Source: Candidatus Tectimicrobiota bacterium
GTDB lineage: Bacteria > JACPUC01
Length of the DNA stretch: 64,000 bases
Direction: 5' to 3'
Assembly: GCA_016192455.1 (NCBI GenBank)
Contig: JACPUC010000018.1
Span: 1 to 64,000 of the forward strand
Shown here: positions 1 to 64,000 of the stretch, in pieces
Position numbering within the stretch: the stretch's first letter is position 1
Layout of the letters: the number at the start of each line of letters is the position of its first letter
Program-made: the position numbers and the translations under genes
The notes under the pieces: generated by a model
Databases searched by the model: none
The model's input: only the letters and a program-made list of their open reading frames with translations
What the model was told of the DNA's origin: nothing

Positions 1-254
1 CCGTTATCCTGGAAGACCACCGTGGGGTTGGACCTGGTGGAGTTGAAGGCGAAGTGGAAATCGACCCGCGAAGGGAAGGAACCGGAGAAGTCGCTCGCGA
101 CGACCGTGCCGGTCTCCAAGTCGAACCCCGCGCTCTCGAAAGTGAGTGTGGCGGAGGTGCTCGTCTGGGCGGGAGCCGATGCAGCGAGCAGCCCCGTAAA
201 CAGAATGCCGAGGATTGTGGGGATGACGAGGAAGCGTGCCTGTAAACGTTTCAT
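1..254 (-). CDS. secreted protein of unknown function, N-terminal part, cut by window edge
   Basis: Reading the minus strand from an ATG at 254 gives an open frame to the left edge with no stop. The first about 30 residues form a good Sec signal peptide: basic start MKRLQARF, a hydrophobic core (VIPTILGILFTGLLAA) and an SAPAQ-type cleavage site. The mature part that is visible (about 54 residues) is rich in Ser, Thr, Phe and Asp and looks like a beta-rich exported domain, but I do not recognise the family. An AAGGGGG ribosome-binding site lies about 8 bases upstream of the ATG, which decides the start. The upstream region is long (about 800 bases to acs, divergent), so a sizeable 5' leader is possible. 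The export prediction is solid; the function is unknown. Confidence 0.75.
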   Translation of the reverse strand, partial: MKRLQARFLVIPTILGILFTGLLAASAPAQTSTSATLTFESAGFDLETGTVVASDFSGSFPSRVDFHFAFNSTRSNPTVVFQDN

Positions 255-486
255 GAGAAAACCCCCTTCATGGCTGCGCAACGGCGGAGCGGAAGACCTG
301 CGAACCTCCTCTCGCGGTCGCGTAGGCGATTCCTGACCCCTTCTCCCCGCTCGGGGCGCGCCGGCGTTCTGGGCGGGCGGTGAGCTGAGGCGCCGGTCGT
401 CCAGCTTGTCGAGGTGTTCCTGTCAAGCAGGGCCCCTCACTGCCCCTGAAGCTGCATCCCTCCTCTTGAGCGGGGCACGGCGAGAC

Positions 487-576
487 GGCCTTTGCCGGCG
501 AAGCTCGGCGTGGGAACGACGCAAAAGCCCTCGACTGCTCTCCACAGTCGAGCTGGCGGCCACTCTCGGCTTTTTT
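487..576 (+). ncRNA. possible structured RNA ending in a terminator-like hairpin
   Basis: On the plus strand GGC (487-489) can pair with GCC (527-529), enclosing a GCCG/CGGC hairpin (494-497 with 506-509) and the segment GACGCAAAAGCC (518-529). An 8-bp hairpin, CTCGACTG with CAGTCGAG (530-537 and 545-552), follows. An outer AAAAGCC (523-529)/GGCTTTT (568-574) pairing then runs into six T (571-576). The GACGCAAA(A)GCC core and the hairpin order recall the cyclic-di-GMP-I (GEMM) riboswitch, but the conserved GGCAAACC segment is not present (GGCCTTTG instead), so this is not a firm match. It could simply be an intrinsic terminator with extra stems. No gene follows closely on the same strand. Confidence 0.22.
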
Positions 577-959
577 ACAGACCACTCCTCTGCTAAAAGA
601 CGAACTGGAGGGCGAAACCTTCTCCTAAAATAACACAGAATTTCAACAATTACGTCATGTCAACCCCCCAAGTTCGTCGTCTGGGTTGCTCGCCGCAGCC
701 CTGTAGGAAAGTCTTTCGCTGGGTGGGGGGAGCCCTCGCTCGGTCCAGCCGGCGGGCCGCAAGCTGCTGGCGGACTGTTTTGCGGCGCGTCCTCCTGCCC
801 TTGCCGCAACAGCGCGGCGTGGGCGAGGTGGAGTTTTTGCAGCGATTTGACTACCATAGGGCGCTTGATGCGCCGCCAAAACGCTAGCAGGACGAAGAAG
901 CGGCTGGGGCCTCGTGGCGCTCCGGCGCGGGTTCGTCTGGGCTGCCGACGGCCCGACGA

Positions 960-988
960 TTGACACAGCGCCGCAGGCTTCCTACGAT
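960..988 (+). promoter_or_regulatory. sigma-70-like promoter for acs
   Basis: TTGACA (960-965), a 17-base spacer and TACGAT (983-988). The -35 matches the consensus fully and the -10 in four of six positions. Initiation would fall near 995, giving a leader of about 65 bases before the acs start. Confidence 0.5.
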
Positions 989-1062
989 CACTCCACCATG
1001 CTGTACAGGGCACCCACGCACGACGGTCAAGGTGCGCAAGAAGGAAAGAAGGAGAAGGATGT

Positions 1063-3018
1063 ATGACCGACCAGCGCATGGATATCGACACGATCCTCAA
1101 GGAGGATCGGCTGTTTCCGCCTCCCGCTTCCTTCAGCGCGTCAGCCCACGTCAAGAGTATGGCGGAGTACGAGGCGCATTACAACAAGGCCAAGGATGAC
1201 CCGGAAGGATTTTGGGGAGAGATCGGCAGGGAGCTTTACTGGGACGCGCCGTGGCAGCGTGTCCTGGAGTGGGAGTCGCCCTTTGCCAAGTGGTTCGTCG
1301 GCGGCAAGACGAACCTGTCGTACAACTGCCTTGACCGGCACCTGAACACCTGGCGGCGCAACAAGGCGGCCCTCATCTGGGAGGGGGAACCGGGCGAGAC
1401 CCGCATCTTCACCTACCAGCAGCTCCACTACGAGGTCTGCCGCTTCGCCAACGCCCTGAAGCGCCTCGGCGTGAAGACGGGGGATCGCGTCGCCATCTAC
1501 ATGCCGATGATCCCCGAGCTGCCGATCGCCATGCTGGCCTGCGCCCGCATCGGCGCCCCCCACAGCATTGTCTTTGGAGGCTTCAGCTCCGAGGCCCTGG
1601 CCGATCGCGTCAATGATACCGAGGCGAAGATCATCATCACCTCCGACGGCGGCTATCGGCGAGGCCACATCGTGCCCCTGAAGGAGAACGTGGACGGCGC
1701 CCTGGAGAAGACCCCGACCATCGAACACTGCATCGTCTACCGGCGCTGCGGCAACCACATTGCCATGCGCGCCGGGCGGGACCTCTGGTGGCACGAGTTG
1801 GTCGAGGCTGAGTCCGGCTCCTGCCCTCATGTACCGCTCGATAGCGAGCACCCGCTCTACATCCTCTATACCAGCGGTTCCACCGGGCGCCCCAAGGGGG
1901 TGCTGCATACCACCGGCGGCTACTTGGTCGGCACCTACCTTACCAGCAAGTGGGTCTTCGACCTGAAGGACGAGGATACCTTCTGGTGCACGGCTGACAT
2001 CGGCTGGGTTACCGGGCACAGCTACATCGTTTACGGCATCCTCGCCAATGGCGCCACCTCATTGATGTATGAGGGGGCTCCGAATACACCCGATCCGGGA
2101 CGCTTCTGGAAGATCATCGAGAAGTACCGGGTGAACATCCTCTACACCGCCCCCACGGCAATCCGCACCTTCATCAAGTGGGGTGACGAATGGCCGAACA
2201 AGTATGACCTCAGTTCCCTGCGGCTCCTTGGCACCGTCGGCGAGCCGATCAATCCAGAGGCCTGGATCTGGTACCACAAGACCATCGGCAAGGAGCGCTG
2301 TCCCATCGTCGATACCTGGTGGCAAACGGAGACCGGCTGCATCATGATCACCCCCCTACCCGGCGCCACGCCCTTGAAGCCCGGCTCGGCCACGCGCCCC
2401 TTCCCCGGCGTGGTTGCCGACGTGGTGCGCCAGGACGGCACCTCGGTGGGCCACCAGAGTGGCGGCTTGCTGGTGATCACGCGCCCCTGGCCGGCCATGC
2501 TGCGCACCATCTACAAGGACCCGGAGCGCTACAAGACGGAGTACTGGATGCACATCCCGGGAGTCTACTTCACCGGCGATGGGGCGCGCTGCGATAAGGA
2601 CGGCTACTTTTGGATCATGGGGCGCGTCGACGACGTCATCAACATCGCCGGCCATCGTCTCGGCACCATGGAGGTGGAGAGCGCCCTGGTGAGCCACGAG
2701 AAGGTGGCCGAGGCGGCCGTGGTTGGCAAGCCGGATGAGATCAAGGGGCAGGCCCTGGAGGCGTTCGTCACCCTCGAGGGAGGGGTGGCGCCGACGGAGG
2801 CCCTCAAGGAGGCCCTCAAGGAGCATGTCGTGAAGGAGATCGGAGCCATCGCCCGGCCCGACCGCATCCGCTTCACCGAAAACCTGCCCAAGACCCGCAG
2901 CGGCAAGATCATGCGACGCCTCCTGAAGGATATCGCCGCCGGTTCCCAGACGGTGCAGGACACCTCGACGCTGGAGGACTTCTCAGTTCTGGCCCGCCTG
3001 CGGGAGGAGGAGGAGTAG
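1063..3018 (+). CDS. acs: acetyl-CoA synthetase (AMP-forming)
   Basis: Activates acetate to acetyl-CoA through acetyl-AMP in the cytoplasm. The 651-residue length is that of the family. Seen in order: an N-terminal ACAS region, the phosphate-binding loop [11 protein letters not shown] (about residue 268), TWWQTETG (about 419), [18 protein letters not shown] (about 505) and the C-terminal [10 protein letters not shown] (about 610-618). That last motif carries the lysine that in this family is catalytic and silenced by acetylation. The start is set by GGAGAAGG just upstream of the ATG. The gene stands alone behind its own promoter (960-988). An AcuB-like CBS-ACT protein, often linked to acetate/acetoin metabolism, lies about 10 kb away and may be functionally related, but that is only an inference. 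Confidence 0.97.
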
Positions 3019-3280
3019 GCTGTTGGACTGGCGAGGGTTGATGCGCTCCCGGAGGAACCAACGAAAGCTGTGGCGACGCTGGGGGCGCGGGGCAGCGGCC
3101 GCGCGGCATGCGGCCAGGGGCACGCTGCATTCCTGGACTGTTCGAAGGCGGGGGTAAGGGCGGGCGCCGGCGAGAGGGTGGCGCGTGGGCACCTCGCGAC
3201 GGAACGGCTGGGGGCGCTGGGCTGGAGCAAAGCCAGGGTGCGCCTGCATACTGGCTGGTGGAGGCAGGGCGACCACCACC

Positions 3281-4528
<1,248 letters not shown>

Positions 4529-5011
4529 CTAAAGCATCTGGTCGGGGTATCCAGGCGTCCGCAGGATGACGGTTCCCGTGGCGATGTGCATCTTCAGCGT
4601 GCGACTCCTCGTCCCGCCCACTGCTTCCGCCGCGAGCGTGAGATGATTCTGCGCCAGAAGCTGCAACAGAACGCGGTAATTCTTCGTGCCGATATCGAAG
4701 CTCTCCCCCTGGTGCAGGATTGAAGCCCCTCCGGCGACCTTGAGGACCAGGCGGTGCCGCGCCGCTCCGAGCTGAGAGGCCGTCAGCAGGAGGAGCGGCA
4801 GCCCCGAATCGCAGAAGACCGCGGGCTGACGCTTGGCGCGCTCCTGGTTCACCGCCGAGGTGGGAAGCATGAAGTGCAGCATCCCCCCGACGCGAGCAAG
4901 CGGGTCGTAGATCGTCACCCCCAGGCAGGTCCCCAAGGCATAGGTGACGAGGCACGTCTCCGGGTCCCGGGTGACGAAGTACTCTCCAACTCCGACCGTG
5001 ATCTGTTTCAT
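4529..5011 (-). CDS. cheD: chemoreceptor glutamine deamidase CheD
   Basis: Deamidates glutamines of methyl-accepting receptors and in several bacteria also binds CheC. The 160-residue product has the CheD signature: a catalytic Cys in ALGTCLGV (C29) and His in GGMLHFMLP (H46), the papain-like pair of the family, followed by the typical C-terminal TGTVILR-type region. The frame is open further upstream, but the ATG at 5011 opens straight into KQITVGVGEYFV and leaves a 28-base gap to cheR, whereas a longer start would run into cheR. The ribosome-binding site is weak, so coupling to cheR translation is possible. Confidence 0.92.
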   Translation of the reverse strand: MKQITVGVGEYFVTRDPETCLVTYALGTCLGVTIYDPLARVGGMLHFMLPTSAVNQERAKRQPAVFCDSGLPLLLLTASQLGAARHRLVLKVAGGASILHQGESFDIGTKNYRVLLQLLAQNHLTLAAEAVGGTRSRTLKMHIATGTVILRTPGYPDQML

Positions 5012-5039
5012 GCAAGACAGTGCCAAGCCGTGCCCTTCT

Positions 5040-5897
5040 TCAGATACGTTGGTAGACCGCCGGCTGCCGGTAGCGCAGACGTGCGTGCAGTCCCGCCAGG
5101 CTCTCCGAATGTCCCACGAAGAGGTACCCTTTGGGGGCGAGCACGCGGCAGAAACGCTCCACCACCTCATGCTGGTCCTGGCGTGCAAAGTAGATCAAGA
5201 CGTTGCGGCAGAAGATGAGGTCGAGGGCGCGGAACGGCACCTCCTGCAGCACGTTGTGGCGCGCAAATGTCACGAGACCAGCAAGCTCAGACTTGACGCG
5301 CAGGTAGCCGGACTGCCGGCCGACGCCGCGCTGGAAGTAACGGCTCAGAATGTCCTCCGAGGCGCCTCCCAGGCGTTCCTTGGGGTAGACGCCGCGTCGT
5401 GCCAGGGTGAGAACTCTGCTGGAGATATCGGTGCCGAGCACCTTGATCCTCAGCGAGGGAACCTGGCGGGCGTACTCGGAAAGGGTGATCGCCAGCGAGT
5501 ACGCCTCCTCGCCTGTTGAGCACCCTGCGCTCCAGGCGCGCACATCGCGCGGCTGGTGCGGCTGCCTCGAGCCCAGCAGCTCCGGCAGCGCCCGTTCGGC
5601 AAGGAAGCTGAAGTGCCCCGGCTCGCGGAAGAAGCTGGTGAGGTTGGTGGAGATCGCGTCGAGAAGGTGCATGAGCTCCACCATGCCGGGGTCCGTCAGC
5701 ACCCAGCGGTAGTACTGCCGGAACGTTCGGCAACCGATGGCACGCAGGCGCGGCAGAAGGCGCGTGCGCAAGAACTCTTTCTTGTTGGGTCCCAGGTTGA
5801 TGCCGCTCTCTTTCCAGATCAACGTGCGGAAGAGATCGAACTCCTTGTCGTTGAGTTCGGCGTCGCACGCCTGGAACGTCTTTCCGCCCGCGCGCAT
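5040..5897 (-). CDS. cheR: chemotaxis protein methyltransferase CheR
   Basis: Methylates glutamates of chemoreceptors with S-adenosylmethionine and opposes CheB. An N-terminal helical CheR domain is followed by a Rossmann methyltransferase domain with the SAM-binding motif WSAGCSTGEEAYSLAI, LGTDISSRVL and LDLIFCRNVLIYF. A GTG at 5933 is the furthest start, but the ATG at 5897 has AGGGGG eight bases upstream and is preferred, giving 285 residues, normal for the family. It sits between cheW and cheD in the operon. Confidence 0.95.
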   Translation of the reverse strand: MRAGGKTFQACDAELNDKEFDLFRTLIWKESGINLGPNKKEFLRTRLLPRLRAIGCRTFRQYYRWVLTDPGMVELMHLLDAISTNLTSFFREPGHFSFLAERALPELLGSRQPHQPRDVRAWSAGCSTGEEAYSLAITLSEYARQVPSLRIKVLGTDISSRVLTLARRGVYPKERLGGASEDILSRYFQRGVGRQSGYLRVKSELAGLVTFARHNVLQEVPFRALDLIFCRNVLIYFARQDQHEVVERFCRVLAPKGYLFVGHSESLAGLHARLRYRQPAVYQRI

Positions 5898-6174
5898 CAC
5901 GCCTGCCCCCTGACGCCCGCCGTTGAGCGACACCTTGCTGCCATGATCCGAGACTAAGCGGCACCGGGAGGGTCATCCATCCTTAACGCCCGCGGCAGCC
6001 GCCAGGCTTAGTGGCTCGACTGGGCGAACGCTCCGAGCCGACACCGGCGTCGGGGACGCGCGCTCGGCTGGAGCGGCTGAGGTCTGCGGCCGCGAAGGCA
6101 CCCTCCTGCCAATGCGGTCGAAGAACGCCTCGAGGTGCGGCGCGGCGGCGGGGCCTGGCGCCGTCTGCATCTGC

Positions 6175-6669
6175 TCAACTCTGCACGAAGACGAACTCCT
6201 TTCCCCCCAGGACCTCCTCGATCTGGAGCAGCATCATGACCCGTCCCTTCACCTTGGCGATGCCCATGATGGAGGCGGCGTCGCGCTGCGCGCCGAGGGC
6301 GGGCGTCGGCTCAATATCCCGGGCGTGAATGAGGAGCACCTCGGAGACCTGATCGACCACAACGCCGATAAGGGTATGGTGGACCTCCACCACGATGATG
6401 CACGTCTCAAGGCCGGCAAGGGCCGCGGCCATGCCGAAGCGCAGGCGCAAGTCCACCACGGGAATGATCTTACCGCGCAGGTTGGTCACCCCTCTCACGT
6501 AGGGCGGCGTTTGCGGCACCGCGGTGATGGGAAGCTCGCCGATGATTTCGCGCACCTGGAGGATGTTAATGCCGTACTCCTCATCCCCGAGGCCGAAGGT
6601 GAGGTACTTCCCTTCCAAGAGCCGGATTGCTTCTGGGATCGCCTGCGCCTCTGGCAGAGCATCCATCAT
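6175..6669 (-). CDS. cheW: chemotaxis coupling protein CheW
   Basis: Adapter that couples receptors to the kinase CheA at the membrane array. The product is a single CheW SH3-like double barrel of 164 residues. It shows YLTFGLGDEEYGINILQVRE and the conserved segment RGVTNLRGKIIPVVDLR, then MGIAKVKGRVMMLL near the end. Longer starts at 6792 or 6780 would overlap the end of cheA and add a low-complexity Pro/Ala stretch. The ATG pair at 6669 has GGGAGA about six bases upstream and gives the usual CheW length. It is the second gene of the operon. Confidence 0.93.
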   Translation of the reverse strand: MMDALPEAQAIPEAIRLLEGKYLTFGLGDEEYGINILQVREIIGELPITAVPQTPPYVRGVTNLRGKIIPVVDLRLRFGMAAALAGLETCIIVVEVHHTLIGVVVDQVSEVLLIHARDIEPTPALGAQRDAASIMGIAKVKGRVMMLLQIEEVLGGKEFVFVQS

Positions 6670-6748
6670 GAGGTCTCCCGATGCGGGGGCGGCATGTGCC
6701 CTTGCCGGAGCCGGGGCGACATGCCGCTCTCCATCACTATCAGCCGGC

Positions 6749-9301
6749 CTAACCGGAGTGCGCGGCAGGCCGCCCGACATGGCGCGGCGCACGGTCGCTC
6801 AACGGCGCCTCCGTTCGGCCGTTGCCCCCGGAGAGGCTGAGCGAGCCGCTGAAGCTGCTGCGCGTTGTGTGGACGTTGGCAAGCTCCATGAGGCCGGCGG
6901 GGTCGAGAATGAGGCCGACGCGCCCATCGCTCATGATCGACGCCCCCGAGATGCCTCGCAGGCCGCGGAAGCAGCGGCCCACATCCTTCACCACTACCTG
7001 GTGCTGGCCGAGCACGTCATCGACGAGCAGGCCGCAGCGGCGTTCGTCGCTCTCGATCAAGATGATCAGCCCTTCCTCATCCTCCCCGGGGAGTCCCTCC
7101 AGGTGGAAGAGGTCCGAGAGGCTGACGAGGGGGATGAGCCAGCCGCGCACGTTCGCCAAGATGGTAGTGCCGGCCACGCTGGAGAGGGGCAGGCTGCATC
7201 TCGTCATGGTCGTCAGGATCGAGACCGTCGGGATCACGTAGCGCTCGTTCCGCACCTTCACGAGCATGCCGTCGACGATCGCCATGCTCAGCGGCAGGCA
7301 CAGGGTGAAGGTGCTGCCGACGCCCTCCCGGCTGCTGATCTCAAGGGTGCCGCCCAAGCGTTCGATGCTCTTCGCCACCACGTCCAAGCCGACGCCGCGG
7401 CCGGAAATCTCGGTTGCCTGGCGATTCGTAGAGAACCCCGGCAGGAGCATGAAGCGGGTGATCTCCTGCTCGCTGTACGACACGGCGGGTTTCGCCAACC
7501 CCAGTTCCAGGGCGCGTTCGAGGAGCCGCGCCTTGTTGATCCCCTTGCCGTCGTCGGTCACCTCGACGAAGATCTTCCCCCCCTTGTTCCGGGCGCTGAG
7601 CTGGATGAGTCCCTCAACTGGCTTGCCAAGCGCCAGTCGCTCCGCCGGGGCTTCGATGCCGTGATCCACGGCGTTGCGCAGGACGTGCATGAGCGGGTCG
7701 GCCAGCTCATCAGTCAACGTCTTGTCGATCTCCGTCTCCTCGCCGCTCAGGCTCAGCCGCACCTGTTTGCCGGTTTTCTGCGCGGTATCGCGGACGATGC
7801 GCGTCATCTTTTGCAGAGTGTGACGCAGGGGGATGAGACGGGCCCGCATCACCTGGTGGTGGATCGTGCGGGTGATCTTGCCGAGGTTGGTCACCTTCTT
7901 GGCGATCTCGAGGTTTGCGTCTCCCGCCAGGTGTGGGTCGCGCGCCACCATCTCATAGCCGATCACCAGCTCGCCTACGCTCTCCATGAGCGAGTCGAGC
8001 TTCTCCGCATCCACTTTGATGGGCGCCGCCACTCGCTGGCGTTGTTGGGCGGCCAGCGATTCAACGACGTCGTGCTGCACCGCCCCCATGTCAACGAGGA
8101 TCTCGCCGATAACGCGCCCTTGTTGCGAGAGCGCTTCGGAGAGCTGCGCCGGGGTGATCTGGCCGGTGCTCAGGAGCATGGTCCCCAGGCGGTCTGCCTG
8201 GACCTGGCTCGGTGGCGCCTCGGGCGGCGCCTCGCCCTGGAGTACCAGCTCCATCTGCTGCACGGTGCGGGAGGCTCGCAGGGGGGGGATCTCCGCCGTG
8301 AACGGGAATCGTCCGTCGGCGGCGCTGGCAAGCTCGGTGAGGGCCTGGAGCCCACGGCTGCAGTAATCCACCGCTTCCAGAAGGGGGGAGACCAGGCGCG
8401 CCGAGATCGCCAGTTTCCCCTTGCGCACCTGGTCGAGGAGCGTTTCGGTCTGGTGGCACAGCCGGTTGATGGCGCGGAATCCGAGGAACCCCGAGGCCCC
8501 CTTGATGCTGTGGAAGGCACGAAAGAGCTCGTTGACAAGCTCCAGGTTGCCCGGCTGACTCTCCAGGGAGAGGATCTTCTGCTCGATGTGGTCGAGGTGC
8601 TCGCGCGACTCGTTCAGGTACTCCTGCAGCAGCGCCATGTCATCCTGGCTCTGCAGAGTGTACGCTTGGGGGGTCTCGAGGACATCCTCCGGAGTCGAGC
8701 GCTCCAGCGGCGTACTCCTCGGGGCGGGTGGCGGGGCTTCTTTGACGGGTTCGTTGTCAGACGAGGCGGGAGCGGCGGTTGGCTCGGACAACGAGGCCGC
8801 CGAGGTGGCGCCCGGCGGGTCGTCAGCCAGGCTGGGGGATGGGCCGTCGGGCCCGCTCGACGCTTCGAGGTCAGGCGAAGCCTCGGTCTCGCCACCGAGA
8901 TCGAACCACGCCACCTCGTCCTCAGGCACGGCGGGATCAGCGCGTTGCGGCTCGGCAGGGGGGACCGCGGCCTCGGCCGGGCTCGCTTCCCCGATGAGGT
9001 CACACAGGGTATCGATAACCTGGCCTAGGCGCGACAGCGCCGCGGCGCCATCCTGCACCTCGTCGAGGATCGCTTCCTGGCAGAGCGTGACGAGCTCGCC
9101 GATGATTGGCTGCGCGGCAGCGTGCGCCGACTCGCTCAACAAGGCTTGCAGGCGCTCCCCCTTCGTCAGGAGTTGCCCGAGGGTCTGCTTATCCTGGAAT
9201 CCGGCATCGAGGAGCACGGCAGCGAGGGAGATCTCCTCGATGATGGTGCTTGCCTCGGTGGCGCTGTGGGAGGGAGGGGTGTCGCCGCACGGCTCTGTCA
9301 T
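6749..9301 (-). CDS. cheA: chemotaxis histidine kinase CheA with N-terminal extension and MshEN-like insert
   Basis: Phosphorylates CheY/CheB-type regulators in response to receptors. From the ATG at 9301 (GGAG six bases upstream) the product is about 850 residues, longer than usual. In order: a helical region (1-105) without the HPt signature; a Pro/Ala/Ser/Glu linker (105-220); an HPt domain with the phospho-His in FRAFHSIKGASGF (about 264); an insert (about 371-420) made of two repeats like LGTMLLSTGQITPAQLSEAL; the dimerisation helices (425-500); the ATPase domain with LRNAVDHGIE (N box) and GRGVGLDVV; and a CheW-like regulatory domain at the end. The insert resembles the N-terminal MshE/GspE domain that can bind cyclic-di-GMP. 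The frame stays open to 9829, but nothing supports coding upstream of 9301. No receptor or cheY lies in the window. Confidence 0.95.
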   Translation of the reverse strand: MTEPCGDTPPSHSATEASTIIEEISLAAVLLDAGFQDKQTLGQLLTKGERLQALLSESAHAAAQPIIGELVTLCQEAILDEVQDGAAALSRLGQVIDTLCDLIGEASPAEAAVPPAEPQRADPAVPEDEVAWFDLGGETEASPDLEASSGPDGPSPSLADDPPGATSAASLSEPTAAPASSDNEPVKEAPPPAPRSTPLERSTPEDVLETPQAYTLQSQDDMALLQEYLNESREHLDHIEQKILSLESQPGNLELVNELFRAFHSIKGASGFLGFRAINRLCHQTETLLDQVRKGKLAISARLVSPLLEAVDYCSRGLQALTELASAADGRFPFTAEIPPLRASRTVQQMELVLQGEAPPEAPPSQVQADRLGTMLLSTGQITPAQLSEALSQQGRVIGEILVDMGAVQHDVVESLAAQQRQRVAAPIKVDAEKLDSLMESVGELVIGYEMVARDPHLAGDANLEIAKKVTNLGKITRTIHHQVMRARLIPLRHTLQKMTRIVRDTAQKTGKQVRLSLSGEETEIDKTLTDELADPLMHVLRNAVDHGIEAPAERLALGKPVEGLIQLSARNKGGKIFVEVTDDGKGINKARLLERALELGLAKPAVSYSEQEITRFMLLPGFSTNRQATEISGRGVGLDVVAKSIERLGGTLEISSREGVGSTFTLCLPLSMAIVDGMLVKVRNERYVIPTVSILTTMTRCSLPLSSVAGTTILANVRGWLIPLVSLSDLFHLEGLPGEDEEGLIILIESDERRCGLLVDDVLGQHQVVVKDVGRCFRGLRGISGASIMSDGRVGLILDPAGLMELANVHTTRSSFSGSLSLSGGNGRTEAPLSDRAPRHVGRPAAHSG

Positions 9302-9471
9302 GCCTGGCTCCGGGAACGAGGCACCGCGCGCCTGGCCGGTGGGCGCCGGTTCGAGGCGAGAGGGGCGACGCCTTGTCCACTTGTTTGGTCGCTGGAGGCC
9401 CCAGTACGTGCCTCCGCCGGTGCGGCGGCGGTTTCGCGCTTGGCTCGGTCTTCTGTTCGCCGAGGTGAGCA

Positions 9472-9486
9472 GCAAAAGATGTACCA
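9472..9486 (-). promoter_or_regulatory. candidate sigma-54 promoter of the cheA operon
   Basis: On the minus strand TGGTAC (complement of 9481-9486), five bases, then TTGC (complement of 9472-9475). This matches the -24/-12 pattern TGGCAC-N5-TTGC in all but one position, and the GG and GC are correctly spaced by ten bases. It would place initiation near 9460, with a leader of about 160 bases before cheA. Confidence 0.45.
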
Positions 9487-9719
9487 GGGAGGCCGGCGAC
9501 AGGGGGAGAAGGGGGAGAAGGGCTTGGGAGTGTGCCAAGGAGCGCGGTCCGCGGTTGGCAGCGGCATCCGGCTGTTGGGAAAGCACGCGACCGAGGGCGG
9601 GGTTTTTGACGCCGCCGGTGATGCCCCGGTGGCGCGAGGGGACCGTGGCGCCGCTTTGCCCCAGGCTCGACGTCCTCCCGGCAGGCGATCGGCTGCCCAG
9701 CGCGCGGGGCAGGGTGGGC

Positions 9720-9739
9720 GGGGGGTATCTATACCCCCC
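9720..9739. repeat. perfect 9-bp palindrome
   Basis: GGGGGGTAT (9720-9728) and ATACCCCCC (9731-9739) are separated by two bases. There is no T run on either side, so it is not a standard terminator. It lies about 70 bases past the stop of the UbiD-like gene and about 420 bases upstream of cheA. It could be an RNA hairpin protecting the ubiD-like transcript or a protein-binding site; neither can be shown from sequence. Confidence 0.4.
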
Positions 9740-9806
9740 CCAACATCTGCCTAAAAGCTCTGGTTCTCGCGCCTCGAGTTTTGCTGCCGCCTCCCCCGAG
9801 CCGCCG

Positions 9807-11192
9807 CTAGCCCTTCGGCAGGAAGTCACTCAACATGAAGCGATTGCCTCCCTTCGGGCGGGCGCGCATATAGTTCTTCCGTTCGGCTTCGCGGCTCGTG
9901 GGGGGCATGCAGGCGTTGATCATGGCCCGCCCGATCTGCCGCCGGTAGTAGGGTTTGCCGGGGATCGGCTCGGAGGAGGGGTCGAAGAAGAAGCCGGCTT
10001 GGTTGTGCTTCACATTGATATGACGCGATGGGTTCACCCGCGTGCTGAGAGCGAAGACCACGTCCTCGGCAATGTGCGGGTCGATGTCGGTATCGACGGT
10101 GATGATCATCTTGCCGGCGGGGAACTCCAGCGCCGCCTCCATGGCGCGCTCGGCATCGCCGTCCTGGTGCTGCGTCATCTGGATGACCGTGCAGATGCCG
10201 CCCCCCCAGGCGGGCCGGAAGACCTCGTGGATGTCGGTGCCGGTGCTCTTCACCACGTGATCATAGATCATCGCGTCGGTCACCAGCATGAGGGCCTGGT
10301 GATCGGTGTACATGGTGGAGTTGATGTGACGATAGATGGCATCCTCGCGCCTGGTGACGGCGGTGACTTCCAACACCGGCTGGTCACTCACCCAGGGGAT
10401 GTAGTTGTTCGAGAAGTCGCCGAAGGGGCCTTCGGGCAGGCGCACCTCGGGGGGGATAAAGCCTTCGATGACGATCTCCGCCCGCGCCGGCGCCTCGAGG
10501 TCCACCGTCTCGCAGGGGACCATCTCCACCGGCTCGCGCATGAGGGTGCTGGCGAGCTCCATCTCGCCCCACTTGGAGAGGTGGGGCCCGAGGTAGTTCA
10601 CCGCCATCTCCATGGCTGGATGGTGCCCGATGACGAGCACGCAGGGCATGCGTTCGCCACGGTCCCACCACTTCTTCAGGATGATGTTGTTGTGCGGCGA
10701 GTAGATGAACATCGGGTAGGGTTGCTGCGGCCGGATCATGGTGCGGATGAAGGAGCTGTTGGTGATCCCTGTCTCCGGATCGCGGAAGATGGTCATCCCC
10801 GCGCCGATGTATGGCTGGAGATCGATCTCCGAGTGCACGCAAACCGGCAGGAGCTGGCGCAGGTCGAGGTTGTCGCCGATGAACTTCTTCTCTTTCACCG
10901 GCCCAGTCGACACCCTGACGGTTGGCGAGCCTCCCTTCGCGAGGAGCGACGCCAGCTCGGGCACGACGCGGTCGGGCGTGGTGCCCAGCGCCACCGCCTG
11001 GGTGCTGCGGCGCACCAGAAGCATGTCGCACAGCCGCCACCCCGGATACCCCTTCAGGTTCTCCATGAGCAGGGGGCCCGGGCTCTGGGAGATCAAGGTG
11101 CCGCAGTTCGTCAGAGGATCGGTCTCCGCACGAATGGTGATGACCTCATTGGCAATCTCGGCAAGGAACGTGCGCAGGTCTTTCGGCATCAT
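9807..11192 (-). CDS. divergent UbiD-family (prenyl-FMN type) decarboxylase-like protein
   Basis: A 461-residue member of the UbiD fold, whose enzymes (de)carboxylate unsaturated or aromatic acids using prenylated FMN made by UbiX. The fold is shown by the segments TVRVSTGPVKEKKFIGDNLD, VLVIGHHPAMEMAV, PEGPFGDFS and KMIITVDTDIDP. R150 and E254 align with the conserved Arg and first Glu of the active site, but the second catalytic Glu is Asp here (D259). The following Trp-Thr-Gly-Tyr-Tyr is replaced by FSNNY. The canonical relative at 27797 keeps all of these, so this copy has probably changed substrate or chemistry. Two ATGs (11192, 11189) follow GAGGAGGAG; either could be used. No ubiX is seen nearby. 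Confidence 0.85.
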   Translation of the reverse strand: MMPKDLRTFLAEIANEVITIRAETDPLTNCGTLISQSPGPLLMENLKGYPGWRLCDMLLVRRSTQAVALGTTPDRVVPELASLLAKGGSPTVRVSTGPVKEKKFIGDNLDLRQLLPVCVHSEIDLQPYIGAGMTIFRDPETGITNSSFIRTMIRPQQPYPMFIYSPHNNIILKKWWDRGERMPCVLVIGHHPAMEMAVNYLGPHLSKWGEMELASTLMREPVEMVPCETVDLEAPARAEIVIEGFIPPEVRLPEGPFGDFSNNYIPWVSDQPVLEVTAVTRREDAIYRHINSTMYTDHQALMLVTDAMIYDHVVKSTGTDIHEVFRPAWGGGICTVIQMTQHQDGDAERAMEAALEFPAGKMIITVDTDIDPHIAEDVVFALSTRVNPSRHINVKHNQAGFFFDPSSEPIPGKPYYRRQIGRAMINACMPPTSREAERKNYMRARPKGGNRFMLSDFLPKG

Positions 11193-11997
11193 CTCCTCCT
11201 CACGAGCTCACCGTCGGAGCTCGCCCGCGGGCGCAGGAATTCATTCTCGCCTCAGGGAGAGCGGCAGTGAGCAACTTCCTGCGGCTTTCCGGGGGCCGGT
11301 CTCAGCGCCACCCACAGTGCGGCAGCGGCACACCCCACGGCGCGGCGCCTGGTAGGATGCCGGCGGCGACGGACTTCGCAAACGCCTCCACGGCCCCCAG
11401 CCGCCACGAGGGGGCGGCCCGGTGCGGCGTAGAGCCTCCTCCTTCATGCGGCGCGCCGGCTAGGCCGCAAGCTCGAAGCCTTGCTTCAACGATGGCCGGC
11501 TTTCTTCACGGATGGTATAGCCGATTCTTCCCCGCTGTGCCAGCCCTGGCCTTGCATGGCCAACCCTGGGTCGCTTGTCCGCGCCTACCTCCCAGCCGAT
11601 TTTGTGCTTCCAAGGCCTGCGCTCCCGGCCTTGATCCCTCGCGATGGCGTTTCTCACGCGGGCAGGGTGGGTTGCCAGGTCGCGGCGGACTGATCATAAG
11701 GACGCCTGGAAAAGGCGAGGTGGATCAACAACATGGTCCCTCACGGAGACAAATTGTCCTGACGACAGGCGGCCTGCTGGCGTGCGGCGCCGTCCCACGG
11801 GGGAGTCAGCGACGGGGAGGTCTCCAGAAACTTTCCGGGCGGGTTTCGTATCGTATTGTAAGAGAAGCTTGTTGCCCGTCAGCGTCGGCAGGCGTCCGGA
11901 GGGCGATGCCGAACGCTGGGTGGCGCAGGCTCGTGGCACAACAATTGCCCCATTGTCGAGTGGGGGAGAAGACCGAGCTTGGAAAGGAGACAGGACC
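11193..11997. other. long divergent intergenic region before the stress-protein cluster
   Basis: About 800 bases between the divergent ubiD-like gene and the universal stress protein gene. No gene can be supported: the open frames here lack ribosome-binding sites and recognisable sequence. The only clear signal is the sigma-54-type promoter at 11934-11948. Confidence 0.55.
11934..11948 (+). promoter_or_regulatory. sigma-54 (RpoN) promoter upstream of the universal stress protein gene
   Basis: TGGCAC (11934-11939), five bases (AACAA) and TTGC (11945-11948) match the -24/-12 consensus exactly, with ten bases between the invariant GG and GC. Initiation would be near 11960, leaving a leader of about 37 bases with an AAAGGAGA site before the ATG at 11998. 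Such promoters need an enhancer-binding activator; its site would be expected upstream in 11700-11900, but I could not identify one. Confidence 0.65.
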
Positions 11998-12453
11998 ATG
12001 CTTGAGATCCAACGTTTGCTCGTTCCGGTGGATTTCTCCGGCTTCTCCGATGGGACCGTCAAGTTCGCGGCGGCGGTAGCCGCAAACTTCAACGCGGAGA
12101 TGATCATCTTCCATGCCATCTCCGAGGATGAAGTGGAGAAAATTGCGGAGTCGCGCGTGCCCCGCTACCCCATCGACATGATCTATGCCGACATGGAAAC
12201 CGAGCTTGCGACCCATGTGGGCAAGCTCGTCACACCGTCCGAGCTCGAGGGGCTGAGGATACGCTACGCGGTCTCTTCCGGCACCGCGGCGCGCGAGATC
12301 GTCGAGGCGGCCAAGCTCCACAAGGTGGACCTGATCGTCATGGCCACCCATGGGCGCACGGGGCTGAGCCACGTGCTGATGGGGAGCATTGCCGAGCAGG
12401 TGATGCGGCTGGCCGGGTGCCCGGTGCTTACCATAAAGAGCCCGAGAGCGTAG
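11998..12453 (+). CDS. universal stress protein (UspA family)
   Basis: A single-domain UspA protein of 151 residues. It starts with IQRLLVPVDFSGFSDG and carries the ATP-binding signature G-x2-G-x9-G-S in GRTGLSHVLMGSIAEQV near the C-terminus. Such proteins bind ATP or AMP and modulate survival under starvation or energy stress. The start is fixed by AAAGGAGA. A longer frame beginning at 11644 includes the intergenic region and the promoter and is rejected. The gene leads a plus-strand cluster with two CBS proteins, which also bind adenine nucleotides, so an energy-sensing role for the cluster is likely but inferred. Confidence 0.93.
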   Translation: MLEIQRLLVPVDFSGFSDGTVKFAAAVAANFNAEMIIFHAISEDEVEKIAESRVPRYPIDMIYADMETELATHVGKLVTPSELEGLRIRYAVSSGTAAREIVEAAKLHKVDLIVMATHGRTGLSHVLMGSIAEQVMRLAGCPVLTIKSPRA

Positions 12454-12622
12454 GCCCGCGCCGGCTCCTGGCGAGGGCGAACCACGGGCGACTCGAAAGG
12501 GTGGGCGGCCAACGGAAGAGCCTGCACGTTCGAGGCGACGAGCGAGCGCGGCGGTGCTCCCGCGGGCCGGCAAGGCAGGGGCGGCAATGGCATGCCGCCG
12601 CGGCGCTCCAGCATGATTCGGC

Positions 12623-13246
12623 GTGGCGAACGACATGAAAGTCCATCCTTCAATGACGCTTCCTGAGTTGGAGGAGAGGCTGCGGTTCCTCCTGCGGGCC
12701 GTCCTGGCGGCGATCGGGGGGGGCGCCGAGGAGGATCCGTTGGGCAAACTCCAGGAACAGGTGAATGCCTTCGGCCATCGCGTCAAGGACGTGGTGATCG
12801 CTTCCAATCCAGCCCAGCAACGGCGCTGGGGAGGGCTCCTCGTGGCTGACTGGATGACGGCGCAGCCCGTCACCGTGGAGCGCGGCGCCTCGTTGCGCCT
12901 GGCGGCGGAGCTGATGGAGCGCGAGGAGGTCCGTCACCTGCCGGTGATGGAGGGGCAACGTCTCGTCGGCATCCTGAGCGATCGGGATGTGCGCTTGGCG
13001 TGGACCTCCAAGGCGACGACCCTGCAGCCGCGCGAACTCTCCGGCGTGCTTGAGCAGATCACCGTTGGTGAGATCATGACGCAGCCGCCGATCTCGGTGA
13101 GCCCGGCGATGCGCATCGAAGCCGCGGCAAACGTCTTGATCCAGGAGCGCATCGGCGCCTTGCCCGTCGTGGAGGAGAACGCGCTCGTCGGCATCCTCTC
13201 CTACCAGGATATCCTGGAGGCGTTCATTGGCGTGCTTCAGGACTGA
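12623..13246 (+). CDS. CBS-domain pair protein with N-terminal helical region
   Basis: 207 residues: an N-terminal helical part (about 1-70) of unknown role, then two CBS motifs. The first has WMTAQPVTVERGASLRLAA and HLPVMEGQRLVGILSDRDVR; the second has EIMTQPPISVSPAMRIEAA and GALPVVEENALVGILSYQDI. Paired CBS domains form a Bateman module that binds AMP, ATP or SAM. There is no attached enzyme or transporter domain, so it probably acts as a regulatory partner. The start is uncertain: GTG at 12623 has no clear ribosome-binding site, and ATG at 12635 or 12653 is possible. It lies about 170 bases after the stress protein gene. Confidence 0.88.
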   Translation: MANDMKVHPSMTLPELEERLRFLLRAVLAAIGGGAEEDPLGKLQEQVNAFGHRVKDVVIASNPAQQRRWGGLLVADWMTAQPVTVERGASLRLAAELMEREEVRHLPVMEGQRLVGILSDRDVRLAWTSKATTLQPRELSGVLEQITVGEIMTQPPISVSPAMRIEAAANVLIQERIGALPVVEENALVGILSYQDILEAFIGVLQD

Positions 13247-13582
13247 GGACGGCGCGCGCCGCTTGAGAAAGGGAGGAGCGCTCAACCGGGGAAGAGCCAG
13301 GCGCCTGCCCGCATCTTGCTTGAAGCAAGGCGGCAGAGCCCCTGGATACCAAGAGGGGCAGGCTTCCTTCCTGGTGAAGAGAGGGCAGGCTACCGCCGCG
13401 GAGGGAGGGAAGAGGGGTCGCGGTGGCGCTTCCAGTCCAGCGCGGCAAGGGGGCGCCGCGAGCCGGCGCCGCCCGCTGGAGTGGAGGTTTTCGGTAGGAA
13501 CCGTAGCGAGGGCACGCGTGGCTGGGCGGCGCAGTGGTGGAGCGGCGCCGCCGCGCGCGCTACTGTTCCGGGAGGTGCAGTC
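13247..13582. other. intergenic region with palindromes between the two CBS genes
   Basis: About 335 bases without a supportable gene. It contains a perfect 7-bp palindrome CTTGCTT-g-AAGCAAG (13315-13329) and, just after, a GCCCCT/AGGGGC inverted repeat. These could fold in RNA as two consecutive hairpins. I could not match this to a known RNA class. Confidence 0.4.
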
Positions 13583-14218
13583 ATGGATGTCGGCAGCCGC
13601 ATGAAGGTTCCAGTCATTACGATCGACGCTGACGAGTCAATGCGCCTTGCGGCGCAACTGCTGGAGCGCCACCATATCCGCCAGCTTCCCGTGGTGAGCA
13701 AGGGACGCCTGGTCGGCATCGTCAGCGATCGTGACATCCGGCGCCACTCCGCCTCGCGGGCCACGTCGCTTGAAGTCCATGAGCTCAACTACCTCCTCGA
13801 GCGCATCAAGGTGCGCGACATCATGACGCCGGAGCCGGTCACCGTCACCCCCACCAGCAGCATCGAGGAGGCCGCCACCCTCCTGCGCGACAGGAAGTTC
13901 GGCGCCCTGCCGGTGGTGGAGGGAGAGCGCGTGGTGGGCATCATCACGGCGACGGACATCCTCGATCTCCTCATCGAGGTGCTCGGCATGCGCCAGCCGG
14001 GCGGCCTCATCGAGCTGGTGGTCGAGGACCGGCCGGGCTCGATCTACGAGGTGGGCCGCGTGGTCCAGGAGCACGGCGCTGATATCGTCAGCATCATGAC
14101 CTCCATGAGCAGGGACGACAAGCGCGTGCTCCTCGTCAAGGTTGATACGATGGAGTTCGAGGAGATTGCCAAGGACCTCGAGGCCGTGGGGATTCACGTG
14201 CTCTCGGCCCTCGTCTAG
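13583..14218 (+). CDS. CBS-CBS-ACT protein, AcuB-like
   Basis: 211 residues with two CBS motifs (IRQLPVVSKGRLVGIVSDRD at about 32-51; IMTPEPVTVTPTSSIEEAA and GALPVVEGERVVGIITATD in the middle). A C-terminal ACT-like domain (about 140-211) begins at GLIELVVEDRPGSIYEVGRV. This is the arrangement of AcuB, encoded with acetoin and acetate genes in Bacillus, where its biochemical role is unclear. The ATG at 13583 has GGAGGT at good spacing. A longer frame from 13316 covers the palindromic intergenic region and is rejected. Binding of adenine nucleotides by the CBS pair and of a small molecule by the ACT domain is expected from the families, not shown. Confidence 0.9.
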   Translation: MDVGSRMKVPVITIDADESMRLAAQLLERHHIRQLPVVSKGRLVGIVSDRDIRRHSASRATSLEVHELNYLLERIKVRDIMTPEPVTVTPTSSIEEAATLLRDRKFGALPVVEGERVVGIITATDILDLLIEVLGMRQPGGLIELVVEDRPGSIYEVGRVVQEHGADIVSIMTSMSRDDKRVLLVKVDTMEFEEIAKDLEAVGIHVLSALV

Positions 14219-14291
14219 GACCGGTGAAGGAAGGGATGGCAGGGAGGAGGGGCGCGGGGTGCTCCCTGACGGGGCGCGGAAGGGGGAGCAT

Positions 14292-16004
14292 ATGACTTCA
14301 GCAGATGTCGTGCGACGGTTTCTGCTCGACCCCAGGAGCTATCTCAAGCTGCGGGCCGCCGAGGGCCCCGCCGCCGTGATAGCGGAGGTCGAGGGACACG
14401 ACGCCGGCGCCGAGTGCGCAGGGAGCGAGCCTCTTCCACCCCTCGACGCGGTCGATCTCGTGGAGACGCACCTGTCGCTCGTGGCGCTGGTTTCCGACCG
14501 TGTCGTCAAGGTAAAGAAGCCGGTTCACTACGAGTTTGTCGACCTGCGCACCTTGGCGGCCCGCTGGCGGGTCTGCGAGGATGAGGTGCGCCTCAATCGC
14601 CGGCTGGCGCCTGGGGTCTATCTTGGCGTCGTGCCGATCACCGAGGCCCCCGGCGGCCTGGAGTTCAATGGCGCGGGTGCGGTGGCGGAGTACGCGGTGC
14701 TCATGCGCCGCTTACCCTGCGAGCGCACCCTCGAAGCGCTCCTTGGTTCCGGCGAGGTCACGCCGGCCGTCATCGAACGCCTGGGCTGCCTGCTGGCGCA
14801 GTTCCATGCCGAGACCGTCCCCGTTGATCCCGAAGAGGCCGCGGCTTGGCCGCGACGCATGGAGCGCAACTGCGCCGAGAACTTCCACGAGACGCGCCAG
14901 TTCCTGGGCGTTACCCTTGATGGAGATCTCGATGACTTCATCCAGCGGCAGACGCAGCGCTTCCTCGAAGCGGCCGAGCCCCTCTTCCGCCAGCGCATCG
15001 CTGCCCTGCGCATCCGGGAATGCCACGGCGACCTGCGCCTCGAGCACATCTACCTGACCGAGCCCATCGCCATCATCGACTGCGTGGAGTTCAGCGACCG
15101 CTTCCGCAACGTCGATACCGCGGCGGACCTCGCCTTCCTCAGCATGGAACTGGGGCTGCACGGCTACCACGACCTAAACCGACGCCTCCTCGAGTCCTAC
15201 CGCGCCGCCAGCGGCGACAAACACTTGGCGCGTCTCCTCAACTTCTACCGCAGCTACTACGCGTACGTGCGGGGCAAGGTGGTGAGTTTGCGGCTGCAGG
15301 GGAATGGTCCACAGGGAGCGGAGCGCAGCTCCCTCCTGGACCGCGCCCAACGCCTTTTCGTCCTGGCGGGGTCGTACGCCCTTGGCTTGCCGCGACCGCT
15401 CTGCGTGGTGGTCTTCGGGCTCATGGGAAGCGGCAAGAGCACCCTGGCCAGAGCGCTGGCGCAGCGCCTCTGCTGGCCGCTGCTGCAGAGCGACGCGGAG
15501 CGCAAGGCGGCGGAGCCGGGAGCGCCGCCGCCGGCCGCGGAGGCTATTCGCGCCCCCTATGCGCAAGGGGAGTACAGCAGCGCGCGCCGGAACGCGGTCT
15601 ACGATCGGCTGGCTGAACATGCCCGCGCCTACCTGGCCGCCGGGCAGTCCGTGGTGCTCGATGCCACTTACTCGCGGCGCGCCTGGCGTCGGGAGATCAC
15701 GGCGCGGGTCCGGGAAGCGAGCGGCTCCATCTGCTTTGTCGAGCGCCGGGCATCTGAGGCGACGATTCGCCGCCGCCTGCGCAAGCGCGAGCGCGAGGGG
15801 AGAAGCCTCTCCGATGGGCGTCTCGACCTGTTCGACGCGCATCGCGCCGACTACGAGCCCCCTGACGAGATCGATCCGACCATGTTGCTCCGTGTGACGA
15901 CCGAGGAGCGTGAGGAGGCGGTCCGGGAGGCGGAGAGTTTCCTGCGTCGTTCCGCCTCGGCTCGCTGGCGAGGTGACTGGCCCGAGGGGGGGCCTGCCCG
16001 CTGA
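14292..16004 (+). CDS. fusion of aminoglycoside-phosphotransferase-like domain and P-loop kinase domain
   Basis: 570 residues. The N-terminal about 340 form an APH/choline-kinase-like fold with the Brenner motif CHGDLRLEHIY (about 245) and the metal-binding AIIDCVEFSDRF. The C-terminal about 200 carry a Walker A (FGLMGSGKSTLARAL, about 377) and resemble the zeta-toxin/gluconate-kinase-like AAA_33 group, with a late Arg-rich lid region (RRRLRKREREG). Such fusions are widespread and usually annotated as bifunctional APH/ATP-binding proteins; their substrate is unknown and resistance should not be assumed. AGGGGGAG precedes the ATG at 14292. Only 12 bases separate it from the cytochrome c gene, so the two are co-transcribed. 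Confidence 0.88.
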   Translation: MTSADVVRRFLLDPRSYLKLRAAEGPAAVIAEVEGHDAGAECAGSEPLPPLDAVDLVETHLSLVALVSDRVVKVKKPVHYEFVDLRTLAARWRVCEDEVRLNRRLAPGVYLGVVPITEAPGGLEFNGAGAVAEYAVLMRRLPCERTLEALLGSGEVTPAVIERLGCLLAQFHAETVPVDPEEAAAWPRRMERNCAENFHETRQFLGVTLDGDLDDFIQRQTQRFLEAAEPLFRQRIAALRIRECHGDLRLEHIYLTEPIAIIDCVEFSDRFRNVDTAADLAFLSMELGLHGYHDLNRRLLESYRAASGDKHLARLLNFYRSYYAYVRGKVVSLRLQGNGPQGAERSSLLDRAQRLFVLAGSYALGLPRPLCVVVFGLMGSGKSTLARALAQRLCWPLLQSDAERKAAEPGAPPPAAEAIRAPYAQGEYSSARRNAVYDRLAEHARAYLAAGQSVVLDATYSRRAWRREITARVREASGSICFVERRASEATIRRRLRKREREGRSLSDGRLDLFDAHRADYEPPDEIDPTMLLRVTTEEREEAVREAESFLRRSASARWRGDWPEGGPAR

Positions 16005-16016
16005 GGAGGGAGGCTC

Positions 16017-16811
16017 ATGAGGTACGCTGAACGCCGCCGCGTCCGACTCCTCCTGGCAAGTGTCGCCTTCCTTCTCACGTGCGGTTTCCTGGGGGTTGAG
16101 CTGGCCCGCGGCGAGGGGAGCGGCGCGCCTGCCGGCAGTGACCCACCAGGCATCGTCACACTGCGCACCAACGGCTCCGGCATGGTGCAGGCGGACGCCG
16201 CGAATGGTCGCCGACTCTACCTCACGTACTGCGTCGTCTGCCATGGCGCCACCGGCAAGGGGGATGGGCCTGCCGCGGCCATGCTCGACCCCAAGCCGCG
16301 CCCCTTGACGGACGATCGCCTGATGTCCACGCGCAGCGATGCCTGGCTGTTTCGGGCCGTCACCAAGGGAGGGGCAGGCATTCCCGGCGCCTCGGTGCAC
16401 ATGGGGGCATGGGAAGAGGCGCTGAGCGAGAAAGAGCGCTGGGACCTCGTGGCGCACCTGCGCGTCCTGCATCGCCCCACGCAGGACCGCGGCAATGTCG
16501 AGACAGGCCGGGCCCTCTATGGCACGTACTGCTGGAACTGTCACGGACGCGAGGGGAAAGGGAACGGACCATTCGTCCACCTCTTCGTGCCGCCGTCGCG
16601 GGACTTCACGAGCGCGGAGAGGATGGCTCGGTTGAGTGACCAGGACCTCTTCAACGCCATCAGCAGAGGCGGGGTGGCGACCCTTGTCTCGCCGTACATG
16701 CCCGCCTGGGGAGGCGTCTTCAGCGATCAGCAGCTCTGGTCGTTGGTGCGGTTCCTCCGCCTGCTGCAAGGCGGAACAGAGCAACCCACTGCAGGTCAAC
16801 CAGCCAAATGA
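16017..16811 (+). CDS. diheme c-type cytochrome, exported
   Basis: 264 residues with an N-terminal signal peptide or anchor (VRLLLASVAFLLTCGFLGV). Two heme c domains follow: CVVCH at about residue 74 and CWNCH at about 170, each with downstream Met-containing loops typical of class I cytochromes (the first near MGAWEEALS, the second near YMPAWGGVFSDQQLW). It should act as a periplasmic electron carrier. The tail is Gln/Pro-rich with no other domain. A GAGGAGGGAGG site precedes the ATG, and the gap to the fusion-kinase gene is 12 bases. No oxidase or reductase subunit is adjacent, so the redox partner is unknown. Confidence 0.92.
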   Translation: MRYAERRRVRLLLASVAFLLTCGFLGVELARGEGSGAPAGSDPPGIVTLRTNGSGMVQADAANGRRLYLTYCVVCHGATGKGDGPAAAMLDPKPRPLTDDRLMSTRSDAWLFRAVTKGGAGIPGASVHMGAWEEALSEKERWDLVAHLRVLHRPTQDRGNVETGRALYGTYCWNCHGREGKGNGPFVHLFVPPSRDFTSAERMARLSDQDLFNAISRGGVATLVSPYMPAWGGVFSDQQLWSLVRFLRLLQGGTEQPTAGQPAK

Positions 16812-16905
16812 CCTACCCCGGGGCGCAGCCTTGGGTTGCGTTTCAACCGTGCGTCGGTGTGGAAAGGGGGCCGCGCAAGAAGAAGGGAGGTGGAGGGGCG
16901 TCGGG

Positions 16906-18585
16906 TCAGCCGTCGTCCGCGCTTGGCTCGCGCGCCGCGACGGGCAGGTGGACGGTGAAGAGGCTCCCCTTGCCCGCCGCGCTCTCGACGGTGATGCGAC
17001 CCCGGTGGTTGGCGACGATCTGCTGGGAGACCGAGAGGCCGAGGCCGCTCCCCTTGCCGAGCCCTTTCGTGGTGTAGAACGGCTCGAAGATGCGCGGCAG
17101 GTCCTCGGGCTTGATCCCTTCCCCTGAATCTTCGCAGGCCACGGTGACCTCGGCCGAGTTGGGCTGGTCCGTGGTGATCCGAATGCGCCCTCCCCCTGGC
17201 ATCGCTTGCATCGCATTCACGAGGAGGTTGACGAACACCTGCTGCAACTGATTGCCGTCGCCGCGCAGCGGTGGCAGGTCGGGATCGAACTCCGTCTCGA
17301 GGGTGATGTTCGACTTGCGGAACTGGTGCGCCAGGAACTGCAGCGTCTGCTCAACCGTGGCATTGATGGAGATTTGCGAGAAGACCCGTGGCTCTGAACG
17401 GCTGAAGTTCAGCATCCTGGTGATGATCTCGGTGATGCGGTCGATCTGGTCGATGATGATGCGCAGCCCCTTGCGCACCTGATCCTTGTTCTCCAAGTCC
17501 TGGCTGATGTACTCGGCGCGACCGGAGATGATATTGAGCGGCGTGCCGATTTCGTGCGCAAAGCTGGCGGTGAGCTTGCCGATCACGGTCAGCCGCTCCA
17601 GGTGCATGAGCTGCTGGTTCAGGCGGTTGCGCTCGGTGATATCGCGCACGAAGGCGCGCGTCATGAGGAATTCGCCCTGCGCATCGACAAGCGCGGTGGC
17701 GCTCATCTCCACATCGATGATCTCTCCGTCCCGCGTCACGAACCTCGTCTCGCAGCTATGACGGCCCTCCTGGATGACTTTCTCGACGTGCTGCACCATC
17801 AGCTCGGCGTGCTCCGGCGGCACGATGTCCTCGAGGCGCATGCGGCGCATCTCGTCGAGGCTGTATCCCAGTTTGCGCAGCTCCGTGGAGTTCACCCCCA
17901 CGAAGCGCCGCTCGCGATCGACTTGATGGATCATCTCGGGAGAGTTCTCGACCAGGTCGCGGTAGTGAGACTCGGAGGCGCGCAGGGCGCTCGTCTGCTC
18001 CTGCACGCGCTGGTCGAGCTCGCGGTTCAAGCGGCGGAGCTGCGAGTTCGCCCGCATGAGCTGGTAGCTGAAGCTTTCGATGTAGGCTTCGATGGCGTAC
18101 TGCATGTCGAAATGCATCAGCTTGCTGAGCGCCACGAGGGTGGGCACGAGCCGCTCCGGCGCGGCCGCCAGGGCGGTGGCGATGAGGGGAAAGAGAAGGC
18201 CGACGTAGTAGCCGTAGGTGCCGATGTACCAGCGCGGCTCCAGGCCGATGCGCTCATGGGTGCGCCCGATGCGCAGCCGATCCGCCACGTAATCGGCGTC
18301 GATGACGCCATCGGTGAGGCCGAGGAGGTAGTTCGCCTGGGCGCTCTTCAGGCGCTCCACGGTCGCGGGGTCGGCGAGCAGGTTCTTGGTCTCCTCGAAG
18401 TTGGTGGTCTGTTCGTAGAAGGCATCGACGATTTTTTCGGCCTGCGCGGCGACCACCGGCTGGATGGCGTTGAGCAAGCGGAGGTCGTCATCCGTCAAGC
18501 CGAGGAGCCGGCGGCGGAGCTCACGGTCGAGTTCCGAGGTGCTCGGCAGGCGGCCGGAACGCGCTGGGCGGCGGGGAGCGTCCAC
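16906..18585 (-). CDS. globin-coupled sensor histidine kinase (protoglobin-PAS-HisKA-HATPase)
   Basis: 559 residues without membrane segments. In order: a protoglobin-type sensor globin (about 20-175) with the probable heme-ligating His in GRTHERIGLEPRWYIGTYGY (H110); a coiled linker (180-205); a PAS domain (205-320) ending in FVRDITERNRL; the phospho-acceptor helix ASFAHEIGTPLNIISGRAEY (H344); and the ATPase domain with VNLLVNAMQAM (N box), EDSGEGI (G1) and KGSGLGLSVSQQIV. By family, heme should bind O2 (or CO/NO) and set kinase activity. The start is the GTG at 18585 with TAGGAA upstream; the frame upstream to 18990 is Pro/Arg-rich and unlikely to be translated. No response regulator gene is adjacent, so the partner is encoded elsewhere. 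Confidence 0.92.
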   Translation of the reverse strand: MDAPRRPARSGRLPSTSELDRELRRRLLGLTDDDLRLLNAIQPVVAAQAEKIVDAFYEQTTNFEETKNLLADPATVERLKSAQANYLLGLTDGVIDADYVADRLRIGRTHERIGLEPRWYIGTYGYYVGLLFPLIATALAAAPERLVPTLVALSKLMHFDMQYAIEAYIESFSYQLMRANSQLRRLNRELDQRVQEQTSALRASESHYRDLVENSPEMIHQVDRERRFVGVNSTELRKLGYSLDEMRRMRLEDIVPPEHAELMVQHVEKVIQEGRHSCETRFVTRDGEIIDVEMSATALVDAQGEFLMTRAFVRDITERNRLNQQLMHLERLTVIGKLTASFAHEIGTPLNIISGRAEYISQDLENKDQVRKGLRIIIDQIDRITEIITRMLNFSRSEPRVFSQISINATVEQTLQFLAHQFRKSNITLETEFDPDLPPLRGDGNQLQQVFVNLLVNAMQAMPGGGRIRITTDQPNSAEVTVACEDSGEGIKPEDLPRIFEPFYTTKGLGKGSGLGLSVSQQIVANHRGRITVESAAGKGSLFTVHLPVAAREPSADDG

Positions 18586-18883
18586 GGTGGTTCCTACAGG
18601 GTGCGGGGGAGATCGGCAGGGGCTCGCGTCGTGAGAGGCCGGTCGGGAGTCACCGTCTGCTGGACCGGAAGCCCCCCCCTCTCGGGGTGGCGCTGGCCAC
18701 CGCAGGGTGGGGAGCGACGGCTTGCGGCGCCGGGCTCGGCTGATCGCGGCAGGCAGCGTTGCTGCCTGAGGAGCGGCAGGTCCACCATCATGCCGCTCCT
18801 CCTGGGGTGCGGCTAGGGCCTCCAGCCCACCACCACGAAGATCTCCGGGCAACCTCGTCGTGCAGGATCGTGCGCCGGATGGT

Positions 18884-21234
18884 TCAGCCGCGCCGCTCGT
18901 CGCGCTTCGTCTCCCCGTCCGGGCCGGCGCCGTCGCGCCCCTGCTGGTCGAAGCTGGCGATGCGGCGGGCCAGCTCGGCGAGGCGGTCATCCACGGCGCG
19001 GTTCACCGTTCCCTCTTCGTACGTGCCGTCCGGCCCTCGTTCCCCAGCCTTCGTCCCGGTCAGAATCTCGATCCCCTCATCGATGGTCCGCACCGGGTAG
19101 AGGTGGAAGTGGCCGGCGCGCACGGCATCCGCGACGTCTTGGCGCAGCATGAGGTCCTTCGTGTTCACGGCGGGGATTATCACCCCCTGTCGACCCGTGA
19201 GCCCTCTTGCCCGGCAGACGTCGAAGAACCCCTCGATCTTCTCGTTGACGCCGCCGATCGGCTGAATCTGCCCCCGCTGGTTGACCGAGCCGGTCACCGC
19301 GATATCCTGTCGCAGGGGTATGCCGGCGAGGGCCGAAAGGAGGGCGTAGACCTCGGCTCGATGTTGATGATGCCGGCGCGCCCCATGCTGACCGTGGCGG
19401 TGATGCGCGAAGGCTTGCCGAAGGCATAGTCCCCCAGGCTCAGCACCGCCAGCCCGTTGACCTGCCCGAGCGCCACGCCCTCCGTGTCGATGAAGAGGGT
19501 CCCCTCCTCGATGAGCTCCTGAATCTTCTCCTCGATCAAGTTGACGCGCAGGATGCGCTCCCTGATCGCCTGCTCGACGTACGGGCGGCTGACCACCGTC
19601 TGCTTCTCGCGCGCGGCCCAATAGCTCGCCTCGCGCACCACGTCGGCGACCTTGGAGAACTGCGTCGAGATCTTGCGCTGCCGCCCGGCATGGCGCACGG
19701 CGGCCTCGACCACGGTGGCGACGCCGCTGCGGTCAAAGGGGAGGAGGTGCTCCTCCTCGCCGATCTTCTTCACGAAGCAGGCATACTTGTGCAGGGTCTC
19801 GTCGTCGCGGTCGGTCACGGAGTCGAAGTCGGCTTTCACCTTGAAGATCTTCGAGAAGTCCTCCTCGAAGTTCGTGAGGAGATGGTAGAGCCGCTCATCG
19901 CCGATCATCACCACCTTGAGGTCAATGGGGATCGGCTCGGGTTTCATGGCCGAGGCTCCCAGGACGCTGAAGCCATCGAGGTTCTGGATTTCCAGGAAGC
20001 GGGTGCGCAGGGTGCGCTTCAGTGCCGGCCACACCCCCAGCTCAAGGAGGGCGTCGAGGGCGTTGATGACCAGGTAGCCGCCGTTGGCGCGCAGCAGCGC
20101 CCCGGCTTTGATATGGGTGAAATCGGTCGCCCAGGCGCCGGCGTGCTCGAAGACGCGCTCGATCGTGCCGAACAGGTTCCGGTACGACGGGTGATTCTCC
20201 ACCACCACGGGGGGACGCCTCGCCTCGGCGTTGTCCACCACCAGGTTGACCTGGAAGTCGATGAAAGGGTCGCGTGGCTGGGGCAGCATCATGCCCTGGA
20301 TCGGCACCATCTGCGGCGCCTGCCCGGCGCTGCTCTCACCGAAGCGATCGAGGCCCTTGACGATGTTCTCCAGCACCTCGTCCAGGTACTCGTGCAGCCG
20401 TTCGTTGCGGAAGGTCTCCTTGATCTCCTGAATCAACCCCGCGGCATAGGGCTTCGCGGTGCGGCTCTCGAGATCCTCGACGGAGCTCTGGAGCTGCTGC
20501 TCGAGGGCGCGCAGCTTCTTGTGGATGTTCTGCAGCTCTTCCGTGAGGGCATCGTGTTCCTTCTGCATCAACTCGAAGCGCTCGCGCGGGAACTCCCCCT
20601 TGTCGACCAGCGCTTCCACCTGGTTGAGCGGCGTGGGGTTCCCCTGCACGATGGGGAAGACGCCGGGTCGCGTCAACGGGCCCATCTGAACTTGAATGAG
20701 GGCGAAATTCTTTTCGTTCACCTTCTGCTCGAACTGCTTGATGAGGTCTTTCTCTTGCTGGCGAATCTCCTCCACGATCTCCTTCTTGCGCTGCTGGTAG
20801 GCGTCGCTCTCAAAGATCTGCGGCAGCCTCTCTTTCAGGGTGGAGATCAGCCCCTCCATTTGCTTCTTCAGACGCCGCCCCTGGCCCGCCGGCAAGCGCA
20901 GGTGGCACGGTTGATCGGGGTCTTTGAAGTTGTAGACGAAGAGGTGGTCGTCGGGAACGCGCTCATCGCCGCGCAGGCTCTCGAGGATCTGCTTGATCGT
21001 GCTCGTGCGCCCCGTGCCGACGAGACCGGTGACGAAGATGTTGTAGCCGCTGCTCTTCACCTCGAGGCCGAGCTGCAAGGCGCGCAGGGCTCGGGCCTGG
21101 CCGATCACCTCGCTGCAGGCCACAATCTCGGCGGTCGTGGTGAACGGGAAGATCTCCGTGGGACACGTCCAGCGCAGTTGATCCGGCGCGAGCTCTTTAG
21201 GTGTTTCCGCTTTGATCGTCGTTTGCTGCTCCAT
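18884..21234 (-). pseudogene. Lon-like (AAA_32/LonB-type) ATP-dependent protease, disrupted by internal deletion and frameshift
   Basis: The first frame (19294-21234, start MEQQTTIKAETPKEL, AGGTGAGG upstream) gives the ATPase part with Walker A FVTGLVGTGRTSTIKQIL, a long coiled middle and the sequence up to SMGRAGIINIE of the protease domain. Homologs then continue for roughly 55-60 residues containing the catalytic Ser (Gly-Asp-Ser-Ala) before a segment like ELYALLSALAGIP. Here GIINIE is followed at once, in another frame, by EVYALLSALAGIPLRQDI and the rest of the domain with GGVNEKIEGFFDV (catalytic Lys), ending at 18884. So the catalytic-serine region is missing and the two halves are out of frame (junction about 19360-19370). 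Either the gene is dead or the assembly lost a piece. Confidence 0.8.
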
Positions 21235-21398
21235 GGCCTCACCTAAAGGATAGAGGGAGGGACTGAGCGTCTCACCTCTCCCGACGCTGCGCCCTCGCGT
21301 TCTTGGCAGTGCGCCTGCCGGCGCCCAGACCACTCCGCCGCGCGTCAATTCATCTCGGCATGGCCCAGTTGAGCCGCCTGTACGCCGCACACGCAAAA

Positions 21399-21428
21399 AT
21401 ACTAGAGCATACACAGCAGGAGCGTCAA
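21399..21428 (-). promoter_or_regulatory. sigma-70-like promoter for the lon-like gene
   Basis: On the minus strand TTGACG (complement of 21423-21428), 18 bases, TAGTAT (complement of 21399-21404), in the only AT-rich stretch of the region. Leader to the ATG at 21234 about 155 bases. Confidence 0.35.
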
Positions 21429-21516
21429 CGACTTCAATGCGGCACCTCGGTTGCGGCACCCTCCGTAGCCTGGCAGAGGAGCGACGTCCCGGCCCGGTCG
21501 CACGCCAGCCCTGCTG

Positions 21517-21546
21517 TTGACATTGTAGCGTCTGCCCCACTAAGAT
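21517..21546 (+). promoter_or_regulatory. sigma-70-like promoter for the solute-binding protein gene
   Basis: TTGACA (21517-21522), 18 bases, TAAGAT (21541-21546). Leader to the ATG at 21658 about 105 bases. The same TTGACA-18-TAAG(A/G)T pattern recurs at 52136. Confidence 0.45.
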
Positions 21547-21657
21547 GCCCGCCGGATGGGACGCAGCCGCGGCCAGGTTGGTGGGACGCCGCAGGGCGGC
21601 GCCGTCCATGCGGCCGCGGAAGGTGGGTGCACGTCTGCTCAGGATTGGGAGCGCAGC

Positions 21658-22647
21658 ATGAGTCTCCTGCCGTTGACCCTCGCGTGTGGCGACTATGATC
21701 GCATGCGCGCCCTGCGCGATGGCAGCGTGCGCGCCGCGGGGATCGACCTGAACTACCTTGCCCTGCCGGTGGAAGAGATCTTCCTGCGCATGACCAAGTT
21801 CCAGGAGTTCGAGGTCTCGGAGATGTCCCTCTCCTCGTACCTCATCCTGCGCTCGCGCGATGCCCACCCCTTCACGGCGATCCCCGTCTTCCCCTCCCGC
21901 ATGTTCCGGCACTCCTGCATCTTCGCGCGCGCCGACCGCGGCATCAACCGCCCCGAGGACCTGAAGGGGAAGCGCGTCGGGGTGCCGGAGTACCAGATGA
22001 CGGCGGCCCTGTGGATTCGCGGCTTCCTACAGCACGACTACGGCGTGCGGCCGGAAGACCTGCAGTGGTTCCAGGGCGGGCTCATGCAAACCGGACGCGA
22101 GGAGAAGATCGAGCTCCACCTCAAGGGGATAGACCTACGGCACATCTCCGCGGAGACGACCCTGAATGCCATGCTGGAGCGCGGCGACCTCGATGCCCTC
22201 CTCACCGCCCGCATGCCGGCCTGCTTCCTGCAGAGAACGGCGCCGGTGAAGCGGCTCTTCGAGAATTCCAAGGCGGTGGAGCAGGACTACTTCAAGCGCA
22301 CCGGCATCTTCCCGATCATGCACACCCTGGTGATCCGCAACGACATCCTGGAGCGTCACCCCTGGGTGGCGGCGAACCTTTACAAGGCCTTCCAGGAGTC
22401 CAAGGCCCGCTGTCTGGAGGCGATGTACTTCAGCGGTGCCTTGCCCTACACCATCCCCTGGCTGATCCCGGCCATCGAGGAGGGCCGCCAGGTCCTGGGA
22501 GAGGACCCCTGGCCGTATGGGGTGAGGGCCAGCAGGGCGACGCTGGAGGCGCTGGTGCAGTACTCCTGCGAGCAGCAGCTCTCGGCACGCAAGATGGAGG
22601 TGGAGGAGATCTTCGTCCCCTCCACGGTGACGGAGACCACCGTGTAG
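21658..22647 (+). CDS. 4,5-dihydroxyphthalate decarboxylase-like / solute-binding protein-like
   Basis: 329 residues of the family often named 4,5-dihydroxyphthalate decarboxylase, whose fold is that of periplasmic ABC substrate-binding proteins (NMT1/ThiY-like). Seen: LTLACGDYDRMRAL at the start, VSEMSLSSYLILRSRD, DLKGKRVGVPEYQMTAALW and a C-terminal EEIFVPST. There is no signal peptide, so a cytoplasmic enzyme or regulatory role is more likely than transport, and no permease or ATPase gene is adjacent. A longer frame from 21556 covers the promoter region; the ATG at 21658 with GGGAG is preferred. The family is well supported; the reaction is not. Confidence 0.85.
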   Translation: MSLLPLTLACGDYDRMRALRDGSVRAAGIDLNYLALPVEEIFLRMTKFQEFEVSEMSLSSYLILRSRDAHPFTAIPVFPSRMFRHSCIFARADRGINRPEDLKGKRVGVPEYQMTAALWIRGFLQHDYGVRPEDLQWFQGGLMQTGREEKIELHLKGIDLRHISAETTLNAMLERGDLDALLTARMPACFLQRTAPVKRLFENSKAVEQDYFKRTGIFPIMHTLVIRNDILERHPWVAANLYKAFQESKARCLEAMYFSGALPYTIPWLIPAIEEGRQVLGEDPWPYGVRASRATLEALVQYSCEQQLSARKMEVEEIFVPSTVTETTV

Positions 22648-22765
22648 GGCGCGCCGCCGTGTCCACGGCAGCCCGCGCCTCGGTGCGGAGTTCGGGAGCG
22701 CAGCGGGCGCGGCCTCCCAGAAGCTCTGCGCTGTCACTCCCGCTCTCTTTCCCGACGATCGAGCG

Positions 22766-23656
22766 ATGGCAGTTCGCAAAGCGATCATCCCGGCCGCCGG
22801 ATTAGGCACGCGCTTCCTCCCCGCGACCAAGGCGTCCCCCAAGGAGATCATCCCCCTCGTCGATAAGCCGGCCATCCAGTACGTCGTCGAGGAGGCCGTG
22901 GCCGCCGGCATCGAGGAGATCATCCTGGTGACGGCGCGGGGCAAGCAGGCCCTGGAGGATCACTTCGACCGAGCGCCGGAGCTCGAGGCGATCCTGGAAG
23001 CCCGCGGCAAGCGTGACGAGCTGGGGGAGGTGCGCCGCCTGGCGGAGTTCGTGACCCTCATCGCAGTGCGGCAGAAGCAAGCCCTGGGACTGGGCCACGC
23101 GGTGCTCGTTGCCAAAGACCTCGTGGGGGATGAACCGTTCGCCGTGCTGCTGGGGGATGACATCATCGACCCAGCCCCTGGCCATGCCTCGGGGCTGGGT
23201 CAGCTCATCGCGCTCTTTGAACAGCGCCGGGAGCCCATCATCGCTCTGCAGGAGGTGCCGGACGATGAGCTGCGCCACTACGGCGTCATTCGCGGCGAGC
23301 CGCTGGGCGATGACCTCTGGCGTATCCATGACTTGGTGGAGAAACCCGAACCAGCGCTGGCGCCCTCGCGCCTGGCGGTCGTCGGCCGCTATGTTCTGCC
23401 GCCGGAGATCTTCACCATCCTGGAGGAGACCCGGTTTGACGCCCACGGTGAAATCCAGCTCACGGAGGGGCTGCGCAGCCTGGCGCGCCTGCGGCCGCTG
23501 AACGGCTACTGCGTCCACGGACGCCGCTATGACACGGGGAACAAGCTCGGCTACCTCATCGCCACCGTGGAGCTTGGCTTGAAGCACCCGCAGCTTGGCG
23601 CGCCCTTCCGCGCCCACCTGGAGGCTCACCTGAAGGCTGGCGGCAAGGGGCGTTGA
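22766..23656 (+). CDS. galU: UTP--glucose-1-phosphate uridylyltransferase
   Basis: Makes UDP-glucose for envelope polysaccharides and glycogen-type metabolism. The 296-residue length is typical. The nucleotide-binding signature IIPAAGLGTRFLPATK opens the protein, followed by KEIIPLVDKPAIQYVVEEA, ALGLGHAV, FAVLLGDDIID and GEIQLTEGLRSLA (here HGEIQLTEGL), all hallmarks of GalU. The ribosome-binding site is weak (GAGCG just before the ATG). It stands between the solute-binding protein gene and thiL on the same strand, with no clear functional link. Confidence 0.95.
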   Translation: MAVRKAIIPAAGLGTRFLPATKASPKEIIPLVDKPAIQYVVEEAVAAGIEEIILVTARGKQALEDHFDRAPELEAILEARGKRDELGEVRRLAEFVTLIAVRQKQALGLGHAVLVAKDLVGDEPFAVLLGDDIIDPAPGHASGLGQLIALFEQRREPIIALQEVPDDELRHYGVIRGEPLGDDLWRIHDLVEKPEPALAPSRLAVVGRYVLPPEIFTILEETRFDAHGEIQLTEGLRSLARLRPLNGYCVHGRRYDTGNKLGYLIATVELGLKHPQLGAPFRAHLEAHLKAGGKGR

Positions 23657-23782
23657 GCGGGCGTCGAGCGCTGGGCCGGGCGGCGGAAGGAAAGCTCCGC
23701 GGGCGCGCCGCGGGGGAAGAGCCGGGTGTCCCGCCAGGTGGCGCTGGGCGCGGCGCCGCGGCACTGGCCACGTTGGAACTCG

Positions 23783-24874
23783 ATGGAACGCGCCGGCTCG
23801 GGTGCAGAGGGGAATCGGTTCCAGCGCGAGGAGGACCTCCTGCGCCGCGTCCAATCCCTGCTGCACCGACCCGAGCCCCACGTCGTCACCGGCATCGGCG
23901 ACGATTGCGCCGTCCTTGCCCTGCCCGGGGCGGTCGATCATCTCCTCGTCAGCACCGATCTCTTGCTCGAGCACATCCATTTCGAGCTGCACCAGCAGAC
24001 CTTCCAGCAGCTCGGCTACAAGGCCCTGGCGGTGAACCTCAGCGATCTTGCCGCCATGGGAGCCGATCCCCTGGCGGTCTTCGTGAGCCTCTGCCTGCCG
24101 CGCCGCTGCGCCGCCAGCGACATCGAGGCGCTCTATACCGGCATGGAAGAGCTGGCGCGCAGCGTCGGCGCGAGCATCGTCGGGGGCGACACCTCGGCGT
24201 CCGCCGACAGCCTCATGCTCTCCCTCACCGTGCTCGGCTTGGCGCCGCCGGCGGCTGTCGTGCGGCGCAGCGGCGCGCAGCCCGGCGACCGCCTCTTCGT
24301 CACGGGGACCCTGGGGGATGCCGCGGCCGGGTTGGAGTTCCTGCAGCGGCAGGATACCGAGCCGCCTGCGTCCGCGAACCCCGCGGCTGCGGCAAGCGGC
24401 CCACCAGCGGGCTTTCCGGAGGCGGTCGTCCGCCAGCTCGCGCAGCGCTACCGCCTGCCGCGGCCTCGCCTTTCCGAGGGCCGCTGGTTGGCCCGCGGGG
24501 GCTTCGCCTCGGCTATGCTCGACCTGAGCGATGGGCTCAGCACGGACCTGCATCGCCTCTGCGAGGCTTCACGCGTGGGAGCGCGGCTCGTGCTCCAAGA
24601 CCTCCCCCGCTCCACGGCCCTCGAGGCAGCCGCGGCGTTCTTGCAACACGGCACGGAACACTATACGTTACATGGGGGGGAAGATTATGAGCTGCTCGCC
24701 GCGGTTCCCGCCGAGAGGCGAGAGACTCTCCTGGCGCAGTGGCCCTTCCGGGATACGCTCCTGATGGAGATAGGCTGGGTTGTGCCCCCACAGCAGGGGG
24801 TGAAGCTGATCACCCTTGCAGAGAGGGAGGAGGTGTTACCCCCCGGAGGTTTCGACCATTTCGCACCAGGCTAA
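23783..24874 (+). CDS. thiL: thiamine-monophosphate kinase
   Basis: Phosphorylates thiamine monophosphate to the diphosphate cofactor. Family signatures in order: GIGDDCAVLALPG, LLVSTDLLLEHIHF, VNLSDLAAMGADP, IVGGDTSAS, FVTGTLGDAAAGL, AMLDLSDGLSTDL and HGGEDYELLAAVP. The active-site Asp/Gly clusters for two Mg-nucleotide sites are intact. The open frame begins at a GTG at 23726, but the ATG at 23783 leads directly into the conserved start and gives 363 residues, closer to the family; neither has a strong ribosome-binding site. An Ala/Pro-rich loop in the middle (about residues 190-215) is longer than usual. Confidence 0.93.
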   Translation: MERAGSGAEGNRFQREEDLLRRVQSLLHRPEPHVVTGIGDDCAVLALPGAVDHLLVSTDLLLEHIHFELHQQTFQQLGYKALAVNLSDLAAMGADPLAVFVSLCLPRRCAASDIEALYTGMEELARSVGASIVGGDTSASADSLMLSLTVLGLAPPAAVVRRSGAQPGDRLFVTGTLGDAAAGLEFLQRQDTEPPASANPAAAASGPPAGFPEAVVRQLAQRYRLPRPRLSEGRWLARGGFASAMLDLSDGLSTDLHRLCEASRVGARLVLQDLPRSTALEAAAAFLQHGTEHYTLHGGEDYELLAAVPAERRETLLAQWPFRDTLLMEIGWVVPPQQGVKLITLAEREEVLPPGGFDHFAPG

Positions 24875-24994
24875 CGGCGGGGAGGGCGCGCCGGCGGCCG
24901 TTCGGACCGCGGCGTGGCGCGGCACTGAGAGCATGGCGCGGCGCCCGGACCGTCCCTGGGTGGGCGCAACCTGTGCGAGGTTGAAAAGGCAGCG

Positions 24995-26284
24995 TTGGAC
25001 CCGTCGCTCATTATTCGATTCATCCTCTTCGCGCTCCTCGTGGGCCTATTGGCCTTCTTCTCTAGTTGCGAGACCGCCCTCTTCTCCCTCAGCCGCTCCT
25101 ACCGTGAAAAGCTCGGCGAGGAGCACTCCTTCCCATCGCAGCTCATCGCCCATCTCCTGCGCGATCCCCGCCGCCTCATCATCACGCTACTGTTGGGGAA
25201 TGAACTCGCCAACATCGGCATCGGCATCACCGGCGCGTCGCTGGTGCTGCGTCTCCTCGGCGAAGGGGCGGACCTCCTGGCGATCGGGGCGTCGACCCTC
25301 ATCCTCCTCATCGTGGGGGAGATCCTTCCGAAATCACTGGCGCTGCGGCACGCGCAGACTTACGCCCGCCAGGTGGCCCTGCCGCTGGAGTTCGTGGCGC
25401 GCCTCATCTTTCCCCTCCGCTGGCTCATGCAGCGGCTGGCGGACGGCCTGTTGCGCGCCCTTGGCGGGACGCGCGGGGAGGGAGAGGAGGCGTTCAACGA
25501 GGAGGAGTTCCGCGCCATGCTGGCGGCGGGTGAGGATGCCGGCGTCCTGCACGAGAGCGAGCGGGCGATGATCCAGAAGGTCCTCGCCTTCTCCGAGACC
25601 ACCGTGTCGCAGGTGATGACGCCGCGCATCGATCTCGACGCCGTTGAGGTGCGGAGCACCCTCGAAGTGGTCATGGCGAGCGTCAAGGAGGGGCACTTCT
25701 CACGCATGCCCGTCTATGACCAGACCATCGACACCGTTGTCGGCATCCTCTATGCGAAAGACCTCTTGCGCTGGGAGACGCGGGCGAAACGAATCGACGG
25801 GGAATCGGCGCAGCCCCAGCTCAACTTGCGGGAGCTGCTGCGCGAGCCCTACTTCGTGCCGGAGGGCAAGCGCGTCAGCGATCTCTTGCGCGAGTTTCAG
25901 CAGAAGAAAGTGCACATGGCCATCGTCCTCGACGAGTACGGCGGCGTGGCGGGACTGGTCACCATGGAGGACCTCCTGGAAGAGTTGGTGGGCGAGATCA
26001 GCGACGAGTTCGATCTGCCGGAAGCCGTCGGGGCGCCTTACCAGCAGCTTACCGAGAACCGCTACCGCATCTCCGCCAAGATGCCGATGGGGGGGGTGGA
26101 GGAGCTGCTGCAGCGCCCGCTGCCGCCGGGAGACTACGAGACCCTGGCCGGGTTTGTGCTGCACCTCTTCGGGCGGCTGCCGCGCCGCGGCGAGCATGTC
26201 GCCAGCAATGGCCTGACGTTCACCATCGAGAAGATGCGCGGCACCCGCATCCTCGAGATCACCGTCGATCGGCATCCTGACTAA
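24995..26284 (+). CDS. CNNM/CBS/CorC-type membrane protein (hemolysin-like, first of pair)
   Basis: 429 residues: an N-terminal CNNM (DUF21) domain with three to four hydrophobic segments (about 1-190), a CBS pair (about 205-340; [50 protein letters not shown]) and a C-terminal CorC/HlyC transporter-associated domain. The family is linked to Mg/Co efflux or resistance, although older annotations call it hemolysin. The start is a TTG at 24995 with AAAAGG upstream. The stop overlaps the next gene's ATG by one base (TAATG), so the two products are translationally coupled and may work as a heteromer. Confidence 0.92.
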
Positions 26285-27552
26285 TGGACCTGCTCATCAC
26301 CGTCATCGTCGTGGGCCTCTGCGTCCTGGCCGAGGGATTCTTCTCCGGCTCGGAGATGGCCGTGGTCTCCTCGAACAAGTACAAGCTGAACCAGCAGGCG
26401 AAGGCCGGCCGCTGGGGGGCGCGCCTGCTGGCGCGCTGGATGGAGCGGCCCGAGCAGGTGCTGAGCGTCACCCTCACCGGCGCGAATCTCTCCGAGATCA
26501 GCGCCACCGTGCTGGCCACCATGTACCTGGTGCAAACCTACGGCGAGTCGGGCGAATTGTACGCGTTCCTCGTCATGGCGCCGATCATCCTGCTGTTCGG
26601 CGAAATCTTCCCGAAGACGATCTACCAGCACTTCGCCGACCGCCTGGCGCCGCTCGTCGTCTTCCCCCTGCGGGCGTTCTCCTACCTCATCTACCCCGTG
26701 GGGCGAGGCTTGGGGCGGCTGAGCGAGAGCGTCGTGCAGACGGTGGGGACGGCGCCGAAGAACCCCTTCGTGCTGCGCGAGGAGCTGCAGACCATGGCGC
26801 GCAAGAGCGTGCTGGAGGGGCGCGGCAAGTCCACGGCGTCGCGGCTCATCCACAACATTTTCTCGTTCACCGATACGACGGTGGATGAGGTGATGGTGCC
26901 CCTCGTGGACCTGGTCGCCGTGAACAAGAATGACACACGCGAGGAGGCCATTCGGCGCGTGGAGCAGTATGGCTACTCGCGGCTGCCGGTGTACGTCGAT
27001 CGCATCTACAACATCGTCGGCATCGTGCATGCCCTCGATCTGCTGACCGCGGCGCCGAGCGCGCCGCTCGAGGATCTCACCCGTCCCGCCACCTACGTGC
27101 CGGAAACGAAGCGGGTCAGTGTGCTCCTGCGGGAGATGCAGCAAGGGCGCCACCCGATGGTGGTGGTGGTGAACGAGTACGGCGCGGCCATCGGCATCGT
27201 GACGACGGAGGACCTTGTCGAGGAGATCGTCGGAGAAATCCACGACGAGTATGATCCGGCGCGCACCATGTTCGAGCGCTGCGAGGATGGCAGCCTGCTC
27301 TGCGATGCGCGCATCGAGCTCGATGAGCTTCGCGACCAGTTCGGCATCAATTTCCCGCCGGGGCTGTACGAGACCCTGGCCGGCCTCCTGATGGAGCAGC
27401 TTGGCCGCATCCCGCAGCAGGGCGAGCGCCACCTCCTTGGCGCGCATGAGCTGCGCATCGAAGACGCCACCGAGCGCTGCGTCACCCGGGTGCGCATCAC
27501 ACGGCTGACGCCCGCAAACTCCCAGCGCCCCGCTGTCTCGCCCGCCTCCTGA
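26284..27552 (+). CDS. CNNM/CBS/CorC-type membrane protein (second of pair)
   Basis: 422 residues with the same order of domains: membrane CNNM region (LLITVIVVGLCVLAEGFFSG; the signature LLFGEIFPKTIYQ about residue 100), a CBS pair (VMVPLVDLVAVNKNDT, YSRLPVYVDRIYNIVGIV, MVVVVNEYGAAIGIVTTED) and a CorC/HlyC domain. It differs clearly in sequence from the upstream copy, so this is an old duplication rather than a recent one. Coupling by a one-base stop/start overlap suggests fixed co-production. Metal transport is inferred from the family. Confidence 0.92.
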   Translation: MDLLITVIVVGLCVLAEGFFSGSEMAVVSSNKYKLNQQAKAGRWGARLLARWMERPEQVLSVTLTGANLSEISATVLATMYLVQTYGESGELYAFLVMAPIILLFGEIFPKTIYQHFADRLAPLVVFPLRAFSYLIYPVGRGLGRLSESVVQTVGTAPKNPFVLREELQTMARKSVLEGRGKSTASRLIHNIFSFTDTTVDEVMVPLVDLVAVNKNDTREEAIRRVEQYGYSRLPVYVDRIYNIVGIVHALDLLTAAPSAPLEDLTRPATYVPETKRVSVLLREMQQGRHPMVVVVNEYGAAIGIVTTEDLVEEIVGEIHDEYDPARTMFERCEDGSLLCDARIELDELRDQFGINFPPGLYETLAGLLMEQLGRIPQQGERHLLGAHELRIEDATERCVTRVRITRLTPANSQRPAVSPAS

Positions 27553-27796
27553 AATCCGCGCCTGGCGGCGCCGGCGGTAGGGTGTCGGCCCCGACCGCCG
27601 CTGCCGCACCCCTCACCCTCGGCCCCGCAGCGATGCGCGACGGCGCGGGGGACTCTCCCAGCCTTGCCCCACGTCGCGCCACGTGCGATACTGCACCGCG
27701 GTCCGTGCCCTGATTTCCCCCCCAGAGCGGCGAGGTGGTTGGTCGCAACGAGCCGCGCGTGGACAGTCGTCGAGGCACTCGGGGAAGGAGTGACGT

Positions 27797-29236
27797 ATGA
27801 CGAAGCAGAATGATCTGCGGAGCTGGATTGAGGAGGCTGACAAGCTCGGCGAGGTGCGCTACGTCGACGGCGCCCACTGGGTGCACGAGATGGGGGCCAT
27901 CACCGAGATCGCCAGCGAGATGGACCCGATGCCGGCCGTCCTCTTCAATAACATCAAAGACTACCCCAGCGGCTACCGCCTGATCACGAACACCCTGGCC
28001 TCGGTGCGCAAGGTGGCCCTCACCTTCGGCATGCCCACGAACCTCAGCAACCGCGAGTTCGTCGCCGCCTGGAGAGAGAAGGCGAAGAGCCTGCGGCCGA
28101 TCCCGCCGGTCACCGTCAAGGATGGGCCGCTGCTCGAGAACGTCATCGAGGGCAAGGACGTTGATATCCTGAAGTTTCCGACGCCGAAGTGGCACGAGCA
28201 CGACGGCGGGCGCTACATCGGCACCGGCGACATGTTCATCACCCGCGAGCCGGACGAAGGCTGGATCAACATCGGCACCTACCGGGTGATGATCCATGAC
28301 GAGAAGTCGGTCGGCGTGCACATTGCCCCGGCTCATCACGGCAGCATGCACATCCGCAAGGCGCTGGCCCGCAACGAGTCGGTGAAGGTCGCCATCTCCG
28401 TGGGGCACCATCCGGCATTCCTGAGCGTCGGCTCGATGGAGTTCCCCTACGGCTACTGCGAGTACGACTTTGTCGGCGCCTTGCAGGGGGCGCCGGTCGA
28501 GGTCCTTCAGGGTCCGTACACCGGCCTGCCGATGCCGGCGAACGCGGAGATCGTTCTCGAGGGAGAGATTGTTCCCGGCTCGGTGAAGTTTGAAGGCCCC
28601 TTCGGGGAGTGGACGGGCTACTACGCCAGCCCGCCGAAGGAAGACCCCATCGTGCACATCAAGACCGTCCTGCACCGCAACGATCCGATCATCCTCGGGG
28701 CGCCGCCGGTGCGGCCGCCGGCCGAGCACGCCGTCTATCGCGCCTTCACCCGCGCCGCCCGCATCTGGGATGCCCTCGAAGCCGCCGGCGTGCCGGGCGT
28801 GAAGGGGGTCTGGTGCCACCCGGCGGGCGGTTCGCGCATGCTCAACATCGTTGCCATCGAGCAGAAGTTCGCCGGCCACGCCAAGCAGGCGGGGCTCATC
28901 GCGGCGCAGTGCCAGGCGGCGGCGTACGCCAACCGCTACACCATCGTGGTGGACGACGACATCGACCCCACGAGCACCTTCCAGGTCCTCTGGGCCTTGT
29001 GCACCCGCACCGACCCGGCGACCACCATCGAGATCATCACCCGCGCCATGCGCACCACCGATGACCCCATGGGCCCGCCCGACGGCTCCGGCGGCTTCGC
29101 CTCGCGCGCCATCATCGAAGCCTGCCGGCCGTATGAGTGGATCGACAAGTTCCCGCGCATCAGCGGCCCCAGCCTGGAGTTGAAGCAAGAGATGCACGAG
29201 AAGTACGGGCACGTCTTCGAGATGCAGCACCGCTAA
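27797..29236 (+). CDS. UbiD-family decarboxylase (prenyl-FMN dependent), canonical active site
   Basis: 479 residues. The catalytic residues of the family are in place: Arg in NIGTYRVMIHDEK (R163) and the two Glu in KFEGPFGEWTGYY (E266, E271). The metal/phosphate-binding part is TPKWHEHDGGRYIGTGD. This is a working-type UbiD/Fdc-like enzyme acting on an aromatic or unsaturated acid; sequence alone does not give the substrate. Related genes are common in degraders of phenolic acids. GGGGAAGGAG precedes the ATG. A SnoaL-like protein follows about 115 bases later on the same strand. No ubiX is seen nearby. Confidence 0.93.
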   Translation: MTKQNDLRSWIEEADKLGEVRYVDGAHWVHEMGAITEIASEMDPMPAVLFNNIKDYPSGYRLITNTLASVRKVALTFGMPTNLSNREFVAAWREKAKSLRPIPPVTVKDGPLLENVIEGKDVDILKFPTPKWHEHDGGRYIGTGDMFITREPDEGWINIGTYRVMIHDEKSVGVHIAPAHHGSMHIRKALARNESVKVAISVGHHPAFLSVGSMEFPYGYCEYDFVGALQGAPVEVLQGPYTGLPMPANAEIVLEGEIVPGSVKFEGPFGEWTGYYASPPKEDPIVHIKTVLHRNDPIILGAPPVRPPAEHAVYRAFTRAARIWDALEAAGVPGVKGVWCHPAGGSRMLNIVAIEQKFAGHAKQAGLIAAQCQAAAYANRYTIVVDDDIDPTSTFQVLWALCTRTDPATTIEIITRAMRTTDDPMGPPDGSGGFASRAIIEACRPYEWIDKFPRISGPSLELKQEMHEKYGHVFEMQHR

Positions 29237-29351
29237 GGCCGAAGGAGGGGGCGAGGAGGCGGGGTGGACGTCGGCCGTCTGCGCGAGGGGGCGGAAACGC
29301 GGCCCCGCCGACGTTTCGAACAGGCTTCCCCGCAGCCCGCCGTGAGGGCGC

Positions 29352-29783
29352 ATGAGCCAGCAACGAGCTGCCCTGGAAGAGGCGAACCGCCGATTCTATC
29401 GGGCTTTCGAGAGCCTGAAGCTGGAGCGCATGGAGGGCGTGTGGAGGCGCGACGGCCAAATCTGGTGCGTGCACCCCGGTTGGCCGCTCCTCAGCGGCTG
29501 GGAGGCCGTCATGCGGAGCTGGCGGCTGATCTTCGAGGCCACCCGCTACATCGAGTTCGAACTCACGAACGTCTCGATCCATGCCCCGGCTGACGGGCGG
29601 GGCGGCCTCGGCTGGGTCCTCTGCCAGGAGAACTTCCTCAGCCACGTCGGCGGCCAGACCGTACGCAGCAACGTCCTCAGCACCAACGTCTTCGAGTGGC
29701 GCGAGGAGCGCTGGCAACTCTTGCACCACCACGGCTCGCAGATCGTCCGCGACGCCCTGCCGCCGGAGTTCGGCGGGGGGTGA
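29352..29783 (+). CDS. SnoaL/NTF2-like (DUF4440-type) small protein
   Basis: 143 residues with the cone-like NTF2 fold signature of SnoaL_3 proteins: an N-terminal helix (ALEEANRRFYRAFESLKLERM), then WRRDGQIWCVHPGWPLLSGW and a C-terminal strand ending WREERWQLLHHHGSQIV. The His cluster near the end may line the pocket. Members are used as small isomerases, cyclases or ligand-binding proteins. The position after the ubiD gene hints at a role in the same pathway, but the gap and the general family do not prove it. The start has GAGGGCGC upstream. Confidence 0.85.
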   Translation: MSQQRAALEEANRRFYRAFESLKLERMEGVWRRDGQIWCVHPGWPLLSGWEAVMRSWRLIFEATRYIEFELTNVSIHAPADGRGGLGWVLCQENFLSHVGGQTVRSNVLSTNVFEWREERWQLLHHHGSQIVRDALPPEFGGG

Positions 29784-29910
29784 GGCGACTTTTCGAGTGG
29801 CGTTCGCGCGGGAGCGAGGCACCTCTCCTCTTTAGGGTCTTTCTCGCGTTCCACGTGTAGGCCATTTCGGTGGCGTTAGTATGGGTACTCAGATGGAGGG
29901 GGATGCACCA

Positions 29911-30837
29911 ATGGCTGGTCACTGGAAAGAAGTCGTCAGGCTCCGTTTTAAGGGCAGTCGATTTCGGGACCACGCATTAGACATTGGCGCCATTACCGAA
30001 CTGAGCCGCTTTCAGAAGATGATAGCGGAGACTGCGAAGACTCTCTGGCGTGAAAGTCATCCCGAACGAGAACGGCTCCCAAAGCATTTCGAAGAACGCA
30101 CGAGCCTTTGCCTACGCAGAATCGCAGAAGGAAGTGCCGTGGCTCCCTTGGAGGTATACATCGGAGGACCTACGCAAGAAGAATTATTTGAACAGGATAC
30201 TGCCGAAACCGAAGTTGAAGAAGCGATCGAGTTAGCCCATAAGGTCTTCCATGCCGCACAAATAGATGAACCACTACCCCCGATATTCCCGAAGACATTA
30301 ATTCCAGAATACGAAAACTTTGGGCAGGGACTTGAGGATGATGAGGAAATCGAGATGATGATAGATGAGAAGGAACCAGCCCATGTAACTCCTACATCAC
30401 GCTCCCGCTTAGCTGCGTTGGTTGATGTTCCACACGAAAATCAGGTTGATGTAACAGGCGAGGTACTAGAGGCCGATGTCAGACAAGGACGGTTCCAGGT
30501 ATGGTTGGATGAGAAGACTGGCATTTCTGCGGTATTCTCTCCGGAGCAGGAAGACCATGTAACAGGTGCACTTCGGGACCACAATACATTGCGACTTCAA
30601 ATCATTGGCGAAGGGGAGTTTTCTCCACAAGGCAAACTTTTGCGTATCACAAAAACGGAAAGGTTGTTACTTAAGACTCTGGCAGATGCGGAAGATGCTT
30701 ACGATACCACCGTCAAGCCTATAGAAGATGTCCTGACCGAGTTAGCCCGAGAGGTTCCCCAGGAAGATTGGGATAAACTTCCGCCTGACCTTACAGACAA
30801 CCTCGATCACTACCTTTACGGAACACCTAAGCGATGA
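29911..30837 (+). CDS. long antitoxin-like partner of a PIN-domain protein
   Basis: 308 residues in an AT-richer segment than all neighbours. The N-terminal about 100 residues contain AITELSRFQKMIAETAKTLW and LPKHFEERTSLCLRRI. The middle is acidic (IPEYENFGQGLEDDEEIEMM), followed by a beta-rich part (VTGEVLEADVRQGRFQVWLD) that could be an OB- or barrel-like fold. The last about 38 residues (IEDVLTELAREVPQEDWDKL, then DNLDHYLYG) look like the C-terminal tail of short antitoxins that accompany PIN toxins. The ATG at 29911 with GGAGGGGG eight bases upstream is preferred to 29881. It overlaps the PIN gene by an ATGA junction. I know no named function for the long N-terminal part; the antitoxin role is inferred. 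Confidence 0.7.
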   Translation: MAGHWKEVVRLRFKGSRFRDHALDIGAITELSRFQKMIAETAKTLWRESHPERERLPKHFEERTSLCLRRIAEGSAVAPLEVYIGGPTQEELFEQDTAETEVEEAIELAHKVFHAAQIDEPLPPIFPKTLIPEYENFGQGLEDDEEIEMMIDEKEPAHVTPTSRSRLAALVDVPHENQVDVTGEVLEADVRQGRFQVWLDEKTGISAVFSPEQEDHVTGALRDHNTLRLQIIGEGEFSPQGKLLRITKTERLLLKTLADAEDAYDTTVKPIEDVLTELAREVPQEDWDKLPPDLTDNLDHYLYGTPKR

Positions 30838-31256
30838 GAACGGTCTTTGTCGACACACTTTACTGGGTTGCTAGAGTTCGACCGTGCGACCCTTGGGGAG
30901 AAGCTGCACGGCTGGCCAAATCGTCACTTGGGGCAGTTCGCCTCTTAACTACAGACGAAGTTCTAACCGAGTTCTTAACCGCTCTCTCGAGGGGAGGTGA
31001 ACATCTGCGACGTCAAGCAGTAAGAATGGTACGAAGTATTCTTGACGATCCAAACGTTCAGGTCACTCCTCAGTCTCGAAATTCATTTCTTCGAGGCATT
31101 GAACTGTACGAACAACGTCCCGACAAAGAATACAGCTTAACCGATTGTATTTCAATGAGTACGATGAGGTCTCTATCAGTTGCTGAGGTGTTGACAAACG
31201 ATACCCATTTCAACCAAGAAGGATTTCGAGTACTAATAACCAAGCAAGAATCCTAA
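30834..31256 (+). CDS. PIN-domain ribonuclease, VapC-like toxin
   Basis: 140 residues forming a PIN domain with the four acidic positions expected at its metal site: D7 in VFVDTLYW, E46 in VLTEFLTAL, D104 in YSLTDCISM and D123 in VLTNDTHFNQ. PIN toxins of toxin-antitoxin pairs cut tRNA, rRNA or mRNA. The start overlaps the stop of the preceding gene (ATGA), the classic order antitoxin then toxin with translational coupling. AT-rich codon use matches its partner and not the flanking genes, which points to recent joint acquisition. The target is unknown. Confidence 0.88.
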   Translation: MRTVFVDTLYWVARVRPCDPWGEAARLAKSSLGAVRLLTTDEVLTEFLTALSRGGEHLRRQAVRMVRSILDDPNVQVTPQSRNSFLRGIELYEQRPDKEYSLTDCISMSTMRSLSVAEVLTNDTHFNQEGFRVLITKQES

Positions 31257-31364
31257 ACTGATAAGTGGGCACATCGAGACACGTTGCCCGGCGTGAAGCG
31301 GCTCTCTCCTTCTTGCAGCGAGGGCCACCCACCGATTTCCCCGCGCCCCACATTTCGTCCCCCT

Positions 31365-31445
31365 GTGCCCTGCCGCAATCTGCATGGCTTCGCGGGCGTG
31401 GTCAAGCATGTGCCGCAGCCGCACCGCATCATCATGCCGCGACAT
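31365..31445 (-). pseudogene. N-terminal remnant of a HEPN (HepT-like) toxin
   Basis: Downstream of and overlapping the MNT gene by 14 bases, an ATG at 31445 opens MSRHDDAVRLRHMLDHAREA, which matches the start of HepT-type HEPN proteins. After about 28 residues the similarity stops and the frame runs into unrelated sequence (stop at 31233) that adjoins the AT-richer PIN island. The catalytic R-x4-6-H motif of HEPN ribonucleases lies in the missing part, so this toxin is dead. Confidence 0.6.
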
Positions 31446-31731
31446 ACAGGTCCTCCGCCTCTTCCAAAATCTCATCGCGAAAGTAAGGGCTGAGGAAGCC
31501 AGGCGTGTTGAGGTCTACCTTGCGTCCCAGAATCTCCGAGAGTTCGCGTTCGATGGCAAAGAACCGCAGACCTACCCTCGTCTGCGGCTCGAACTCGACG
31601 AGCATGTCAACATCGCTGTCGGGCCGGAAGTCCTCACGCAGGACGGAGCCGAACAATGCCAGGCGCCGGACGCGGTGCCGTTGGCAGAAATCGCGGATGG
31701 CTTCCGCCGGGATGTGAATGCGCGCGCTCAC
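31432..31731 (-). CDS. MNT-domain nucleotidyltransferase (MntA-like antitoxin), orphan
   Basis: 99 residues of the minimal nucleotidyltransferase type. The signature G-S-x10-D-x-D is complete: G28 S29 in LFGSVLRED and D40, D42 in PDSDVDMLVEF. A further acidic residue follows in LGRKVDLNTP. In HEPN-MNT modules this protein AMPylates and silences the HepT toxin. Its partner, which should follow directly, is cut to a stub (31365-31445), so this gene is now an orphan or serves another target. GC content is like the surrounding genome, unlike the neighbouring PIN pair. Confidence 0.88.
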   Translation of the reverse strand: MSARIHIPAEAIRDFCQRHRVRRLALFGSVLREDFRPDSDVDMLVEFEPQTRVGLRFFAIERELSEILGRKVDLNTPGFLSPYFRDEILEEAEDLYVAA

Positions 31732-31877
31732 GTTCGTTCACCTCGTGGCTAGCATACCATACTGCGCCCTCCTTGGCCGCCGGAGAAAGGAGCGGCCGGT
31801 CGTGCCCGGCCGGATGCCTCGGGCGTGCAGGCCTTCCGCCGCGCATCCTGTTCTGACAGAGCAACCCCTTGCCGCGC

Positions 31878-31906
31878 TTGATTTTCTAACCTCTCCCTCC
31901 CATAGT
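31878..31906 (+). promoter_or_regulatory. sigma-70-like promoter for mtaB
   Basis: TTGATT (31878-31883), 17 bases, CATAGT (31901-31906), four matches in each hexamer, about 55 bases before the mtaB start. Confidence 0.35.
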
Positions 31907-31961
31907 GTGAACACGCGACGTCTGCGAAAAGCGGGCGGGCGCGAAGGCAGAAGGACGCGGC

Positions 31962-33266
31962 ATGGCGACGGTGCAGATCACCACCCTCGGCTGCAAGCTG
32001 AACCAGTTCGAGTCCGCCGCCATGGCGACGAGCCTCGAGCAGGCGGGGCATACCCTCGCCGACTCCGCCGAGACGGCCGACGTCTACGTCATCAACACCT
32101 GCACCGTCACCGAGCGCAGCGACGCGAAGTCGCGCAACATCGTGCGCCGGGCGCTGCGCGCCAACCCCTCCGGCTTCGTGGCGGCGGTGGGGTGCTACGC
32201 GCAGACGAAGCCGCAGGACCTTGCCGAGATTGCCGGCGTTGACCTCGTCCTCGGCAACCAGGAAAAGCTGCGTCTCGCCGCCTATCTGACGCATCTGGAG
32301 AAGCGCCGCGCGCCGCGGGTGGAGGTCGGCGCGCTGCGGCCGGGGCTGGAGTTCCAGAAGGTGACGGTGCCCGCGCCGGGGGAGCGCACGCGGGCCTACC
32401 TGAAGATTCAGGACGGCTGCAGCGAGGCCTGCGCCTTCTGCGTCACCGTCAAGGCGCGCGGTCCCAGCCGCAGCCTGCCCGGGCCCGAGGTGCTCCGCCA
32501 GGCGGCCATGCTGGCGCGGCAGGGCTATCAGGAGATCATCCTCACCGGCGTGAACCTGGGCGAGTACGGGCGCGACCTCGATCCCCCCACGCACCTCGCC
32601 GCCATCGTGCAGCGCCTGGCGACGCTCGATGGGATCGAACGCATCCGGCTCAGCTCGCTTGCCCCCTCCGAGTTCACCCCCGAGATCCTCGACCTCATCG
32701 TCTCCTGCGAGAAGGTCTGCAAGCACCTCCATATCCCCATCCAGAGCGGCGACGACGCCGTGCTCCGCAGCATGCGGCGGAGCTACACCACCGCCGAGGT
32801 GCGCGAGCTCCTCGCCACCTTGACGAGCGCCCTGCCCACCATGAGCATCGGCTCCGATGTCATTGTCGGGTTCCCCGGCGAGAGTGAGCAGCACTTCGAG
32901 AACAGCTACCGCTTCTTCGCCGAGCTGCCGCTCAACTACCTGCACGTCTTCCCGTACTCGAAGCGCGAGGGAACCGAGGCCTTCATCCTGCCCGGCCAGG
33001 TGTCGGAAGCCGTGAAGAAGCAGCGCAGCCAGCGCCTGCAGGCTCTCGGCAAGACGAAGAGCGCCGCCTTCGCGCGGCGTCTCATGGGCGGGCGGCTGCG
33101 GGTGCTCACGGAGCACCAGCGGGACGCCGAGAGTGGGCTGTTGCGGGGCGTGTCGGAGAACTACATCAAGGTGCTCTTCCCCGGCCCGGATGCGCTCTTT
33201 CGCCAACTCGCCCACGTGCAGCTCGTTGGTTGGCGGAACGGGCACGCCGTCGGCATGCTGGTGTAG
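31962..33266 (+). CDS. mtaB: tRNA t6A37 methylthiotransferase MtaB (radical SAM)
   Basis: Adds a methylthio group to t6A at position 37 of tRNAs, using two Fe-S clusters. 434 residues: an N-terminal UPF0004 domain with LGCKLNQFESAAM, VINTCTVT and VGCYAQ (three Cys for the auxiliary cluster), a radical SAM domain with CSEACAFC (CxxxCxxC), GPSRSLPGPEVL, TGVNLGEYG, HIPIQSGDDAVLRSMRR and SDVIVGFPGES, and a C-terminal TRAM-like part. The KLNQFE motif and gene length fit MtaB rather than MiaB or RimO. AGAAGGA precedes the ATG. Confidence 0.93.
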   Translation: MATVQITTLGCKLNQFESAAMATSLEQAGHTLADSAETADVYVINTCTVTERSDAKSRNIVRRALRANPSGFVAAVGCYAQTKPQDLAEIAGVDLVLGNQEKLRLAAYLTHLEKRRAPRVEVGALRPGLEFQKVTVPAPGERTRAYLKIQDGCSEACAFCVTVKARGPSRSLPGPEVLRQAAMLARQGYQEIILTGVNLGEYGRDLDPPTHLAAIVQRLATLDGIERIRLSSLAPSEFTPEILDLIVSCEKVCKHLHIPIQSGDDAVLRSMRRSYTTAEVRELLATLTSALPTMSIGSDVIVGFPGESEQHFENSYRFFAELPLNYLHVFPYSKREGTEAFILPGQVSEAVKKQRSQRLQALGKTKSAAFARRLMGGRLRVLTEHQRDAESGLLRGVSENYIKVLFPGPDALFRQLAHVQLVGWRNGHAVGMLV

Positions 33267-33429
33267 CGCTGCCAGGCAGGCTGCCAGGGCGTCGCAGGGA
33301 GGGCCGGCGGAGCGGAAGGGGGTGCGTGTTGGGCGGCCGGACGGCGGCGGGGAGATTTGTGGTCGGCGCGGCGGCAGCGCCCGCGCGGCCACGGCTTCGC
33401 TTCTGCCGCAGTGAAGAGGCTGGACAGCC

Positions 33430-34227
33430 ATGACAAAAGTGGACTACCCGATCATCACCCTGACGACGGACTTCGGCCTCGAGGGGCCGTTCATCGCCAC
33501 CATGAAGGGTGTGATCCTGACCATCAACCCACAGGTCACGATCGTCGATGTGACGCACCAGATCCGCACCCACCGCGTGCGCGAAGCCGCCTTCCTCATC
33601 CGCAGCGTGGAACCTTACTTCCCGCGCAACAGCCTACACGTGGTGGTGGTTGATCCCGGCGTGGGAAGCGAGCGCCGGCCGCTCCTCGTGGTCACCGAAC
33701 GGAGCATGCTGGTGGGACCGGACAACGGCGTCCTCTCACCGTTCTTCAGGGACGAGGGGTGCCGGGTCTACCACATCACGGCGGAGAAGTTTTTCCTCAG
33801 CCCCGTGAGCGCCACCTTCCATGGCCGGGATATCTTCGCACCGTGCGCCGCCTGGCTCTCGACCGGGATCAAGCCGGTTGCGGTCGGCCCGGAGGTGCAC
33901 GACCCGGTGCGTCTCGACCTGCCGATCCCGCATCGCGTCGACGACGGCGCCATCCGCGGCGAAATCCTCTACATTGACCACTTCGGCAACCTCATCACCA
34001 ACATCTCCGCTGATCTCCTGCGGGAGAGCAACCTGCCCTCCCCCGTCGTCCGCCTGGCCCAGCACCGGGTGCGCGGCGGCCTGCGCTGCTACGAGGAATG
34101 CCCCCCCGGCAGCCTCGGCGCGCTCATCAATAGCTGGGGTCTCCTAGAAATCTTCGCGCCGCAGCAGAATGCGGCGAAGCTCCTCAATGTGGACGTCGGC
34201 GAGCCCGTGCGCGTTGAGGCGGCTTGA
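33430..34227 (+). CDS. S-adenosyl-L-methionine hydroxide adenosyltransferase family protein (DUF62)
   Basis: 265 residues. The family relates to fluorinase/chlorinase but in most bacteria hydrolyses SAM to adenosine and methionine using a conserved Asp-Arg-His set. Seen: ITLTTDFGLEGPFIATMKGV at the start (the conserved Asp), VVDPGVGSERRPL, VGPDNGVLSPF, ATFHGRDIFAP (Arg, His) and YIDHFGNLITNI. All family signatures are intact. It follows mtaB, itself a SAM enzyme, by about 160 bases; the shared use of SAM is suggestive only. A 6-bp GC hairpin overlaps the stop codon. Confidence 0.92.
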   Translation: MTKVDYPIITLTTDFGLEGPFIATMKGVILTINPQVTIVDVTHQIRTHRVREAAFLIRSVEPYFPRNSLHVVVVDPGVGSERRPLLVVTERSMLVGPDNGVLSPFFRDEGCRVYHITAEKFFLSPVSATFHGRDIFAPCAAWLSTGIKPVAVGPEVHDPVRLDLPIPHRVDDGAIRGEILYIDHFGNLITNISADLLRESNLPSPVVRLAQHRVRGGLRCYEECPPGSLGALINSWGLLEIFAPQQNAAKLLNVDVGEPVRVEAA

Positions 34228-34399
34228 CGCCGCCATGTCGGAAGGACTCGACCCCCCCCCGGCCTCCACGCCGCCGGCGATCTGCCTCCTCCTCCCTGCT
34301 TCGATGTACGCGGCACGGCCGCCTGCCAGCCCGCCTCTCTCCCGCCGGCGGTCTGTTCCACGTCGTCTGTCGCGGGAATCCATTTCAGACCTACCCGCA

Positions 34400-37300
34400 T
34401 CAGTTGTTTTGCGGCAGGAGACGGGAGGGGAGCTGAAAGAAGCGCTTGAAGATGTTGAGAACGCCGCGGCCAAGGTGCTCGAACGGCGTCGGTGTCACCT
34501 TCGGGTTTTGCAGGGAACCTTCGACCCTGAAGTAGCTCACCAGCAGGCGCCGGTTGTCGCCGGTGAGGATGTGCCCAAGGATGGGAAGCTTGCTGATGAT
34601 CTTGTCGACCGTTTGCAACCACTGCACGCCGACGTCCAGTCGCAGGTCCAACGTGTCGAGGTTCACCGAGCCGACGGCGGTCGCCTTCGCCGCGGCGCTC
34701 TCCAAGGCGACGGTGGTCGTCTCCGCCACACCCTCCCGCAGCGTGAAGGAGCCGCCGAGGCGCTCATACGGGAGGCCACGGGCCGCCAGCGCGGGAGTCT
34801 TGCCTTCAAGGAGCTGCCAGAGGTTCAAGAGACTCAAAATCTTCCCGATCGTGGAGTAGCGCTGGATGTGGCCATTCGTGGCGGTGAGCGTCAGCTCGCC
34901 GTTCAGCGTGCGCGTGGCGCTCCCCTCGATGGTGAAACGTCCGGCCAGCTTCCCCTGGGCGGCCAGCCGTCCTTGCAGGACGTCGCCACGCATCCAGACG
35001 TCCTCCAGCAGAGCTTCACTGGAGACGTCGCTGAGGTTCAGGTCGACCTCGAACGTCTGCTCGGCACGTTTTTGGAGGTGGAGGATCGAGCTCCCCGCGA
35101 AGGTGCCGCCGTAAAACGCCGCCGTGAGGTTGGCGAGGTGCAGGTCGCCGCCGCGAACCTCGAGGGCGCCGGTGAGGTTCTGGAAGACGTAGCGCTTGAT
35201 CTCGCCCTGCTGGACCCGCAGGCTGCCCCGCAGCTTCCAGGCCTCCGGCAGGATCATCCAGTAGCTTCGTTCGAGCCGTCGGGCATGCCTTTTCACCAGG
35301 CTGATCTCCGCGCGCAGGTACTTCGACTTGGCGCGCGGCGGGGGGAGCAGCTCGTCGATGACGGCGCGCACGCGCTGGTAGTTTACCGACGGCGAGGGGG
35401 TGCGGTAACCGGGGAGGGTGCCCGACAGACGCAGCTCGGTGCCTCCCACCAGGACGTGCAGATTCGAGAGCCGCAGCTCGTTGTTAGAGAGCGTTGCCGC
35501 CAGCTCGAAGTCGATGGGGCGGGGCTCCTCGCCGGGGCGTTCTGGCTGCTGGACCAGCCGCCCGCGCGGCACCACCACGGTGCTCTCGAAGCGCAGGCTG
35601 GCATCCTGCGGCGAATGACCCGGCGGGGTGGGGAGGCTTGGAGTGCGAGGCGCTTGGTGCTGTGGCGGCGAGCGCTCGACGAGGACGGAGCCGCTCACCA
35701 TCCCGGCCGCGCGATAGGCATGCGAGCCTTGCAGAAACGGCAGCAGCTCGTCAAAGCGCCAGCCATCGGTGTGCAGCCGGAGCCGCAGCGCCAGGGGATG
35801 GAACGTCGAGATGACCCCGCTGCCACTCAGGATGCCCGACATGGTTCGGAACCTGAGCGATTTCAGGACCGCGGACTCACCGGCGGTGATCTGGCCCTCC
35901 AGCTCGAGGCGGTTCGCGACGCCGGCCTCCTTCCTCATCCAGGTGCTGAACGTATAGCCGACGTTCTTGAGATCGACCGCCGACTCCACCCGCACGGAGG
36001 TTCCCTGACCCCGCAGTTGCAACCTGAGGTCGGGACGCCCCGTCATGGTCAGCGGCGGCGCCGTGTCGCCTGGCAGGAGCGCGAGGACGTCCCCGAGGTG
36101 CAGCGGCGCCTGCAGGTACAGCTCCCAGGGTCCGGCGTAGCGTCCCCTGGCGGTGAACGCGGTGCTCCCGAACGCGCCGGTCACCCCCGTTAGGGTGAGC
36201 GCGGCGTTCGAGAACTCAAAGGCGCCGCTCAGCGTGGCGAGAGGCAGCTTGAGCCGTGGATACTTCCCACCCAGGTCGACAAACCGCCCCGTCCCGTGAA
36301 CCACCACCACCTCCTTCGGTGCCAACACCTTGCGGACCTGCAACGCCAGGGTGAGCCCTCCCGTCGCCTGGTTGATCGTGGCGGCCTCACGCCGCACGGC
36401 CGCGGGAACGTGGCGGGAGCGACTCAGACGAAGCGCGTCGGGCAGTGTCATGCTGGTGCTGAGCTGGAGATCGAACACGGACGGCCCTTCCAGCTCCTGC
36501 CGCAGGGCCAGGAACCAATCGAGCCCCGGCGCGGCAGGCGCCTGGCTCAAAGGGCTTGGCGAGGTGAGAAACTTTCCATAGCTCCCCTGCATCTCGAGTG
36601 GGATGCCTCCCAGGTGCGCTCGCAGAGCGGAGGTGGCTACGAAGTCGTTGTGGAAGCGGATCTCTCCTGAAAGATGCTCGATTGGTTGATTCAGGGTGAC
36701 CTGGAAGAGTGACGCGTTGGTGAGAGGTCCACGCCCTTCGAACACCCATGGCGTGTCCACCCCCAGCCGTTTCATGGCCTTCAGCTCAAGGATGCTGCGA
36801 CCTTTCAGGTCGCGCAGCGTCTCCACGAAGGCGCGCACCTTGGGACTCTTGTGCTTGCTGCGAAAGAGCTCGCGCAGTTCCTGGAGGTCGACGTCGGCGC
36901 GCGTGCTCAGCCGCAAGAGGGGTTTGGAGAAGAGCTGCCACACAGTTCCCTGGAGTTGCGTCAAGCGTAGGTCGCCGATCCGCGCCGTCACCTCCGCGAA
37001 CCGCAGCGTGTCGCCTTCGATGCGCAGCTCACCGGTGAGGGCGTCGACGGGCACACGCTCCTCGCCGGAGATGAGGGAGACGTTGGTGAGGCGCGCGCGC
37101 GCCTGGAACTGTTCCGGATTGCGGAGTTCCATCTTGCCGAAGAGAGCGGCGGGTTGGCCGCGCAGGTGCAACTCCTCGATGGCGACGGTGCCGGCCTTGA
37201 GGTCGTTGTCGAGGTCGTCAACAAGCTTCGCCGGCATGAGCCGCACGGGCAGGAGCTGCTTCAGTTCGGCAAGGTCCAGCGTCGGGATGCGCAGCGTGGC

Positions 37301-38602
37301 GTCCAGCCGGCGTTGGGAGCTGGCGAATTCCTCCAGGCGCGCCTTCGCCTCGATGCGGAGGTGCTGCAGGTCGAGGCGGGCATCGCTCAGGCGCAGGGTT
37401 GCGCCCTCGCGCTCCAAGCGCAGCGTCAGCGCTGCACGCGGGAAGCTGAGCGGGCCGCGGAACCAGCCGGGGTGCTGGAGGCGCAGCGGGCCAGCGGTGA
37501 CCGCGAGCGAGGAGGTGAAGCGATTGAGGGGGCGACCCGCGAATTTCGCCTGCAGGGTTACCGTTCCCGTGGCAAAGGACGACGGCAGCCCTTGTGGCAG
37601 CAGGGGTTCCCAGTAGGGCGCAAAGCGCGACAGGGAGAAGTTCCCGACCTCCAGCTCGGCGGAGAGTTCCGCCCGGGCAAGATCGAAGCGTCCCCCCAGG
37701 GCGGCGTTCAGGTCGGCCAACCAGGCCGCGGCTGGAGAGGCAGGCGGGGCGGCGTCGGGAGCGGCGCCCGCGGCGGCCTCCGGCGGGCTGGCGGGGAGGG
37801 CGCCCGGAGAAGGCGGGGGGGCGCCGGCTGGCGCGGCATTTGCGCGAGTCGGGGAGTCGCCGTCGGGACGGAGAGCCAGGTCGAGCGTGAGGGGCGAGTG
37901 CTGCGCCCCGGCCTCGAGCGTGCCGCGCAGTCTGAGTCGCGGGTGCTTCGTTCCGGACGGCGGCGACTCCCCCGGCGTGACCCCCGAGAGCGCCAACTCA
38001 AGGTCTGCGAGTCGCACGTCGCGGGGTTCGCGGGAATCCCTGCGGTCAGTGAACGTGAGATTCCCCTTGTGGACCCTCAGTTCTCCCAGGTGCAGGGCGG
38101 TGAGCCATCCTCCGAGGTTCTGGAGCACCGCCGCGGGTGCCGCGGGGGGCGGGGCGGTCCCGGTAGTCGAGGTCGGCGATTGGTCCGCCGGCGCGGCGGG
38201 CGCGGGGGAGGTCCGTTGCCCTTCCACGATCCCCGGGGGTCCCAGGCTCCATCGGCCATCTGCGAGACGCGCGAGGTGCATCTCCGGCTTCACCAGGCTG
38301 ACGCGCGTGAAGACGAACTCGCCGTGCAGCAGAGGGCGCGGTTTGATTCCGAGGCGCAGCTCGCTCATCCGCAGAAAAGGAGCCTCCGCCCCAGGCAGGC
38401 TGAGGCGCACATCCCGAAACCGCACCGCCATTCCGGTATCGTAGCTCAGGCTCACATCGCCCAGCTCAACCTTGAGGTTGAAGGACTTCTCAAGCTGCGC
38501 CACCAGGTAGCTCTTGTAGGTATTGAGATCAAGCAGCGTCGGCAGCACCACCCAGGCCGCAATGAGGCCCAGGGCCAGGACGGCGCCGAGAGCCAGGAGC
38601 AC
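34400..38602 (-). CDS. very large AsmA-family protein (inner-membrane anchored, periplasmic)
   Basis: 1400 residues. One N-terminal transmembrane segment (VLLALGAVLALGLIAAWVVL) is followed by the AsmA start LLDLNTYKSYLVAQLEKSF. A long chain of beta-strand-rich repeats follows, interrupted by an Ala/Pro-rich stretch (about 240-285), and a C-terminal AsmA_2 region holds IGKILSLLNLWQLLEGK and a final LPILGHILTGDNRR. By family this is a bridge-like protein of the VPS13/AsmA group that may move lipids between membranes. It is much longer than E. coli AsmA (about 617) and nearer TamB/YhdP size. The GTG at 38602 has a poor ribosome-binding site. The frame stays open upstream without a usual start codon, so the true N-terminus may be slightly longer. 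Confidence 0.88.
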   Translation of the reverse strand: MLLALGAVLALGLIAAWVVLPTLLDLNTYKSYLVAQLEKSFNLKVELGDVSLSYDTGMAVRFRDVRLSLPGAEAPFLRMSELRLGIKPRPLLHGEFVFTRVSLVKPEMHLARLADGRWSLGPPGIVEGQRTSPAPAAPADQSPTSTTGTAPPPAAPAAVLQNLGGWLTALHLGELRVHKGNLTFTDRRDSREPRDVRLADLELALSGVTPGESPPSGTKHPRLRLRGTLEAGAQHSPLTLDLALRPDGDSPTRANAAPAGAPPPSPGALPASPPEAAAGAAPDAAPPASPAAAWLADLNAALGGRFDLARAELSAELEVGNFSLSRFAPYWEPLLPQGLPSSFATGTVTLQAKFAGRPLNRFTSSLAVTAGPLRLQHPGWFRGPLSFPRAALTLRLEREGATLRLSDARLDLQHLRIEAKARLEEFASSQRRLDATLRIPTLDLAELKQLLPVRLMPAKLVDDLDNDLKAGTVAIEELHLRGQPAALFGKMELRNPEQFQARARLTNVSLISGEERVPVDALTGELRIEGDTLRFAEVTARIGDLRLTQLQGTVWQLFSKPLLRLSTRADVDLQELRELFRSKHKSPKVRAFVETLRDLKGRSILELKAMKRLGVDTPWVFEGRGPLTNASLFQVTLNQPIEHLSGEIRFHNDFVATSALRAHLGGIPLEMQGSYGKFLTSPSPLSQAPAAPGLDWFLALRQELEGPSVFDLQLSTSMTLPDALRLSRSRHVPAAVRREAATINQATGGLTLALQVRKVLAPKEVVVVHGTGRFVDLGGKYPRLKLPLATLSGAFEFSNAALTLTGVTGAFGSTAFTARGRYAGPWELYLQAPLHLGDVLALLPGDTAPPLTMTGRPDLRLQLRGQGTSVRVESAVDLKNVGYTFSTWMRKEAGVANRLELEGQITAGESAVLKSLRFRTMSGILSGSGVISTFHPLALRLRLHTDGWRFDELLPFLQGSHAYRAAGMVSGSVLVERSPPQHQAPRTPSLPTPPGHSPQDASLRFESTVVVPRGRLVQQPERPGEEPRPIDFELAATLSNNELRLSNLHVLVGGTELRLSGTLPGYRTPSPSVNYQRVRAVIDELLPPPRAKSKYLRAEISLVKRHARRLERSYWMILPEAWKLRGSLRVQQGEIKRYVFQNLTGALEVRGGDLHLANLTAAFYGGTFAGSSILHLQKRAEQTFEVDLNLSDVSSEALLEDVWMRGDVLQGRLAAQGKLAGRFTIEGSATRTLNGELTLTATNGHIQRYSTIGKILSLLNLWQLLEGKTPALAARGLPYERLGGSFTLREGVAETTTVALESAAAKATAVGSVNLDTLDLRLDVGVQWLQTVDKIISKLPILGHILTGDNRRLLVSYFRVEGSLQNPKVTPTPFEHLGRGVLNIFKRFFQLPSRLLPQNN

Positions 38603-38952
38603 GCGGGTGCGCGGAAAAGTCGGGGCTATGTCATGATCCTCCGGAAGAGTCCTGCTTGCCGCGGGCTGAGCAGCGGCGATGGAGTGAACAAGGCCGGCGG
38701 GCGAGGGAGAGCCGTGCGGGGCGGTGTCCGAGCCGGCCTCTGCGCGGCGGCCGCGATGAAGCCGGTGCGGCGCCGCGTCTCCTTCGGTGCCGCGGGGTGG
38801 TCAGGTTGGCGCCTACGCTCCTCGCCGGGCCCGGAGGGAGGAGGAATGACGCGCGGGACCAGCTCTCCGTGGCGCGCGGTTGACAGGCCGCGAGATGGCG
38901 CGACCCCGGCGCGGCGGCGTACCGCGTTCCCTCCCGCGCGCGAGGTGTGGGG
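38603..38952. other. divergent intergenic region
   Basis: About 350 GC-rich bases between the AsmA gene and the GT9 gene. A TTGACA at 38880 lacks a matching -10 element. I see no gene, RNA or clear promoter. Confidence 0.4.
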
Positions 38953-40152
38953 ATGAGCGGCTTGCCGCACCAGGGAGCGGTCGGGCAGGTTGTCCTCTTC
39001 CACGCCGGGGCGATCGGCGATCTCCTCCTTTCGCGCGGGGTGCTCCTGGCGCTGCGGCAGACCCTGCCGCAGGCAACCTGGGAAGCTATCGGGTATCCTG
39101 AGCGCTTGCTCCTGCTACAGGACGAGCTTCGGCTCGCTCGCGCCGCCAGCTTCGATGCGGCATGGGTGCCGCGCTACCTCCGCGATCCCGCCGCCTGCCT
39201 CGACGCGCCGGCGGCGCTGCGGCAGCCGGGAACCCTCATCGTCAGCTTCGTCGATGGCATCCCCCCGGCAGGGGTGCCCAACCCCGTGGTGCGCCTGCGC
39301 GTCACCCCCGGACCGGCGGCGCTCTCCCCGCCGCGTTCCTCAATCGAGCGAGCGTCACGGCTCCCTGCGGAGTCAAGCCGGGGAAACGAACCGCGTCCGC
39401 CGCAGCAGAGAGAAGCTCCGCAGCATGTGAGCTCGCTCCTGCGGCAGCAGCTTGCGGCCTGCGGCGTTGTTCCCAACCTCGCCGCGGCGTCGGCCGCCGG
39501 CGCTGGGCCGGCAACGCCGCCTCCCCTGCGCTTCTCGACTGGCGCGCGGCAGGCGGCTTCGGCCTGGCTGCGGCAGAGGGGGATCCCGGGGCTCGCCGCC
39601 GGTGCAATCCCCGACCGGCCCATCGTTGCCCTTCACCCCGGCAGCGGCTCGGTCCAGAAGTGTTGGCCGGTCGAGCGCTTCGCTCTCCTGGCGGGGTGGC
39701 TGCGCCGGCAGTGCGGGGCGCGCCTGATCGTCTGTCTCGGACCGGCGGAGACCGAGCGTCTGGAGCCGCGGCAGTGGAACCTCGCCGAGGCCGACATCCT
39801 GCCTGCCGTGGCTCCTCCCCTCGACGTCCTCGGAGCCCTCCTGCGCCGCTGCCACCTCTTCATCGGCAACGACTCAGGGATCGCCCACCTGGCCGCCGCC
39901 GCCGGCTGTCCCAGCGTGGTCCTCTTCGGGGTCACGGACTGGCGCATCTGGCGGCCCCTGGGATCTCATGTCCATTGTATCGCTGCCGAGGGCGAAGCGC
40001 CAACGACGGACTGGCGCGGCGTTGACCCGGCGGCGGCGAGGGTGATCATGGAGCGCATCCCCATCGATCGGGTCTGCGAGCTGGTGGCGGGGCTCGATCG
40101 ACAGCTCCTTGCCGAGTTGTGGCGGGAGCGCCTGCTGGAGGATCGCCTCTGA
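38953..40152 (+). CDS. glycosyltransferase family 9 (heptosyltransferase-like)
   Basis: 399 residues with a GT9/GT-B fold. N-terminal VVLFHAGAIGDLLLSRGVLLAL matches the heptosyltransferase start. The C-terminal half has IVALHPGSGSVQKCWPVERF (nucleotide-sugar binding) and HLFIGNDSGIAHLAAAAGCP, PSVVLFGVTDWRIWRP. Such enzymes add heptose or related sugars to lipopolysaccharide core or other surface glycans. An Arg/Pro/Ala-rich stretch (about 130-190) between the domains is longer than usual and poorly conserved. The ATG at 38953 with GAGG seven bases upstream is chosen over the GTG two codons before. It lies divergent to the AsmA envelope gene. Confidence 0.88.
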   Translation: MSGLPHQGAVGQVVLFHAGAIGDLLLSRGVLLALRQTLPQATWEAIGYPERLLLLQDELRLARAASFDAAWVPRYLRDPAACLDAPAALRQPGTLIVSFVDGIPPAGVPNPVVRLRVTPGPAALSPPRSSIERASRLPAESSRGNEPRPPQQREAPQHVSSLLRQQLAACGVVPNLAAASAAGAGPATPPPLRFSTGARQAASAWLRQRGIPGLAAGAIPDRPIVALHPGSGSVQKCWPVERFALLAGWLRRQCGARLIVCLGPAETERLEPRQWNLAEADILPAVAPPLDVLGALLRRCHLFIGNDSGIAHLAAAAGCPSVVLFGVTDWRIWRPLGSHVHCIAAEGEAPTTDWRGVDPAAARVIMERIPIDRVCELVAGLDRQLLAELWRERLLEDRL

Positions 40153-40252
40153 GTGGCCGCCAGGGAGCCGAGCTGCGGACAACGCCGCGCAGACCGAACG
40201 TCGGCGGCGGCCTTAGGCGCTCGATCCTTGGGATGGCGTGCTCGGGCCTCCC

Positions 40253-41344
40253 CTAGACGTTGAACCGAATGGTGATGACATCGCCATCGGCCACCACGTA
40301 CTCCTTACCCTCCATACGCAGCAGAGCGTGCTTGCGTGCTTCCGCCAGGGAGCCGAGGCGGAGCAGCTCCGGGCAGGGCACCACCTCCGCGCGGATGAAG
40401 CCTCGTTCGAGATCGGAATGAATCGTTCCCGCCGCCTTGGTGGCCGCGGCGCCCGCCGGCAGCAGCCAGGCCTTCACCTCATCCTCGCCGACGGTATAGA
40501 AGGTGATCAGCCCGAGGGCTTCAAGCGATGCTTGGAGGAGGGCGGCGCGCGCCGTCCGGGTGATGCCGAGTTCTTCCATGAAGAGAGCTGCATCGTCCGG
40601 TTCAAGTTGCTGCAGCTCGAGTTCCAGCTTGCCGCAGAGGACACAGAGGTGATCGGGCGGCGCCAGGACCGGTTGGAGCGTGGCCGTCACCGCCCTGCCT
40701 CGATCCTCTTGCTGGAGGGCTTCAGAGATGTTCAGCACGACCACCTGCGGCTTGGCCGAGAGGAGGCCGAAGCCGCGCAGCCGCGCCTGCTGAGCTTCGG
40801 TAAACCTGTGCCGCCGCAGTGGCAGGCCGTCTCCCAGCAGCACGGCGCAGTGCTCCAAAATCTCGATTTCCTCGGCTTCGACGGCCTTATCCCCCTTGGC
40901 GCGTCTCGCCTGCAGGCGTTCCAGGCGGCGCTCGACCACCTGGAGGTCCGAGAGGACAAGTTCCGTCGTCAGATCGGCGTAATCGCGCCCCGGGTCGACG
41001 GACCCTGCCGGGTGTGGCGCCAGCTCCGACTCGAAGGCGCGCACCACGTGCACCAGGGCATCGATCCCCTGGTAGGCCGACATGAGCTGGTCACCGCGGC
41101 TCTTCACGCCGGCGCCGAAGAGCGTCCCCTCCACATCGACGAACTCAATGGCGGCATGGGTGCTCTTCTTCGGATCGTAGAGCGCGGCCAGCGCCTCCAC
41201 CTGCTCGTCGGGAACCTTCACCGTCGCCAGGTGCAGGCGCACGGCTCCCTGCTGCTGCCGTGTGGGGGAGGAGTCGGGAGGTCGGAGGGCTTCAAAGATC
41301 GTCGTTTTGCCGCTGTTCGGCAAGCCGATGAAGGCGATGCGCAT
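40253..41344 (-). CDS. ychF: ribosome-associated GTPase/ATPase YchF
   Basis: Universally conserved Obg-family P-loop protein that binds the ribosome and prefers ATP. The 363 residues are exactly the usual size. Seen: IAFIGLPNSGKTTIFEAL (P-loop; NSGKT replaces the commoner NVGKS), IEFVDVEGT (G3), VVVLNIS (G4 region, lacking a canonical NKxD as in the family) and a C-terminal TGS domain (ITFYTVGEDEVKAWLL, then IHSDLERGFIRAEVV and KEYVVADGDVITIRFNV). A longer frame to 41563 is rejected because the ATG at 41344 has AGAGAGG upstream. rqcH lies upstream on the same strand. Confidence 0.95.
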   Translation of the reverse strand: MRIAFIGLPNSGKTTIFEALRPPDSSPTRQQQGAVRLHLATVKVPDEQVEALAALYDPKKSTHAAIEFVDVEGTLFGAGVKSRGDQLMSAYQGIDALVHVVRAFESELAPHPAGSVDPGRDYADLTTELVLSDLQVVERRLERLQARRAKGDKAVEAEEIEILEHCAVLLGDGLPLRRHRFTEAQQARLRGFGLLSAKPQVVVLNISEALQQEDRGRAVTATLQPVLAPPDHLCVLCGKLELELQQLEPDDAALFMEELGITRTARAALLQASLEALGLITFYTVGEDEVKAWLLPAGAAATKAAGTIHSDLERGFIRAEVVPCPELLRLGSLAEARKHALLRMEGKEYVVADGDVITIRFNV

Positions 41345-41592
41345 GACTCGGCCTCTCTCTTCATTGTTCTTGTCCGCGGCGCCGTGGCGCAGGGCCCGGC
41401 CTCGCGTCCACCCCAAGGGTGGCCGCCCAACCTCCGCACCTTCCCCCTTCAGCTCCCAAGCAGATTTCCCGCCAACCCTGAGGTCGGCGCGCAGCCGGCC
41501 CTGCGGCGCCTGCCGCCCTACTTCCGCCGCGCCGTAGCCCGCGCGCGCGCCATCCCCGTGCACTTGCCGGGCAGGATAAGGGCGATGGCGCC

Positions 41593-43434
41593 TCAGGAAC
41601 TCTCGATGAGCTCGGGTTGGGGAGCGCCTTCAGGAGGACGCGGCGCCAGGGTGATGGTGTCGTGCTTCTCCACCGTCACCATCCCCGGCGGCATCCCCTT
41701 GCGTTTCTTCACGTAGCGCCGACTCGTGACGATCACGTCGACGCGCGCTTGGTGGTGCGCCTTGCTGAAGTGCGCCGCCAGGCGCGCCGCCTGCTCGATG
41801 ACGGAGTCGGGGAGCTTCTCGATCTTCGTGGGGTTGCGGATGACCACGTGGGACCCGGCGCTGCCCTGGGCATGCAACCAGACGTCATGCTCACGTGCGA
41901 TCTTCGTCATCAGGTAGTCATTGCCGCGGCTGTGCGCGCCGACGAGGATGTCCCAGCCATCCCGCGTGCGATAGTGCCGGACGCCATGCTTCGGGGCCTG
42001 GCGTGCTTTGCCCGCGGGCCGCCGCCGTTGCAGCTCCGGGAGGAGGGCCTGGGTCTCGCCCGCGTCCGCAATGCTCTGCACCTCCGCCGGGGTGGCGGCC
42101 TCCCGAAGGCCCCGTTGGACCGCCGCGAGCTCCGCGAGACGCTGGCGGCTCGTGGAAAGCTGCGCCGCAAGGATCGGCAAGGCCCGCCTCACCTTGCGCT
42201 GGCGATCATAGTAGCGCTCGGCGTTCTGCACCGCGGTGAGGGAGGGATCGAGCGCAATGGCGACCTGCTGAAGCGGCGGCTCTCCCGCGGCCGGCGCGGC
42301 GCCAGACAGGTCCCACGCCGGCAGCTCGACAGCCGCCGCGCCCGCGGGGATATCGTGGAGGTGTGCCAGGAGCAGATCGCCCAGCCTGCCGCAGCCATCC
42401 TGCTCGTTGCAGCGCTCGACGTCCTCGGCAAGATGCTCCACCTTGCGGTGCTCCCGCTCCAGGGCCTGCTGGAGCATCGACAGGAGCCGCTCCTTGTCCC
42501 CCCGCAGGCGCTGCTGCGCAGCGAGCTCGCGGTAGTAGCGCTCTGCGGCGGCGCTCGGGCTGCTGTGGGTTTCCTCCTCCTCAGTCGGGGGGGCGCAAAG
42601 CGGAAAGGGGGCCAGGGCCGCCGCCGAGCCGTCGGGACGGCGGTAGATACGCGGCTGCGCAGGTCCCTCCAACGCCTGCCGCATCTCGCGCGCCGCTGCC
42701 CAGACGGCGGCAGGCTCGTCGGCGGACCAAACGGTCTGCCTCCGAGCTCGGGCGAGAAGTTCCCGTTGCATGGCCGGGCTCAAGCCCGCTATGCTTGTCT
42801 TCAGGCGCTCGGTGGGCGTGCGCTGCGGCTGAAAATTCCATGCTTGGGCCAAGGCGCCGGCATCGAGCTCGTCCAGGGTGGGGGCGCGATAGGCCGGCGG
42901 GGGGGCGTAGGTCTCGCCGCGCAGGAGCAGGCGAACGCGGCTCTGCTCGGGGGTGACGGCGCGCAGGCAGTCGAGGATGCGACCAGTCGCGGCCTCGACC
43001 AGCACGAGGTTGCTGTGCCGGCCGGTGAGCTCGGCGATGAGTTCGATTGCCTCCAGCGCGAGCCCGGAGGCGGCGGAGAGGAAGCGCAGACGGACGAGAC
43101 GCTCCCAGGGTGGCTGGCTGATCGCCTCCATCCGCGCCCCCTGGAGCGTTCGACGCAGGCTCTGGGCAAACGGCTGCTCGTGGTCGCTGTTGCGATCGGC
43201 GGCGGCAAGCGGGCCGGACGGCGCGGCCCGCCCGGCTCGCGAGGCTCCGAGGAGATAGAGGCACGAGAGGGAGGGCGCGGCGCTCAGCACCAGGTGGTGT
43301 TGCCGCCGCCGGGCCCGCAGCCCCAGCCGGAGTGTGGAGGCGTCGCCCACCGTGACCTCGGTGAGGGAGGCGCCGAGGAGATGCTCCTGCAGCTCGCGCA
43401 CGATGAGGTGGAGGTAGGCAGCATCCATCGCCAT
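41593..43434 (-). CDS. rqcH: NFACT-family ribosome quality control protein RqcH/Rqc2-like
   Basis: 613 residues: NFACT-N (about 1-210), helix-hairpin and coiled-coil middle (about 220-470) and NFACT-R (about 485-600) with SRGNDYLMTKIAREHDVWLH and GSHVVIRNPTK. In bacteria RqcH binds obstructed 50S subunits and adds C-terminal alanine tails to stalled peptides. The NFACT-N motif normally reading Asp-Arg is Glu-Arg here (PPWERLVRLRF, E111-R112). This conservative change may or may not matter for tRNA recruitment. The coiled middle is Ala-rich. The ribosome-binding site is weak. It is followed by ychF, another ribosome-associated factor. Confidence 0.9.
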   Translation of the reverse strand: MAMDAAYLHLIVRELQEHLLGASLTEVTVGDASTLRLGLRARRRQHHLVLSAAPSLSCLYLLGASRAGRAAPSGPLAAADRNSDHEQPFAQSLRRTLQGARMEAISQPPWERLVRLRFLSAASGLALEAIELIAELTGRHSNLVLVEAATGRILDCLRAVTPEQSRVRLLLRGETYAPPPAYRAPTLDELDAGALAQAWNFQPQRTPTERLKTSIAGLSPAMQRELLARARRQTVWSADEPAAVWAAAREMRQALEGPAQPRIYRRPDGSAAALAPFPLCAPPTEEEETHSSPSAAAERYYRELAAQQRLRGDKERLLSMLQQALEREHRKVEHLAEDVERCNEQDGCGRLGDLLLAHLHDIPAGAAAVELPAWDLSGAAPAAGEPPLQQVAIALDPSLTAVQNAERYYDRQRKVRRALPILAAQLSTSRQRLAELAAVQRGLREAATPAEVQSIADAGETQALLPELQRRRPAGKARQAPKHGVRHYRTRDGWDILVGAHSRGNDYLMTKIAREHDVWLHAQGSAGSHVVIRNPTKIEKLPDSVIEQAARLAAHFSKAHHQARVDVIVTSRRYVKKRKGMPPGMVTVEKHDTITLAPRPPEGAPQPELIESS

Positions 43435-43653
43435 TCAATCTTGCGCCGCGGTGAGAGTGGATCCACGAGGGTCGCTCACACACATCAATCTGAGCTGCAG
43501 AAGACAGGCATGCAAACGGCGGAGCTGCGGGCGCGGGCCTGAGTTCAGGAATCAGCGGTGGCGGGAACGGCCGCCGATCATCATAATAAGCGGTGCGGAA
43601 CGCTGTCAATTCCGAGCCGCGGGAGGCGGCTCGCTGTGAACCCTTTCCCTTGC

Positions 43654-43682
43654 TTGACAAGGGAGAGGGAAGAATCTATGAG
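43654..43682 (+). promoter_or_regulatory. sigma-70-like promoter for the yicC-gmk-coaBC operon
   Basis: TTGACA (43654-43659), 17 bases, TATGAG (43677-43682). Initiation would be near 43689, about 30 bases before the preferred yicC start. Confidence 0.5.
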
Positions 43683-43718
43683 AATGCTCTCATTATGGCA
43701 ACTCCAGATCCAGGCGGA

Positions 43719-44603
43719 ATGCAAAGCATGACCGGCTACGGCCGAGCCGAGGTTCAGATCGCGCCGTATCTCTGCAGTGTCGAGGCGCGCAGCGTCAACC
43801 ATCGCTACCTCGACGCCTCGGTCAGGGTGCCGCGCGAGCTTACGGCACTCGAGCCGGTGCTGCGGAAGATTGTCCAGGGTCGCATTGCCCGCGGTCGGGT
43901 GGAGGTGTTCATCAACCTGCGCGAGCTGCCCGAGGTGGGCGGCACGAGCACCACCGTCAGCGTGAACCGCGAGCTGGCAGCGGCATACTGCGAGGCGTTG
44001 CGGTCCCTGAAGGAATACGTGAAGGTCGATGGGCCGGTGAACCTCGAGATGCTGGCACAGCTCCGGGATGTCTTCGTCATCGAGAAGCCGGGGCCGGATG
44101 TCGAGCGCTTGGGGTCGAAAATCTGCGAAGCCCTGGCCGCGGCGCTGGATGAGCTGGTGGCCATGCGGCAGACCGAAGGGCAGACCTTGCTGGCGGATAT
44201 CCAGCAGCGTCTCGCATGCCTCCGCGAGCACGGCGATCTCGTGGCGGCGCGGCTCCCAGTGATTGTGCGGGAGTATCGCGACAAGCTGCGCCAACGGGTG
44301 GCGGCCCTGGTGAACGGGCTGGAGGTTGATCCCGAGCGCCTGGAGACGGAGGTGGTGTACGTTGCCGAGCGCCAGGACATCAGCGAGGAGCTGGTGCGCC
44401 TGCGCAGCCATTTCGACCACTTCGCGGGCCTCATGGAGCTGAGTGAGCCGATGGGCCGCAAGCTCGATTTCCTGCTGCAGGAGATGAACCGCGAAACCAA
44501 CACCATCGCCTCGAAGGTGGCGGACAGCCAGGTTGCCCAGGACGTCGTCGAGATGAAGACCCTCATCGAGCAGATTCGCGAGCAGGTGCAGAATCTGCAG
44601 TAG
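43719..44603 (+). CDS. yicC: YicC family endoribonuclease
   Basis: 294 residues. YicC proteins are metal-dependent endoribonucleases that in E. coli affect turnover of the small RNA RyhB. The signature N-terminus MQSMTGYGRAEVQ is followed by SVEARSVNHRYLDASVRVP. The conserved C-terminal DUF1732 part has EVVYVAERQDISEELVRLRSH, then GRKLDFLLQEMNRETNTI and SKVADS. The start is uncertain: ATG 43695 would be nearly leaderless if the promoter at 43654 is used; 43719 (AGGCGGA close by) and 43728 are alternatives. It heads the conserved order yicC-gmk-coaBC. Confidence 0.93.
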   Translation: MQSMTGYGRAEVQIAPYLCSVEARSVNHRYLDASVRVPRELTALEPVLRKIVQGRIARGRVEVFINLRELPEVGGTSTTVSVNRELAAAYCEALRSLKEYVKVDGPVNLEMLAQLRDVFVIEKPGPDVERLGSKICEALAAALDELVAMRQTEGQTLLADIQQRLACLREHGDLVAARLPVIVREYRDKLRQRVAALVNGLEVDPERLETEVVYVAERQDISEELVRLRSHFDHFAGLMELSEPMGRKLDFLLQEMNRETNTIASKVADSQVAQDVVEMKTLIEQIREQVQNLQ

Positions 44604-44647
44604 GGCGAATCTCTCCTCCCCAGGACACCAACAGAGAGAAGCTGGCG

Positions 44648-45289
44648 ATGCCCCAGCGGCTGCACGTTCAACGGGGGTTGGTGTTCGTTGTCTCGGCGCC
44701 GTCCGGGGCCGGCAAAACGACGCTCTGCGGCCGCCTCGTGAAGGAGTACGGGGATTTCGACCTGTCGATCTCGACGACCACGCGGCCGCCGCGGCGGGGT
44801 GAGACGCAGGGGGTGGAGTACCGCTTCGTGAGCGTGGCGCAGTTCCGCGCCAAGATCGATGCCGGCGAGTTCGTCGAGTGGGCGGAGGTGCATGGCAACT
44901 ACTACGGCACCTCGCGGCGGTTCCTCGAGGAGCGCCTGAGCCAGGGACGGGATGTGCTCCTCGACATCGATGTGCAAGGGGGGCTGCAGCTCCGCCGTCA
45001 CCTCCAGGAGAGTATCCTCATCTTCATCATGCCGCCGAGTCTCGAAACGCTCCAGCAGCGACTGCGCCAGCGCGGCGCCGATGCCGAGGCGGAGATCAAG
45101 CGGCGGCTGGAAGGAGCCAAGAAGGAGCTGGCGTGCGTGCGACAGTATGATTATGCCATCATCAATCGGGACATCACGGAGTCGCTCGCCCAGCTCAGGT
45201 CGATCATCCTTGCGGAGCGGCAGCGCAGTTCGCGCTACTGCCCACCGCCAGACATCGCCCCCTTTGTCCCCCGCGCGGGTGGATCATGA
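44648..45289 (+). CDS. gmk: guanylate kinase
   Basis: Converts GMP to GDP with ATP. 213 residues with Walker A VVSAPSGAGKTTL, the GMP-binding segment ISTTTRPPRRGETQGVEYRF, EFVEWAEVHGNYYGTS and DIDVQGGLQLRR, all family hallmarks. The C-terminal tail (PPPDIAPFVPRAGGS) is a short disordered addition. Its stop overlaps the coaBC start (ATGA), and yicC lies 44 bases upstream, so it belongs to the same operon. GAGAGAAG precedes the ATG. rpoZ, often next in this order, is absent. Confidence 0.96.
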   Translation: MPQRLHVQRGLVFVVSAPSGAGKTTLCGRLVKEYGDFDLSISTTTRPPRRGETQGVEYRFVSVAQFRAKIDAGEFVEWAEVHGNYYGTSRRFLEERLSQGRDVLLDIDVQGGLQLRRHLQESILIFIMPPSLETLQQRLRQRGADAEAEIKRRLEGAKKELACVRQYDYAIINRDITESLAQLRSIILAERQRSSRYCPPPDIAPFVPRAGGS

Positions 45290-46494
45290 ACCTTTCCAGC
45301 AAGCGCGTCCTCTTGGGAGTGTGCGGCGGCATCGCCGCCTACAAGGCGGTGGAGCTCCTCCGCCAGCTCAGCAAGCTGGGGGCGGAGGTGCAGGTGGTGC
45401 TGACGCGGCATGCCCAGGAGTTCGTCACCCCCCTGACGTTCCAGGCGCTCTCCGATCAGCCGCTCCTCACCGATATGTTCCGCCTCGAGCAGGAACGGGA
45501 GATCACCCATGTCGCCGCGGCGCAGCAAGCCGAGCTCTTCCTGGTGGCGCCGGCCACGGCGAACCTCATCGGCAAGTACGCCAACGGCATCGCCGATGAT
45601 TTCCTCACCACCCTGCTGCTGGCGACGACCGCCCAGGTGATGCTGGCGCCGGCGATGAACACGAAGATGTACCTGCACCCGGCGACGCAGCACAACCTCG
45701 CCACGCTGCGGGGCTGGGGGACGCTCATCGTCGAGCCGCAGGAGGGCGAGCTGGCCTGCAAGGAGATCGGCATCGGCAAGCTTGCCGCGGTCGAGACCAT
45801 CGTCGAGGCGGCCTGCGCCTACTTTCGCCGCGGCCTCGAATTCGAGGGCGTCACTCTCCTCGTTACGGCGGGCCCCACGCGCGAGCCCCTCGATGCGGTG
45901 CGCTTCCTCTCCAATGCCTCCAGCGGCAAGATGGGGTATGCCGTGGCCAGGGCCGCCCTGGCGCGCGGCGCCAAGGTCATCCTCATCAGCGGTCCCACGG
46001 CGCTGACGCCGCCGCCGGGGTGCACCTTCGTGGGGGTGGAGACGGCGCTCGAGATGTACGAGGCCGTCCTGCAGCACTTCCCGGCTGCCGACGTGGTGGT
46101 GAAGACGGCGGCGGTGTCGGACTTCCGCTTCGTGGAGCGGCATCCGTACAAGATGAAGAAGGACGAGGCGCCGCTCAGCACCCACTTCCTCCGCAACCCC
46201 GACATCCTCCTCGAGCTGGGTCGCCGCAAGGGCAGGGCAGTGCTGGTGGGGTTCGCCGCCGAGACGCACGACGTGGTTGACTACGCGCGCGGCAAGCTGG
46301 TGGAGAAGAACCTCGATCTCATCGTGGCGAACGACATCAGTGATGGGCGCATCGGCATGGGGAGCGACACCAACCGCGTCACCATCATCAGCCGCAGCGG
46401 CGCGCTCGAGCACCTGCCGGAGAACAGCAAGGAGAAGGTCGCGGGCGCAATTCTCGACCGCGTGTTGCCGCTCCTGCCGCGCCGGGGTGCCTGA
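45286..46494 (+). CDS. coaBC: bifunctional phosphopantothenoylcysteine decarboxylase/phosphopantothenate--cysteine ligase
   Basis: Two steps of coenzyme A synthesis. 402 residues: the FMN-dependent CoaC half (about 1-180) starts with RVLLGVCGGIAAYKAVELLR and has LVAPATANLIGKYANGIADD, LAPAMNTKMYLHPA and a flexible loop with EGELACKEIGIGK (the Cys). The CoaB half (about 185-400) has LLVTAGPTREPLDAVRFLSN, SSGKMGYAVA, VKTAAVSDFR and DLIVANDIS. Both halves are complete. It overlaps gmk (ATGA) and the uracil-DNA glycosylase gene (TGATG), so all three are translationally linked. Confidence 0.96.
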   Translation: MNLSSKRVLLGVCGGIAAYKAVELLRQLSKLGAEVQVVLTRHAQEFVTPLTFQALSDQPLLTDMFRLEQEREITHVAAAQQAELFLVAPATANLIGKYANGIADDFLTTLLLATTAQVMLAPAMNTKMYLHPATQHNLATLRGWGTLIVEPQEGELACKEIGIGKLAAVETIVEAACAYFRRGLEFEGVTLLVTAGPTREPLDAVRFLSNASSGKMGYAVARAALARGAKVILISGPTALTPPPGCTFVGVETALEMYEAVLQHFPAADVVVKTAAVSDFRFVERHPYKMKKDEAPLSTHFLRNPDILLELGRRKGRAVLVGFAAETHDVVDYARGKLVEKNLDLIVANDISDGRIGMGSDTNRVTIISRSGALEHLPENSKEKVAGAILDRVLPLLPRRGA

Positions 46495-47219
46495 TGGAAA
46501 GGAAGATCGCGGAATCGCGCCGGCCCGCTACCCGGGCTGAGGTTCGGCGGCAACTCTTCGCGGCACTGCGCGGGGCGTTGCAGTACCAGCGGAGCCTCGG
46601 CGTGGAGTGGCTGCCGGCCAGCGCCGCGCTGGGCGCTTTTCTGGCGGCGCGTCCTGGGGCCGCGACGCCGCCGACGCTTGCGTCGATCTCCGAAACCTAC
46701 CGCGATTGCCAGCGCTGTCGCCTTGGCGCCACGCGGCAGAACCTGGTGTTCGGGGTCGGCAATCCGCATGCCAAGCTCGTCTTCGTGGGCGAGGCGCCAG
46801 GACGGGATGAGGACCTGCAAGGCGAGCCCTTCGTCGGCCGCGCCGGGCAATTGCTGACGCGCATCATCGAGGCCATGGGCCTGCGCCGCGACGAGGTGTA
46901 CATCTGCAATATCATCAAGTGCCGGCCGCCCCAGAACCGCAACCCGCGCGGCGATGAGATTGAAGCCTGTGAGCCGATTCTCCGTCAACAGCTCCGCGCC
47001 ATCCAGCCGAAGCTCATCTGCACGCTCGGCACCGTTGCCACGCAAACCCTCCTGCGCAGCCAAGCATCCATCGGTGACCTGCGGGGCCGGTTCCACACCT
47101 ACGAGGGCATTCCAGTCATGCCGACGTACCACCCAGCCTACCTGCTGCGGAATCCGGAGCAGAAGCGCGCGGTGTGGGAGGATATGAAGAAGGTCAAGGC
47201 CGAGTATGAGAAGGTTTAA
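46494..47219 (+). CDS. uracil-DNA glycosylase, family 4 (Fe-S)
   Basis: 241 residues. Excises uracil from DNA. The core begins at about residue 60 with [18 protein letters not shown] (two cluster Cys) and continues with [19 protein letters not shown] (motif A, GEAPG), [16 protein letters not shown] (further cluster Cys), [13 protein letters not shown] and [13 protein letters not shown] (motif with catalytic His). The first about 58 residues are an extra N-terminal region with a helical, Arg/Ala-rich start. The ATG overlaps the coaBC stop. A DNA-repair gene in the gmk-coaBC operon is seen in several delta-proteobacterium-like genomes (from memory). Confidence 0.93.
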
Positions 47220-47355
47220 TCACAGCCGTGGCGCCCTGGAACTCCTGGCGGCGTAAGGCGGGCCATGGCGGGGGGTGGGAAGGCAGCCGCCCCTCGAGGA
47301 GGCCGGGAGACGTTCATCCCGGCGCGCATTCATTTACTGTAGTGGTGCGGCTTCT

Positions 47356-47661
47356 ATGGCGTTCCATGTCTTTCGCGGCCATATCGTAAGTGAGCGGCAG
47401 ATTTACTACATCGGCACCTCGCTGGCGCCGAAGCCTCTCGTCATCTTTCGTTCGCTCGACGAGCTGATCAAGTACTTTCCGCCTATCGAAAGCTCCGACG
47501 AGATCAGCTTCGCGCTGCCGGTCAACCTCCAGCCGAGCTCAGGCAACAGCTACGAAGTCATGAGCGAAGAGGAGCAGCAGCTCCTCCTGCGCGCGCTCCA
47601 TCTCCTGCCCTGGGATATAGAGGCTTCGGAGGAGGGGAAGGGGAGAAGTATGCGACGCTGA
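47356..47661 (+). CDS. small protein of unknown function
   Basis: 101 residues, start MAFHVFRGHIVSERQIYYIG, then SLDELIKYFPPI and an acidic part with SEEEQQLLLRALHLLPW. It looks like a compact alpha/beta domain and is clearly coding by composition, but I do not recognise the family. The ribosome-binding site is weak. A longer frame from 47275 adds an unconvincing Arg/Ser-rich segment. It follows the uracil-DNA glycosylase gene by about 135 bases on the same strand. Confidence 0.55.
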   Translation: MAFHVFRGHIVSERQIYYIGTSLAPKPLVIFRSLDELIKYFPPIESSDEISFALPVNLQPSSGNSYEVMSEEEQQLLLRALHLLPWDIEASEEGKGRSMRR

Positions 47662-47887
47662 TCGCGGCGCCGCGTTCTCTGCCCCCCTCCCGGCAGCCCT
47701 GCCGGGCCGCACGGCGCTTCCTCGGCTTGCGGCGCTCATCGCCGCCGCCGGCGTTCCTCCTCTTTCTCCTCCTCGTCAGTCTCGCGGCGCGATAGCACCT
47801 GCCGCAGAGCGTCCCTCCGCGACATCCTCCCCCGCGGGAGATGCTTCCAGGTCCGGCCCGCAGGGCTGCTGATCCCTGCCGCGGTCC

Positions 47888-48958
47888 TCATGGTTTGGCC
47901 TGCGCCTGGAACTGCAGCTCCTCCTCGATGATCTTCTTCATTTCGTTGAACGAGACAGCTCCCGCGACGAGGCGACCGTTGATGTAGAAGGTGGGCGTGC
48001 TGTCGACGCCAAGCTTGCGGCCATCCTCGATGTCGTGGTCGATCTCGGCGTTGTACTTCTTGGCGGCGAAGCAGGCGTCGAACTTCCCGGCATCCAGGTT
48101 GACCTGCTTCGCATACCCTTGCAGGTCCGCGTCGCTGAGCTTCTGCTGATTTGCGAAGAGGAGATCGTGGTACTCCCAGAACTTCCCCTGCTCATTGGCG
48201 CAGTTGGCCGCCAGCGCGGCAGGGCGACCGCGCTGGTGAATCGTCTCGAGGGGGTAGTCGCGGTACACGAGACGGACCTTCTCGGCGTACGTCGAAAGGA
48301 CCTGCTTGAGGACCGGCTGCGAGCGGCTGCAGAAGGGGCACTCGAAATCGGAGAACTCGATGATGGTGATGAGCGCGTTCGCCGCGCCGGTGCTGGGGTC
48401 GTCGTCGGCGCTCACCTGCAGGCGCGGCGGCTGCAGGAACATCTCGATGCGGTACGCCCCGCGCAGCCGCTCCACGAACCGCTCGCGCTGCTCTTCGATG
48501 CGCCGTTCCCTGAGCAAGCCGTGAATGCGCTCCCGCACCTGCTCATAAGGAGCGCGGATGCGGTTCTGGTTGCGTTCAAAGAAGGCGCGCGCCTCTTGCT
48601 CGGTGACGGGCGCCACCTTCGAGACGATCTCCTCGTTGTACACCGCCTGCACGGTGCTCTGCCGCTTCGTCGCCTCGGCCTTCAGGAGGTGCTCCGTGAG
48701 CAGCGACTCCAGCCCGCGCCGGCGCAGGTCGAACATCCGGCTCTTGATCTGCATGATCTCGCGCTGCACGTTCGCATCGACCTCTTCGAGCGTGATCGGC
48801 TTGCCATCGAAGCGGGCGGCAAGCTCCGCCGCGCCGGCGGCGCCGCCGCCCGCAAACCGCGGGGGGACGCCAAGGCTGACGAGCAGCGCCAGGACGGCGA
48901 GGAGCACGGGACGGAGGAGCCGAGCGGATCGGGTCTGCCTGAGGGGTCGACTAGTCAT
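47888..48958 (-). CDS. exported DsbA-family thioredoxin-like protein with SurA-like N-terminal part
   Basis: 356 residues. A signal peptide (LLRPVLLAVLALLVSLGV) is followed by a SurA/PpiC-like helical region (about 45-170; FDGKPITLEEVDANVQREI). A DsbA_4-type thioredoxin fold then carries the active site FSDFECPFCSRSQPVL (CPFC, about residue 210), a cis-Pro region DSTPTFYINGRLV and an inserted helical domain. It should act in the periplasm on disulfides, the N-terminal part possibly serving as a chaperone-like or dimerisation unit. Architectures with SurA-like plus DsbA domains occur in several Gram-negative lineages. It is transcribed away from the zinc-ribbon gene. Confidence 0.9.
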   Translation of the reverse strand: MTSRPLRQTRSARLLRPVLLAVLALLVSLGVPPRFAGGGAAGAAELAARFDGKPITLEEVDANVQREIMQIKSRMFDLRRRGLESLLTEHLLKAEATKRQSTVQAVYNEEIVSKVAPVTEQEARAFFERNQNRIRAPYEQVRERIHGLLRERRIEEQRERFVERLRGAYRIEMFLQPPRLQVSADDDPSTGAANALITIIEFSDFECPFCSRSQPVLKQVLSTYAEKVRLVYRDYPLETIHQRGRPAALAANCANEQGKFWEYHDLLFANQQKLSDADLQGYAKQVNLDAGKFDACFAAKKYNAEIDHDIEDGRKLGVDSTPTFYINGRLVAGAVSFNEMKKIIEEELQFQAQAKP

Positions 48959-49130
48959 GGGAGAAGCTCCTCATCGTGAATGGGAGGAGAGGTGTGCGGG
49001 AGCGCCGGGCGCCTGCGGCGTGGGCCGGCGACCGTGCCGCGGGCAGACGCCTGTGCTAGAGTGTGGGCACCACCCAGCTCTGGATGGGATGCTCACCCAA
49101 CGATCGCCCGCGAAGCGAGAGGGGGCCGCC

Positions 49131-49286
49131 ATGCCGCGCATCTTCTGGGTCACCTGCCCTGCCTGTGAAGGACGATTCTACTGTCACTACGAAGACCTCC
49201 GCCACGCCGGCGTACCCCTCCTCTGCCCTTACTGTCAGCATCGCTTCCTGGTTGAGGAGAGCAGCGCCATCGACGATCGCGGCTGA
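49131..49286 (+). CDS. small zinc-ribbon protein
   Basis: 51 residues with two CxxC knuckles, VTCPACEGRF and LLCPYCQHRF, spaced as in zinc ribbons, and an acidic tail. GAGGGGG lies seven bases before the ATG. The frame stays open far upstream, but that part overlaps the divergent dsbA-like gene and is not coding. It is probably a small metal-binding protein of unknown role. Confidence 0.7.
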   Translation: MPRIFWVTCPACEGRFYCHYEDLRHAGVPLLCPYCQHRFLVEESSAIDDRG

Positions 49287-49415
49287 CGCCGAGCTCCCGC
49301 CCTTTTTCCCAGAACGCCACCTGCATCGCTGCCCGCGCGGCCGCTCTGCTCAGTCGGCCGGAGGTGCCGAGCGCGGCCCTGCTCTACCCCCTGCTCTCGG
49401 CGGCGGCGCCCGGCG

Positions 49416-50633
49416 TCACAGCGGCTTCTCGGCGGCGGTCGCCGGCAGCGCGGGGCGCAGTGCGATGGGCTTGATCACGAAGAGCGCGCTCACGGCCCCC
49501 AGCAGCAGGGAGATGCCGGCAAAGTAGAAGAGCGCCACGCCGCCGTACCGGTCGGCGAGGAAACCGGCGAAGATCGGCGTGATGGCGGCCAGGAGCTGGT
49601 TGGCGCTGAAGATCAGCCCCACGACGCTCGCCCCCGTCTCCTCGGGGGTGGCGTCAAGCGCCGCCGCGAAGATGATCGGGCGTACCGAGAAGAGGAACAT
49701 GCCGAGGAAGAAGAGGGTGATGAGGAAGGCCAGCCCTTGCCCGAGGGCGACGAGGAGCAGGCTGCAGAGGCCGGAGATGATGAAGGCGGTGAGCATGATC
49801 GTCATACGGCCGATGCGGTCGGAGAGCGCCCCCATCATCGGCCCGGCGAAGAGACTGGCGATGGAGGCGCTGCCCAGGTAGACGCCGATCATCTTGGGGC
49901 TGAGGTGCCACTCCTTGGCGAGGTAGAGGGGCAGCAGCGTGATGATGGCCTGCTGGGCGGTGGTGCGCAGCGACGACACCGCGGAGAGCCAGAGCATGAC
50001 GGGATGCTTGATGAGCTTCTTCAGTGCCATCCGGTACTCGGCCAGGTTCAGCCGTTTGCCCGGCCCGGAATCTCCCAGGCGGTCGGAGATGGTGAACCAG
50101 ACCAGCAAGGCGAGGAGAAGTCCCGGCAGGATATTGAGAGCCGCCGCCGCGCGCCAGCTCAGGAAGGTGAGGACAAGCCCGAAGACGAGGGGGGAGAGGA
50201 GATCACCGAGGCCGGCGCCGAACTCGTGGGTGGACATGGCGAAGCCGCGGCGGTCCGGCATGAGGGAGGAGAGGAGCGACATGGCAGGGGGATGCCACAA
50301 AGAGGCGCCAAAGCCAAGCAGCCCCATGGCAATCATGATGATGCCGATGCTGGGGGCCAGGCTGAGGAGGAGGTAGCCGAGGGAAGGGACGGCGAGGGCC
50401 AGCATGAGGGAGCCGGTGCGCTTGCCAAGGACGTCAACGAGCGCGCTTCCCGGCAAATTCACGCAGGCCGAGATGAAGAAACGCACCGAGCTCATCACGC
50501 CGATGTGCGCGTAGCTCAAGCCAAACTCGGCGGCGATGAACGGGCTCAGCAGCCCGAAGGCGCCGGTATTCCAATGCGTATCGAGGTGGCCCAGCGAGAT
50601 GATGGAGAGGATTGCAGTGCGGGTGCGTTTCAC
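49416..50633 (-). CDS. MFS transporter
   Basis: About 405 residues with twelve predicted membrane segments and the MFS loop signature DVLGKRTGSLML between helices 2 and 3, plus DRIGRMTIM in the second half. The first half has HWNTGAFGLLSPFIAAEFGL. The substrate is not deducible; helix patterns resemble fosmidomycin/efflux-like members. Two starts are possible: ATG 50648, or GTG 50633, which has AAAGGAGG immediately upstream and is preferred. It lies next to a PaaK-like gene on the same strand, so transport of an organic acid used by that region is conceivable but unproven. Confidence 0.88.
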   Translation of the reverse strand: MKRTRTAILSIISLGHLDTHWNTGAFGLLSPFIAAEFGLSYAHIGVMSSVRFFISACVNLPGSALVDVLGKRTGSLMLALAVPSLGYLLLSLAPSIGIIMIAMGLLGFGASLWHPPAMSLLSSLMPDRRGFAMSTHEFGAGLGDLLSPLVFGLVLTFLSWRAAAALNILPGLLLALLVWFTISDRLGDSGPGKRLNLAEYRMALKKLIKHPVMLWLSAVSSLRTTAQQAIITLLPLYLAKEWHLSPKMIGVYLGSASIASLFAGPMMGALSDRIGRMTIMLTAFIISGLCSLLLVALGQGLAFLITLFFLGMFLFSVRPIIFAAALDATPEETGASVVGLIFSANQLLAAITPIFAGFLADRYGGVALFYFAGISLLLGAVSALFVIKPIALRPALPATAAEKPL

Positions 50634-50849
50634 AGTCCTCCTTTGCATCGACCTCTATCTCTCAGCGCCGGCGCCCCGGCAGCCTCCGCCGCGCGTCGCC
50701 CAGCGGGGCGTGCGGCGGAGCGTTCTCGGAGCCGGCGCCAGGGACATCCGTGAGGCTTCCTGCGGCGTGCCGCGCCAAGGCGGCGCCCCAGCGGCACCGC
50801 CGCCGGGGAACAGTGACGCGGCGGTGCTCCGAGGTCCGGGCGGTGAGGG

Positions 50850-51896
50850 TTACGCCACGGTGCGCCCTAGCACGCCCCCCTCGAAGAAGAGCCAAGTGCG
50901 CCCGTCGGCGGAAGGGCGCCGGTTGAGTCGAACGAGATCGCCGGTGTGGTACTTGATGATCGGCTGGGCGAGCTGCATGTAGCTCGTGTAGACCAGCTCG
51001 CCCACCTCCCCGTCGCCGACGGGCTTCCCCGCGGCATCGAGCACCAGGCAGTGCCCGCAATCCTCCACGGCGTGTAGGCCCTCGCCTGAATGGAACCCCA
51101 CCGCCACGACGCCGGTCTCATCGTGCAGCAGGACGCGGTGGACCTGCGCCCCCCAGGTGGCCGCGAGGTCGTCGCGCAGCGTGGCGGAGCCGGTCGTGTC
51201 TGCACCGGCGATGAAGAGGTGGCGGAGGCTCGTGCCGGCCAGATCGAACCCCTCCTGGCGGGCCGCTTCGCTCAAGGCCTGCACCTCCTCCAGGGTTGCC
51301 AGCATTGCCTGGGGCCGGCGCTGCTCGATCTGGCGCAGCCGCGCCTGGTGATCCAGGCCGCCGCCCGAGAGCATCATGGCGCCGAGACGCCGGACGCCGA
51401 AGTAGGCGCTCCAGAGGCCCAACCGCAGGTCCCAGTTGAACGGCAGGTAGCAGAGGGTGTCGGCGCGCAGCCCAGCGGCCCAGAAGAGGTAGGCCCACGG
51501 CTCTCCGTGCAGGGTGGCGCCGGCGTAAGAGAGCGGAATCTCCACGGGGGCGTTGCCGTTTCCCCGCTCCTGGAAGCGGAACAGCAGGTCATCCTCGCGC
51601 AGCGCCAGGGCGTCTCCGTAGGGCGGTTTCGTTGGCTGGGCTGCGGCGAGGTCTGCCTTGCGTATGGTTGGCACCAAGCTCGCGAAGTCCTCCAGGCTGT
51701 GAACATCCTCCGGCCTGATGCCGGCGGCGGCGTAACGCTTCCGATACAGTGGGCTGTGCTCGTAAGCGTGCCGCAGGAGCGCCCGTAGCCGCCGCAGGTG
51801 CAGCGCTTCGAGCTGCGCCCGCGGCATCGTCTCCAGCAGCGGGTTCCAGAAGGTGCTGGCGGCGCTCTGTGGGTTGAGGAAGCTGCGAAACTCCAT
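50850..51896 (-). CDS. degenerate, C-terminally truncated PaaK/F390-synthetase-like protein
   Basis: 348 residues, clearly homologous to the 464-residue protein at 52558: both share NP-LLETMPRAQLEALHLRRL-type starts and WSAYFGVRRLGAMMLSGGGL. Here the adenylation loop TSGSTGTP of the relative is ERGNGNAP, the YGIAEVG motif is replaced by HDETGVV, and the chain ends at GGVLGRTVA where the relative continues for about 110 residues. Adenylate-forming activity is therefore unlikely. IIKYHTGDLVRLN is kept. The reading frame is intact, so it may have a binding or regulatory role or be a young decaying duplicate. The ATG at 51896 with GGAAGG upstream is preferred over 51914. Confidence 0.8.
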   Translation of the reverse strand: MEFRSFLNPQSAASTFWNPLLETMPRAQLEALHLRRLRALLRHAYEHSPLYRKRYAAAGIRPEDVHSLEDFASLVPTIRKADLAAAQPTKPPYGDALALREDDLLFRFQERGNGNAPVEIPLSYAGATLHGEPWAYLFWAAGLRADTLCYLPFNWDLRLGLWSAYFGVRRLGAMMLSGGGLDHQARLRQIEQRRPQAMLATLEEVQALSEAARQEGFDLAGTSLRHLFIAGADTTGSATLRDDLAATWGAQVHRVLLHDETGVVAVGFHSGEGLHAVEDCGHCLVLDAAGKPVGDGEVGELVYTSYMQLAQPIIKYHTGDLVRLNRRPSADGRTWLFFEGGVLGRTVA

Positions 51897-52272
51897 GCCG
51901 CGTACCTTCCGCATGCAACCGTTCAGCCGAGGCTCCCTCGAACACGAATCTCCGCCCCAGGCGCCGCCGCGGTTGTTTGCGGAGCTCTCCCTGCCCGCGA
52001 GAGACCGCTTCGGGCGCGGTGCGGGTCATCATAGGGCAGGTATTTTGGGGGGGTCAAGCCGATTCGCTGCCCGGCGGCGTCGGGGCGCCGCCTGGACGCC
52101 GCCGCCGTGCCAACCTGCCGGGGGCGCGCCTCTTCTTGACACGTCACAGGGCTCTGTTCTAAGGTAACGGCGAATGCGGCGCGAGGCCCGGCGCTCCGTC
52201 CCCTCTGCGGCAGCGGAGGCTGACCGGGCAGGCCGGGGCGGTGATCCTGGTGTCGCTCTCGGAGGTGCAAGG
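51897..52272. other. divergent intergenic region between the two PaaK-like genes
   Basis: About 375 bases. It contains a sigma-70-like promoter (52136-52165) directed to the plus-strand genes. A G run (GGGGGGGT near 52048) lies near the middle. No gene is evident. Confidence 0.45.
52136..52165 (+). promoter_or_regulatory. sigma-70-like promoter for the small ORF and PaaK-like gene
   Basis: TTGACA (52136-52141), 18 bases, TAAGGT (52160-52165), about 108 bases before the GTG at 52273. Confidence 0.45.
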
Positions 52273-52458
52273 GTGACGCGCGAAGCTCTCCTCGCACGAT
52301 TGCGGCGGATTCGCGATGAGATTGAGGCCGTGCGCCGCGAGACGGACAGCCCGGCCATCGACAGCGCCATGCGCAGCATGAGCATGTACTGCCACTTGGC
52401 GCGCTCGTACCTAGGGGATATTGACGCTATCTGCCCGGAGGTGGAGCAGGTTGACTGA
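52273..52458 (+). CDS. small helical protein preceding the PaaK-like gene
   Basis: 61 residues from a GTG at 52273 with a strong GGAGGT site seven bases upstream. The sequence is helical and charged (ALLARLRRIRDEIEAVRRET), then MRSMSMYCHLARSYLGDI. The frame is open further upstream, but only this start is supported. It ends 99 bases before the PaaK-like gene and shares its promoter. The family is not recognised; a subunit or chaperone-like partner role would be a guess. Confidence 0.55.
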   Translation: MTREALLARLRRIRDEIEAVRRETDSPAIDSAMRSMSMYCHLARSYLGDIDAICPEVEQVD

Positions 52459-52557
52459 GAGCCCGGAGGGCGAGGGCGTGGCCCTGTCGTCGCAGTCCGC
52501 GGCAGGAGTTCCCGCCGCCTCTCCGGCGCCCTGCCGCTCGAACTTGGAGAGCCCACG

Positions 52558-53952
52558 ATGGTTCGACCCTTCCACAACGACCACGCAAACGCTTCCCCCT
52601 ACTGGAACCCCGGGATGGAGACGATGCCGCGGGCGCAGCTCGATGCCCTGCATCTGCGGCGCATCCAGCTCATGATCCGCTTTGCGTACGAGAATTCGCC
52701 GTTCTACCGCAAGCTTTACCGCGAAGCCGGCTTCACCCCGGATGACATCCGCAGCCTCGACGATTTCATCCGCCTCGTGCCGGTCATCGACAAGAAGGAC
52801 CTCGTGCAAGCGCAGGGTGCCGGCGCGCCCCCCTACGGCGACGCCCGGGCCCTGCCGGAGGAGTACAACCTCTACCGCTTCCAGACCTCCGGCTCCACCG
52901 GCACCCCCTTGCAGATTCCGTTCGGCTACTACAGCAGCGCGCAGTACGGCGAGCAGTGGGTCTACGGCTTCTGGGCCGTGGGCCTGCGCGCCTACCACAC
53001 ATTCTACTTCGCCTTCAACTGGGGCACCTTCGCGGGTTTCTGGAGCGCCTACTGGGGGGTGCGCCGCCTGGGCGCCACGGTGATCTCCGGCGGCGGCCTC
53101 GACACGAAGGGGCGCATCAACCACATCCTCCAGTCCAAGCCCGACGTCCTCGTCGCCACGCCCACCTACGCCTTGTACATGGCGGAAGTGGCGAAAGGGA
53201 TGGGAGTTGACCTGCGGGAGACGACGATCAAATACTTCTACAGCGCCGGGGAACCCGGACCCAGCATCCCCACAACGCGACGGGCGATCGAGGAGGCGTG
53301 GGGGGCCAAGGCGTTTGAGCTGTACGGCATTGCGGAGGTCGGCGCCATTGCGCCGGGTTGCCCCCTCCAGGGGGGCGTGCACCTGGCCGAGGATTGGGCG
53401 CACTCGCTGGTCCTTGGCGAGGACGGCAAGCCCGTGGCTGCGGGTGAGGTGGGCGAGAACGTCGTGACGAGCTACGTGCAACACGTGCAGCCGATCATCA
53501 AGTACCGCTCACATGACTTGGTGCGCCCGCGCTACGGCATCTGTGACTGCGGCCGCACCTGGACCTACTACGATGGCGGTGTGCTGGGCCGCACCGACCA
53601 CATGATCATTATCAAGGGCACGAACGTCTACCCGACGGCCGTGGAAGCCCTCCTCGGCGACGTGGCCGGGCTCTCCGAGCATTACGAGATTCACGTCGAC
53701 ACCGAGGATAAGAGCGATAGCATCACCGTGAAGGTCGAGGCGGCGCGGGGTCTGCCGAGCGAGCAGTACGAGAAGGCGGCTCAGGAGGCAGCGCGGCTGC
53801 TCTACAAGTCCATCATGGTGCGGATCGGGATCAAGGTGCTGCCGCCCGAGTCCCTGCCGCGCTACGAGTTGAAGGCCAAACGCTTCTTTGATCATCGACC
53901 GGCGGGGAAGGGGTGGGTGATGCGCGAGGGGACCGCCTCGGCGCCGCGCTAG
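52558..53952 (+). CDS. phenylacetate-CoA ligase/coenzyme F390 synthetase-like AMP-binding protein
   Basis: 464 residues of the PaaK-type adenylate-forming family. Motifs are complete: FQTSGSTGTPLQIPF (about 111-125), FYSAGEPGPSIP, YGIAEVGAIAPGC, IIKYRSHDLV and, in the C-terminal domain, GRTDHMIIIKGTNVYPTAVE with a late lysine region (LPRYELKAKRF). By family it activates an aryl or related acid to its CoA ester via an adenylate; the actual acid is unknown. GGAGAG precedes the ATG. Cys residues near ICDCGRTW resemble the zinc-binding loop seen in some relatives. A degenerate paralog is encoded divergently 660 bases upstream. Confidence 0.9.
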   Translation: MVRPFHNDHANASPYWNPGMETMPRAQLDALHLRRIQLMIRFAYENSPFYRKLYREAGFTPDDIRSLDDFIRLVPVIDKKDLVQAQGAGAPPYGDARALPEEYNLYRFQTSGSTGTPLQIPFGYYSSAQYGEQWVYGFWAVGLRAYHTFYFAFNWGTFAGFWSAYWGVRRLGATVISGGGLDTKGRINHILQSKPDVLVATPTYALYMAEVAKGMGVDLRETTIKYFYSAGEPGPSIPTTRRAIEEAWGAKAFELYGIAEVGAIAPGCPLQGGVHLAEDWAHSLVLGEDGKPVAAGEVGENVVTSYVQHVQPIIKYRSHDLVRPRYGICDCGRTWTYYDGGVLGRTDHMIIIKGTNVYPTAVEALLGDVAGLSEHYEIHVDTEDKSDSITVKVEAARGLPSEQYEKAAQEAARLLYKSIMVRIGIKVLPPESLPRYELKAKRFFDHRPAGKGWVMREGTASAPR

Positions 53953-54038
53953 CGCCCCTCTCGTCGCGCCCGCCCGCAAGGTTCGAAAAGGCTCTGGAGT
54001 CAGGGAGGCTGACTCTGTGTAAGCCACGCTGTCACTCC

Positions 54039-54439
54039 TTACTTTCTCTCCTTAATGTCCTGACCCTCCGCTTCCGGCAGGAGCCGCCGCGGGGGTATCT
54101 CACCTTCCGTTCTCGTTTCGCTCGTTGACGAGGAGCTTGTCGAACCTCCAGTCTGAGACCCGGTCCCGGAAGGGTTGCCGTCTGTCTGGGAGCCCGACTG
54201 GGACGTGGTCCCGTCCTGAGAGGTGGCGCCGCTGCCGGAGGCGCTCCCGCGTTCGGGTCGCTGCTTCCGCTGGCGTTCGCATCCGTGCTCTGCCCGCTGT
54301 CGTTCGCGCTCGTCTCCCCGGAGCTGGTGCTGCTGCCATCGGTCGCCGGGGCGCCGCTCTCGGCGCTGCCGGAGTTGGCGGCCGCATCGTTGGGCGTGTC
54401 GCTCTTTCCCCTTCCCTGGCGAACCGAAAAAGTGCCCAT
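54039..54439 (-). pseudogene. low-complexity Ser/Gly/Thr/Asn-rich ORF with a one-base frameshift
   Basis: From an ATG at 54439 (AAGGA six bases upstream) the minus strand reads a strongly biased chain such as SGSAESGAPATDGSSTSSGE. Near 54246-54248 (a run of three C on the plus strand) the frame must shift by one base to continue as SGSGATSQDGTTSQSGSQTD, ending at the TAA at 54039. Both halves share the same composition, which a random shadow frame would not. A missing G in the homopolymer, by mutation or assembly error, would explain it. There is no signal peptide, so its role is unknown; a non-coding origin is not excluded. Confidence 0.35.
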
Positions 54440-54625
54440 CCAAGTCCTTGACGACCCCGCTCCGGAAATCTTGCGAGGTGGCGGGAGGATGCGGACGGCT
54501 GCGTCGTGGGTGCCCCACGCGTGCAACGTCGGCGTCCCTCGGTTCGGCGAGAGGAGGCGGCATGTCCGGGGCGAAGCCTCGACGGTGCGGGGCGGGCTGT
54601 GGCGCGGTGGTCTTGACGAGGATCG

Positions 54626-55744
54626 TCAGGCGAAGAGCAGGGCGCGGGCGATGATGAGGCGCTGGATCTCCGATGAGCCGTCGTAGATGCGCATGATGCG
54701 CACGTCGCGGTAGTAGCGCTCGACGATGTTCTCGTGCAGGCAGGCGCCGCGTTCGAAGAGCTGAATGGCACGGTCGGCGGCGCGCCAGGCGGTCTCGGTG
54801 GCGAGGAGCTTGGCCATCGAGGCCTCGGTGGAGCAGCGCTCGCCGCGATCCATGCGGGCCGCGGTGGTATAGAGGAGGAGCCGCGCCGCCTCGCACTCGA
54901 TGGCGCAATCCGCCAGGAGATGCTGACCGTCGCCGCGGCGTGCGCGGGCCTCCGCCGCCATGCGCTCGAGGAGGCGCTGCGCCGCGCCCAGGCCGCCGGC
55001 GGCCATGCCGATCCGCCCCTTGTCGAGCGTGCGCATCGCCAACCTGAATCCCTGACCGAGCTCGCCGAGGAGGTTCGCGGCCGGGACCGTGCAGTCCGCA
55101 AGCACGAGCTCGCACGCAGCCGAGCCGCGCAACCCCATGAGCTCGTGTCGCTTGCCGATGGTGAAGCCGGGCGTGCCGCGCTCCACGAGGAAGGCGCTGA
55201 TGCCGCCGTGGGCGCCTTTGGCGGGGTCGGTGACCGCGAAGACGGTGAAGTAGTCGGCGTGCGGCCCGTTCGTGACGAAAATCTTCCTGCCGTTGAGGAC
55301 AAACGCCTCGCCGCGGCGGACGGCGCGCGTCTCGATGCGCGCGGCGTCGGAGCCGGCATTCGGCTCGGTGAGCGCAAAGGCGCTGAGGCGTTCGCCGCGG
55401 GCCAGCGGCGGCAGGTAGCAACGGCGCTGTTCTTCGCTGCCGCCATAGAGGATGCCCATGGCGCCGATGCCGATGTTTGTCGTAATGCGGGAGCGCACGC
55501 AGAGATTGGTGCGGGAGAGCTCCTCGATCGCCACCGCCTCATGGAGCAGCGGCAGCCCCAGCCCGCCGTAGTCCTTCGGGATGGCCATGCCGTAGAGCCC
55601 CAGCTCGGCGAGCCGCGCGTGAAGGCTGGCCGGGAACTCATCGTCACGGTCGAGGGTCGTCGCCAGGGGCTCGACTTCGGTGCGCACGAAGTGGCGTACA
55701 TGGTCGCGCCACCGCAGCAGATCGTCAGAGAACGAGAAGTCCAT
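54626..55744 (-). CDS. acyl-CoA dehydrogenase
   Basis: 372 residues, FAD-dependent alpha,beta-dehydrogenation of an acyl-CoA. Family motifs: YGMAIPKDYGGLGLP, AFALTEPNAGSDA (FAD/substrate), FVTNGPHADYFTVFA, GLRGSAACELVLADC and the C-terminal RIMRIYDGSSEIQRLIIAR. At the usual catalytic-Glu site of the short/medium-chain group (Tyr-Glu-Gly) this protein has Tyr-Asp-Gly. So either Asp serves as the base or the base lies elsewhere, as in isovaleryl-CoA dehydrogenases. The start at 55744 opens directly into DFSFSDDLLRWRDHVR. The substrate is unknown; no ETF gene is adjacent. Confidence 0.93.
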   Translation of the reverse strand: MDFSFSDDLLRWRDHVRHFVRTEVEPLATTLDRDDEFPASLHARLAELGLYGMAIPKDYGGLGLPLLHEAVAIEELSRTNLCVRSRITTNIGIGAMGILYGGSEEQRRCYLPPLARGERLSAFALTEPNAGSDAARIETRAVRRGEAFVLNGRKIFVTNGPHADYFTVFAVTDPAKGAHGGISAFLVERGTPGFTIGKRHELMGLRGSAACELVLADCTVPAANLLGELGQGFRLAMRTLDKGRIGMAAGGLGAAQRLLERMAAEARARRGDGQHLLADCAIECEAARLLLYTTAARMDRGERCSTEASMAKLLATETAWRAADRAIQLFERGACLHENIVERYYRDVRIMRIYDGSSEIQRLIIARALLFA

Positions 55745-55889
55745 CGCAGGTCGTCACCAGGGGCGAAGAGAGAGGAGGGGCGCAGCCGCCCTGCCTGCCG
55801 CCGCCGCTCCGGCCATGCTCGTCGTTCGGCTCAGGCTTGCCGCGGGGCAGCCATGACGCGGCGCGGCCGGAATCCGGCCCGAGCCGCGG

Positions 55890-56897
55890 CTAGCGCGTCC
55901 GCAGGTAGGTGAGATGCTCCTCTGCCTGGCGGCGCCATTTCGATTGCGCGGGGTTGTTCTCGCTGACGGAGAGGAACTTCTGCCATTGCTCGATCGCTTT
56001 GCCGGGATCGAGCCGCTCGTAGGCGATGGCCAGGTTGTAGTGCGCGGAGGCGTGCAGGGGGTTGATCTGCAACGCCCGCTTCCACTGCGCCGCAGCCGCC
56101 TCCAGGCGCTCACCGCGGAAGTAGAGGCGACCGAGGTTGACCAGGGCGGGCACGTACGTCGGTTCCAGGTTGAGAACCCTGTTGTACGTGGTGAGAGCAT
56201 CGTCGAGCCGGCCAGCATCTTCGTAGGCGAGAGCGAGGTTGTAGAGAACGTCGGGGTTCTGCGGCGTCTCCTTCAGGGCCTCCTCGAACTGGACGATGGC
56301 GGCCTCGAACTTTCCTTCCAGGTAGAGCTGGTTGCCGCGCGCGAAGGAATCCTCCTGCGGTGACTTCCGGGGGGGCATCAGGGGAGCGCCTGGCGTGGCG
56401 GCCGCCGAGGAGGATGCCGCAGCCCTCGGCTCCTGCGCCGGCCTGGTGAGATCGCCGTAGATCCAGCCGCCGCGCCCTCCCGAGAGCGTGATCCGATACC
56501 ACCCAGACTTCTCTTCACGGGGGGTGAACCGCTCTCCCTCTGTGACGCGCGCCACGACGGGATGACTCGTGCTCGGCCCCTCCCGCACATTGGCGAGGTT
56601 GACGCTGACCTCAATCTGGCGACCGGCCGTGGCAGGCAGGTTCATTCCCGGCGGCGACACGGCCTGCGGCGGCTTGGGGGTCTCCATCTTGCTGGCGGCG
56701 GCTTCGCCGGCGCCGCTTCCGGTCTCTGGCGACGCCTTCTCGACGGCAGGGGTTGGGCGCGGAGGTGCAACCGAGCCGGCGGGCGGCGAGGCGGGCGCTT
56801 GGGGCTGACTCTGGGGGTACCCGTTGCCTGCTCTCCCCAGCGACAGAACCGCCACCGCCAGGCCCAAGCAGAGAAGCGACCAGGTCCACTTCATCAC
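55890..56897 (-). CDS. exported SH3-domain and TPR-repeat protein
   Basis: 335 residues. A signal peptide (WTWSLLCLGLAVAVLSLG) and a Pro/Ala-rich linker (30-90) lead to a bacterial SH3 domain (about 95-150; VSVNLANVREGPSTSHPVVA, GGWIYGDL). A second linker precedes four to five TPR repeats (about 185-330; FARGNQLYLEGKFEAAIVQF, NPDVLYNLALAYEDAGRLDD, ALVNLGRLYFRGERLEAA). It should be a periplasmic or lipid-free scaffold binding cell wall or protein partners. The start may be either of two adjacent ATGs (56897, 56894). Confidence 0.9.
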   Translation of the reverse strand: MMKWTWSLLCLGLAVAVLSLGRAGNGYPQSQPQAPASPPAGSVAPPRPTPAVEKASPETGSGAGEAAASKMETPKPPQAVSPPGMNLPATAGRQIEVSVNLANVREGPSTSHPVVARVTEGERFTPREEKSGWYRITLSGGRGGWIYGDLTRPAQEPRAAASSSAAATPGAPLMPPRKSPQEDSFARGNQLYLEGKFEAAIVQFEEALKETPQNPDVLYNLALAYEDAGRLDDALTTYNRVLNLEPTYVPALVNLGRLYFRGERLEAAAAQWKRALQINPLHASAHYNLAIAYERLDPGKAIEQWQKFLSVSENNPAQSKWRRQAEEHLTYLRTR

Positions 56898-57884
56898 GCA
56901 CTACTCCATGCGCGGGGTGCGGAGCCTGGGGGGCCCAGGCCCTTGCGCCGCGATGCGCGCTCTCCATACGTCTAGACAGGCTGCTTCACCACGCCGAGGT
57001 AAACCGAGGAGATCCCAGCGGCGGCATTCTACCACGAATGGGATTGAATCACCGCCCAAAGATGGTTCCGGCGGCAATGATCAACCGAGGAGGGAAGCCG
57101 CTGATCCGCGCCGGCCCTGCATCGCGGTGTGGTGGTCAAGGGAGCAGCCGATGGGACGTCACCGCGTCAGTTCGCGGCCTGGCGCTGCACGTCCAGCAGC
57201 GCCGGAACGACGCCGGGCGACCTCGGGAGAGGCGCTTGGCGGAGAGAGCCGCATTCCACGATCTTCTCGACCTCTTCCACTGCGGCCAGCGCAGCCGAGG
57301 GGGGCGGCAGTCCCGCCCGGCTGGGAAACCACGGAGACCTCCGCGCCCCGCGCAGGCGCCGCCGGCGCGACCGCCCGCAGGGCCGGCTATGCCTTCAGCC
57401 AAAGGAAGAGCGTCAGAATTCCAGCATGGGCCGTGGGGCGGCTTGACGTAACTGTGGCTGCGGGCGTGTGATCTTTCCGTTTCTCATCTCCTCCTGGGTC
57501 CCGCCATCAACTCCGCATCTTGATTCAAGGACCTGGAATCGAGAGGGGGGAATTCTCGCCACGGGAGGAAGCGAGGCCCATATCTTGCTAGCAAACGAAG
57601 GTAGGAGCTGGGCTGCAGGATGAACCATGGGCGGACGTTGAGCTGGACGCGTCCCCCCGCCGCGTCGAGCCTGCCGGCTCCTCGTCCTTTGCCGGAACGA
57701 GGAGGCGATCTTTCCAGGCGGCGCTCGATGATCGTCTGCCGCGCCAGGAGTTTCTCCTCATCGCCCTTAGCGCAGGGGCTGCGTTGGGGAGGAGACGGGA
57801 GCTTTTCCTGCTTCCCCTCCCAGGCAGCGTTGCCGATCCCCTGCTCGAGGCCCCGTGCGCAGTAAGGAAGGGGAGCGCCAAGGC
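56898..57884. other. long divergent intergenic region
   Basis: Almost 1 kb without a supportable gene between the SH3/TPR gene (minus) and the HDOD operon (plus). All frames here are Arg/Pro/Ala-rich shadows. Possible signals are a weak sigma-70-like pair (TTGACG 57443-57448, 18 bases, TGTGAT 57467-57472) and a weaker sigma-54-like pair (AGGCCC 57574-57579, TTGC 57585-57588). Confidence 0.45.
57574..57588 (+). promoter_or_regulatory. weak candidate sigma-54 promoter of the HDOD operon
   Basis: AGGCCC, five bases, TTGC, with GG and GC ten bases apart as required. The -24 hexamer matches the consensus in four of six positions. It lies about 300 bases before the first gene, so it is tentative. 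Confidence 0.25.
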
Positions 57885-58187
57885 ATGCGTCGGATCGCCA
57901 TAACCCAGGCCGAGGTTAACCTCGTGCTCGCCAAGGCCGCCGAAGATGAAACAGGCCGCGTGCTCTGCGCCGAAGGCACCGTTCTCTCCGCCAACCTCAT
58001 CCGGCTCCTCACCAACCGGGGCGTGGTGACGCTCTACGTCGAGGGAGAGGATGAGCAGGCCAAGTCGCCCGAGCAACTGCTGCGGGAGTTGGATGAGCGC
58101 TTCTCCCTAGTGGAGACCGACCCGCTCATGGAGCAGGTGAAGGCGCTCTTCCGGCGGCGTATTGTCGAAGGCACGTTAACGCACTGA
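57885..58187 (+). CDS. small protein preceding the HDOD gene
   Basis: 100 residues from the ATG at 57885 (start RRIAITQAEVNLVLAKAAED). It contains GRVLCAEGTVLSANLIRLLT and VVTLYVEGED, a pattern also found at the N-terminus of some HD-GYP and HDOD signalling proteins. The second half is charged and helical. Ten codons upstream another in-frame ATG (57855) exists, but GGGGAG favours 57885. It lies about 165 bases upstream of the HDOD gene on the same strand and probably acts in the same signalling unit. The function is unknown. Confidence 0.75.
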   Translation: MRRIAITQAEVNLVLAKAAEDETGRVLCAEGTVLSANLIRLLTNRGVVTLYVEGEDEQAKSPEQLLRELDERFSLVETDPLMEQVKALFRRRIVEGTLTH

Positions 58188-58353
58188 GGGGATTGCCTGG
58201 AGCCTGGAGGCACGGGCGGGGGGTAGCCTCCCCGTTAGGCGGCGGAGGCGGAGACAGGCGCAAGCCGGCGCGGCTTCGAGCGTTCGAGCCTTGCAGCCTT
58301 CCTGGACATAGATGGCGCAGTGCAGAAGAGCGTGCGCCCAAAGGGATTGGGAG

Positions 58354-59193
58354 ATGATCTCAGCGAGCGAGTTGCAGCGGAAGATCGAAGCCATCAAGAA
58401 CATCCCGACGGTGCCGGGGATCGTGCAGAAGATCGCCGAGATGGTCGAAAGCCCCAGCATGTCGGCGGCTGACGTGGGCAAGGTCATCGCGCAGGATCAG
58501 GTTCTCGCGGCGAAAGTGCTGCGCCTCATCAACTCCTCGTTCTATGGGTTCCCCGGCCGCATCTCCTCCCTGTCGCACGGCGTCGTGCTGCTGGGCTTCA
58601 ACGTGATCAAGGGGCTGGTCCTGAGTGCGTCGGTCTTCGACATGCTCTCCGACGAGATGGCCGGCCTCTGGGAGCACTCGGTCGGCGCCTCCGCCGTGGC
58701 CGGGGTGATCGCACGCCACCGTGGCTATGCCGAGCCCGAGGAGGTTGCCACCGCCGGCCTCCTGCATGATATCGGCAAGGTCATCCTGGCGATCGAGCTT
58801 CCCGAGGTGATGCAGCAGCTCGATGCGATCGTCGCGGCGAAGCGCGTCCCCCGCCTTCTCGCCGAGACCGAGGTGCTCGGCATCACCCACTGCCATGTGG
58901 CCCATTGGCTCTGCGCCAAGTGGAACCTGCCGGCGGCTCTGCGCGAGCCGCTCGTTTTCCACCACGCGCCGCAGCAGGCCAAGTTTGCCCCTGAGCAGAC
59001 GGCGATGGTGCACCTGGCCAACATCCTCGTCCGGGCCCGTGGCTATGGTCACGGCGGCGACCCCTTCGTCCCGAAAATCAACGACCAAGCCTGGCAGCTC
59101 CTTGGCCTGTCGATGGACGACCTCGACGCGATCGTGGCGCGCCTCGACGTGGAGCTCGAGCGGGTCAACACGCACGATCTCTTCTCGGTGTAG
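58354..59193 (+). CDS. HDOD-domain signalling protein
   Basis: 279 residues. The HDOD domain is shown by IKNIPTVPGIVQKIAEMVES at the start, VLRLINSSFYGFPGRISSLS, AVVLLG-like GVVLLGFNVIKGLVLS and the HD-type segment TAGLLHDIGKVILAIELPE, with later EPLVFHHAP. HDOD proteins are HD-superfamily members that mostly lack a full metal site and act as regulators of cyclic-di-GMP signalling and chemotaxis. The ATG at 58354 (ISASELQRKIEA) is preferred over 58312, where the extra residues are Arg/Cys-rich. It is followed after 32 bases by the receiver/GGDEF-like gene. Confidence 0.92.
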   Translation: MISASELQRKIEAIKNIPTVPGIVQKIAEMVESPSMSAADVGKVIAQDQVLAAKVLRLINSSFYGFPGRISSLSHGVVLLGFNVIKGLVLSASVFDMLSDEMAGLWEHSVGASAVAGVIARHRGYAEPEEVATAGLLHDIGKVILAIELPEVMQQLDAIVAAKRVPRLLAETEVLGITHCHVAHWLCAKWNLPAALREPLVFHHAPQQAKFAPEQTAMVHLANILVRARGYGHGGDPFVPKINDQAWQLLGLSMDDLDAIVARLDVELERVNTHDLFSV

Positions 59194-59225
59194 CAGGGAA
59201 GCAGCGTGCTGGAGGGACGCTCGGC

Positions 59226-60200
59226 ATGCTTGAACCGCAGACGAAACGGGTGCTCCTCGTCGACCCGGACAGAGCCCGCGCCCAGCGGCTGGGGGAGACC
59301 CTCAGCGCGGCCGGGTACTACGCCTACGATGTGGAAGATGAGCGCCAGGCGTTGGATCTCATCTACAACGAGCCGCCCGACCTCATCCTTATTGACTACC
59401 AGGTCCCGGAAGAGCATGGCGGCTATCTCTGCCAGTCCCTCAAGACGGACAACGTCTACAGCCACCTCCCCATCATCCTCATCCTTCCCCAGCCTCTCCA
59501 GCCCTGGAACTGGGAGAGCCTGCAGGTGGAGGATTTCCTCGTGCAGCCGTTCAGCGAGGCAGAGCTGTTGCTGCGCACCTCGCTCTGCTTCGCGCGCACC
59601 TCACGCGCCCTCGACGCCAACCCCCTCACGAGGCTGCCGGGCAACCACTCGATCATCCGCGAGATCGAGCGGCGCATCGCCGCCGGGGCGCCGTTTGCCC
59701 TCTGCTACCTCGACCTCGATCACTTCAAGGGGTACAACGACTACTACGGCTTCACACGGGGCGACGAGGTGCTGAGCATGACCGCGCGCCTCATCACCAT
59801 GGTGGTGCGCGGACTGAACTGCCCGGAAGGGTATGCCGGGCACATCGGCGGCGATGACTTCGTCTTCATCGTGCCGGCGGACAGGGCGGATGAAGCCTGC
59901 CAGCAGATCATCAGGAACTTCGACCTCATCGTCGCCAATTTCTACGATGTGAAAGACCGCCTGCGCGGCTACATCGAGGCGGTCGACCGGCAGGGCCAGT
60001 GCGGCCGGGTTCCCCTCCTGACGGTTTCCATTGCCGTGGTAACGAATGAGGGGCAGACCCTGCAGCACTACGGCGAATTCAGCAGCGTCGCCTCGGAGCT
60101 GAAGAAGTACGCCAAGAGCCAACCGGGGAGCGTCTACGTCAAGGATCGCCGGCGCGATGAGCCTGTCGGCGCCGGCCTCGCCAGCCCCGCCGCGCCGTAG
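59226..60200 (+). CDS. receiver domain plus GGDEF-like (GGDDF) response regulator
   Basis: 324 residues. A receiver domain (about 1-125) has RVLLVDPDRARAQRL and the probable phospho-acceptor in LILIDYQVPEEHGG. The GGDEF-like domain (about 135-305) has NPLTRLPGNHSIIREIE, LCYLDLDHFKGYNDYYGF and the signature HIGGDDFVF. Active diguanylate cyclases have GG(D/E)EF, so the third position fits but the essential Glu is Asp here. Activity may be low, altered or absent. Context with HDOD points to cyclic-nucleotide signalling control. A short disordered tail ends the protein. Confidence 0.9.
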   Translation: MLEPQTKRVLLVDPDRARAQRLGETLSAAGYYAYDVEDERQALDLIYNEPPDLILIDYQVPEEHGGYLCQSLKTDNVYSHLPIILILPQPLQPWNWESLQVEDFLVQPFSEAELLLRTSLCFARTSRALDANPLTRLPGNHSIIREIERRIAAGAPFALCYLDLDHFKGYNDYYGFTRGDEVLSMTARLITMVVRGLNCPEGYAGHIGGDDFVFIVPADRADEACQQIIRNFDLIVANFYDVKDRLRGYIEAVDRQGQCGRVPLLTVSIAVVTNEGQTLQHYGEFSSVASELKKYAKSQPGSVYVKDRRRDEPVGAGLASPAAP

Positions 60201-60335
60201 CGGCTACCCGCCCCGCCCGCATACCTTCTTCTGCTTCCCTCCTCCTCGGCGTCGAGATTGAAGCGAGCCGCGCAGCGCGGCACCGCGGGCCGTCCTCGGC
60301 GCATCCCCCGTCCGGCCCCCTCGTACGCCCTGCTG

Positions 60336-61472
60336 TCACCCCCGCCCTAAGATCGCTCGCAGCGCGTGGCTCAAGGCGTAGACGTTGCGGGGATGAGAGT
60401 TGTACCCCATCAGGCCGATGCGCCACACCTTGCCGGCGATGGCGCCGATGCCGCCGCTGATCTCGATGTTGAACTCGTTGAGGAGCCGCTGACGCACCGC
60501 GCGGTCATCCACGCCGGTGGGGATGCGGACGGTGGTCAGCGGTGGCAGGCGCACGTCGGGGCGCGCGAAGGGCGCCAACCCCAGCCCCTCGAGCTGCTCG
60601 ACGAGAAGCGTGGAGTTGCGGGCATGGCGGGCGATGCGCGCCTCGATCCCCTCCTCGTGGAGCAGCCGCAGCGCCTCGCGCAAGGCATAGACCGTGTTGA
60701 TCGGCGCGGTGTGGTGGTAGACGCGCTCCTCCGACCAATAGCGGAACTGCTCCAGCACGTCGAAGTAGAAGCTCGGCACCCGGCTGCGACGCTTGCCGAT
60801 GGCCGCGACGGCGCGCGGGCTGAAGGTCACCGGGGCCAGCCCCGGAGGCGCGCTGAGGCATTTCTGTGAACCGGCATAGGCGGCGTCGATACCCCAGGCA
60901 TCCACGTCCAACAGGCAGCCGCCAAGGGAGACGACGCAGTCCACGATGAAGAGCGCTTCGTGTTCACGGCACATGGCGCCGATCTCGGCGAGCGGGTGGA
61001 GCACCCCGGTGGAGGCTTCAGGGTGCACGATCGCCACCGCCTTGAGGTGGCGCTCCTGGGCAAGCTTCCGGCGCACCGCGGCGGGATCGACGGCGCTGCC
61101 CCACTCCGCCTCGAGGCGCACCAGCTCGCCGCCCAGCCGTTCCACCACCTCGCACATGCGGTTGCCGAAGAAGCCATTGACGCAGACAAGAACGCGGTCG
61201 CCCGGCTCCACGAGGTTCGTGAACACCGCCTCCATGCCGCCCATGCCGGTGACCGGCAGGACGAAGGTGTGACGGTTGCTCGTCTGGAAGGCGTAGCGCA
61301 GGAGCTCCTGCACGTCATCCATGATCTCGAAGTAGAGCGCATCGAGGTGGCCGATGACGGGGCTGGCGAGGGCGCCGGCGACGCGCGGGTGGATGTTGCT
61401 CGGCCCCGGCGTGAGGAGCAGGCGGTCGGGCACCGCCAGCGCGCCGAGGGATCGCGACGGCTCATAGGCCAT
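60336..61472 (-). CDS. alanine/serine--glyoxylate-type aminotransferase (copy 1)
   Basis: 378 residues, class V PLP aminotransferase fold. Start MAYEPSRSLGALAVPDRLLL, then TPGPSNIHPRV, GMGGMEAVFTNLVEPGDRVL, IVDCVVSLGGCLLDVDAWG and the PLP lysine in GSQKCLSAPPGL. The C-terminal GKVWRIGLMGYNSHPRNV matches alanine-glyoxylate and related transaminases. Substrates (serine, alanine, aspartate to glyoxylate) cannot be told apart here. The ATG at 61472 has AAGGAG upstream; a longer frame is rejected. A close paralog lies 140 bases upstream on the same strand. Confidence 0.93.
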   Translation of the reverse strand: MAYEPSRSLGALAVPDRLLLTPGPSNIHPRVAGALASPVIGHLDALYFEIMDDVQELLRYAFQTSNRHTFVLPVTGMGGMEAVFTNLVEPGDRVLVCVNGFFGNRMCEVVERLGGELVRLEAEWGSAVDPAAVRRKLAQERHLKAVAIVHPEASTGVLHPLAEIGAMCREHEALFIVDCVVSLGGCLLDVDAWGIDAAYAGSQKCLSAPPGLAPVTFSPRAVAAIGKRRSRVPSFYFDVLEQFRYWSEERVYHHTAPINTVYALREALRLLHEEGIEARIARHARNSTLLVEQLEGLGLAPFARPDVRLPPLTTVRIPTGVDDRAVRQRLLNEFNIEISGGIGAIAGKVWRIGLMGYNSHPRNVYALSHALRAILGRG

Positions 61473-61612
61473 GACAGCGCTCCTTCTGGAAGGGAGAGGG
61501 CAGCCTTCACCTCCCGGCGCGGCCGACTGAGGCGCGCCGGTGCGGCGCGGCGGGGCAGGCTCCGCGCTCCAGCGCCTTGCCCGCCGGCACGTGCTCTCGC
61601 CTGTCGGCTCCC

Positions 61613-62743
61613 TCAGCAGAGGATGGCGCGCAGCGCATGGCAGAGGTAGTAGACGTTGCGCGGATGCGAGGTGTAGCCCATGAGACCGATGCGCCACACC
61701 TTGCCTGCGATCGGCCCGAGGCCGCCGCCGATCTCCACGTTGTAGGCGTTGAGGAGGTGCCGGCGCACCGCCGCATCCTCAACTCCCGGAGGGAGGCGCA
61801 CGGTGGTGAGCGACGGCAAGCGCACGTCGGCGCGCGCGAACGGCGCGATCCCGAGGCTGCCGAGCTGCTCGATGAGGAGCGCCGCGTTGCGCGCGTGGCG
61901 GGTGATGCGCGCCTCGAGCCCCTCCTCGTGGAGCAGCCGCAGCGCCTCGCGCAGGGCGTACATCATGCTGATCGGCCCGGTGTGGTGGTAGACGCGCGCC
62001 TCCGACCAGTACTTGAAGAGCTCCGTGAGATCGAAGTAGAAGCTCGGAATGCGGCCGCGGCGCTTGCCGATCGCCTCCACGGCGCGCGGGCTGAAGGTCA
62101 TGGGCGAGAGGCCGGGGGGGCAGCTCAGGCACTTCTGCGTGCCGCTGTAGGCGGCGTCCACCCCCCAGGCGTCGATCTGCAGCGGGCAGCCGCCGAGCGA
62201 GGTGACGCAATCAATGATGAAGAGCGCCTCGTGCTCCCGGCAGAGGGCGCCGATGGCCTCGAGCGGCTGCAAAACGCCGGTGGAGGTCTCGGCATGGACG
62301 AGCGCCACCGCCTTGATGGCTCGTTCCTGCCGGAGCTTCTGGCGCACCGCCTCGGGATCGATGCTCTGCCCCCACTCCACCTCAAGGCGCAGCGCCTCGC
62401 CCCCCAGGCGCTCGATGATGTCGCACATCCGCCCCCCGAAGAAGCCGTTGACGCAGACGAGCACGCGGTCGCCGGCCTCGACGAGATTCGTGAACACCGC
62501 CTCCATGCCGGCCATGCCGGTCGCCTGCAAGGCAAGGGTATGGCGGTTGCCCGTCTGGAAGGCGTAGCGCAGGAGGGCCTGCACGTCATCCATGATTCCC
62601 AGGTAGACCGGATCGAGGTGGCCGGGCACCGGCGTGGCCAGGGCGCCGTACACGCGCGGATGGACGTTGCTGGGACCTGGACCCATGAGCAGGCGGTCGG
62701 GAACGGGAAGGGGCGCAATCGGCTGGGCGGGTTCATAGGCCAT
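61613..62743 (-). CDS. alanine/serine--glyoxylate-type aminotransferase (copy 2)
   Basis: 376 residues, same fold and very similar sequence to copy 1 over the whole length. MAYEPAQPIAPLPVPDRLLM, the MGPGPSNVHPRV loop, the PLP lysine in GTQKCLSCPPGLSPM and a terminal GKVWRIGLMGYTSHPRNV are all kept. The active-site residues are intact, so both copies should be functional. They differ at several substrate-pocket-like positions (for example SCPP versus SAPP next to the lysine and WSEARVYHHTGPISMM versus WSEERVYHHTAPINTV). CAGGAGA precedes the ATG. It is the upstream member of the tandem pair and probably drives both. Confidence 0.93.
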   Translation of the reverse strand: MAYEPAQPIAPLPVPDRLLMGPGPSNVHPRVYGALATPVPGHLDPVYLGIMDDVQALLRYAFQTGNRHTLALQATGMAGMEAVFTNLVEAGDRVLVCVNGFFGGRMCDIIERLGGEALRLEVEWGQSIDPEAVRQKLRQERAIKAVALVHAETSTGVLQPLEAIGALCREHEALFIIDCVTSLGGCPLQIDAWGVDAAYSGTQKCLSCPPGLSPMTFSPRAVEAIGKRRGRIPSFYFDLTELFKYWSEARVYHHTGPISMMYALREALRLLHEEGLEARITRHARNAALLIEQLGSLGIAPFARADVRLPSLTTVRLPPGVEDAAVRRHLLNAYNVEIGGGLGPIAGKVWRIGLMGYTSHPRNVYYLCHALRAILC

Positions 62744-62872
62744 GGTCCGTCTCCTGGTGCTGCGTCGTGGATGGGCTCTTCATGGGACCGAGCCGGTTCC
62801 AAGCTTGGCGCTGCGGCTCGGCGCCGAGCCACCCGGCGGGTTGTCAGACGGACGCAGGGTCGAGGTTGGAGG

Positions 62873-64000
62873 TTAACTTCCCGCCTGCGGCGCGCCAACC
62901 GCCGAGGCTGCCTCGGCCGGCGTCTCCTTGATGAGCTCGAGGATGACCGCGTCGGCCAGGAAGAGGCCGCGCCGGGTCAGGCGGCAGCGCTCCGGCGTCA
63001 GCTCGAGGAGGCCCTGCGCCACGAGGTGCTGGAGCGGCCGGGCGTAGTGCTCCTCGAACGCCACCCCGTGGTGCTCGGGGAAGCGGCGCAGGGCGATGCC
63101 CTCCCGCAGGCGCAATCCCAGCATCACCGCCTCGGTGCGCCGCGTGTCGGCATCAAGCCGCTCGCGCCAGTGTGCCGCGCGGCCGCGCTCCCGGATCGCC
63201 GCGGCGTAGTGCTCGGGCTTGCTGTGGTTGCGGAAGCGCTGGCCGTTGAGCTTCGACACGGCGCCGGCCCCGCAGCCCACATACTCGGCGTTCTCCCAAT
63301 AGAGCTGGTTGTGACGGCTGCGGCGCCCCGGGCGGGCGAAGTTGGAGACCTCGTAGTGCTCATACCCCGCGGCCTCGGCGCTCTCCATGGCCGCCTCGTA
63401 CATGGCGAGCTGCGCCTCCTCGTCGGGGAGCGGCAGGGCGCCGCGCTCCTGGAGGCTGAAGAACGGCGTCCCTTTCTCGATCGTGAGACAGTACAGGGAG
63501 AGGTGCTCCGGCTCCAGGGCGATGGCATGGTCGAGGGAGCGGCGCCAGGTGGCGAGGTCCTGACCGGGGGCTCCGAACATGAGGTCGAGGTTGAGGTTCT
63601 CGACCCCCGCCCGGCGCGCCCGTCGCACCGCGGCGTCGATCTCGTCGGCGCGGTGGATGCGGTCGAGCTGGCGCAGGATGGTGTCGTCGAAGGACTGCGC
63701 CCCGAGGCTGAGGCGCGTGCAGCCGCTGCCCACGAGCACCGCGCAGACGGCGTCGCTGAGGCTACCCGGGTTTGCCTCGACGGTGAACTCCAACTCGGTC
63801 CCTCGCCCGGCGGGTGTGTGAGGGGCGCGTGCGCGACAGGCCACCTCGCGGGCCGTCCTCAGCACCTCCTCCAGCAAGTCCGGCCGCAGCAGCGACGGCG
63901 TGCCGCCGCCGACGAAGATCGAGGCGATGCCGCGCCCCGGGCCGATGAGCTGGGGGACGCGGCGCAGCTCTTCCAGCAGCGCCGCCACGTAGGAGACCTG
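62873..64000 (-). CDS. hemW: HemW-like radical SAM protein, C-terminal part, cut by window edge
   Basis: The frame runs to the right edge without a start. Seen: IASIFVGGGTPSLL, ELEFTVEANPGSL, GCTRLSLGAQSFDDTILRQL, NLNLDLMFGAPGQDLATW, HLSLYCLTIEKGTPFFSL and YEHYEVSNFARPGRRSRHN, all typical of HemW, the heme chaperone/trafficking radical SAM protein long misnamed coproporphyrinogen oxidase. The cluster-binding Cys of the N-terminus lies outside the window. The tail is Ala-rich (AEAASAVGAPQAGS). The missing Asn/Gln of true HemN cannot be judged here, so HemW is preferred on context and length. It lies 129 bases upstream of the aminotransferase pair on the same strand. Confidence 0.92.
   Translation of the reverse strand, partial: QVSYVAALLEELRRVPQLIGPGRGIASIFVGGGTPSLLRPDLLEEVLRTAREVACRARAPHTPAGRGTELEFTVEANPGSLSDAVCAVLVGSGCTRLSLGAQSFDDTILRQLDRIHRADEIDAAVRRARRAGVENLNLDLMFGAPGQDLATWRRSLDHAIALEPEHLSLYCLTIEKGTPFFSLQERGALPLPDEEAQLAMYEAAMESAEAAGYEHYEVSNFARPGRRSRHNQLYWENAEYVGCGAGAVSKLNGQRFRNHSKPEHYAAAIRERGRAAHWRERLDADTRRTEAVMLGLRLREGIALRRFPEHHGVAFEEHYARPLQHLVAQGLLELTPERCRLTRRGLFLADAVILELIKETPAEAASAVGAPQAGS

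What the first reader, a model, noticed from the sequence alone, without database searches (positions are those of the whole stretch)
29911..31256. AT-rich island with a PIN toxin and a very long antitoxin-like partner
The two genes overlap by ATGA in antitoxin-toxin order, both are visibly AT-richer than everything around them, and the PIN acidic residues D7, E46, D104 and D123 are intact. The partner has about 308 residues instead of the 70-100 usual for antitoxins. Only its last about 38 residues (EVPQEDWDKLP, DNLDHYLYG) resemble antitoxin tails of PIN systems. The rest is an uncharacterised helical plus beta-rich part. It could be a nucleic-acid-binding or sensor domain that ties toxin release to a signal, which would make this a non-standard toxin-antitoxin or defence module.
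Basis: partly seen in the sequence, partly recalled or inferred. Interest (0 to 1): 0.66.

Follow-up and report, generated by a model that had tools for sequence, protein, structure and literature searches.

The report
Ribonuclease toxin on swappable defence scaffold
This is a two-gene toxin-antitoxin module in which a ribonuclease (PIN) toxin appears to be held by a short tail grafted onto the scaffold of an uncharacterised candidate anti-phage system; relatives put the same scaffold on other effectors and the same tail on other carriers, and phages have picked up the tail by itself.

Summary
A 308-aa gene (29911-30837) overlaps a 140-aa PIN gene (30834-31256) by ATGA, in a 48.6% GC island within a 66.8% GC window. 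The PIN model matches VapC20, the 23S rRNA sarcin-ricin-loop ribonuclease (TM 0.85), and the four acidic residues line up.

The "uncharacterised" part has a known relative. Residues 6-252 match PDC-M32A (E 2e-45), half of PADLOC's unstudied phage-defence candidate PDC-M32. The canonical partner PDC-M32B and the C-terminal third of M32A are both absent. A 45-aa tail and a PIN gene stand in their place.

Among 17 relatives, C-terminus and next gene always match: tail with PIN (5), C-domain with M32B (10), a third C-terminus with a different PIN (2). The tail also occurs on short cyanobacterial antitoxin-like proteins (22 of 30 with PIN directly downstream) and on a MAD5/type-I specificity-like subunit followed by PIN. 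Microcystis phages carry the tail alone.

Best reading: the tail neutralises or docks the PIN toxin, the scaffold decides when to release it, and M32B is the equivalent effector of PDC-M32. The trigger, the neutralisation and the scaffold's fold are not shown; the AlphaFold model of the long protein failed (pLDDT 39).

The parts
29895..29902 (+). ribosome-binding-site-like GGAGGGGG, 8-11 bases upstream of ATG 29911
   Evidence: sequence read directly
29911..30837 (+). 308-aa scaffold/antitoxin-like protein (PDC-M32A-like scaffold plus PIN-type tail)
   Evidence: ORF; PADLOC PDC-M32A E 1.8e-45 over residues 6-252; conserved in L005, L010, L011, L013
29911..30390 (+). N-terminal part of the scaffold, residues 1-160, mainly helical by (low-confidence) prediction
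   Evidence: alignments A1 and A3; secondary structure of a poor model
30403..30675 (+). middle part of the scaffold, residues 165-255, beta-rich by (low-confidence) prediction; in L002/L016 it occurs with the tail and without the N-terminal part
30700..30834 (+). C-terminal tail, residues 264-308: predicted PIN-neutralising or docking segment (…EVPQEDWDKLPPDLTDNLDHYLYGTPKR)
   Evidence: same element alone in 70-130-aa proteins followed by PIN in 22 of 30 loci; on a MAD5-like protein with PIN; alone in Microcystis phages
30834..31256 (+). 140-aa PIN-domain ribonuclease toxin, VapC20-like, acidic residues D7, E46, D104, D123
   Evidence: Pfam PF01850; alignment to VapC20 E 9e-13; AlphaFold model and Foldseek

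Best explanation
A stand-alone two-gene toxin-antitoxin-type module. The PIN protein is a VapC20-like ribonuclease that stops translation by cutting ribosomal RNA or tRNA. The upstream protein keeps it silent through its last ~45 residues, which form a transferable PIN-binding tail. The first ~255 residues are the scaffold of PDC-M32A and set the condition under which the toxin is released, most likely a phage-related disturbance. The same scaffold controls another effector, PDC-M32B, when it carries another C-terminal domain. Shown here: architecture, homology, one-to-one match of C-terminus and effector, PIN fold and acidic residues. Inferred: toxicity, neutralisation by the tail, RNA target, sensing and defence.
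For: Scaffold = PDC-M32A. C-terminus and downstream gene match in 17 of 17 scaffold proteins: tail-PIN 5, C-domain-M32B 10, third C-terminus-other PIN 2. Tail-only proteins have the PIN gene 22 of 30 times within -4 to +12 bases; N-terminal parts of plasmid-borne tail proteins differ from one another. Tail fused to a MAD5/specificity-subunit-like protein, followed by PIN and preceded by an N6-methyltransferase gene. Microcystis phages carry the tail ORF, 94% identical in protein and 91.5% in DNA, without PIN, with 9 synonymous to 4 non-synonymous differences from the host copy (dN/dS 0.09, binomial P 1e-4). PIN fold VapC20. One PDC-M32 pair sits between hsdM and hsdS.
Against: No toxicity or neutralisation data and no complex model. 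The model of the long protein failed (pLDDT 39), so the scaffold's fold and possible ligand are unknown. The window copy and the four same-type loci lie among ordinary genes, not in evident defence islands. PDC-M32 itself is only a candidate; the single paper found merely lists it. The five PIN-type scaffolds resemble each other more than the M32B-type (33-51% against 23-26%), so the effector swap may have happened only once.
Confidence: 0.58

Rival explanations
1. Ordinary VapBC-type system with an unusually large antitoxin: the scaffold is only a dimerising, operator-binding part that autoregulates the operon, and release follows proteolysis as in other type II systems. No sensing of phage.
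For: Gene order and ATGA overlap are typical. Relatives use small, varied N-terminal parts on the same tail. Loci are stand-alone in housekeeping surroundings.
Against: A ~255-residue scaffold is far larger than needed for operator binding, shows no known DNA-binding family, and keeps its sequence while the effector changes.
Confidence: 0.28
2. The tail recruits rather than inhibits: the scaffold (or, in cyanobacteria, the specificity subunit) recognises a target and delivers an already active PIN nuclease to it.
For: Tail on a MAD5/specificity-like protein next to a methyltransferase, with no separate HsdR gene seen in the stretches inspected.
Against: Most tail proteins are 70-130 aa with nothing else to target. 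Phages keep the tail alone, which fits an inhibitor better.
Confidence: 0.1
3. Decaying or inactive remnant of a transferred island.
For: Foreign composition; a relative, L013, has N in place of the first catalytic D.
Against: Both window genes are open, with all four acidic residues; the pair is conserved at 50-58% identity in two other lineages.
Confidence: 0.04

Closest known systems
PDC-M32 (PADLOC phage-defence candidate, PDC-M32A + PDC-M32B)
   Same: Residues 6-252 match positions 4-250 of PDC-M32A (E 1.8e-45); two-gene layout with abutting or overlapping genes
   Different: No C-terminal third (256-375) and no PDC-M32B; tail and PIN gene instead; M32B is not PIN-like by Pfam or profile comparison
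VapBC type II toxin-antitoxin systems; nearest solved toxin VapC20 (5wz4, 5wzf)
   Same: PIN toxin with the acidic residues, TM 0.85 to VapC20; antitoxin gene first, ATGA overlap
   Different: Antitoxin 308 aa with a PDC-M32A scaffold and no recognised DNA-binding family
Cyanobacterial tail-PIN pairs
   Same: Same tail and same PIN family, genes touching
   Different: N-terminal part short (70-130 aa) or a MAD5/specificity-like protein of about 550 aa
PrrC guarded by EcoprrI (PMC2610378 abstract)
   Same: Works-like comparison only: a translation-stopping RNase silenced by another protein complex and freed by phage interference
   Different: No sequence relation tested; in the window no restriction-modification gene is adjacent
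MADS (MAD5 specificity-like subunit)
   Same: A tail-bearing relative in cyanobacteria matches NF047740 MAD5 (E 4.5e-93, below its curated cut-off) and PADLOC mad5
   Different: The window has no such gene; this concerns relatives of the tail only

Membership tests
PDC-M32 | A component homologous along its whole length (~375 aa) | tested here: not met
   only residues 6-252 match profile positions 4-250 of 375
PDC-M32 | B component (PDC-M32B) encoded next to it | tested here: not met
   the neighbour is a PIN protein; no PADLOC hit
PDC-M32 | anti-phage activity | not testable with these tools
   needs phage assays; none found in the literature searched
VapBC (type II TA with PIN toxin) | PIN-domain toxin with conserved acidic residues | tested here: met
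   PF01850; D7, E46, D104, D123; VapC20-like model
VapBC (type II TA with PIN toxin) | upstream antitoxin gene in a tight operon | tested here: met
   ATGA overlap; conserved in relatives
VapBC (type II TA with PIN toxin) | small antitoxin with a recognised DNA-binding N-terminal domain | tested here: not met
   308 aa; no Pfam or NCBIfam domain
VapBC (type II TA with PIN toxin) | C-terminal part of the antitoxin binds and inhibits the toxin | tested here: inconclusive
   only genetic linkage and phage capture of the tail; no complex model
VapC20 | cleaves the sarcin-ricin loop of 23S rRNA | not testable with these tools
   fold and sequence similarity only
MADS / type I restriction-modification with PIN | methyltransferase and specificity genes in the locus | tested here: not met
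   window neighbours are SnoaL-like, UbiD, nucleotidyltransferase, radical SAM, SAM-HAT

The most novel reading that the evidence does not exclude
PDC-M32A is a general infection-sensing scaffold that accepts interchangeable toxins (PIN, M32B, another PIN) through matched C-terminal docking segments, and the PIN-docking tail is in turn a plug-in adapter used on other carriers, including a MAD5/restriction-specificity-like subunit, that phages counter by carrying the tail alone as a decoy antitoxin.
Probability: 0.33. Interest if true: 0.82.

Novelty: new variant of a known kind. Interest (0 to 1): 0.6.

Why it matters
It gives an uncharacterised defence candidate (PDC-M32) a concrete, testable division of labour: scaffold as controller, C-terminus as toxin holder, M32B as effector. 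It names a short portable tail as the likely antitoxin of a widespread VapC20-like PIN family, and predicts a phage-encoded inhibitor in Microcystis phages that can be tested directly.

Tried and rejected
A PDB hit for the scaffold (9hnh, E 3e-5) consists of weak repeats with individual E-values of 0.31 or worse in a repetitive chain and was rejected as chance. TIGR04255 as a relative of the scaffold: profile comparison negative (probability 0.1). M32B as a divergent PIN: negative (probability 0.2). The C-domain as a relative of the tail: negative (probability 0.4). Flanking repeats of the island: nothing convincing. The window's own genome holds no second copy of the long protein. A truncated HEPN gene beside the nucleotidyltransferase gene was suspected by eye, but Pfam finds nothing. 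No paper was found on PDC-M32 beyond a listing, none on TIGR04255, and none reporting an antitoxin encoded by phage Ma-LMM01.

Full report
Observation. They form the only strongly AT-rich stretch of the window (48.6% against 66.8% GC; GC3 0.46 and 0.39 against 0.84-0.93 in the housekeeping neighbours). The neighbours are ordinary: CNNM/CBS transporter, UbiD, SnoaL-like protein, a small nucleotidyltransferase, a radical SAM protein with UPF0004, and a SAM hydroxide adenosyltransferase. The window lies in a 4.46-Mb assembly with no other member of its phylum held; the long protein occurs once.

The toxin. The 140-aa protein is a PIN domain (PF01850, E 1.7e-7). A profile of it and its relatives finds VapC20, the sarcin-ricin-loop ribonuclease, as the only good match among solved structures (E 9e-13), with the acidic residues aligned. 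An AlphaFold model (pLDDT 86) matches VapC20 with TM 0.81-0.85. That it cuts the sarcin-ricin loop is an inference from this similarity.

The long protein. Pfam and NCBIfam have nothing. PADLOC recognises residues 6-252 as PDC-M32A with E 1.8e-45. PDC-M32 is a two-gene phage-defence candidate; the only paper found that mentions it lists it in Sinorhizobium prophages. Canonical members are about 370-400 aa and are followed by PDC-M32B, a protein of about 130-180 aa without a Pfam family. The window protein keeps the first two thirds and replaces the last third with a 45-residue tail; M32B is replaced by the PIN protein.

The match between C-terminus and effector. Seventeen proteins with the scaffold were collected. 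Five end in the tail and are followed by the PIN gene (window, L005, L010, L011, L013). Ten end in the M32A C-domain and are followed by M32B (L006, L007, L009, L012, L024, L066-L070; in L067 the scaffold and C-domain are in two overlapping frames). Two distant ones (L071, L072; profile comparison probability 94, E 1e-7 over 223 columns) have a third C-terminus and a PIN protein that the profile of the window's PIN family does not pick up. There was no exception. The profiles were built from some of these loci, so membership is partly by construction, but the pairing of C-terminus with effector is not. The five PIN-type scaffolds are closer to each other than to the rest, so the swap may be one event.

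The tail by itself. In the phylum of G047 (cyanobacteria, inferred from the plasmid hits), 46 of 386 genomes have a match to the tail, and none of the listed matches reaches the N-terminal part of the scaffold. Of 30 loci read, 22 have a PIN gene of the same family directly downstream, at -4 to +12 bases. The tail proteins are mostly 70-130 aa, and the N-terminal parts of those on plasmids differ from one another. In four genomes the tail ends a protein of about 550 aa that matches the MAD5/type I specificity subunit (NF047740 E 4.5e-93, below the curated cut-off; PF01420), followed by PIN and preceded by an N6 methyltransferase gene with an HSDR_N-like start. In L002/L016 the middle part of the scaffold and the tail, separated by a TGA, precede a PIN gene without the N-terminal part.

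Phages. Microcystis phages Ma-LMM01 and MaMV-DL01/DL02 carry a 61-aa ORF (unannotated in LMM01) that is 94% identical to the tail of the MAD5-like protein of L034, and no PIN gene of that family is found in the phage collection. Between phage and host there are 9 synonymous and 4 non-synonymous differences (dN/dS 0.09; binomial P 1e-4), so the peptide has been kept, though part of that constraint belongs to the host lineage. A viral contig (L064) has the tail followed by a PIN gene with an in-frame stop. A phage that keeps only the neutralising segment of a host toxin is the simplest reading, and it supports the tail being the antitoxin.

M32B side. The M32A C-domain also occurs without the scaffold, downstream of TIGR04255-family proteins and followed by proteins related to M32B (profile probability 97-98). 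In L009/L060 the PDC-M32 pair lies between hsdM and hsdS of a type I system with an hsdR-like gene nearby. By analogy M32B is the effector and the C-domain its holder; this is inference.

Mechanism. Most likely the tail wraps or docks the PIN toxin and keeps it silent, and the scaffold sets the release condition. The defence label rests on PADLOC's candidate status, the hsdM-hsdS setting of one relative, the MAD5-like carrier of the tail and the phage-borne tail. For the window copy itself there is no defence island. A plain autoregulated toxin-antitoxin system remains the main rival. The known PrrC case, an RNase silenced by a linked restriction enzyme and freed by a phage factor (abstract of PMC2610378), shows that such an arrangement can work as defence, but no relation to it is claimed.

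Limits. Structure jobs accept only the window's own sequences and loci of certain tools, so the long protein had two sequences and a failed model. No complex could be predicted. The genome searches sampled 1151 genomes, from few phyla, without names.

Noticed in passing
L008:3058-3243 and L073:~2501-2690 (Microcystis phages MaMV-DL02 and Ma-LMM01; NC_008562.1 19605-19766, minus strand, unannotated): A 61-aa phage ORF, 94% identical to the PIN-docking tail of a cyanobacterial MAD5-like protein, without a PIN gene: a candidate phage-borne antitoxin. It lies directly upstream of an anti-repressor (Bro-N/ANT) gene.
   Followed up: partly
L056, L057, L058, L059: Three-gene cyanobacterial loci: N6 methyltransferase with HSDR_N-like start, MAD5/specificity-like protein with PIN tail, PIN ribonuclease; no separate HsdR gene seen in the stretches read.
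   Followed up: partly
L015, L018, L020, L021, L022: TIGR04255-like protein, then a protein with the PDC-M32A C-domain, then an M32B-like protein: the M32 effector half on a different partner.
   Followed up: partly
L071:586-1970, L072:1216-2582: Distant scaffold proteins (306-308 aa) with another C-terminus, overlapping a PIN gene not picked up by the profile of the window's PIN family: a third effector pairing.
   Followed up: partly
L060:5306-10506: A PDC-M32A/B pair between hsdM and hsdS of a type I restriction system.
   Followed up: no
window 31432-31731, minus strand: Small nucleotidyltransferase (PF01909, MNT type) just downstream of the island, with no detectable HEPN partner; L061:10628-10960 also has one next to the same PIN pair.
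   Followed up: partly
L013:2378-2809: The PIN relative has N where the first catalytic D stands in the others, so it may be inactive.
   Followed up: no
L002:1500-1923, minus strand: A TGA separates the middle scaffold part from the tail, upstream of an intact PIN gene: split or decayed antitoxin gene.
   Followed up: no
L049: Two tail ORFs in tandem before one PIN gene.
   Followed up: no
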